A stretch of DNA of 32,390 nucleotides from an uncultured Saprospiraceae bacterium (GTDB lineage: Bacteria > Bacteroidota > Bacteroidia > Chitinophagales > Saprospiraceae). Location: assembly GCA_938008185.1 (NCBI GenBank), contig CALLLR010000190.1, positions 1 to 32,390 of the forward strand, given 5' to 3'. Of the stretch, positions 1-32,390 are shown piece by piece (positions within the stretch are counted from its first letter, which is position 1; each line of letters begins with the position of its first letter). A model generated the notes under the pieces. The model made no database searches and was not told the DNA's origin. It saw only the letters and a list, made by a program, of their open reading frames with translations. Made by a program: the position numbers and the translations under genes.

Positions 1-40
1 CTGTCACGGTGTTGAGTTCAGTGCTACTGCTGTCTACAGT

Positions 41-345
41 CGGTTTTCATAGTGCCGTTAAATAATGGCACTATTCCACCGCCTCTAGTATTGCGGCCTG
101 CTCTTTTTGCACACGCTCTTTGGTGCTCTGGCACCAAGCAGCGCAGGCCTCAGTTCCAGCTCCACGCTAAAAGCAAACCCGGAGCTTCCACAACCCCTGC
201 CTTCGTTTCACTCCGGCAGGCAGGCGCAAGCCAAACTCGCACATTCAGACCGCGCCCCACGCAGCGGCCCACACTCGGGCGCTCTTTCTTCATGGCTTCG
301 GCTCCAACCGCAGACGGCCGCCGTTCAGTGCGCCCTGGCAAAATG
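41..345. other. GC-rich noncoding element with four perfect stem-loops
   Basis: This block is much richer in G+C than the surrounding spacer. It holds four consecutive perfect inverted repeats: ATAGTGCC/GGCACTAT (49-56/67-74), TTGGTGC/GCACCAA with a 4-base loop (120-126/131-137), CCTGCC/GGCAGG (196-201/215-220) and GCGCCC/GGGCGC (252-257/277-282). The three overlapping ORFs in the track here have no recognisable domain and look like shadows. The packing of hairpins suggests a structured RNA or a REP-like or transposon-end element; the transcribed strand is not known. Class assignment is inference. Confidence 0.45.
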
Positions 346-383
346 GGAAGCAGTTATCGTTGCATCTAACAAAATATTTCACC

Positions 384-451
384 AAAAAAAGTGGCGGCTG
401 ACCATCCAATCCGGATAAGCCAGCCGCCCTAATACCACACACATACATTAT
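384..451 (-). repeat. Hairpin repeat unit, copy 1 (terminator-like on minus strand)
   Basis: Arms GGCGGCTG (393-400) and CAGCCGCC (421-428) form an 8-bp stem. On the minus strand the stem is followed two bases later by seven Ts (384-390), the layout of an intrinsic terminator. The right half shares exact blocks of 18 and 19 bases with copy 2 at 714-794 (CCGGATAAGCCAGCCGCC and TACCACACACATACATTAT). Confidence 0.5.
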
Positions 452-552
452 TCTTCAAAAGCCCTTTCTAAAAAAAAACCTCACTACATTCTAAAAATTA
501 TATCTTCCCACTAAAAAACCAATCCTCAATTTAAACTAATCAACGATTCAAC

Positions 553-619
553 AAAAAAAGTCTGCGGTTCCAAAGAAGGACGTTCCACCACAAAACATCG
601 TTTCCTCTTTCCCGCAGAC
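553..619 (-). terminator. Long-loop stem plus T7, possible terminator
   Basis: Arms GTCTGCGG (560-567) and CCGCAGAC (612-619) are perfect complements separated by 44 bases. On the minus strand the stem is followed directly by seven Ts (553-559). The loop is long for a classical terminator, so the call is tentative. It lies between the two copies of the neighbouring hairpin repeat. Confidence 0.3.
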
Positions 620-713
620 GGTCATGGTTTCTGCTTCAAACTTTTGGGGTTCGAAGCATGTAAGTAATGGTTATGTTATCTTTAATCAAATCATTCGTAT
701 CATCTGTGGCCTT

Positions 714-794
714 AAAAAAGCGTGGCTGACCATCTGTTTGGGACAAATCCCTCCCGGATAAGCCAGCCGCCACTGTACCACACACATACATTAT
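714..794 (-). repeat. Hairpin repeat unit, copy 2 (terminator-like on minus strand)
   Basis: This is the second copy of the unit at 384-451. It shares exactly CCGGATAAGCCAGCCGCC (754-771) and TACCACACACATACATTAT (776-794). The left arm is degenerate (GTGGCTG at 722-728), so the stem is imperfect, but a run of six Ts still follows on the minus strand (714-719). The distance between the T-runs of the two copies is about 330 bp, with the 553-559 T-run roughly midway. Confidence 0.5.
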
Positions 795-1073
795 CTTTAA
801 GGACTGATCTCCGTAATTCAGAGATAGCCCGTTATTTTTTTTCTGAAAATTAAATAATGGGATTGGGGTTCCGGTCAGGGGCCATACGGCGTCCCCGTTT
901 CCTTCGCGGGTGGAAGAAAATCTGTCCGGTAATACGTGAAATGAAACGAAACAATCGCTGACGGAACCGCCAGGATTTACCAGATTAACTGGCAAAAGTT
1001 CTCGTAACATAGTAGTTGTTCTTTGTTTCTCCCGGAAAAAGTTAATTTTACCGGGACCATTATTTAATTGCAA

Positions 1074-1282
1074 AATCCAAGGAAGGGAATCCTCGTTTTT
1101 ACTTTCTTTATAATGGTTGTTCTCTTAAGTGTATTCCGGCTTTTTCAAAAACCGGAAACCTAAAGCGATCCTTAAATTTTTGGCCAATTATTACTGGCGG
1201 AATAGAAATTCAGGTACTTTAGATATTATATTTTATCTGCATAAATTATTCCAACTAATATTTAAATATACGATAAAATAAT
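1074..1282. other. AT-rich spacer with a palindromic hairpin
   Basis: This is the leader region of the downstream ABC gene. At 1134-1157 the arms TTCCGG/CCGGAA and inner TTTTT/AAAAA make a nearly continuous hairpin that could act as a terminator on either strand. No TTG-N19-TAnnTTTG promoter was found by eye. Confidence 0.3.
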
Positions 1283-3046
1283 ATGCTTGATAAGTTACTG
1301 GAAGTCAAAAACTTAGTGGTAGAGTTCGCAACGGATACTGGAACCGTGCGTGCGGTCGATAAAATTGATTTTAGTGTTTTTCGCGGTGAAACCATTGGAA
1401 TTGTCGGAGAATCGGGATCCGGAAAGTCGGTTACGTCGCTATCCGCTATGGGCTTAATTCCTCAACCACCGGGTCGAATTGCGGATGGAACCATCACTTA
1501 TTACGACGAAAATAACGATCCCGTTGAGCTGCTTTCGCTCTCCGAAAAGGAGATGAATCAATACCGGGGCAATGAAATGGCCATGATCTTTCAGGAACCG
1601 ATGACCTCTCTCAATCCGGTGTTTACTTGTGGTGATCAAGTGCTGGAAGCAATTCAATTACACCTAAAACTGGATAAAAAAGCGGCGAAAGAAAAAGTAC
1701 TGGACTTGTTTGCGCGGGTGCAATTGCCTGATCCGGAAAGGATTTATACTGCTTATCCTCACGAGATTTCGGGTGGTCAAAAGCAACGGGTAATGATTGC
1801 GATGGCCATGTCTTGTAGCCCAAAACTATTGATCGCCGACGAGCCGACTACGGCTTTAGATGTAACGGTCCAAAAGGCGATATTGGAGTTGATGGCGGAT
1901 TTAAAGAAAGAGCTGGATGCGGCCGTTATATTTATCTCCCACGACCTGGCTGTGATCGCCGAAATTGCGGATCGGGTACTGGTCATGTATAAAGGTAAGA
2001 TTGTTGAGCAGGGAAAAGTGGCGGATATTTTTCAGCATCCGCAGCACCCTTATACAAAAGGCTTGTTGGCTTGTCGTCCGCCATTGGCCTATCGGGTGGA
2101 TCGGCTGCCGGTGATTGCTGATTTTATGAAAGTAGAAAAGGATGGAAACGGGAAAGCAGTCATTACTGAAATTCCAGCTTCTGTATCCGCAAAACTGAGT
2201 GCGGTTCGCAGTGATCCGGAAATACGTAAAGCCAGACTCACCGCGCTCTACAATCAACCACCTCTCCTGGAAGTCAAAAAACTGAATACCTGGTTTTCGG
2301 TCAAAAAGAACTTTTTTGGAAAAACCACCGATTGGGTCAAAGCGGTCAACGACGTTAGTTTTTCTGTTTATCCGGGAGAAACGCTCGGATTGGTGGGGGA
2401 GAGTGGTTGCGGAAAAACAACCCTGGGCCGAAGCATTATCGGACTCAATAAACCGCAAAGTGGAGAAATTTTATATAATGGAAAAGATTTACTCCAAATG
2501 ACTGCTACTGAATTGCAAGCCATGCGGCGAGAGATTCAGATTGTCTTTCAGGATCCTTACGGTTCTCTAAATCCCCGGATGACTATTGGTGCGGCAATTC
2601 TGGAACCGGTCGCAGTACACGGTATCGTCTCCGGAAAAAAAGCACAAAAAGAATATGTAATTGATTTGATGGAAACCGTAAGTTTACGACCGGAATATTT
2701 TGATCGGTATCCTCATGAGTTTTCCGGCGGGCAAAGACAACGGGTCGGTATCGCCCGCGCGTTGGCGCTGAATCCCAAATTTTTGATTTGCGACGAATCC
2801 GTTTCTGCCCTGGATGTTTCGGTACAGGCTCAGGTTCTGAATTTATTATTAAAATTACAAAAACAAAGATCTTTAACTTATATTTTTATTAGCCATGATT
2901 TGTCGGTAGTAAAATTTATGAGCGACCGCATGATGGTGATGAACGCTGGAAAAATTGAAGAACTGGACGATGCGGATACGATTTATTCCAGTCCGAAAGC
3001 GGATTATACGAAGCGCTTGATTGATGCGATTCCGGTAGGATTGTAA
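1283..3046 (+). CDS. Fused two-domain peptide/nickel-type ABC transporter ATPase (DppD-DppF-like)
   Basis: A single 587-residue protein carries two complete ABC ATPase domains, as in GsiA/YejF-type fusions of DppD and DppF. Domain 1 (about 5-265) has Walker A GESGSGKS at 42-49, Q-loop IFQEP near 102, signature SGGQKQR near 163, Walker B LLIADEP and H-loop H220. Domain 2 (about 328-585) has GESGCGKTT at 372-380, VFQDP near 421, SGGQRQR near 481, Walker B LICDES and H538. The usual DEP is DES in domain 2, but the catalytic Glu is kept. Each domain ends with the family-typical C-terminal segment (HPQHPYTKGL; SPKADYTKRL). It should energise uptake of oligopeptides or a similar solute from the cytoplasmic face of the inner membrane. 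No permease or binding-protein gene is adjacent. The ATG start gives a full-length domain 1. Confidence 0.9.
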   Translation: MLDKLLEVKNLVVEFATDTGTVRAVDKIDFSVFRGETIGIVGESGSGKSVTSLSAMGLIPQPPGRIADGTITYYDENNDPVELLSLSEKEMNQYRGNEMAMIFQEPMTSLNPVFTCGDQVLEAIQLHLKLDKKAAKEKVLDLFARVQLPDPERIYTAYPHEISGGQKQRVMIAMAMSCSPKLLIADEPTTALDVTVQKAILELMADLKKELDAAVIFISHDLAVIAEIADRVLVMYKGKIVEQGKVADIFQHPQHPYTKGLLACRPPLAYRVDRLPVIADFMKVEKDGNGKAVITEIPASVSAKLSAVRSDPEIRKARLTALYNQPPLLEVKKLNTWFSVKKNFFGKTTDWVKAVNDVSFSVYPGETLGLVGESGCGKTTLGRSIIGLNKPQSGEILYNGKDLLQMTATELQAMRREIQIVFQDPYGSLNPRMTIGAAILEPVAVHGIVSGKKAQKEYVIDLMETVSLRPEYFDRYPHEFSGGQRQRVGIARALALNPKFLICDESVSALDVSVQAQVLNLLLKLQKQRSLTYIFISHDLSVVKFMSDRMMVMNAGKIEELDDADTIYSSPKADYTKRLIDAIPVGL

Positions 3047-3061
3047 AGGCTGCGGGCTCCT

Positions 3062-3185
3062 CAAATTAAAAAGCCAAACCCGCCAGAAGAGAGCCAACCG
3101 AAAGCCAATCGAAAGCCAAACGCGTCAACAGGGAAAAAAGCCAAACACATCAGCAGAGAAAAAAGCCTATTGTCAGCCAAAAAAA
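3062..3185 (+). repeat. AAAGCCAAAC-type repeat block R1
   Basis: Degenerate tandem units such as AAAAAGCCAAACCC, GAGAGCCAACCGAAAGCC and AGCAGAGAAAAAAGCC start about 15 bases after the ABC stop codon. A 34-base stretch (3134-3167) matches 7324-7357 in block R2 with two mismatches. The block is open in the reading frame of the downstream pseudouridine synthase and would read RKPIESQT and AYCQP there. A short relative lies inside the gene at the right edge of the window. Confidence 0.7.
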
Positions 3186-3194
3186 TTCCTCCTC

Positions 3195-4064
3195 ATCAAA
3201 ATAATCGCACAACATACCGTTCCCGCTCAAACCAATCCCCAACGCCTCAGTGATTACGCCATTGGGATCTTCGACCTTTTTATTTCCCGTAAGGGCCTGA
3301 AAAAAGCCATTAAGCGCGGACAGATTTTATTAGAGGGTAGGGTAGGGAAAACGGGCGATTGGGTACAACCCGGGCAAAAAATTTTGGTAATTGCGGATGT
3401 TCGAAAAATACCTAAAATACTCCCTTTATCCATTCCGGTAATTTACCAAGATGAGCACCTGGCCATTTTACATAAACCAGCGAGTCTGCCCGTTTCCGGT
3501 AATCGTTATCGTACGGTAGAAAATGCTTTGCCTTTTAATTTAGAAAAAACAACACTCCCTGAAGCAATGCCCTGGCCCCGACCCGTACATCGCCTGGACG
3601 CTGCCACACGTGGTTTATTAGTAGTCGCAAAAACCTATCCGGCGATGGTGCGTCTGGGACAGGCATGGGAAGCCGGAACGGTCAGGAAAAAATATATTGC
3701 GGTCGTTTGGGGAAATTTACCAGCAGCAGTAGGTAGCATTACCACTCCGGTTGATGAACGAAAAGCGCATACCGATTACAAGGTTTTAAGAACGATCAAG
3801 CATCTTAAATTAGGAACAATAAGCGAAGTAAGCCTCACCCTGAAGACGGGGAGAACACACCAAATCAGGAAGCATTTATCTGGCCTGGGAAATGATATTC
3901 TGGGAGATCCTATTTATAAAAAAACGGAAAGACCAAAAATCCGGGGCCTCTGGCTTTTTGCCACCGAGATCAATCTTAATCATCCCGTCACGGAGATACC
4001 GCTACAATTTAAGTTAGAAAAGATAAATAAAATCGAAAAACTATTTAAAATAAAATTTAAATAA
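3195..4064 (+). CDS. RluA-family pseudouridine synthase with N-terminal S4 domain, start codon uncertain
   Basis: Converts uridine to pseudouridine in rRNA or tRNA. The ORF track starts at a TTG (3384), but the frame is open back to 3039. Codons 3195-3380 encode an S4-type RNA-binding domain (LSDYAIGIFDLFISRKG, ILLEGRVGKTGDW). The catalytic domain follows with HRLDAATRG (catalytic Asp, about residue 135 from 3195) and LKTGRTHQIRKH. Between 3039 and 3384 there is no ATG, GTG or TTG in frame, so 3195 (ATC) is only a homology-based boundary. The open frame runs back into repeat block R1, which may have replaced the native start. Alternatively, with one A fewer in the A7 run at 3179-3185, a TTG at 3170 would come into frame. 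A truncated catalytic-only protein from 3384 is the third option. The family is certain; the exact target uridine and the start are not. Confidence 0.8.
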   Translation: MKIIAQHTVPAQTNPQRLSDYAIGIFDLFISRKGLKKAIKRGQILLEGRVGKTGDWVQPGQKILVIADVRKIPKILPLSIPVIYQDEHLAILHKPASLPVSGNRYRTVENALPFNLEKTTLPEAMPWPRPVHRLDAATRGLLVVAKTYPAMVRLGQAWEAGTVRKKYIAVVWGNLPAAVGSITTPVDERKAHTDYKVLRTIKHLKLGTISEVSLTLKTGRTHQIRKHLSGLGNDILGDPIYKKTERPKIRGLWLFATEINLNHPVTEIPLQFKLEKINKIEKLFKIKFK

Positions 4065-4099
4065 ATTCAAGAATTCAACCAGCAACGCGCCTCAATATC

Positions 4100-5335
4100 C
4101 TAAAGTTCAAGAAAATACATCCTCAAAGCCCCAATATTCTTCGCCTCAATACTTCCTCGGGCAATAAATTTAAAATCATTTTTTAACAATTTATAAGTCG
4201 TAGAAGATACGTTGATACGACCCGCTTCCGCCGCAGATTCCATTCTACTGGCAATATTTACCGTATCACCCCAGATATCGTACGCAAACTTTTTATCGCC
4301 AACGACACCCGCTACCAACGGCCCGGTGTGTATCCCAATGCGAGCGCTAAAAACGGGCGTATTATTATCCCGGTTAGCGATGGCCCAGTTTTTTAAAAAT
4401 GCCTGCATCTCGATGGCTGCTTGTAGAATTCGGTGGGCGTGATCTTTATTTGAGACCGGTAAGCCCCCCGCACACATATAGGCATCACCAATGGTTTTAA
4501 TTTTTTCCAATTGATTCTTTTCGATGATCGCATCAAAAGCCTTAAAGCAATAATCTAAGTCTGCTACCAATGTTTTAGGATCCTTTTTTGCGGCAATTTG
4601 GCTGAAATTTACAAAATCCGAAAATAGAACTGTTACGTTGGGATGGCGCTTGGCTTCGGCTGAACCATTTTTTTTGAGCTCTTCGGCAATGGAATAGGGG
4701 AGAATGTTTAGCAGCAGGGCTTCGGATTTTTTCTGCTCCTCAATAATTAAGTTGTTTTTTTCTTCTAATAAAATGTTATACTTTTTTGTGATCCTCCACC
4801 GGTTGAATATAATAAATGCAAAAAGACTTAGAATGACCGCCAGGGCGATAAAGAGATTACGCACCAACGCCTGATCACGGATTTCTACAGATTGTTGCTC
4901 GACGACCATTTTTTGTTGAAGGATTTCGAGCGAATCGACCATAGAACGCATTTCGAGGGAATCAACCAAACGTTTATTTTCGACAAGTTCCCGCTCTGTT
5001 TGGAGTCGATCCTGATACATTTTTTCAATTTCTCTTTCCCGTTCGTATAGCGAATTATTTAACAGGGATTTGAGTTGGTTGAGCGAATCGTTGCGCTGGT
5101 CTAATAGCTCATTTTGTCGGTGAACAACTTCCAGATTTTGTCGGGTCTTCTTTAAAGCTTCGATTGCTTTCTTCCTTGCCTCGGCTGCTTCTTTGGCCTT
5201 TATTTCTGCTTCCCGTCGCTTTTTTCCAAAAATTTGTTCCTCCATATCCGGCAATGAGCTAGCCATGACGGAAATCGGGCTGCTCCACGTGAGCAGGAAT
5301 AAAAGCGCAACAAAGTAGAAAAACGGATTATTCAA
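4100..5335 (-). CDS. Membrane-anchored class III adenylate cyclase with coiled-coil sensor region
   Basis: Makes cAMP from ATP. The 411-residue protein has an N-terminal signal/anchor (1-26), a long charged coiled coil (about 35-155), one transmembrane helix (159-178), a short signalling helix with LLLNILP (about 185-222) and a C-terminal cyclase domain (230-411). Metal-binding Asp240 (LFSDF) and Asp284 (IGDAY) are present. The purine-selecting pair Lys280 and Asp353 fits ATP rather than GTP, and Asn360 and Arg364 of the transition-state site are kept. Many Bacteroidota relatives carry TPR repeats before the membrane helix; here a coiled coil takes that place. The start is TTG, because an in-frame stop lies a few codons upstream and no ATG precedes the signal peptide. 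It is divergent from the HEAT-like gene, with 185 bp between them. Confidence 0.85.
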   Translation of the reverse strand: MNNPFFYFVALLFLLTWSSPISVMASSLPDMEEQIFGKKRREAEIKAKEAAEARKKAIEALKKTRQNLEVVHRQNELLDQRNDSLNQLKSLLNNSLYEREREIEKMYQDRLQTERELVENKRLVDSLEMRSMVDSLEILQQKMVVEQQSVEIRDQALVRNLFIALAVILSLFAFIIFNRWRITKKYNILLEEKNNLIIEEQKKSEALLLNILPYSIAEELKKNGSAEAKRHPNVTVLFSDFVNFSQIAAKKDPKTLVADLDYCFKAFDAIIEKNQLEKIKTIGDAYMCAGGLPVSNKDHAHRILQAAIEMQAFLKNWAIANRDNNTPVFSARIGIHTGPLVAGVVGDKKFAYDIWGDTVNIASRMESAAEAGRINVSSTTYKLLKNDFKFIARGSIEAKNIGALRMYFLEL

Positions 5336-5353
5336 AGGTGAATGAAGGTTATA

Positions 5354-5500
5354 TTTTTAAACGACTTCTTTTGGAACGAGAAAAACAGGCCAAAGTTTTG
5401 TTAATTGCTCCTCTATTTTCAACAAATTAAATCTGTATTAATTGTAAAAGGTATTCACTACTTTTACAGTGGATTAGATGCTTTATTTTTAAACAACTTA
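5354..5500. promoter_or_regulatory. Two TTTAAACRACTT motifs in a divergent promoter region
   Basis: TTTTTAAACGACTTC (5354-5368) and TTTTTAAACAACTTA (5486-5500) lie in the spacer between the divergent cyclase and HEAT-like genes. Near-identical motifs recur between genes at 10355, 18343, 18460, 18515, 20448, 20618 and 25120. Position suggests a regulatory or repeat-derived site; the function is not known. Confidence 0.35.
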
Positions 5501-5520
5501 AATGTTTTCCAATTAAATAT

Positions 5521-7155
5521 ATGCTGCTTGAGGCTTATGTATTAACGGACCCTGTAATCATCATTGCCGACAATGATCAGTACCAGTATCGGGTTACTTA
5601 TTCTATTTTTGGTGAAATACTGAAAATAGAACTGCCTTTTTTGAAATTACCTTCTAATGCGCAGCAACTAACCAAAGGTAAGGATACGGAAAATTATTTA
5701 CTACGTCTGGAAAATTATAAAAATTTACTGCGATTTCAAATTCCACTGGCTATCCTGGGTTTTTGGAAGACGGATGAATTTCTTCAAATCAGTGCTTCGA
5801 TTAACGAGCGGGAATCGGAATTAGGTAAGGATCTCCCGGATAATTTTTTATCCTTCATCTCAGATCCCTGGCTGAAAGAATTTTATTATAAAATTAAAGA
5901 AGACATTACTCAAAAGGGAACTGGAGATTTTTGGCGTGGATTGGCTGGGTTGATGAGTAATGATCCTACGGTGCTGGAATCCTCCTTCCGTTATTTGCGT
6001 ACTTATTCCTGGCAGTTACCCGCCGACATTATTGGAAAACGCTGGCCTACGTTGACCAGTCGGCCGGTACTTCGGCACTTTTACCAGCATGCGTATTTAT
6101 ATCCTTCAGAGGCGACCAGGAGTTGGTTGTTAAAAGAATTACCCGGTGAACAATCCACCTTTTTTCGGGGACTAATAATCCGGGGATTGTCCGTTTATCA
6201 GGAAAAGACTATTTACGAAGCCCTGATTAATCACTATCATTCCCAGGTGGAAATGGGAGAAGGTGAATCGGAAATTTTGATCAGTGCGTTGAGTACCTAT
6301 GATACGCCAACGGTGCGATCTATTGCCTGGAATGCACTTGTTGGGAAAAATTATTTTGCTGCTAAGGCCGCACATGATGTTTTAATTAAACAAGGTGTTC
6401 ACGAAAAAAAGATAGCGGAAAAACTTACGCTCGGTATATTTAATGATCAATACAGCGATCGGGTAAACTCTTTACTCAGCAGATTTCAACATCTGGAGAA
6501 TACCGAATGGTTACTGACCTCGGAACAGTTTTTGGCCCGGGCTGTTTATGCGGTAAAAAAGAATAAAAGTATCCGGCCACAAACCAATCTGGCTAGTTTG
6601 CTGGATCGTACCTGGCAACCTACAACCCTCGGAATTATCATCGAATTTTTGTACCACCCCGAGCCGATGGTTCGTCGATTAGGATTGGATCAGATGAGTA
6701 GTTTGTTTATTCAGTTTCCTAATCGACTTAAACTACTTAATCCGGATACCCTAAAAAGAATTTTTCAATTGACGGGAGATGTTACCGAAGCGGTAAGGAT
6801 CGAAGCGATTGAAACGATCCGGGTGTTGGTTCCCCGACTGGGACAATCCTCCTGGATCAATAGTTTATTGAATGTACAAAATAGAACCCAACTGCTGAGT
6901 CAATTGTTACCGGCCATGCTGGCCCTACACCGTAAACATTTTACCGAACTGGCGGTGGTGCCTTTTTGTATTAAAAATCTTACCCATAAAACGGTTAGCA
7001 TCAGAAGATACTGCATTCTCATTTTACAATATTACCGATTACCCGAAGTAAAAACCGCTCTAAAAAAAATGCAATCAGATCCCGAACCGGTTATCCAGGA
7101 AGCCCTTGGCCGGGGATGGCGCGAAGATGATGATTTGGTCAAAGTCCTGCGGTGA
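5521..7155 (+). CDS. HEAT-like alpha-helical repeat protein of unknown function
   Basis: I do not recognise the family. The 544-residue product has no signal peptide or membrane segment, so it is probably cytoplasmic. After a beta-rich N-terminal section (about 1-60) it is almost entirely helical. The C-terminal two thirds contain repeated helix pairs with the look of HEAT/ARM repeats, for example PMVRRLGLDQMSSL, EAVRIEAIETIRVLV, KTVSIRRYCILIL and EPVIQEALGRGWRED. Such scaffolds usually mediate protein binding. It stands alone, divergent from the cyclase and convergent with the first T9SS gene, with a repeat block directly behind its stop. A link to cyclase signalling is possible only on position. 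Confidence 0.7.
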   Translation: MLLEAYVLTDPVIIIADNDQYQYRVTYSIFGEILKIELPFLKLPSNAQQLTKGKDTENYLLRLENYKNLLRFQIPLAILGFWKTDEFLQISASINERESELGKDLPDNFLSFISDPWLKEFYYKIKEDITQKGTGDFWRGLAGLMSNDPTVLESSFRYLRTYSWQLPADIIGKRWPTLTSRPVLRHFYQHAYLYPSEATRSWLLKELPGEQSTFFRGLIIRGLSVYQEKTIYEALINHYHSQVEMGEGESEILISALSTYDTPTVRSIAWNALVGKNYFAAKAAHDVLIKQGVHEKKIAEKLTLGIFNDQYSDRVNSLLSRFQHLENTEWLLTSEQFLARAVYAVKKNKSIRPQTNLASLLDRTWQPTTLGIIIEFLYHPEPMVRRLGLDQMSSLFIQFPNRLKLLNPDTLKRIFQLTGDVTEAVRIEAIETIRVLVPRLGQSSWINSLLNVQNRTQLLSQLLPAMLALHRKHFTELAVVPFCIKNLTHKTVSIRRYCILILQYYRLPEVKTALKKMQSDPEPVIQEALGRGWREDDDLVKVLR

Positions 7156-7214
7156 GTAAGGGACGCTTCAATCAGCAAGTGCTTGCGAAAATCACTTAAA
7201 TAGCCCACTTCTGA

Positions 7215-7439
7215 AACCCACCAGCAGAGAAAAAAATCCCACCGAAAACCCATCACCAATTAAAGAGCCCACGCTAAAAGAGAGCCCATCGTCCGCTAAC
7301 CGAAAGCCAACACGTCAGCGGGGAAAAAAGCCAAACCCATCAGAAGAGAAAAAAGCCAACCGAAAGCCAAACAAGTCAGAAGGAAAAAAAACCAATTGTC
7401 CGCCCACCGAAAGCCAAACGCGCTAGCGGGAAAAAAAAC
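7215..7439 (+). repeat. AAAGCCAAAC-type repeat block R2
   Basis: This is a longer relative of block R1. Units such as GGGGAAAAAAGCCAAACCC, AGAAGAGAAAAAAGCC and CCGAAAGCCAAACGCG repeat with small changes. The best match to R1 is 7324-7357 (34 bases, two mismatches). It fills the spacer between two convergent genes and runs right up to the stop codon of the minus-strand T9SS gene. No gene is visible in it. Confidence 0.7.
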
Positions 7440-10322
7440 CTACTCAACTACCATCGGTTTAACCTTCACCCCAGACTTATCCGTAAACAAGACATAATAA
7501 ATACCACTTGGCAAGTCCATATTATCAAAAGCTTCGTTTAGTCGATCCGTTCGGAATTCTTTTGTTTCAATAACCTGTCCCAGCGTATTTACGAGAGACA
7601 AAGAAAAGTCGGAAGGATTACCCAGCTCGATATTAACCTGAAAGCTGCCATTATTTGGATTAGGAAAAACGGAGAATTGTTCGAGGTTAATCAAGTCTTC
7701 CTGATTGGTAATTCCCAGAAAAATAGTTTCCTCCCCGGTACATCCTTCTAAATCGGTGACTGTCACGGTATACATTCCCTCGATTAGGTTAATTATTTGG
7801 AAACTAGTCGATCCGGTACTCCAAAGTAACTGATAAGGAGGTGTTCCGCCAAATGGTACTGCCAGGATACTTCCGTTATCGCCCGAGGTGGGTGGAATTG
7901 GCTGAACGTTAAAACCCAGTTCAAGCGGTTCTTCCATCAGGAAACTAGCGGTTGTGCTACAACCGTCGCCGTCCGTCACTGCCACCAGATAGGTTCCGGC
8001 AGAAATATTGTTGATTTGATTGGTGGTGTTTCCATTGGACCAGCTGTAGGTATAATTACCTGCTCCCCCGAAAGGATTGATCGTGATACCTCCGTCACTG
8101 GCTCCATGACAGCTGATGGCGGTTCGCGAGCTGCTAATTTGGATGGCGTCCGGTTGGGTGATTTCAAATCCATCGCTGAGGCTGCACCCATTGGCATCGG
8201 TCACCGTTACATTATAACTTCCTGCGGATAAATTATTGAGAGAAGCCGTAGTCGCTCCGCTATTCCAAATGAAAGTATAAGGCGGTACTCCTCCTCCGGT
8301 ACTCGTACTGATACTACCATTATTTTGGTTGAAACAACTGACGGTCGTAAAGTTAGCACTAAAACTGAGTGCTTCTGGTTCCGTTATTTCGTAAGTAGCT
8401 ACTTCTGCACAGAAGCCAATAGCGCCCGCGGTAACGGTATAAAACCCCGCAGCAAGATCGCTTAACGTCGTTCCAGTGGGCCCGTGGTTCCACGCAAAAT
8501 TAATGGTGTTGCCAGAATTATTATTAATAAAAATTTCTCCATCGTTATCACCTTGACAAGTGACGGGGTTTACTGCTGCCGTAAAATTAATCATCTCCTG
8601 AACCGGAACGGCAATGGACTGGCTGGTGCTGCAACCATCATCGTTGGTGACGGTTAGTGAATAGGTAATATCATCTTCTATTATCAAAGTTCTTTGGGAC
8701 TGGTTGTTGCCATCATTCCAATCGTAAGAACAGCCAGCACAATTTTGGGTAGTCGTACTTAAGGTAATCAGATCACCAGGACAGAGATTATCTCCTGTCA
8801 GCGTAATGTTGAGGGTAGGTAATTCATTGACAAAAATAGTAACCTCATCACTGTCAGAGATGCCATCCAGATCGGTGACCGTCACGGAATAGGTAGTGGT
8901 TGTACTTGGAGCCACCGTGCGGCCAGCAGAGGTGGTTTGGTCTTCCCAGAGGATCGTACATCCCGTGCAGTTGGCGATACTGGCGTTTAGGTTGACGGAA
9001 GAACCGTTACAGATAGTCCGGTCTGCTCCCAGATTTACGGAGATTTCTGTGGGGCCGGAGCCTTCTAGTCGAATGAGGAAAAAATCTTCTAAACCATTGT
9101 TGTTTTCTACCATCCCATTATATTTTGATTGGGTGGAACTGGCAAGCAGCAGACCATTGTCTTCGGTAAAGTCAAATGAGAAGCAGGCTTCACTCAAATC
9201 TCCTCCGTAGGTCGCCTCCCAGTTTTGATTGCCATCGCTGTTGATATTTGTTAACCAACAATCTTTCAAGCCCTGGGAGGGCAGGGGTACTTGATCAAAT
9301 GACCAGATATAACCGGCTGCGTAAACCGAATTATCTTTAATAATAATTTTATTAAAAGCATCGTGTCCGTCTCCTCCATAATTGATAGACCATAAAAGAT
9401 TCCCCGACGTATTTACTTTAATGAGCCAGGCATCCTTTCGTCCGTTGTTTTCGGGCAAATCTTGATCTTTAGAATAGGAAAAACCCCCTGCGTAGATTTG
9501 ATCTCCAGGACCTGCGGATACAGTATGTAGTTGATCATCCAGACTGCCTCCATAAAAATTGAACCAGACCAATTGTCCATTGGCATTCAAATAGGTCAGC
9601 CAGCCATCTACTGCTCCGTGGTGATTATTATATTTTGAATCTGCGTATCCACTGACTACTATTCGTCCATTGTTTAGAATGTGTAAACCGGTGGCAAAAT
9701 CATTTTGTCCCCCTCCCCAGCGGCGAATCCATTGCTGTTGTCCCGTATTATTTATTTTTAGTAATATCGGATCTGTCTGTCCACGGTATCCCGCCGGGGA
9801 GAATTCTGGACTATTTGAATTACCCAATAATAGATACCCATCGTTGGTAGCAGCTACGTCTACAATGGCTTCTGACTCGGTACTACCAAAATTTTGTTCC
9901 CAGATTATCGTTCCAGTATCATTAATTTTGGCTACCCAAAAATCACTGGTAATCTTGGGTCTGTTATCAACGATGGTACTTTCAGATCGGTATCCGGCAA
10001 TTAGATATCCACCATCATTAGCGGGAATGATTTTTTTTATTTCATCTTGAAATTCACCACCGTAGGACATTTGCCAAAGCAGATTACCCGTTGCGTCGAT
10101 GCGTATCAACCAACCGTCTCCTTTACCATTATTATTTGAAATATCATCATCGTCGGACATACTCAGCCCCGCCACTAAATATCCGCCACCTGGAACTGCC
10201 AGTACAGAGCGAGGGATATCTCCAAAACTTCCACCGTAGGTAGCAGACCATTCTAGGTTCGGTTGGGCGAAAGTTTGTAGATACATCAGGGTAAGCAAAA
10301 ACAGGGTAAAAACTTTATTCAT
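7440..10322 (-). CDS. Secreted T9SS protein with beta-propeller, Ig/PKD-like and SprB repeats
   Basis: The 960-residue protein has a clean signal peptide (MNKVFTLFLLTLMYLQTFAQ, 1-20). Residues 20-420 repeat a WxxxYGG...D...GGY pattern about every 50-60 residues, typical of a secreted beta-propeller. Two Cys-containing Ig/PKD-like domains follow (about 425-570). Then come about four SprB-type repeats (580-870) with the C-x-G-x-x-D/N-G, YTV and ITEP hallmarks, and a T9SS type A C-terminal sorting domain (about 880-960; SVFPNPNNGSF, GIYYVLF). It is expected to cross the outer membrane by the type IX secretion system and sit on the surface or be released. SprB repeats are known from gliding adhesins, so an adhesive role is plausible. 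It diverges from the next T9SS gene. Confidence 0.88.
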   Translation of the reverse strand: MNKVFTLFLLTLMYLQTFAQPNLEWSATYGGSFGDIPRSVLAVPGGGYLVAGLSMSDDDDISNNNGKGDGWLIRIDATGNLLWQMSYGGEFQDEIKKIIPANDGGYLIAGYRSESTIVDNRPKITSDFWVAKINDTGTIIWEQNFGSTESEAIVDVAATNDGYLLLGNSNSPEFSPAGYRGQTDPILLKINNTGQQQWIRRWGGGQNDFATGLHILNNGRIVVSGYADSKYNNHHGAVDGWLTYLNANGQLVWFNFYGGSLDDQLHTVSAGPGDQIYAGGFSYSKDQDLPENNGRKDAWLIKVNTSGNLLWSINYGGDGHDAFNKIIIKDNSVYAAGYIWSFDQVPLPSQGLKDCWLTNINSDGNQNWEATYGGDLSEACFSFDFTEDNGLLLASSTQSKYNGMVENNNGLEDFFLIRLEGSGPTEISVNLGADRTICNGSSVNLNASIANCTGCTILWEDQTTSAGRTVAPSTTTTYSVTVTDLDGISDSDEVTIFVNELPTLNITLTGDNLCPGDLITLSTTTQNCAGCSYDWNDGNNQSQRTLIIEDDITYSLTVTNDDGCSTSQSIAVPVQEMINFTAAVNPVTCQGDNDGEIFINNNSGNTINFAWNHGPTGTTLSDLAAGFYTVTAGAIGFCAEVATYEITEPEALSFSANFTTVSCFNQNNGSISTSTGGGVPPYTFIWNSGATTASLNNLSAGSYNVTVTDANGCSLSDGFEITQPDAIQISSSRTAISCHGASDGGITINPFGGAGNYTYSWSNGNTTNQINNISAGTYLVAVTDGDGCSTTASFLMEEPLELGFNVQPIPPTSGDNGSILAVPFGGTPPYQLLWSTGSTSFQIINLIEGMYTVTVTDLEGCTGEETIFLGITNQEDLINLEQFSVFPNPNNGSFQVNIELGNPSDFSLSLVNTLGQVIETKEFRTDRLNEAFDNMDLPSGIYYVLFTDKSGVKVKPMVVE

Positions 10323-10672
10323 GATTAATATCTGGTAAAATGAGGGTGTTAAAATATTTTAAACAGCTTCTCCTATCGGGTACTAAAGAGCGATCAATAA
10401 AGAGACTTGTTTTTGGGAATAGCAAAGGTAATGGTTTCCAATATAAAACGTTGGACCACAAGTTACATAACCTATAATTCTTCTCCGGATTCTTGTCACT
10501 ATTTTTTTTATTTATAAAGAAAAAATAAGGAAGTATCGGCTTTTTTATTTGAAATTGAATGTCACAAATTAGTGCTTTTTGGGTGTTTTATGTTTTGTGG
10601 CCAAATTTTTGCTATACTTTTATTACTGTTTACTCCCTCCTCTTTTTATTTTCTAACATAACCATAAATAAC
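10323..10672. promoter_or_regulatory. Divergent promoter region between two T9SS genes
   Basis: A TTTTAAACAGCTTC motif (10355-10370) and, on the minus strand, a perfect TACCTTTG (10423-10430) fit a TAnnTTTG -7 box for the 7440-10322 gene, but no TTG is found at the expected spacing. On the plus strand TTTTG (10593-10597) and TACTTTTA (10615-10622) are 17 bases apart and could serve the downstream gene. The ORF track extends the downstream gene to 10559, but that extension has no signal-peptide logic and is treated as spacer. Confidence 0.35.
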
Positions 10673-13447
10673 ATGAAAAGAATCATATACCTTGTGATTA
10701 TTCTTTTCCCCTTTTTCGCAACAGCCCAAATTTATGTCGATCAGGACGCTACCGGAGATCAAACTGGAACTTCTTGGCATCACGCCTATCACAACCTTAA
10801 AACGGCGATAGACGCTGCGGTTACTGGAGATCAGATCTGGGTAGCTGAAGGTACGTATTTTCCCTTTGATTTTGAATGTGAAGAAATAGATTATTTTAAC
10901 TGGATCTATACCTTTTGGTTAGATAAAGATGTGGAAATTTACGGAGGATTTTCCGGATCAGAGACTTTTCTGGAGGCCCGTAATCCTACCGATCATCCTA
11001 CCGTTCTTACGGGGAAGATTATTTATGAAAATGCAACCTATGAAATTAATACAGTCGTTACGTTTTCCGGAGTGACCAATGCTGCGATATTAGATGGTTT
11101 TACGATTCAGGATGGAAATGCTGATAAGGGATTGACTAAAATTGGAGGAGGAATTTTGGTAGTGGCCCTTAGTAGTGGGATTAGTGCCAACCCCATTATC
11201 AGAAACTGTATGATTCAAAATAACCGAGCCTTTAGTGGTGCGGGAATGGCTTGTATTTCATCAGATGGTGGAATGGTTTCTCCCGTAGTGGTCAATTGTA
11301 ATTTTTCCGATAATATAGCTTCCGAAAAGGGAGGAGGTATTCTCAGTCAAACAGATGGTGGGAATACCACCCTGGTTTTTGAAAATACTATTTTTTCGAA
11401 TAACCGTAGCCAGGAGGGCGGAGCGATTTGTCTGAATGACCAAAACGCGAACCTGAGTGCTTATTTTACCAGATGTATTTTTGAGGCTAACCGGGCGGAT
11501 AAGGGTGGTGCCGTATATAATGTAGTGGATGGTTTTATGTCATTAGCACCTACTTTTACGGATTGTGAATTTATTAGTAATCATTCGGATCAGGGATACG
11601 GTGGTGCATTTTATAATTATTCTAAAAACGGGTTTTTAAATCTTTCTTTAAATAATACCTTGTTTTCAGAAAATACGGCGGCCAACTATGGTGGTGCTAT
11701 CGCCAATATTACCACCGGTGGTCAGGCTACGCCAATCATCATTGGATGTAAATTTGAGCATAATTCTGCCAACCAGGGAGGAGCACTCTATAATTATGTG
11801 AGTGGTGGTAAGATCAATCCAAAAATTTCTTCTACTACTTTTTTTGAAAACAGTGCCCAGATGGAAGGTGCCAGCATAATGAACTTTGCCTATTTTCAAG
11901 ATCTAAAGGTAGAGATAACGAATTGTACTTTTGCTAATAATGAATCCAATACCGATCAGGGAAGTATCTATAACCGTGGAGATGGTTCTGCCAACCTTGA
12001 ACTTGAGATGATTAATTCAATTTTATGGGATAAAGGAATTGGAATGAATAATATTGCCCCACTTGAGGTAACGCTTAGTAATAACATTTTTAAAGGCGAG
12101 ACACTACCATCTCTTGGTATTGATTTAGGGGACAATTATTTAAATTATGATCCACAATTTGTAGATCTGGAAAATGGAGATTTACGATTGAATACCTGTT
12201 CTCCGGCGGTGGATAACGGAAAAAAATTATCTTTTACCTCGGTTACTCAGGACTCGGATGGAAATGCGCGTAAGGTAGGAACGCTGGATATTGGAGCAAT
12301 TGAAAATCAGGTAGAAAGAAGTTTACTCGATGATCCTAATACCTTATTTACCGCTGACTATGAGTATACCGATCCGCAGGGATGGACGCATTATTATGAT
12401 TGTGTACAAAACGTTTTATTACTTTCATTAAAAAAGAACGGACAGGAGATTGGTCATCTTGGGGATGGTGCTTTTAGGGCAGAAATTTTAACAACGCCCG
12501 CTTATAAAACCGGTCAGGGTACTGATATTACAAATGCAGCTTACGTTAGTTCAACTTCTTGTTTTGCCATGAATCGGTATTGGAATGTTCGCGCAACGCA
12601 GCAACCCAACGCTGCGGTGGGGGTACGCTTTTATTTTTCTGATCAGGATATTCAGGAGATGATCAACAGTAGTAATTTTATTAACTCAATTGAAGATGCT
12701 TTTTTCTTTAAATTAAATAACAGTGATAATCCTCAGGCGACAGCAGTAGATGCTGCGGATTATCAGGAATATGTATTTGATCCGCAGATTGCTTCCGAAA
12801 ATACCTGGACTAAAGGACTCTTCCAAGGATTTGAATACGCCGAATATGTGGTAAATGGATTCTCCGGCGGTGGGGCTACCACCGGGGCTAGTGTAAGTGC
12901 CTTGCCCGTGGAAATGGTCGCTTTCAGGGGGATTGAAAAAAAGCAGGGCGTTCAACTTAACTGGAGTACGGAAACCGAATTCAATAGTCTTGGGTTTGAA
13001 ATTCAGCATCGTACCGATGGAGAAGACTGGGAAATTCTGGGATTCAGAAATAGTCACGGAAATAGTTCCACACTAAAAAATTATTCATATCAACATCAAA
13101 AAGCCTTACCAGGCTTACACTATTATAAACTTCGTGCGGTAGACCTGGATGCGACATACGAAGACTCTAAAATTATTTCGGTAAACGTCAGCAATGAGCA
13201 TTTTTCCACACTGATCTATCCTAACCCAGTAAGTAATACCAACGTAATCCGCTATAACCGGGCGGGAGGATCGCTGGATTTAGTGGTGGTGTACAACGTT
13301 CAGGGACAGGAAATATACCGGCATAATAATTTAGATGATATTACCGACGATATCGTATTACCACATCAATTGGGAGTTGGCGTCTATAACGTCGTCTTTT
13401 ATTCCGGACAACAAAGTGAAATTCAACAATTAATCGTTCAAGAATAA
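10673..13447 (+). CDS. Secreted right-handed beta-helix (polymorphic-OMP-like) T9SS protein
   Basis: The start is moved to ATG 10673, residue 39 of the track ORF, because the signal peptide MKRIIYLVIILFPFFATAQ begins there. The 924-residue product has a parallel beta-helix (about 20-545). It is built of repeated GGAxYN/FxxN motifs (RAFSGAGMA, EGGAICL, KGGAVYN, QGGALYN) and ends in a choice-of-anchor-type segment (DIGAIEN). A beta-rich domain of unknown family follows (about 553-735), then an FN3-like segment starting LPVEMVAF (about 743-835), and a T9SS sorting domain (about 845-924; IYPNPVSNTN, GVGVYNVVF). No carbohydrate-lyase active-site pattern was seen, so an adhesin or surface-structure role is as likely as polysaccharide binding. 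It converges with the next gene over a strong bidirectional terminator. Confidence 0.87.
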   Translation: MKRIIYLVIILFPFFATAQIYVDQDATGDQTGTSWHHAYHNLKTAIDAAVTGDQIWVAEGTYFPFDFECEEIDYFNWIYTFWLDKDVEIYGGFSGSETFLEARNPTDHPTVLTGKIIYENATYEINTVVTFSGVTNAAILDGFTIQDGNADKGLTKIGGGILVVALSSGISANPIIRNCMIQNNRAFSGAGMACISSDGGMVSPVVVNCNFSDNIASEKGGGILSQTDGGNTTLVFENTIFSNNRSQEGGAICLNDQNANLSAYFTRCIFEANRADKGGAVYNVVDGFMSLAPTFTDCEFISNHSDQGYGGAFYNYSKNGFLNLSLNNTLFSENTAANYGGAIANITTGGQATPIIIGCKFEHNSANQGGALYNYVSGGKINPKISSTTFFENSAQMEGASIMNFAYFQDLKVEITNCTFANNESNTDQGSIYNRGDGSANLELEMINSILWDKGIGMNNIAPLEVTLSNNIFKGETLPSLGIDLGDNYLNYDPQFVDLENGDLRLNTCSPAVDNGKKLSFTSVTQDSDGNARKVGTLDIGAIENQVERSLLDDPNTLFTADYEYTDPQGWTHYYDCVQNVLLLSLKKNGQEIGHLGDGAFRAEILTTPAYKTGQGTDITNAAYVSSTSCFAMNRYWNVRATQQPNAAVGVRFYFSDQDIQEMINSSNFINSIEDAFFFKLNNSDNPQATAVDAADYQEYVFDPQIASENTWTKGLFQGFEYAEYVVNGFSGGGATTGASVSALPVEMVAFRGIEKKQGVQLNWSTETEFNSLGFEIQHRTDGEDWEILGFRNSHGNSSTLKNYSYQHQKALPGLHYYKLRAVDLDATYEDSKIISVNVSNEHFSTLIYPNPVSNTNVIRYNRAGGSLDLVVVYNVQGQEIYRHNNLDDITDDIVLPHQLGVGVYNVVFYSGQQSEIQQLIVQE

Positions 13448-13519
13448 ACTAAACGTTTTTTTAACACGATTGCCTTATTTAAACATTATTAAGCTATATA
13501 GCGACATTATTAAACGAAA

Positions 13520-13557
13520 AACGCAGCGATCATTTCTGATCGCTGCGTTGCTTTTTT
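13520..13557. terminator. Strong bidirectional intrinsic terminator
   Basis: AACGCAGCGATCA (13520-13532) and TGATCGCTGCGTT (13537-13549) form a perfect 13-bp stem with a TTTC loop. The stem is followed by GCTTTTTT on the plus strand and, read on the minus strand, by TTTTCG. It lies between two convergent T9SS genes and can stop transcription from both. Confidence 0.9.
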
Positions 13558-13577
13558 ACAGGTACTTGGTCATACCA

Positions 13578-16500
13578 CTAAGGACGGCTGGCCTTAATAA
13601 AACGTTTCAGTATTTTAGTGCCAGGAATTTTAATTAAATAATTTCCTTCGGCTAATTCACCAACGGCTAATTGTAAAACGGTACCATTTTTATTAATAAA
13701 AACAGGTTGTGTTTTAATTAGTGCTCCGATTGAATTATAAATTTCTAAATTGGCTGCTTGCTCCACCAAACTTTCTATTTCCAGCGTCAATACTTCCGCA
13801 GTTGGGTTGGGATAGAGTTCCGTAATGGTAAAAGGCACTAATTTATTCTCTTCGGAATCATTGAGCGCGGCATTTGGAAAATTCTCAACCATAATTGAAA
13901 CTACGGCTTCGTCATCTTCCTGTGGTGTTACGCCATTCCCATTACCGGGGAAAGAGTCGTCATCGTTTTGATCAACGAACAATACTTCTGTAAAATAATT
14001 GATGTTGCCTTCCGCTTTGGTAAACAATCCTAAAATCAGCGTAGCTGATTCTCCCGCATCCAAAGAAGCGATTGTCCAACGCTTTAGCCATAAATTATAA
14101 TCACCTGCTGATGGATCATCAGAAGAGTAGGCCAATCCCTCAGGAACATCCGCATGAACCGCAATATTCGTTGCTGCATCAGGACCATTATTGGTAATTG
14201 TAATCACAAAATCTACATGTTCGTACAGATCATGCAGGTTTTGGTTCACAGCCACACCTAATTCCAAATCTATCAGGCCATTGCCCGTTCCGACGCCTCC
14301 TTCATCTCTCGGCGTCAGGATGACAAAGGCATCGTCATCTTCTCCGTTGGGTCCGTTACCTGGCGTAGAATCCGGATCGTCCTGATCGGAGGTTAGCACC
14401 TCCGTAGTGACCATTACGTCAACGTCTTCGATCAAACTAAACAACTCCAGTTCTAGGGTCGCGGAAGCTCCAGCGTCTAAACTACCAACTGTCCAGGTTT
14501 CGAAAAATAAGGAATAATCACCCTGACTCACTTCATCAGAGGAATATACAAATCCTTCTGGCAGGGGAGCCGAAACGGTAACCCCAGTCGCATTATCCGA
14601 GCCATTATTAGTTACGGTAATCGTAAATACGGTATTTTCATAATTCTCGTAAAGCAGATCATTAGCAGTAATACTAATCGACAAGTCTGCTCCCGATCCT
14701 CCTCCCGGGTCAGCAGGAATTAGTCTTAGAAAACCATAGTCATCTTCTTCATTCGGACCATTATTCGGCGTAGAATCCGGATCGTTCTGGTCTGAAGTGA
14801 AAACCTCGGTAGCGACTAAGATTTCCTGGCCTTCTACGGTACTAAATAAATTCAGTTCCAGGGTGGCAGATGATCCAGGTGCTAAGGTTCCTACGTTCCA
14901 GATTTCAGTAAATATATCGTAGGCTCCCTGACTGGTTACATCGCTGGTATAAACAAATCCATCCGGAAATGGAGCCGTAACGGAAACACCCGTTGCCGTA
15001 CCAGGACCATCATTAGTTACCGTAATGGTAAAGATGGTATTTTCAAAAATATCATACTCCAAGCTACTTGCGGTTATTGAGATCGAAAGATCTGCTAATG
15101 CTTCATTATCAGCAATTCTAATAATGGTTAAATTATTAGAAGAAAGATCAAAACAATCATCACTGATTTGCAGCCCGTCCTCGAAAAGGTCGTCGCCCAC
15201 GGTGATATTCAGATTACCGGTGTAAGCAAGTCCGTAAACATTACAGTCGCCAACTCCGGCGGGATCAAAATCCACCACATTGTTCGGAGGGATACCGAGG
15301 ATAATACCATCGGCGTCGGTGACCACGTAAGTGAAATTATCGCCCGTCGCTCCGTCCGAAGCAAATTCAATAACATCAGCGATACCGTCCACGATGATGG
15401 TCGTGGTAGTTCCGCCTTCGGCAAGTTCTACGGTTCCACCAGAAACATCATCACAGGGATCAGCAATTCTGATAATGGTTAAATTATTAGAAGAAAGATC
15501 AAAACAATCATCACTGATTTGCAGCCCGTCTTCGAAAAGATCGTCGCCGACCATGATATTTAGATTACCCGTGTAAGCAAGTCCGTAAACATTACAGTCG
15601 CCAACTCCTGCGGGATCAAAATCCACCATGTTGCCCGGAGGAATACCGAGGATAATACCATCGGCGTCGGTGACCACGTAAGTGAAATTATCGCCCGTTG
15701 CTCCGTCCGAAGCAAATTCAATAACATCAGCGATACCGTCCACGATGATGGTCGTGGTAGTTCCGCCTTCGGCAAGTTCTACGGTTCCACCGGAGACTGC
15801 CTCACAGGGATCAGCAATTCTGATAATGGTTAAATTATTAGAAGAAAGATCAAAACAATCATCACTGATAATTAGACCGTTAGCGAGTAGAGAATCTCCC
15901 GTTTCAATTAATAATTCACCCGAGTAAGATACGCCATAGACGCGGCAATTACCAGTTCCGGCGGGGTCGAAATCAACTACATTACTGGGAGGAATTCCTA
16001 GAATAACTCCCTGGTCGTCCGTTACCACGAAGGTGAACTGGAATCCATTTAACATGACATCTGTCGAGAAGGAAATAAGATCTGGTTGGCCATCCACAAT
16101 AATGGTAGTATCTGTTCCACCGTTAGTGAGTTCGACGGTTCCACCCAGTACGATATCACAATTAACTGGTTGTTCCGTAAGGTAAGGAACATTTATTGCG
16201 CTGGCACCAGGAAAGGTACTATTGTAAATCGGGGTGAAGTCACCATTTTGGGTTGGTACTTCAAATCCAAGAATGGCACCACCATTATTCGCTCGTTCTG
16301 CGACAAAGATAATTTCGAGTAGTGGATCGTAGCCGATATCGACTGGATTTCCTAAAAAAGTATTACCGCCCTCAATACGAATTTGTTCGCCGGCAGCAAT
16401 GTTTATATCCGTTACGGACAGAATGAAATCAGGAATAATTACAATCGCTCCATCGCTATCGTCGGTAGCATCACCAATGTCTGTCATATACATCACGTCC

Positions 16501-18098
16501 TCTGTAAAGTCATAAAAGATACCGTGGGTTCTCACAATATTTTCTACACTAAAGCTGAAGTCGGGTACGAGCGGGCCATCCGGCTGCGTAAAAAACTCGT
16601 CGAATAAAGCTACCTGATTAGAGTTATCAACTACGGCAAATAAAACTTGATCAGAGGTGGTGATTCCCCAGAGATTTATGTCAACATCGTGGGAGCGGTC
16701 AAAAGTGATAGAAGTTGGCGTGACATCATACACCACTAATCTGTTTTGCATGCCATTATCCACATTAGCATCCTGAGCTACGACCAATTTACCGTTACTA
16801 ACCGCAATTTCCCGTCCGTTACTAAAGTTGGCAGTCGAGGTGGCAATTATTGGTGGAATCTGATTTAAATCCAGGGAAGCTTTTACCTGATCGTATAAGT
16901 TGATGACATTATTGGTTCGGTCGAGTTGATAAAGAACGTCATTATCTATATCGTAATGAATTCCATCAGCATCCATTCCGCCTGATGCAAAGGTGCTGAA
17001 TTGCAGGATTCCATTATCCAGTACTTCGTAAGCACCAATATTTCCGGTAGTATTGGAAGAGGCGTAAAAACGAGAGACGAGGTTAAAAGAATTAATGTTT
17101 TCGTCGACAAAAGTGACGGCGGAGGCACCCGCAAAATCACTGCTATAAACTGGCGTAGCGTCTCCATTTTCAGTAGGCAGGTCGAATGCTAATAATTTAC
17201 CACCACCATTTGCCCGTTCTGCGACAAAAATTCTTTGTTCTGCTTCCTCAAATACTACATCTACCGGATTTCCTAAAGAAGTGTTTGGACCTTCGATCCG
17301 TATTTGTTCGTCTGTGTCAATCAGTAAATCATCAATAGCATCAAAAAAATCATCTACGTAGATCAGGGCGCCGTCGGAGTCACTAGCGGCGTCACCGATG
17401 TCGGTCAAAATCATTCGGTCACCCGCAGGGATGTACGTAATACCATGCGTTCTGGTAATTCCCGTCACGGCAGCTACGTTAGTTGGCCCAACGGTGCTAC
17501 CATCCGCAATGTCAAAAAAGTTATTAAAAATGGCAATTTGGTTGGAGTTGTCAACGATGGCAAAAACCGTATTTTCTAAAATTCGGAATCCCCAAAGATT
17601 GATTGTTACTTCGAATGATCTTTCAAGGGTAATATTTGTAGGAGTAATATTATAAACGAAAAATTTATTTTCATTACCATTGCTTGGATCGGCATCCTGT
17701 GCGACTACCAGTTTATTACCACTAACGGCAATTTCCCGACCATTTATAAAATCGGAAGTAGAGGTAGCCGTGATGACTGGATTAGAACCAGCGGCGAGAC
17801 TATCGCAAATACCACTATAGGCATTGATTACATTATCGGTACGATTTAGTTGATATAGAATATCCAGGTCACTGTCGTAATAAATACCATCGGCATCCAT
17901 TGCTTGACTGGTAAAGCTACTCATGGTAATGCCTGCTCCGGAAAGGTCATAAACCCCGATTAAGTCTTGAGTATTAGAAGATACAAATACCGGGGGATTG
18001 GTAGTATTGGAAATAAAAGTCTCCGGTTCGTGAGAGAATCCGCCAAACGCATTTCCACACAGAAACAGCGCCAGCAAGAAAGAAAAAGTGGCTTTCAT
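13578..18098 (-). CDS. Giant secreted T9SS protein: tandem propellers, 117-residue repeats, three DUF11 domains
   Basis: The start is moved to ATG 18098 (track residue 28), where the signal peptide MKATFSFLLALFLCGNAFG begins. The 1506-residue protein has two similar propeller-like halves (about 25-335 and 336-635). Shared motifs in the halves include GREIAVS, VVAQDA, RTHGI, EQIRIEG and FVAERAN. Three 117-residue repeats (about 640-1000; GGTVEL, GIPP, VDFDPAG, ISDDCFDLSSNN) come next. Then come three DUF11-like beta domains (about 1000-1400), each followed by an acidic DQNDPDSTP-type linker that could bind calcium, and a T9SS sorting domain (1418-1506; ELYPNPTAEV, GNYLIKI). It is predicted to be a surface or released stalk-like protein. 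Transcription ends at the 13-bp hairpin shared with the convergent neighbour. Confidence 0.88.
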   Translation of the reverse strand: MKATFSFLLALFLCGNAFGGFSHEPETFISNTTNPPVFVSSNTQDLIGVYDLSGAGITMSSFTSQAMDADGIYYDSDLDILYQLNRTDNVINAYSGICDSLAAGSNPVITATSTSDFINGREIAVSGNKLVVAQDADPSNGNENKFFVYNITPTNITLERSFEVTINLWGFRILENTVFAIVDNSNQIAIFNNFFDIADGSTVGPTNVAAVTGITRTHGITYIPAGDRMILTDIGDAASDSDGALIYVDDFFDAIDDLLIDTDEQIRIEGPNTSLGNPVDVVFEEAEQRIFVAERANGGGKLLAFDLPTENGDATPVYSSDFAGASAVTFVDENINSFNLVSRFYASSNTTGNIGAYEVLDNGILQFSTFASGGMDADGIHYDIDNDVLYQLDRTNNVINLYDQVKASLDLNQIPPIIATSTANFSNGREIAVSNGKLVVAQDANVDNGMQNRLVVYDVTPTSITFDRSHDVDINLWGITTSDQVLFAVVDNSNQVALFDEFFTQPDGPLVPDFSFSVENIVRTHGIFYDFTEDVMYMTDIGDATDDSDGAIVIIPDFILSVTDINIAAGEQIRIEGGNTFLGNPVDIGYDPLLEIIFVAERANNGGAILGFEVPTQNGDFTPIYNSTFPGASAINVPYLTEQPVNCDIVLGGTVELTNGGTDTTIIVDGQPDLISFSTDVMLNGFQFTFVVTDDQGVILGIPPSNVVDFDPAGTGNCRVYGVSYSGELLIETGDSLLANGLIISDDCFDLSSNNLTIIRIADPCEAVSGGTVELAEGGTTTTIIVDGIADVIEFASDGATGDNFTYVVTDADGIILGIPPGNMVDFDPAGVGDCNVYGLAYTGNLNIMVGDDLFEDGLQISDDCFDLSSNNLTIIRIADPCDDVSGGTVELAEGGTTTTIIVDGIADVIEFASDGATGDNFTYVVTDADGIILGIPPNNVVDFDPAGVGDCNVYGLAYTGNLNITVGDDLFEDGLQISDDCFDLSSNNLTIIRIADNEALADLSISITASSLEYDIFENTIFTITVTNDGPGTATGVSVTAPFPDGFVYTSDVTSQGAYDIFTEIWNVGTLAPGSSATLELNLFSTVEGQEILVATEVFTSDQNDPDSTPNNGPNEEDDYGFLRLIPADPGGGSGADLSISITANDLLYENYENTVFTITVTNNGSDNATGVTVSAPLPEGFVYSSDEVSQGDYSLFFETWTVGSLDAGASATLELELFSLIEDVDVMVTTEVLTSDQDDPDSTPGNGPNGEDDDAFVILTPRDEGGVGTGNGLIDLELGVAVNQNLHDLYEHVDFVITITNNGPDAATNIAVHADVPEGLAYSSDDPSAGDYNLWLKRWTIASLDAGESATLILGLFTKAEGNINYFTEVLFVDQNDDDSFPGNGNGVTPQEDDEAVVSIMVENFPNAALNDSEENKLVPFTITELYPNPTAEVLTLEIESLVEQAANLEIYNSIGALIKTQPVFINKNGTVLQLAVGELAEGNYLIKIPGTKILKRFIKASRP
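15112..16164 (-). repeat. Three tandem 351-bp coding repeats
   Basis: The marker ATAATGGTTAAATTATTA recurs at 15121, 15472 and 15823, giving an exact period of 351 bp (117 codons). The two left copies differ at only about 20 positions by eye, while the third (the N-terminal unit of the protein) is clearly more diverged. The pattern points to a recent duplication or gene conversion of one unit inside the 1506-residue T9SS gene. Confidence 0.9.
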
Positions 18099-18558
18099 AA
18101 AAAAAGGTTTAGTAAAAGTTATTATAATTGTTGTATGAAGTAAATATTGAATATGTTTAATTGAAAATTCGCCAACCAACAGTATATTAGTTGTGAGGTA
18201 ATTGTGAGGCGATTGTATATTTTAGGTAGGTATTCTATTCTATGCTACGATAGCAAAGTACCGTTTGTATTTCATCAGGTAAAAGTGGGAGTCGGATCAA
18301 AGGTAATAAATAAGATTAATAAAATAATATTTTTATTATAGGTTTTTTAAACAACCTTCAAATACTTATTTTTTAATTTCTTTTTTAAAAAATGGGTTAA
18401 ATTAGCGTTCTGGTAGAACGATTTGTACAAAAATATGTTCAATTACCAAATTCTTACAAGAAGTTGTTTAAAGATGAAGCCCATCTAGCTGCCGAGAAGC
18501 AAGCCGGTGAAAATGTTTAAACAACCCTCAAAGAATATTTGACAAAATCATAGAAACA
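18099..18558. other. AT-rich spacer with three TTTAAACAACC/GAAGTTGTTTAAA motifs
   Basis: The spacer holds TTTTTTAAACAACCTTCA (18343-18360), GAAGTTGTTTAAA (18460-18472) and GTTTAAACAACCCTCAAA (18515-18532); the last two face each other. On the minus strand a perfect TACCTTTG (18298-18305) could be a -7 box for the 1506-residue T9SS gene, giving a leader near 200 bases, but no TTG partner is seen. Confidence 0.4.
18401..18520 (+). pseudogene. Possible gene remnant upstream of xseB
   Basis: A 39-codon open stretch reads like a real protein C-terminus (VERFVQKYVQLPNSYKKLFK, then DEAHLAAEK) but has no usable start codon after the preceding stop (18398). The stop TAA falls inside a TTTAAAC repeat motif. 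It may be the tail of a lost gene or a chance open frame; no family was recognised. Confidence 0.25.
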
Positions 18559-18753
18559 ATGCCTGATAAAATTTCTTACGAATCAGCCCTGTCAGAACTG
18601 CAGGAGTTGGTCACCGACCTGCAAGGAGAAGCAGTCAGTATCGACGATCTTTCTGCGAAAGCCAAACGGGCGGCTGAACTCATAAAATTCTGCCGGGAAA
18701 AACTACGTCATACCGATCAAGAATTAAAAGGATTATTCGATCAGCACCTCTAA
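18559..18753 (+). CDS. xseB: Exodeoxyribonuclease VII small subunit
   Basis: The 64-residue product has the XseB pattern: an SYESALSELQELV first helix, a short turn with ID at SIDDLSAK, and a second helix with ELIKFCREKL, matching the usual size of about 60-80 residues. XseB is the helical accessory subunit that binds XseA to make exonuclease VII, which degrades single-stranded DNA. xseA is not adjacent on either side in this window. The HAD phosphatase gene starts 53 bases downstream on the same strand, so the two may be co-transcribed. Confidence 0.88.
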   Translation: MPDKISYESALSELQELVTDLQGEAVSIDDLSAKAKRAAELIKFCREKLRHTDQELKGLFDQHL

Positions 18754-18806
18754 TTATTTTAAATAATTAATTTTTTCCAAACCCTATATTTCTATAATAC
18801 CAATCT

Positions 18807-19502
18807 ATGATTTTTGTAATTTTTGATATTGATGGTACGCTAGTTCATTCCAATAAGGTGGATAGTCAGTGTTTTGCGGATTCTTATGAGCAGGTTTTTG
18901 GTCGATCTTTTCCTTCCATTGATTGGCGCGATTATCCGCACGTCACCGATGATACGATTTTTGGAACCGTGTTTAAGCATCATTTTTCGCGTTCAGCAAC
19001 GGATTGGGAAAAACAAAAATTTCAGGAGCATTTTGTCGCGAGTATTATTGCCGAGCGGGAAAAAAAACCGGAAGCTTTTTACGAGGTTCCAGGCGCCCGG
19101 GCGATGGTAGAGGCGCTTTCCAGAAATGAACGTTATCGGGTGGGAATAGCCACCGGTGGCTGGCAGGCACCAGCTCAGGTAAAGCTGGACTTTGTAGGAA
19201 TTAAATTTGCCGAAATTCCCGCAGGTTACGCAGATGGAAATCCAACTCGTCCCGATATAATTCATACCGCGGTCAATCAGGCAAGAGCACGGTACGGTGA
19301 GCCAACGAAAATTGTGTACGTAGGTGATGCCATTTGGGATTTGGCCACTTGTCAGGAAATGGAACTTCCCTTGATTGGGATCAGGGTGAAAGGGGACTTG
19401 AAATTTTTTACGGAACGAGGAGTAAAATTTGTCTTTTCGGGATACGAAGACTTAGCCGCTTTTGAGCAAGCTATCGAATTAGTTGAATCATCTAATGGAT
19501 AG
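18807..19502 (+). CDS. HAD-superfamily hydrolase (phosphoglycolate-phosphatase-like)
   Basis: The 231-residue protein is a cytoplasmic phosphatase of the haloacid dehalogenase superfamily with a helical cap of the C1 type. Motif I is FDIDGTLV (nucleophile Asp7, general acid Asp9), motif II is GIATGGW (Thr116), the probable motif III Lys is Lys126, and motif IV is VYVGDAIWD (Asp174, Asp178). The cap lies roughly between residues 15 and 90. The substrate cannot be told from the sequence; phosphoglycolate-like or sugar phosphates are usual for this subgroup. It probably forms a short operon with xseB and converges with the small membrane protein gene, 19 bases between stops. Confidence 0.85.
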   Translation: MIFVIFDIDGTLVHSNKVDSQCFADSYEQVFGRSFPSIDWRDYPHVTDDTIFGTVFKHHFSRSATDWEKQKFQEHFVASIIAEREKKPEAFYEVPGARAMVEALSRNERYRVGIATGGWQAPAQVKLDFVGIKFAEIPAGYADGNPTRPDIIHTAVNQARARYGEPTKIVYVGDAIWDLATCQEMELPLIGIRVKGDLKFFTERGVKFVFSGYEDLAAFEQAIELVESSNG

Positions 19503-19521
19503 GTCAAATTCCGGGTGATTT

Positions 19522-19716
19522 TTATTCAAAGGTATTTTTCTCTTCTCCGCGTCCCGCGATAATATCCATAAACAAGAGGAACATTCCCACGGGAACCCCA
19601 AGCAGCGCTTTAAAAAGGCCAATTGGATCCTCCTTTAAATCTTTCCCGTAAGCTAAAAGGAATAGAATAAGGAGACTTAAAATTATGATCAGCGTAGAGA
19701 ACAGATAGTTTTCCAT
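19522..19716 (-). CDS. Small two-helix membrane protein, unknown function
   Basis: The 64-residue protein has a first hydrophobic helix at about 5-23 (FSTLIIILSLLILFLLAYG) and a second at about 33-54 (FKALLGVPVGMFLLFMDII), with short charged ends. It has no recognised family. The ATG start and the consistent two-helix hairpin favour a real gene over a chance ORF. It is single, with AT-rich DNA upstream and no clear promoter motif. Confidence 0.6.
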   Translation of the reverse strand: MENYLFSTLIIILSLLILFLLAYGKDLKEDPIGLFKALLGVPVGMFLLFMDIIAGRGEEKNTFE

Positions 19717-19828
19717 ATTATTATTTTATTTAAAAATAAGAAAAAATAAATTCAGGAAAAAATTGAGGGCAGCATCTTTTATCTGTACCCGAAATAACTT
19801 AACTTTTTAAATTGATTAGCCAAAAAAT

Positions 19829-19861
19829 AAACTCCTGGTGCTCATGAGTACCAGGAGTTTT
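19829..19861. terminator. Hairpin terminator behind the lipoprotein gene
   Basis: ACTCCTGGT and ACCAGGAGT form a long stem that continues inward through a G-T pair and CTC/GAG. A-runs lie on the left and TTTTAT on the right, so it can work in both directions. It lies about 40 bases past the stop of the minus-strand lipoprotein gene. Confidence 0.85.
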
Positions 19862-19902
19862 ATAAGTAAAGTTGTTTCTATTTTTTAGATAAATAACCTT
19901 TT

Positions 19903-20298
19903 CTAGTTTCGGGTAGCAGTAATCACACAAGTTGACGAAAAGCCATTTCCAGAAAAAACATCGGTAAAACTGAGGTTGTCTCCGTCGAGATCAGCCGAAA
20001 CGGTCAACGTTATACCTTGCTCCGAAGCGGAGAAATTTACATCACAGCCATCTACGTCTAGTGGATCTGTCTCTAGTCCAGTGTTAGTGGTGTCATAATT
20101 GAAAATAAGTTGATCTGTACCAGCGGCAGTTACGGTTATGACAACATCTTCTGGATCTTCCTCTACACCGTCTTCCGTACATACGATCGTACCTGAATAA
20201 GTACCTACCCAGTCCGCTTGCACACAGTCATCGTCGTCTCCACAAGCTTGAAAGACAAAAAGCATTACTACTAAAGTAAAAAATTTAAATAAATTCAT
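19903..20298 (-). CDS. Small surface-type lipoprotein
   Basis: The 131-residue protein starts with a lipoprotein signal peptide ending in the lipobox FQAC (Cys19). The residues after the cysteine are GDDDD, an acidic run resembling the Bacteroidota lipoprotein export signal that sends lipoproteins to the outer face of the outer membrane. The mature part is beta-rich (WVGTYSGTIVC, DVVITVTA, GITLTVSA) with four further cysteines that may form disulfides. It looks like a compact beta-barrel or sandwich, but no family was recognised. It has its own terminators on both sides and lies just past the 1298-residue T9SS gene on the same strand. Confidence 0.75.
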   Translation of the reverse strand: MNLFKFFTLVVMLFVFQACGDDDDCVQADWVGTYSGTIVCTEDGVEEDPEDVVITVTAAGTDQLIFNYDTTNTGLETDPLDVDGCDVNFSASEQGITLTVSADLDGDNLSFTDVFSGNGFSSTCVITATRN

Positions 20299-20402
20299 GT
20301 TAATCTTAGATTTTAATTTTATAATAAAATTTTATAATATTTCTGAAACGATTTACTGACCTTTTTGCTGCCTGAAGGATATAAATTTTTTGATGACTAT
20401 AA

Positions 20403-20438
20403 AAAAGCTCCTTCCCCATAAATGGAAAAGGAGCTTTT
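20403..20438. terminator. Hairpin terminator, likely for the 1298-residue T9SS gene
   Basis: AAAAGCTCCTT (20403-20413) and AAGGAGCTTTT (20428-20438) are perfect complements, with the A and T tracts part of the stem on either strand. It is the first strong terminator downstream of the minus-strand T9SS gene that ends at 20654, but a MITE-like element now separates gene and terminator. Confidence 0.8.
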
Positions 20439-20447
20439 AAAGATAAA

Positions 20448-20629
20448 GAAGTTGTTTAAAAACTCCCAAATTGCCTGCGAGCTGATAAAATCCTCCAACC
20501 TACCTGCCGGCAAAGGCAGGCTCGTCGCCTTTTTTCTCGTCAATAGCGCGGCTATTCACTCAAAAAAGAGGCTAGAGTTGAATAATTTTCTCGAGCTCTC
20601 AGCTGCTTTTGGAATTCTTAAACAACTTC
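20448..20629. mobile_element. MITE-like element with terminal inverted repeats
   Basis: A 182-bp stretch begins with GAAGTTGTTTAAAAACTCCC and ends with the inverse of GAAGTTGTTTAAGAATTCC, giving imperfect terminal repeats of about 20 bases. Inside is a CCTGCC-GGCAAA-GGCAGG hairpin and no credible gene; the 70-aa ORF over it is simply the element read through. No target duplication is obvious. The ends match a motif found singly in several other spacers of the window. Confidence 0.5.
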
Positions 20630-20653
20630 AATAAGATTAAATCAAATCCAACC

Positions 20654-23600
20654 TTACTGAACAATCATTTTCATGGTTGCTACATCCGTAGGAGTTTCTA
20701 ACTGGTAGTACAATAATCCGGAACCACTTAGTTCCGCACGGGAAATCGTAATTTCATTATACCCTTTGTTAAAGTCTCCTTTTTGCTGCTTGAGCACGCG
20801 ACCTGCTACATCATAGATGGTCAGGGTAGCCGTGGTCATTTCAGGTAAGTTAAACGCAATCAACGTTTCATTGTTAAATGGATTTGGTCGGTTTTGCAAT
20901 AAAGCAAATTCATTACCATTCGCAATGGTTTTTCCAAAGTCTAACGTTACGTCTTTACGCAGATCTGCCTGGTAAGCTTCGCTGGCCGTTAACGAAGAAT
21001 TGATGGCCATAACTTCGCTCAGTTGTGCATCCTTTAATGCGGTAAAGCTCATGGTAAATAACGTTGCATCATCCGCCATATTGATGGCAGTAGTTTCGTT
21101 CCAACTTACGGTTACTTTACCCTGATTGGCTTTGGCAAATCCAAAGTTATCAGCAGACATCTTGCTTAGCTCACTACCTTGGTAATCTAATACTTGCAGG
21201 TAATCCGCCGCAAAATCGAGGGTAAACTGGAAACCAGCTACGTCTTTAAAATCACTAGCAGTAAATGCTAAATCGTAAGTCTGACCTGCTTGCAGCATTT
21301 CATCTTCCAACTTAACATTTAAAATACCATCATTTGATCGAGTATCTCCCGATTGTAAAAAGGCAGCACTCGCCGAGCCGTTCAAGTCTCCTAATTTTAC
21401 ACCAATAAAGTCTGCTACTTGGCCAGTCGTCAGATTATTGATATTGTAAACCGTTGGATAAGTGGTAGCAAATGGATTGGTTGGATCCGGGAATACGTAA
21501 TTTGCATCCACAAAAGTCCATGATTTTCCAGCACTAAACTGATCATCAAGGAGAAGAATCATTCGTCGTAACTCAATCAAATCCAAAGCAGTAATACTTC
21601 CGGATTCGTTCACATCCGCCGCGATTAATTTATACGGAGAATCTAATGTATTTAATTCCAGTAAATGCTGACCGAGTAAAATTAAGTCATACGTGGTAAT
21701 ACCGTTGAGTGGATTGTCATTTCGACTTGGAGAAATCGCATAATTCTGTGCCGTCATCAGGTCAAACTGATAAAAACCTTCTGAGTTGGTCATCAACATA
21801 TTATTCATGTATCCATCCACTTCAACTTCTGCCAGTTCAATCGCCTCATCCTCTTCCGTCATCAGTGTTCCGGAAACGGTAGCCGTAGCTACTACACCGC
21901 TATCAAAAATGACGTAATTAGCCGAAAGTGTGGTAGCATTTCCACAAGCATCCGTGGCCGTGAAAGTAACTTCGGTGGTAGCCGATCCGCCAGCACAATT
22001 GGTATTGGCAGTTAAGGGAGAATAGCTAATGCTCTCAGTACCAGGAGAACCTGCGTCCTCAGCCAATAAAGTACTGATCTGGAAATTTGCCCAGGTAGTA
22101 TAATCACCTTGCAGGTTACCACTATTACATTCCGCAGTTGCGGAAGCAACACTACCAGTAACTACTGGACCTTCCGTATCCACGATTACAACCAGTGCCG
22201 TTTCGGTTCCAAATCTGCCACAGTTATCGGTAGCTCTAAAAGTCACGATCTGGTAGGCAGTGGCATTATCTACAGAGATGAAAGGATTCGCACAGTTTTG
22301 GTTGATAAAAAAGTTAGGATTAAAATTATTGGTAATCGTAACGGTCGATTCAACACAACTAGTATTTACACTGGCCAATTCTGCAAACTCATCAAACTGG
22401 GCCTGTCTGGCAGCGAGGTCGGCAGGAGATTCGATTCTACAAATTTCGTTAAAACTAACAAACTGAGGACCCTCATTAGCCAGGGTATAAGTCTGAATAT
22501 GATTTGCGGTTCTTCCACAGCCATCCATAGCAGTATACATAAATTGAATTCTACTGTTATTACATCCCGGGTTTCCGATAATTGGCATTTCAGTAACGGA
22601 AAGGGTAACGGCACCACTACAGTCTCCTTCAGCTGAGAATAAGTTCATCTGCGGAAATGCGTTGACTTCACAATCAACAGTCTGGTCCAGTGGTATAGAC
22701 GTAATGACGGGACCAGAAGTACTATTTATGATGGTAAATGTCTGAGCACAAGTTCCGACATTTCCACTATTGTCGGTAGCGGAATAAGTACGGGTAATGA
22801 TCTGCTGACCAGTGGTCGGGCAAATGTCACCAACCGCAATATCTACGGATGATAAGCTAACAATTGGACAAGCATCCGAAATAGATCCTCCCTGAGCGAC
22901 AAATTCGTCTACGCTGGTAGCTGCTTCTGGTACTGCGTTACAATCCAGTGTGCTGGCGGTAGGACAAGTAACCACGGGAGCAATTCCGTCGCCAGCAATA
23001 GTGATGGGTCCGCCCATTACGCTACAATCACCCGCAGCAGCCGGGAATCCATCATCAGTAGCCGTGTAGGTATAAGTACCTTGAGGTAATCCAGTAAACA
23101 TACCAGTACTATTGGTTAAATTGACCGGGCCGGTAAGATTATAGGTTACCGGACCAAAAGAAGTACTGGTGGTGATGGTAATGGTTCCATCTTCGGCATC
23201 CAGACAAGTTTCATCCGTTGAAGCTTCGCTGGTAACTACTAAGTCGCAAACCAAGGCTGGGGAAAAGGCACAGATGTTAACCGGTCCAGTCGCATTATTA
23301 CCAAATTCAAAAAGACGAACTAAAAGTACTTCTCCAGGAGTTCTGCCCGTTAGGGTAATAGCTGGAAAAAGGCCATTGGTATCATCATTACAAGCTTCTT
23401 CCACTAATGCACCACAAGCACCTGAATAGATCGACATTACCCAGTCACCAGGTCCGCCCGCGTCGCTTACTTCTACATTAACTGCTCCACTGAGCGGAAT
23501 TGTAACTTCATACCAAATATCTTCACCACTCCCAAAAGTCCCACAAGAAGGAGCTGGTAATTCTCCAGAAGGAGTAGCAGAAACATTGGTACCCAAAGTC

Positions 23601-24550
23601 TGTGCTCCACACATATCACTTTCAATTACCGGAAGGACGGTAGGAGTGGTACAGGCATCATTGACTGGAGGAGGAGGCGTGGCTGTCAGGCAGAACCCAA
23701 GCGTTGTTCCAGCAAGACCATCATCCCAAATAATGATGTAATATTGGTTGCCCACGGTCAATCCACCGATCGTTCCAGAAGTGTTATTAAGACATCCTAA
23801 AGAAGTAAAGGCCCCACAGCTTCCTTCTAATATTTCTAATCCTGGAAGAGAAGTTCCGGAAGTAAAATCAACGCTGGTCGTGTTAGCTGTCCAGGTATAC
23901 CAGGCAGTAGCGTCCCCTCCGAAATCACAGGTAGGATCTTCGCCAGAATCGGTGTATTCAGTAATATCTATCGTTTGTGAGTTAGCAGGACAATCACCAA
24001 CTCCTACCGCTCCAAAGGTCGCGGTATAATCAATAGCCGTCGCACAATCGTCATTAGGAGGAGGTGGTGGAACTGTAAATTCTTCCAGACACCAGGATAA
24101 ATCTGAGGTAGATCCGTTGAAATCATAAATCTGGATAATCAGATTATCCCCGATAGCCCAGCCAGAAAGTCGGGAATCGACCGGAGCAAAGGTATTCGTA
24201 CAAGCGATTTCATTTCCTGCGGCAGCATCCGCACAATTGGCGAAAATAGCGATTCCGGGAGAACCCAAACCATCATTAAAGATTAGTCCGTCCGTAGTGG
24301 CGGTCCAGGTGAACCAGAGATCAAGACCCGGATTAGAACAAACCGTGGGGACGCCACTGTCGGTCGTACCATCTGTACTAGCAGGTGCAGTAAATGTAAA
24401 GGTCCCGCATCCCGTGCCCGCCGGAGAAGGGGTGATGGGAATCGCACCAGCACAAAGGTCATTGGCAGGTTGTGCCAAAGCTGTTCCGCTCCAGAAGAGC
24501 GTGCCTAGTGCCAGGCAGAAAAACTTAATTAAAGTGTTCGTTTTTTTCAT
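20654..24550 (-). CDS. Giant secreted T9SS protein with dockerin-like and cohesin-like modules
   Basis: The start is moved to ATG 24550 (track residue 43), where the signal peptide MKKTNTLIKFFCLALGTLFW begins, giving 1298 residues. Three similar N-terminal domains of about 120 residues (about 28-150, 160-280, 290-425) share NDxCxxA, WYTW and GxxxSG features and are separated by proline runs. A SprB-like repeat (430-520) follows, then several HYR-like domains (520-880) with VTCP/VT-G starts and paired cysteines. A CnaB-like segment (about 888-960), a dockerin-like stretch (AADVNESGSITALDLIELRR, near 976), a cohesin-like beta domain (about 1077-1200) and a T9SS sorting domain (1215-1298; NRPNPFNNETL) complete it. 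It is predicted to be a surface or released adhesive protein. A promoter on the minus strand at 24911-24940 gives a leader of about 350 bases. Confidence 0.87.
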   Translation of the reverse strand: MKKTNTLIKFFCLALGTLFWSGTALAQPANDLCAGAIPITPSPAGTGCGTFTFTAPASTDGTTDSGVPTVCSNPGLDLWFTWTATTDGLIFNDGLGSPGIAIFANCADAAAGNEIACTNTFAPVDSRLSGWAIGDNLIIQIYDFNGSTSDLSWCLEEFTVPPPPPNDDCATAIDYTATFGAVGVGDCPANSQTIDITEYTDSGEDPTCDFGGDATAWYTWTANTTSVDFTSGTSLPGLEILEGSCGAFTSLGCLNNTSGTIGGLTVGNQYYIIIWDDGLAGTTLGFCLTATPPPPVNDACTTPTVLPVIESDMCGAQTLGTNVSATPSGELPAPSCGTFGSGEDIWYEVTIPLSGAVNVEVSDAGGPGDWVMSIYSGACGALVEEACNDDTNGLFPAITLTGRTPGEVLLVRLFEFGNNATGPVNICAFSPALVCDLVVTSEASTDETCLDAEDGTITITTSTSFGPVTYNLTGPVNLTNSTGMFTGLPQGTYTYTATDDGFPAAAGDCSVMGGPITIAGDGIAPVVTCPTASTLDCNAVPEAATSVDEFVAQGGSISDACPIVSLSSVDIAVGDICPTTGQQIITRTYSATDNSGNVGTCAQTFTIINSTSGPVITSIPLDQTVDCEVNAFPQMNLFSAEGDCSGAVTLSVTEMPIIGNPGCNNSRIQFMYTAMDGCGRTANHIQTYTLANEGPQFVSFNEICRIESPADLAARQAQFDEFAELASVNTSCVESTVTITNNFNPNFFINQNCANPFISVDNATAYQIVTFRATDNCGRFGTETALVVIVDTEGPVVTGSVASATAECNSGNLQGDYTTWANFQISTLLAEDAGSPGTESISYSPLTANTNCAGGSATTEVTFTATDACGNATTLSANYVIFDSGVVATATVSGTLMTEEDEAIELAEVEVDGYMNNMLMTNSEGFYQFDLMTAQNYAISPSRNDNPLNGITTYDLILLGQHLLELNTLDSPYKLIAADVNESGSITALDLIELRRMILLLDDQFSAGKSWTFVDANYVFPDPTNPFATTYPTVYNINNLTTGQVADFIGVKLGDLNGSASAAFLQSGDTRSNDGILNVKLEDEMLQAGQTYDLAFTASDFKDVAGFQFTLDFAADYLQVLDYQGSELSKMSADNFGFAKANQGKVTVSWNETTAINMADDATLFTMSFTALKDAQLSEVMAINSSLTASEAYQADLRKDVTLDFGKTIANGNEFALLQNRPNPFNNETLIAFNLPEMTTATLTIYDVAGRVLKQQKGDFNKGYNEITISRAELSGSGLLYYQLETPTDVATMKMIVQ

Positions 24551-24734
24551 GTGTAAGAAATTAATTAAAAGGGTTAAAAAATAATTTGGTTTTAATAACA
24601 TTACGTTATTATAACTTAATAAAAATATAGGCTGAATTGTATTCAGAGGATCAAATACTCCAAATAACACTTTCAACTTACAGTAAAATTTCTTTTCCGG
24701 AAGGACTTGACTTCTGGACAGTTTTTGGAATAGA

Positions 24735-24756
24735 ATTTCTATTTTGAAATAGAAAT
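24735..24756. promoter_or_regulatory. Perfect 10-bp-arm palindrome in the T9SS leader
   Basis: ATTTCTATTT and AAATAGAAAT are exact inverse complements around a TG centre. The site lies between the likely promoter (24911-24940) and the ATG (24550) of the minus-strand T9SS gene, so it could be an operator or a leader hairpin. Function is inferred from position only. Confidence 0.35.
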
Positions 24757-24910
24757 ATTAAAATCAGTATGGGAGAGGAGGTGCAAAAATAAATGCACTT
24801 ATAAGAAGTTTTTCAGAAGGTGAAAAACGTATTTGAGTTGATACAGTTGGTTGGTTGCAGAGATGATTTTCATGAGAGTAGTATTGGTGCTAAAATAATT
24901 TGTCTCGGGT

Positions 24911-24940
24911 CAAATATAAAGAAAATTATATGTTTGACAA
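24911..24940 (-). promoter_or_regulatory. Bacteroidota-type promoter (TTG-N19-TATATTTG)
   Basis: On the minus strand TTG (24938-24940) is followed after 19 bases by TATATTTG (24911-24918), a perfect fit to the phylum's -33 TTG / -7 TAnnTTTG promoter used by its primary sigma factor. It points toward the 1298-residue T9SS gene and implies a 5' leader of roughly 350 bases. Confidence 0.6.
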
Positions 24941-25177
24941 CTTTTTTCAGGTAGTTTTTTTTATTTATTTGTGTTTTGGATATGTGAAGAACAAAAAAAT
25001 AGTGACTAAATTGATGATTTCCTTTGGTATAATATCCAAATAAATACGCGTTATTTGCGCCAAACTTCTCGATTAATTATTGAAGTTATCCGGGGATAGA
25101 TATTTGGGAGCGGTGAATATTTTTAAACCACTTCATGAAATAAAAGCCCGTCGATAAGAATTAAAATATACTTAGAT

Positions 25178-26617
25178 TTGAAAAAAATAAAAGTCATTCA
25201 GCCAGATGCGTTTCAAGCGGAAAATCATTGGTATCCAAAGGCGCTGAACGCTACGATTCATCCGATGATTAACTTTTTCCTCAATTTGGAGCAAGAACGA
25301 ATCGTGACGCGGTATTGTCACCTTCATCCAACGGTAAACGGGGACAAATTAAGAGAGATTCTCAAATATAAGCCCAAGTATTTTTTGTGGGGTGGTGCTG
25401 ATTTGTTGAATGTTACTTCTTCGGGCGGCAAGCGGCAAATGGTGGTTATCGAAAATAACTCCTGCCCATCGGGGCAAAAATCCATGCCGCTTCTCGATGA
25501 TAACAAAGAACAGGGCAGCTACCGGTTGATGATTGAACGAACTTTTAAACCATACCTGAAAAATCTCAGGAAAAGTATTCAGGGAGGACTGGCCGTAATT
25601 TACGACAAAAACCCAATGGAGGTTTCTGGTTACGCCGAAGTGATCGCGGACGTGATGCAGGAACCGGTTTACTACATCAGTTTTCCCAAAGATGATCCAG
25701 AATCGAAGGTTCGATTTGAAAATGGTATTATGCAGATTCTGAACGAAGAAAACGAATGGATACCGATTCGGGCGGCTTTTCGATATTTGACCCAGAAACC
25801 CTGGAACCGTCTGCCTTTACATTCAAAAACCAGAATTCTAAACCCCATCATTGCTTGCCTGGCGGGTGGTAGAAATAAAATGGTAGCTGCCAAGGCCTAT
25901 GATATATTTAATGCCGAACTGGAAGGCTTTGGACTCAAAATTAATACGCCGGAAACCATTTGGGATGTCCGAAAAAATGAAATTCCAGTATGGGTGAAAA
26001 AAATGGGTGGACACGCCGTCATCAAAGTTCCCTACAGTAACGCAGGGCAGGGCGTTTATACCATTGTATCAGAGGAAGAGCTGGATAAATTTATGGAACT
26101 AGAATTTGACTACGATCTCTTTATCGTACAAAGTCTGATTGGAAATTCTAACTGGAGTAGCAACACCTCCAAAGGTAAACTCTATCACGTGGGGACGATT
26201 CCAAATCATAAAAATCACACTTTTGTAGCGGACGTACGAATGATGGTTAGTGCCACGGAGGATGGGATTAAACCTTTGTGTACCTACGCCCGGCGCGCCG
26301 AAAAGCCGCTGGTAGATCACCTCAAAGAAGGGGCAGAAAGCTGGTCTATGCTGGGGACTAATTTGTCCATAAAAAATGAAGATGGTTCCTGGAGTAGTGA
26401 TACCAATCGTTTGTTATTAATGGATCGCCGTGATTTTAATAAGCTGGGAATTGGTCTGGATGACTTGATTGAAGCCTACATTCAAACGGTCCTTTCGATG
26501 GTCGCCATCGACAACATGGCAAAAATGCTAATGAATAAACAAGGTAAATTTAAAATACGTCTATTTAAAAGTTTGAACAATGATCAGAGCTTGCTGGACG
26601 AAATAATGCTTGATTAA
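25178..26617 (+). CDS. Probable circularly permuted ATP-grasp protein, first gene of the ligase cluster
   Basis: The 479-residue soluble protein resembles the circularly permuted ATP-grasp family by pattern rather than by close similarity. IENNSCPSGQ (91-100) matches that family's N-terminal E-x-N...PSG motif. LNPIIACLAGGRNKMVAAKAY (221-241) lies where the family has its N-x-x-G...DDK motif. VIKVPYSNAGQGVY (281-294) looks like the ATP-binding Lys/Gly-rich segment (Lys283). FIVQSLIG (315-322), DVRMMV (352-357) and YARRA (370-374) follow in the expected order. Such enzymes activate a carboxylate with ATP and join it to an amine. The start is TTG (25178). The stop overlaps the next start by one base (TAATG), showing translational coupling to a second ATP-grasp enzyme. 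The substrate is unknown, and a non-catalytic role cannot be excluded. Confidence 0.65.
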   Translation: MKKIKVIQPDAFQAENHWYPKALNATIHPMINFFLNLEQERIVTRYCHLHPTVNGDKLREILKYKPKYFLWGGADLLNVTSSGGKRQMVVIENNSCPSGQKSMPLLDDNKEQGSYRLMIERTFKPYLKNLRKSIQGGLAVIYDKNPMEVSGYAEVIADVMQEPVYYISFPKDDPESKVRFENGIMQILNEENEWIPIRAAFRYLTQKPWNRLPLHSKTRILNPIIACLAGGRNKMVAAKAYDIFNAELEGFGLKINTPETIWDVRKNEIPVWVKKMGGHAVIKVPYSNAGQGVYTIVSEEELDKFMELEFDYDLFIVQSLIGNSNWSSNTSKGKLYHVGTIPNHKNHTFVADVRMMVSATEDGIKPLCTYARRAEKPLVDHLKEGAESWSMLGTNLSIKNEDGSWSSDTNRLLLMDRRDFNKLGIGLDDLIEAYIQTVLSMVAIDNMAKMLMNKQGKFKIRLFKSLNNDQSLLDEIMLD

Positions 26618-27615
26618 TGGAAAAATATAAAGTGCTGGTACTAACGGATCATACTGGTCACAGCAAAGAAAATTCGTTGTATGCGTTGGTTACTGAAATG
26701 AAGGTACATCCGAATACGGATCAAATTGATATTGCTACGCGGGGAAATTTGAGCAATAAGGATTTTTTTAATCAAGTAAAAAACGCAACGTTGTGGGTAA
26801 CGAAAGTCACGGAAGATTTTGCTTTTAGTGAAAATGGAAAACACCTCAACGCTGATTTGTTCGTAGCAGCATTAAATAGTTACGACTTGATATGGCTGCG
26901 AATGCCACCACCACTGAGCAAGTCTTTTTTGGATTTTTTAGAAACGGTTTTTGCCAAAAAAATGATCGTTAATGATCCAAAAGGAATTTACAAAACGGGT
27001 AGTAAAGAATTTCTTCTGAATTTCCCAACCTGCTGCCCACCGATGAAAGTTTGTCGTAGCAAAGCCGAGATCATCGCGTTTAAATCTCAATTCCCAATTG
27101 TTCTAAAACCCTTTCGGGAATACGGTGGAAAGGGGATTGTGAAAATAGCCGGAGACGAAGTTTCACTGGGAAAAGAAAAAATACCTTTTGCCCAATTTTT
27201 AAACGGTTTGACACCAGGTAAATTTGAATACCTGGGAGTGAAATTTTTGAAAAATGTCCAGCAAGGAGATAAGCGAATTATTGTCGTAAACGGAAAAATT
27301 CTGGGCGCTTCACTGCGCCTGCCGGCCAAGGATTCCTGGCTCTGTAACGTAGCGATGGGAGGCAAGTCCATCGTTTCGGAGGTCGATGAATCGGAGCGGA
27401 AAATTGTAGCAACCATTAACCCTGTTTTAGCAAAAATGGGGATTGCAATGTACGGAGTAGATACCCTGGTTGGAGATAATGGCCAACGAATTTTATCAGA
27501 AATAAACACCACAAGTATTGGTGGATTACCACAGGTAGCAGCGCAGCAAAATCTGCCTCTGGTCGCGGAGGCAATTGATTTAATCTGGCAGTTTTTTTTA
27601 CAAAAAAATAAATAA
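26617..27615 (+). CDS. GshB/RimK-type ATP-grasp ligase
   Basis: The 332-residue cytoplasmic enzyme has the glutathione-synthetase ATP-grasp layout. An N-terminal Rossmann-like part (1-115) is followed by IVNDPKGIYKTGSKEFL (117-133) and IVLKPFREYGGKG (161-173, ATP-contacting Lys164). GDKRIIVVNGKILG (217-230), NVAMGG (244-249) and YGVDTL (279-284) come next, and metal-binding Glu295 and Asn297 lie in SEINTTSIGG. The family forms an amide bond between a carboxylate and an amino group with ATP hydrolysis. gshA is not present here, and the neighbours do not fit glutathione synthesis, so a different peptide or amino-acid conjugate is likely. One-base TAATG overlaps tie it to the genes on both sides. 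Confidence 0.85.
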   Translation: MEKYKVLVLTDHTGHSKENSLYALVTEMKVHPNTDQIDIATRGNLSNKDFFNQVKNATLWVTKVTEDFAFSENGKHLNADLFVAALNSYDLIWLRMPPPLSKSFLDFLETVFAKKMIVNDPKGIYKTGSKEFLLNFPTCCPPMKVCRSKAEIIAFKSQFPIVLKPFREYGGKGIVKIAGDEVSLGKEKIPFAQFLNGLTPGKFEYLGVKFLKNVQQGDKRIIVVNGKILGASLRLPAKDSWLCNVAMGGKSIVSEVDESERKIVATINPVLAKMGIAMYGVDTLVGDNGQRILSEINTTSIGGLPQVAAQQNLPLVAEAIDLIWQFFLQKNK

Positions 27616-28598
27616 TGATGACTGAATCGGTAGATGATAAGGCAGCAGTAGTAGAAGTTCTGGATTTTTCGAAAGCTCCTAAAGGAGCGATTTCCAGATA
27701 CTGGCTGGAAGTTGTAAAAGATGGAATGGGGTTACCCGTATTAATTCCCGTGATTGTTGCCAGAGGAAAGGAAGATGGAAAAACGGTAGGGATTACGGCC
27801 GCTGTGCACGGAAATGAACTGAATGGGATTCCGGTTATCCAGCGCTTATTTAACGAATTGGATGTTGATAATCTGCGGGGAACCATCGTGGGAATTCCCG
27901 TGGTTAATGTTCCCTCTTATTTGCGAAAAAAGCGAAGATTTTTAGATGGGACCGATCTGAATCATATTATGCCCGGTAAAGAAAACGGAACCGTGAGCCA
28001 GGTGTACGCGTGGCGAGTAGTTGAAAAAGTGATCAAGCAATTTGATTATCTATTAGATTTGCACACGGCGAGTAATGGGCGCGTCAATTCTTACTATATC
28101 CGGGCCGACATGAGTGATGAGGTCGTACGCGAAATGTCTCTCCTCCAAAACGCACAGATTATTGTTCACAATCCGCCCAATGATGGTACGCTGAGAGGAA
28201 CTGCTGATGAGCTGGAAATTCCGGCCATAACGCTAGAAGTAGGGAATCCAAATTTATTTCAAAAAGGGATGATTCGGGATGGCTTGACGGGTATACACAA
28301 TTTGTTGGGGTATTTAAAAATGACGGACTCGGAGGTAGAAGCACATTCCAGTGAGACGGTTCTTTGTAAGAAATCTTACTGGATGTATACCGATACTGGG
28401 GGACTTTTGAGTGTCCTTCCCAATGTGACGGATTTGGTAAAAAAAGGAGAAGTAGTAGCCAGACTAAGTAATTTATTTGGAGATTTGATTAAGGAATATG
28501 TGGCGCCGGAAGACGGGATTGTAATCGGTAAAAGTGTGAGTCCCGTCAATCAGGCTGGAGGACGGATTTTGCATCTGGGGATTGTAAAGAAAAAATAA
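27615..28598 (+). CDS. Succinylglutamate desuccinylase/aspartoacylase-family zinc amidohydrolase
   Basis: The 327-residue M14-like metallo-hydrolase has zinc ligands His65 and Glu68 in AAVHGNELNG and His150 in LLDLHTAS, the DLNHIMPG motif (114-121) and the catalytic Glu208 in ITLEVGNPN. The C-terminal third is the beta domain common in AstE/AspA relatives, ending GGRILHLGIV. Members remove an acyl group from an amino-acid nitrogen. Placement directly behind two ATP-grasp ligases suggests that it trims or deprotects the ligated product, or hydrolyses it in a cycle. It starts inside the stop of the preceding gene (TAATG, with a second ATG directly after). The specific substrate is not known. 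Confidence 0.87.
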   Translation: MMTESVDDKAAVVEVLDFSKAPKGAISRYWLEVVKDGMGLPVLIPVIVARGKEDGKTVGITAAVHGNELNGIPVIQRLFNELDVDNLRGTIVGIPVVNVPSYLRKKRRFLDGTDLNHIMPGKENGTVSQVYAWRVVEKVIKQFDYLLDLHTASNGRVNSYYIRADMSDEVVREMSLLQNAQIIVHNPPNDGTLRGTADELEIPAITLEVGNPNLFQKGMIRDGLTGIHNLLGYLKMTDSEVEAHSSETVLCKKSYWMYTDTGGLLSVLPNVTDLVKKGEVVARLSNLFGDLIKEYVAPEDGIVIGKSVSPVNQAGGRILHLGIVKKK

Positions 28599-28608
28599 AA
28601 TTAGCAGA

Positions 28609-28737
28609 AATAAACTTTATTACGAATACGATAAAGGACGCAGAAACGGCTTCCATATGATGCACCGAAAAACTTCCCAGTCCATCATCAAGCACTTAAA
28701 AGTGTTGCAAAAGCGGAAGATTATTCCAAAATATTAG
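28609..28737 (+). pseudogene. Possible short gene remnant in the spacer
   Basis: A 42-codon open stretch ends in TAG and reads like a protein tail (YYEYDKGRRNGFHMMHRK, then KHLKVLQKRK). The only ATGs (28657, 28660) leave about 26 residues. It fills the 203-bp gap between the amidohydrolase and the nitrilase genes. No family was recognised; it may be a fragment of a degraded gene or chance. Confidence 0.2.
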
Positions 28738-28801
28738 ATCACTTTTTTGCTCTATCCATTTAAATTATTCCTATTTTACCTTCTAACTTTCTTCTCCCTT
28801 T

Positions 28802-30037
28802 ATGAAAATCTGCCTCGCCCAAACCAAGTCCTCCAACGGCGAGCTGCACCAAAATCTACAAGAACACCTGCAGACCATCCAACGGGTCGTGGAGTGGGGT
28901 AGTGATTTGGTGGTCTTCCCCGAATTGTCGCTGACGGGCTATGAGCCGGCGTGGGCGGAGAAACTTGCGCGTGAACCAGGCGATCAGATTTTTGAGCCCT
29001 TACAAAAAATAGCCGATCGGGAACATATATCCATCGCTGTAGGAATGCCTTTGAGAACACGGAAGGGCATTGCAATCGGGATGCTCATTTTTTGTCCGGA
29101 TGCCGAGCGGCTGGTTTACGCAAAACAAATTCTACACGAAGACGAGCTACCATATTTTGTGGCTGGAGAAAATCAGGTGCTTTTAAATATTAAAGAATAT
29201 AAAATTGCATTCGGGATTTGTTACGAAGCCTTGCAACGGAAGCATTTCCTAAGGGCCTGCGAAGCCGGAGCGACCGTCTATCTGGCCAGCGTTGCGAAGC
29301 CGGAGCGCGGGATGACCAAAGCAAATACTCATTTCGCGAAGATATCTGCTGAATTTTCAATACCGATCTTAATGGTCAATGCCGTTGGTTTCTGCGATGA
29401 TTTTATGGCGATTGGACAATCTGCTTTTTGGGATGAGAACGGACGGCAAATTAATCAACTTGACGACCGTCCTGGTGTTTTACTAATTGATCTGACCACT
29501 AAAGTTACCGAAAAGCATTATTTTGAAATGGTTTTTCCAAGCATTCATCCCGCAGAACAGAAAGATTTAGCTGCGTTGGTCTCCCTTTTTAGTGATGCAA
29601 AACGAGCGCTGGATGATCAAAATATTTTTCAATGGACGGATCATTATCCCTCAAAAGCGATCATCGAAAAAGATTTGAATGCGGGAACGCTTTTTATTTT
29701 AAAAAAAGACCAGGGGATCATTGGCGCAATCACTTTGAACGAACACCAGGATCCCGAGTACCAATCAGTTGACTGGAAACCGGGGGCTGCCAGAGTGCTG
29801 GTGGTTCACCGACTCGTCGTCGATCCTGGGTATCAGCGACGGGGATATGCTAAACAGCTTATGGATTTTGCCGAAGCCTACGCCGCGGCCAACCACTATG
29901 ATTCTATTCGGCTGGATACTTATACAAAGAATAAAGTCTCCGTTGAGTTTTATAAAAAACGAAAATATATAGTCCGGGGAAAAGTCTTTTTTGCGGGCAG
30001 ACTGGATCCTTTTTATTGTTTAGAAAAAGAAATTTAA
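28802..30037 (+). CDS. Carbon-nitrogen hydrolase (nitrilase superfamily) fused to a GNAT acetyltransferase
   Basis: A 411-residue two-domain enzyme. Residues 1-260 are a nitrilase-superfamily amidase with the Glu-Lys-Cys triad: Glu41 in VVFPELSLTGYE, Lys108 in YAKQILHEDE and Cys140 in FGICYEAL. Residues 265-411 are a complete GNAT domain with the acetyl-CoA loop VVDPGYQRRGYAKQLM (339-354), the IRLDTYTKN strand and a C-terminal FYCLEKE. The fusion could hydrolyse or transfer an amide and acylate an amine of the same molecule. It lies 203 bp behind the amidohydrolase on the same strand, so it may be a separate transcript of the same pathway. The ATG start gives an intact first strand (MKICLAQ). 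Both active sites look functional. Confidence 0.87.
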   Translation: MKICLAQTKSSNGELHQNLQEHLQTIQRVVEWGSDLVVFPELSLTGYEPAWAEKLAREPGDQIFEPLQKIADREHISIAVGMPLRTRKGIAIGMLIFCPDAERLVYAKQILHEDELPYFVAGENQVLLNIKEYKIAFGICYEALQRKHFLRACEAGATVYLASVAKPERGMTKANTHFAKISAEFSIPILMVNAVGFCDDFMAIGQSAFWDENGRQINQLDDRPGVLLIDLTTKVTEKHYFEMVFPSIHPAEQKDLAALVSLFSDAKRALDDQNIFQWTDHYPSKAIIEKDLNAGTLFILKKDQGIIGAITLNEHQDPEYQSVDWKPGAARVLVVHRLVVDPGYQRRGYAKQLMDFAEAYAAANHYDSIRLDTYTKNKVSVEFYKKRKYIVRGKVFFAGRLDPFYCLEKEI

Positions 30038-30114
30038 AAATAACGTGTAGTTTTACGTTCAACGAATCAGGATGCTATCTTACTTTTGGGCCATCCATAT
30101 TATTCTCTAATCTA

Positions 30115-31293
30115 ATGCTTCGGATGACTCCGCTCAATCCAATTTTTGCTTTGCTTGTTTTTGGGATCGGATTTCTGACGACCTGCCTGATTGGTCAGCG
30201 GAAGCAGGCGGTAAAATCTGTGGCCAATCGTTATGATACTTTGGATGGATTGCGGGGATTTTTGGCTATTTCCGTTTTTATTCATCATACGACTGTTTGG
30301 TATGGATATTTACAAACAGGGACTTGGTCGGAACCCGGTTCCAATTTATATAATCAGCTGGGGCAGTCAAGTGTGGCGCTATTTTTTATGATTTCCAGTT
30401 TTTTATTTATTGGTAAATTGTTGAATTTTAGTGGAGAAGAATACGACTGGCGAGGATTCTTTACAGGGAGATTTTTCCGGATTGTTCCATTATATTTATT
30501 AAGTTTCAGCCTGGTCGTTTTGACCGTCGGGATTTTAAGCGAATGGACTTTACAGGTTTCTATTTTTGATTTTTTAAAGAACTTGATCCGTTGGGCTGGA
30601 CTAGGAATTTTGGGGCAGCCGGATTTGAACGGCGTTGATTATACGACGACAATTAATTCCTTTGTGAACTGGTCTTTACTCTATGAATGGCTGCTTTATT
30701 TTTCGTTGCCACTGATCGCTATTTTTATTTTAAAAACCAAACCAAGGATTTATTATATACTATTGGGAATCCTATTTATTGCTTTTGCGATGCGGTACCG
30801 CGATTTAAAACTGGAACATCTCTCTTCCTTATTGGGGGGCGCAGTTGTGGCAGTTATTGATAAATTTCAAAATTTTAAAATAAATTTTAATCATATTGTT
30901 TTTACCCTGATTACAATTGTCGTACTGGTGCTGGTGGTTCAATTCAGAGACTCTGGAAACTGGATTTGTAAGTCTTTTTTAGTCCTGGCTTTTATGTTTA
31001 TTGCTTTAGGAAATGATCTTTTTGGATTGCTAAAAAATAAGACCCTGAAATTGATGGGAGACATCAGCTACAGCACTTATTTGTTACACGGAATACTGAT
31101 TTTTATCGTTGTTCATTTTGGATTGGGAGTAGCGGAAACCCGGTTGTTGTCCGGGTCTTCATACTGTTGGGTAATGGTGGCCCTGACGCCGATTTTGATG
31201 GGCGTGAGTTTTATGACTTATGCTTTTATTGAAAAACCATTTATAAAATATTCAAAAAGTATTCGGAAAAAAGGAGTGATCGTTAATAAATGA
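30115..31293 (+). CDS. Integral membrane acyltransferase (acyltransferase 3 / OafA type)
   Basis: The 392-residue polytopic inner-membrane protein has about ten hydrophobic helices. The family's conserved Arg and His occur in YDTLDGLRGFLAISVFIHH near the N-terminus, with FRIVPLYLLS, STYLLHG and EKPF further on. The family transfers acetyl or longer acyl groups to sugars, lipids or peptides at the membrane. The track ORF starts at 30016 inside the nitrilase-GNAT gene. The ATG at 30115 is preferred because it places the first membrane helix at the N-terminus and avoids the overlap; 30124 is also possible. With 77 bp to the upstream gene it is probably in the same transcript and could acylate or export-modify the cluster's product, which is inference. 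Confidence 0.82.
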   Translation: MLRMTPLNPIFALLVFGIGFLTTCLIGQRKQAVKSVANRYDTLDGLRGFLAISVFIHHTTVWYGYLQTGTWSEPGSNLYNQLGQSSVALFFMISSFLFIGKLLNFSGEEYDWRGFFTGRFFRIVPLYLLSFSLVVLTVGILSEWTLQVSIFDFLKNLIRWAGLGILGQPDLNGVDYTTTINSFVNWSLLYEWLLYFSLPLIAIFILKTKPRIYYILLGILFIAFAMRYRDLKLEHLSSLLGGAVVAVIDKFQNFKINFNHIVFTLITIVVLVLVVQFRDSGNWICKSFLVLAFMFIALGNDLFGLLKNKTLKLMGDISYSTYLLHGILIFIVVHFGLGVAETRLLSGSSYCWVMVALTPILMGVSFMTYAFIEKPFIKYSKSIRKKGVIVNK

Positions 31294-31404
31294 TACGAAC
31301 GCAGCTTGAAGGGAAAAGGAGGGTGTTTTGATAAATATTGCTGTGTACATTGACCTTGTTTCTTAGTAAAATTGTTCTTCATTATTATTTCTCTAATTTA
31401 CTCA

Positions 31405-31875
31405 TTATTCAATCACCACCAACGTCGCCCGCCGTACCATATCCAGTGTCACTCCGTAAAGCAAGTGACCCGCAAATTCATTCCATGCATAATCCATCCG
31501 AACATTAACGGGATAAGGCTCCAGCCCCATCATGGGAATGGTACTACCGTGAGTCAAGGCATAAAAACCCAGACTGAAGGGCAATCCAAGCCCACTTGCA
31601 ATGACCGGCGAATTAGCAGCCAACGCTGCGTAAATGGCTCCGGTAGAAGTGCCAAAAGCCCAGTGGATAGTATCCCCGACCATTGGTTTATTTTCTTCCT
31701 TTAGCGGAACATCCACCAACGACGCTTTAATTTTACTGGCCAATAGCACTGGAGGCGTTTCTGTAGATTCACTACGAACGGGATGCTTACTTTCCCACCA
31801 GGTCTTCACCGCCGTTGCCGCAATGCCACCAACAATTCCCGCCGCAATTCCTTTTAAAATCTTGTTATTATCCAT
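31405..31875 (-). CDS. YagU/DUF1440-like inner-membrane protein
   Basis: The 156-residue protein has an N-terminal glycine-rich membrane helix (ILKGIAAGIVGGIAATAV), a cytoplasmic or periplasmic loop, and two or three further hydrophobic stretches (IHWAFGTSTGAIYAALA, GLGLPFSLGFYAL, FAGHLLYGVTLDMV). The HWAFGTSTGAIYA segment resembles the DUF1440 family, whose E. coli member YagU is linked to acid resistance. The start is ATG 31875 instead of the TTG at 31887 in the track. It converges with the acyltransferase gene; no terminator is obvious between them. Confidence 0.55.
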   Translation of the reverse strand: MDNNKILKGIAAGIVGGIAATAVKTWWESKHPVRSESTETPPVLLASKIKASLVDVPLKEENKPMVGDTIHWAFGTSTGAIYAALAANSPVIASGLGLPFSLGFYALTHGSTIPMMGLEPYPVNVRMDYAWNEFAGHLLYGVTLDMVRRATLVVIE

Positions 31876-31906
31876 ATGCTCAGTCAATTTATGCCCGAGG
31901 CATTAA

Positions 31907-32359
31907 TTATTTAATTCCAAAAATCAACGCACTATATGCCCCGATTGTTACGCTGCCTTTGTAGGGAAGGTTATCATATTCTTCTTGTGAAACCTCCATA
32001 TCTAAAACCGGAAGATCGTCAAATTTTTCACTATAACCCTTCCAGTCACTATTAAATCTTAAAGACCAGTTTGATTTTATCGGAACACCAAAATCGTACG
32101 ATGCAAATTTCTGGTTAGAAAAATTATAAATAATAAGCACTCCGTCTTCGGCAGGGTTTTCGAAAAAACGGAGAATAACGAGTATTTTCGTTTTATGGTT
32201 AAGGTGTAGAATTTGGGTTTTCTCAGTAAGCTGACAATCGGCTTTTAGTAGGCTTTCGATTGGCTCTCTTTTAACGTGATAGAACTTTACCGCTGATTGC
32301 CAAAAGTCACTTGTTTGAATCTTGATAACTTTTTCAATAATAGTTACAAATTTTATCAA
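31907..32359 (-). pseudogene. Alpha-amylase C-terminal beta-domain-like fragment with an embedded repeat
   Basis: The 150-residue ORF starts at a TTG just after an in-frame stop (32372-32374), close to the window edge. Residues about 45-150 (LVILRFFENP, VLIIYNFSNQKFASYDFGVP, LRFNSDWKGYS, GSVTIGAYSALIFGI) resemble the all-beta C-terminal domain of GH13 alpha-amylases or glucan-branching enzymes. No catalytic barrel is present in the visible sequence, so it is probably the detached tail of a broken or frameshifted gene, although a stand-alone protein cannot be excluded. Residues about 30-46 (KREPIESLLKADCQLTEK) are encoded by a relative of repeat blocks R1 and R2, suggesting an in-frame repeat insertion. 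Confidence 0.5.
32230..32272 (-). repeat. Short AAAGCCAAAC-family repeat inside a coding frame (R3)
   Basis: Read on the minus strand this reads AAAAGAGAGCCAATCGAAAGCC, then AAAGCCGATTGTCAGC. GCCAATCGAAAGCC (32251-32264 inverse) is identical to 3104-3117 in block R1, and ATTGTCAGC also matches R1 near 3169. It is translated as EPIESL...ADCQL, the same frame in which R1 reads KPIESQ...AYCQP. Confidence 0.55.
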
Positions 32360-32390
32360 TATTAGAATATGTCAGAAGAGCACCAATCGG

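Follow-up and report, generated by a model that had tools for sequence, protein, structure and literature searches.

The window, a 32,390-nucleotide stretch from an uncultured Saprospiraceae bacterium (assembly GCA_938008185.1, contig CALLLR010000190.1), carries five genes, here called A to E, that lie on the + strand within 6.1 kb. An ORF check located all five and confirmed an earlier sequence-based note, which had described them as sharing one strand with one-base overlaps among the first three. The genes and their predicted functional residues are as follows.

25178..26617, + strand: gene A, 479 aa, predicted circularly permuted ATP-grasp ligase family, absent from Pfam
25448..25489, + strand: A motif IENNSCPSGQKSMP (residues 91-104), containing E92-x-N94, predicted metal-binding, N-terminal to the lysine loop
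26018..26056, + strand: A motif VIKVPYSNAGQGV (residues 281-293), predicted ATP-binding K283 and glycine-rich loop
26231..26239, + strand: A D352-x-R354, ATP-grasp D-x-R motif, invariant, assigned by analogy
26617..27615, + strand: gene B, 332 aa, GshB-like ATP-grasp ligase (PF02955, 4e-29)
27615..28598, + strand: gene C, 327 aa, AstE/aspartoacylase/DoeB-like zinc amidohydrolase (PF24827, 3e-31)
27807..27818, + strand: C H65 and E68 (HGNE), predicted zinc ligands, conserved in the family
27963..27965, + strand: C H117, where the DLNR motif usually has Arg, His in 77/86
28062..28064, + strand: C H150, predicted third zinc ligand, 86/86
28236..28238, + strand: C E208, predicted catalytic Glu, 86/86
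28802..30037, + strand: gene D, nitrilase-GNAT fusion, outside the conserved module
30016..31293, + strand: gene E, OafA-type membrane acyltransferase, likely start ATG 30115, outside the conserved module

A and B share a single base (...GATTAATGG at 26617), as do B and C (...AAATAATGATG at 27615), and 33 of 99 distinct loci have a one-base overlap at the stop codon of A, which is more than would be expected by chance. Gene A starts with a TTG codon at 25178 that is identical in all members of the genus examined (5/5). A gap of 203 bp separates C from D, and the overlap of D with E is nominal only, with an in-frame ATG of E at 30115.

Profile searches agree with the earlier description of four of the proteins as a GshB-type ATP-grasp enzyme, an AstE-type hydrolase, a nitrilase-GNAT fusion and a membrane acyltransferase: B matches GSH-S_ATP (PF02955; 4e-29, 101.6 bits against a gathering score of 23), C matches AstE_AspA_cat (PF24827; 3e-31, 108.7 bits), D contains CN_hydrolase (9e-21) and GNAT (5e-17) domains, and E contains Acyl_transf_3 (PF01757; 3e-23). 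Protein A, described in the same note as a permuted ATP-grasp enzyme, has no Pfam match at E<1 and no NCBIfam family, and none of 53 members of its family has a significant Pfam match, so that a permuted ATP-grasp identity is invisible to profiles. It does not match PF03738 (GSP_synth), phmmer and hmmsearch comparisons with the PDB returned nothing meaningful, and HHalign gave non-significant E-values of 0.04 against GSP_synth and 0.10 against CP_ATPgrasp_2 (0.2-0.5 for unrelated controls).

Fold and motif order nevertheless support the assignment of A to the circularly permuted ATP-grasp enzymes. An AlphaFold (AF2) model computed from a 53-row alignment has a pTM of 0.92 (a first model from 21 rows reached 0.85, with pLDDT <50 at the active-site motif). 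Foldseek matched A to circularly permuted ATP-grasp ligases with E-values of 1.4e-8 to 1e-6 and probability 1.00, albeit at TM-scores of 0.33-0.43, and the matches span 370-455 columns and were obtained with two models from alignments of different depth. They include a putative glutathionylspermidine synthase (3n6x, 1.4e-8), Cp1B (1e-7), the yeast and human GSH synthetases and the E. coli peptide-spermidine ligase YgiC (5.5e-7), which joined the top matches only with the 53-row model. E92 and N94, whose roles are assigned by analogy, are invariant in 53 members and precede the K283 loop, which is the permuted order. Almost all positions of the motif at residues 91-104 are invariant across 53-103 family members, as are K283, P285 and N288-V293 in the family alignment. 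The A family as a whole displays extreme sequence conservation, and A is present in 218 of the 398 genomes of the bacterial family.

B is most similar to GshB, as its E-x-N and ATP-grasp motifs align with those of the E. coli enzyme (1gsa, E 1.7e-17), but it scores below the GshB equivalog cut-offs NF003573 and TIGR01380 (143.8 vs 272 and 129.7 vs 299 bits, respectively) and is not consistently accompanied by gshA. Neither of the two GshA Pfam families tested is present consistently: PF04262 was found in 0 of 61 genomes, and canonical GCS2 is rare and absent from 8 near-complete B-carrying genomes, which weakens the case for glutathione synthesis by B. A GCS2-related protein of 641 aa is encoded in the window genome. 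C retains the zinc site and catalytic Glu of the AstE/aspartoacylase/DoeB enzymes (H65 in 85/86 members; E68, H150 and E208 in 86/86), and its best PDB relatives, 3na6 and 6twl, are of the DoeB type. However, it lies below all equivalog cut-offs for AstE, DoeB and AspA (70.5 vs 402.7 for DoeB, 26 vs 305.65 for AstE), and the Arg of the DLNR motif is replaced by His in the window and in 77 of 86 family members, whereas Arg is kept in 8/8 RimK-linked paralogues. Arg at this site belongs to relatives whose released product bears an alpha-carboxylate; a His there is consistent with an amine as the leaving group. The three proteins would most naturally be read as catalyzing two carboxylate-amine ligations and one amide hydrolysis.

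Across 61 relatives, the presence of A tracks that of B and C almost without exception, unlinked cases included (Fisher p 1e-12 for A with C and 2e-11 for A with B). C is nearby at 85 and B at 84 of 100 distinct A loci, and the A-B-C order is retained in different genera and is also seen in some families beyond this one. Cultured carriers of the module include Kordia jejudonensis and Flavilitoribacter nigricans. The conservation of gene order that the earlier note named as a check extends to A, B and C but stops short of D and E, and only the first three genes, not all five, constitute a co-inherited unit. Some clusters lack B. None of the five proteins matches a PADLOC anti-phage defence model (0/5), and plasmid carriage of the locus was rejected, as no instance was found.

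In at least 54 of 398 family genomes, an arginine decarboxylase (SpeA) gene is located <=12 kb from A. Over the 100 distinct A loci, the neighbours include SpeA-type arginine decarboxylase (33), agmatinase (30) and a member of the deoxyhypusine/homospermidine synthase (DHS) family (27), SpeA alone being the commonest polyamine neighbour, and a recurrent order on a single strand is A-SpeA-SpeB-DHS-B-C. SpeA occupies five arrangements relative to A, and the A tree shows 20 or more switches between the linked and unlinked states. A SpeA >=75% identical to the cluster type lies in an A-carrying genome in 62 of 67 cases, as compared to 14 of 44 when identity is <70%. This recurrent linkage points to a polyamine as the amine substrate. 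SpeA is not nearby at 67 of the 100 loci, although many contigs are short; the window's own genome has its polyamine genes away from A, and across its genus SpeA is likewise unlinked to A and DHS occurs in 0 of 7 genomes. The DHS homologue SpeY is a homospermidine synthase (PMC9992855), and hss-gss clustering in some bacteria has been interpreted as glutathionylhomospermidine synthesis (PMC9992855). A and DHS do not co-occur across the 61 genomes (p 0.16), so that DHS was rejected as an obligatory partner and homospermidine is not required. The window genome also encodes a separate, true GSP_synth family protein (PF03738), and A is therefore not needed in that role. The polyamine link is visible only from neighbourhoods in other genomes and was missed by the earlier note.

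Reversible polyamine conjugates are known in enterobacteria and trypanosomatids. Two makers of amide bonds and one cutter, often encoded beside polyamine genes, probably conjugate polyamines with an acidic molecule and later set them free, and we tentatively favour A-B-C as a reversible polyamine-conjugation module, giving this reading slightly less than an even chance. A would activate a carboxylate as an acyl phosphate and join it to a primary amine of the polyamine, which may be homospermidine or putrescine supplied by the SpeA-SpeB-SpeY-type genes often found within the cluster. B would make or extend a small peptidic acyl part, and C would cleave the conjugate to free the polyamine, the A/C pair being the putative equivalent of glutathionylspermidine synthetase/amidase, A for its synthetase half and C for its amidase half. 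Polyamine ligation by A is proposed from the genomic linkage to SpeA/SpeB/DHS; we infer the substrates, the direction of the steps, the identity of the acyl part and a shared product in the window genome. It is conceivable, with somewhat less assurance, that two ATP-grasp ligases and an AstE-type hydrolase form an undescribed pathway to polyamine-peptide or polyamine-amino acid conjugates, similar to that of trypanothione and glutathionylspermidine but built from different parts, present in the Saprospiraceae-type family and patchy beyond it, with a first ligase from a family of permuted ATP-grasp proteins that Pfam does not cover. A literature search on the cluster components jointly found nothing; a prior description may still exist.

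Known systems resemble the module in part. A shares the permuted ATP-grasp fold class, and would share carboxylate-polyamine ligation, with YgiC/YjfC and glutathionylspermidine synthetase (PF03738); YgiC is, as cited in PMC12568646, a characterised peptide-spermidine ligase (Pederick 2023), and the hss-gss clusters of some bacteria (PMC9992855) resemble the linkage of A. However, the glutathionylspermidine system uses the GspA amidase where A is partnered by an AstE-type hydrolase, and the A module adds a second, GshB-like ligase. CP_ATPgrasp_2 (PF14403; 3n6x) is the top fold match, and in both proteins E-x-N ... PSG precedes the K/glycine loop, but A lacks an HMM match and its ExN-PSG spacing is off by one residue. 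Cp1B (9cjn) of the E-64 pathway, also a top structural match, is likewise a standalone amide ligase whose pathway draws on a PLP decarboxylase and on an amine as building block; unlike A, it is fungal (about 12% identity), it couples a dicarboxylate with an amino acid, the amine being added by a different enzyme, and its pathway, as read here, has no AstE-type hydrolase.

The strongest competing explanation, unlikely but deserving weight, is that A-B-C build a small peptide or pseudopeptide and then trim it, such as a glutathione-like thiol, an osmolyte or a secreted natural product, using agmatine from arginine or no polyamine at all, with the polyamine operon reflecting shared regulation or supply. 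B is closest to GshB, the fold class of A includes non-polyamine ligases (the GSH synthetases and Cp1B), agmatine is the last building block of the Cp1B pathway (PMC12568646), and SpeA alone is the commonest polyamine neighbour. Yet agmatinase and DHS usually follow SpeA, so agmatine would drain to putrescine, the missing gshA families argue against a glutathione form, and the gene families examined include no recurrent transporter or tailoring gene. Considerably less probable is modification of a protein, in which A and/or B would extend an acidic tail with residues or polyamines in a RimK-like manner and C would trim them. A candidate target is an acidic-tailed protein of ~100 aa whose gene sits between those of DHS and B at many loci, Asp/Glu making up 30-62% of its 40 C-terminal residues; the relationship of C to AstE and the paralogous RimK-AstE pairs in the same genomes also favour this view. 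However, the candidate recurs at just 18 of the 100 A loci and is not encoded close to A in the window, it has no known fold or family, and B is more like GshB, a small-molecule ligase, than RimK. That A is not a catalytic ATP-grasp ligase but a remote structural relative is very improbable: the absent Pfam match, non-significant HHalign scores and TM-scores of about 0.4 would permit it, but the Foldseek probability of 1.00 to many permuted ATP-grasp enzymes with two models and the invariant motif residues of a highly conserved family oppose it. Least probable is the earlier proposal of one five-enzyme pathway, which has in its favour the compact single-strand layout and a different GNAT-nitrilase fusion near polyamine genes in 8 loci, but is largely refuted, D and E being rejected as members given the C-D gap and a neighbourhood in which a D homologue (nitrilase domain only) occurs near the module at 1 of 80 loci, in the window's genus, and an E homologue near A at no other locus.

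Reversible polyamine conjugation by A-B-C is directly testable, as the three proteins are soluble and of single-domain size. If it is correct, over half of the genomes sampled from a major bacterial family of activated sludge and marine waters would encode an unannotated system for tying up and releasing polyamines, and a strongly conserved enzyme family without a Pfam entry would gain a testable function. The distinct enzymes involved would also suggest that polyamine-conjugate chemistry arose more than once.

All five same-strand open reading frames claimed in the earlier note are present in the window, and the overlaps at A/B and at B/C are exactly one base each:

25178-26617, +: gene A, candidate permuted ATP-grasp ligase; its TTG start is common to all five genus members examined
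26617-27615, +: gene B, GshB-like ATP-grasp
27615-28598, +: gene C, AstE/aspartoacylase-type hydrolase
28802-30037, +: gene D, nitrilase followed by GNAT
30016-31293, +: gene E, OafA-type acyltransferase

Within the gap between C and D, a short open stretch at 28599-28740 ends '...KHLKVLQKRKIIPKY*' and may be what is left of a gene since lost.

The earlier interpretation is supported in part: the system consists of three genes, A, B and C, and not of the five previously proposed as a single pathway. At 75 of 80 loci in named genomes A has B nearby, and at 73 it has C; the nitrilase domain of D was found near A only in the nearest relative, and no E homologue was found near A. In a set of 61 relatives, 19 genomes hold A together with a true C orthologue (3 discordant) and 18 hold A together with B (4 discordant); among the discordant genomes are G021, whose contig stops just past A, and G019, whose A is a divergent paralogue. 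In several genomes (e.g. G007, G026) the three genes are on separate contigs, so their co-inheritance is more than linkage. A turns up in 218 of the 398 genomes sampled from the family, but a draw of 396 across the phylum has it in just 9, four of which lie outside the family; Kordia has a 74% identical copy with the entire cluster. This patchiness suggests horizontal transfer.

Profile searches placed A in no Pfam or NCBIfam family, and 52 relatives likewise in no Pfam family. The family is extremely conserved: in its alignment (A1, A2) identities range over 48-91%, and some 100 columns do not vary from genus to genus. The motifs of A run E-x-N (VIENNSCPSGQKSMP), lysine/glycine loop (VIKVPYSNAGQGV), Q and D-x-R, as they do in circularly permuted ATP-grasp enzymes; the assignment first made from the sequence alone was thus right, although profiles miss the protein. 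An AlphaFold model (53-row alignment; pLDDT 89.6, pTM 0.92) searched against the PDB with Foldseek matched 3n6x, a putative glutathionylspermidine synthase (1.4e-8), Cp1B (1e-7) and E. coli YgiC (5.5e-7), as well as yeast, potato and human glutathione synthetases, in alignments that span most of the chain at a TM of only 0.33-0.43. A first model of lower quality had already pointed to this fold class; sequence-based HHalign of A against GSP_synth and CP_ATPgrasp_2 was not significant. A is thus predicted to be a remote member of this fold class. A divergent subfamily (L136, L039; 48% identity) has neither B nor C nearby.

Genes for arginine decarboxylase (SpeA), agmatinase (SpeB) and a deoxyhypusine/homospermidine synthase family protein (DHS) surround A in five arrangements: the one-strand order A-SpeA-SpeB-DHS-B-C (L058, L064, L069, L072, L077, L082, L086 and others), upstream divergent or parallel, and downstream parallel or convergent. 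Linkage switches at least 20 times on the A tree, a count inflated by truncated contigs scored as unlinked. Among the matches listed, SpeA lies within 12 kb of A in 54 of 83 genomes having both, a fraction biased upward since the least similar SpeA fall outside those matches; against all A genomes it is at least 54/218, where chance proximity in a 5-Mb genome would give about 0.5%. Also among the matches listed, 62 of 67 cluster-type SpeA (>=75% identity) are in A genomes, against 14 of 44 less similar ones (<70%). SpeB scores above the agmatinase cut-off; SpeA has an Orn/Arg decarboxylase domain and DHS a deoxyhypusine synthase family domain, their best matches (biosynthetic arginine decarboxylase; 'homospermidine biosynthesis protein') falling below the respective cut-offs. 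SpeY, a homologue of DHS, is reported to be a homospermidine synthase, and clustering of such an enzyme with glutathionylspermidine synthetase has been read as potential glutathionylhomospermidine synthesis (PMC9992855); YgiC and YjfC are described as peptide-spermidine ligases (Pederick 2023, as cited in PMC12568646). In the window's genus SpeA is on a different contig from A and DHS is absent from all seven genomes, so for this genus the polyamine link is an extrapolation from orthologous genes in other genera, and the module can do without homospermidine. A conventional GSP_synth protein is also present in that genus.

Polyamine conjugation is the best-supported theme for A-B-C, although we give the following mechanism slightly less than an even chance. 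A would phosphorylate a carboxylate to activate it and couple it to a polyamine amine, B would build or lengthen the acyl part in a second ligation, and C would hydrolyze the amide. Since some clusters have A and C without B (L034, L108, L113, L139-L142), A and C may be the minimal pair, with B varying the acyl part. C retains its zinc and catalytic residues. In M14-type enzymes an Asn-Arg pair touches the carboxylate of the amino acid set free; the Arg of the corresponding DLNR motif is His in 77 of 86 members of the C family and Arg in all eight RimK-linked paralogues. Its loss would fit a leaving group lacking that carboxylate, which is suggestive rather than proof, since Arg is kept in all four B-less clusters of the phylum draw (L132-L135).

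Several further genes were observed. A second, more divergent C paralogue, with Arg at position 117, adjoins A in L029, L069 and L079; in the genome of L029 (G029) the other C is beside B on a separate contig. A RimK-like ligase paired with an AstE-like hydrolase (25-30% identity to C, DLNR Arg kept) occurs in the window's genome (G000:C51, L167), and equivalents are widespread among relatives. The family f7 (L026:13292-13588, L072, L077, L137, L141), a ~90-137-aa protein with no Pfam match, has a conserved core, 'KDYEKL..PYGFEKKLIQFKN..GKFVSALPFETDD.YYLIRMT', and a variable, very acidic tail; located between DHS and B or immediately before A in 18 loci, it is a possible protein partner or target. 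The family f10 (L028:1489-3027, L055, L059, L116) is a 512-aa GNAT-nitrilase fusion, reversed in domain order relative to D, near A or polyamine genes in eight loci and within the SpeA-SpeB-DHS stretch in two of them. A DksA/TraR-zinc-finger-like protein and, next in order, a response regulator and histidine kinase (f6, f8, f9; L028:3319-6217), near A in 11-19 loci, are possible regulatory neighbours. The 641-aa protein of L175:853-2778 (G000:C55), found across the genus, matches GCS2 weakly and in split form and, judged by eye, seems to carry a C-terminal CBS-domain pair.

With gene A, a widespread and strongly conserved ligase family that has no Pfam entry is now open to direct testing.
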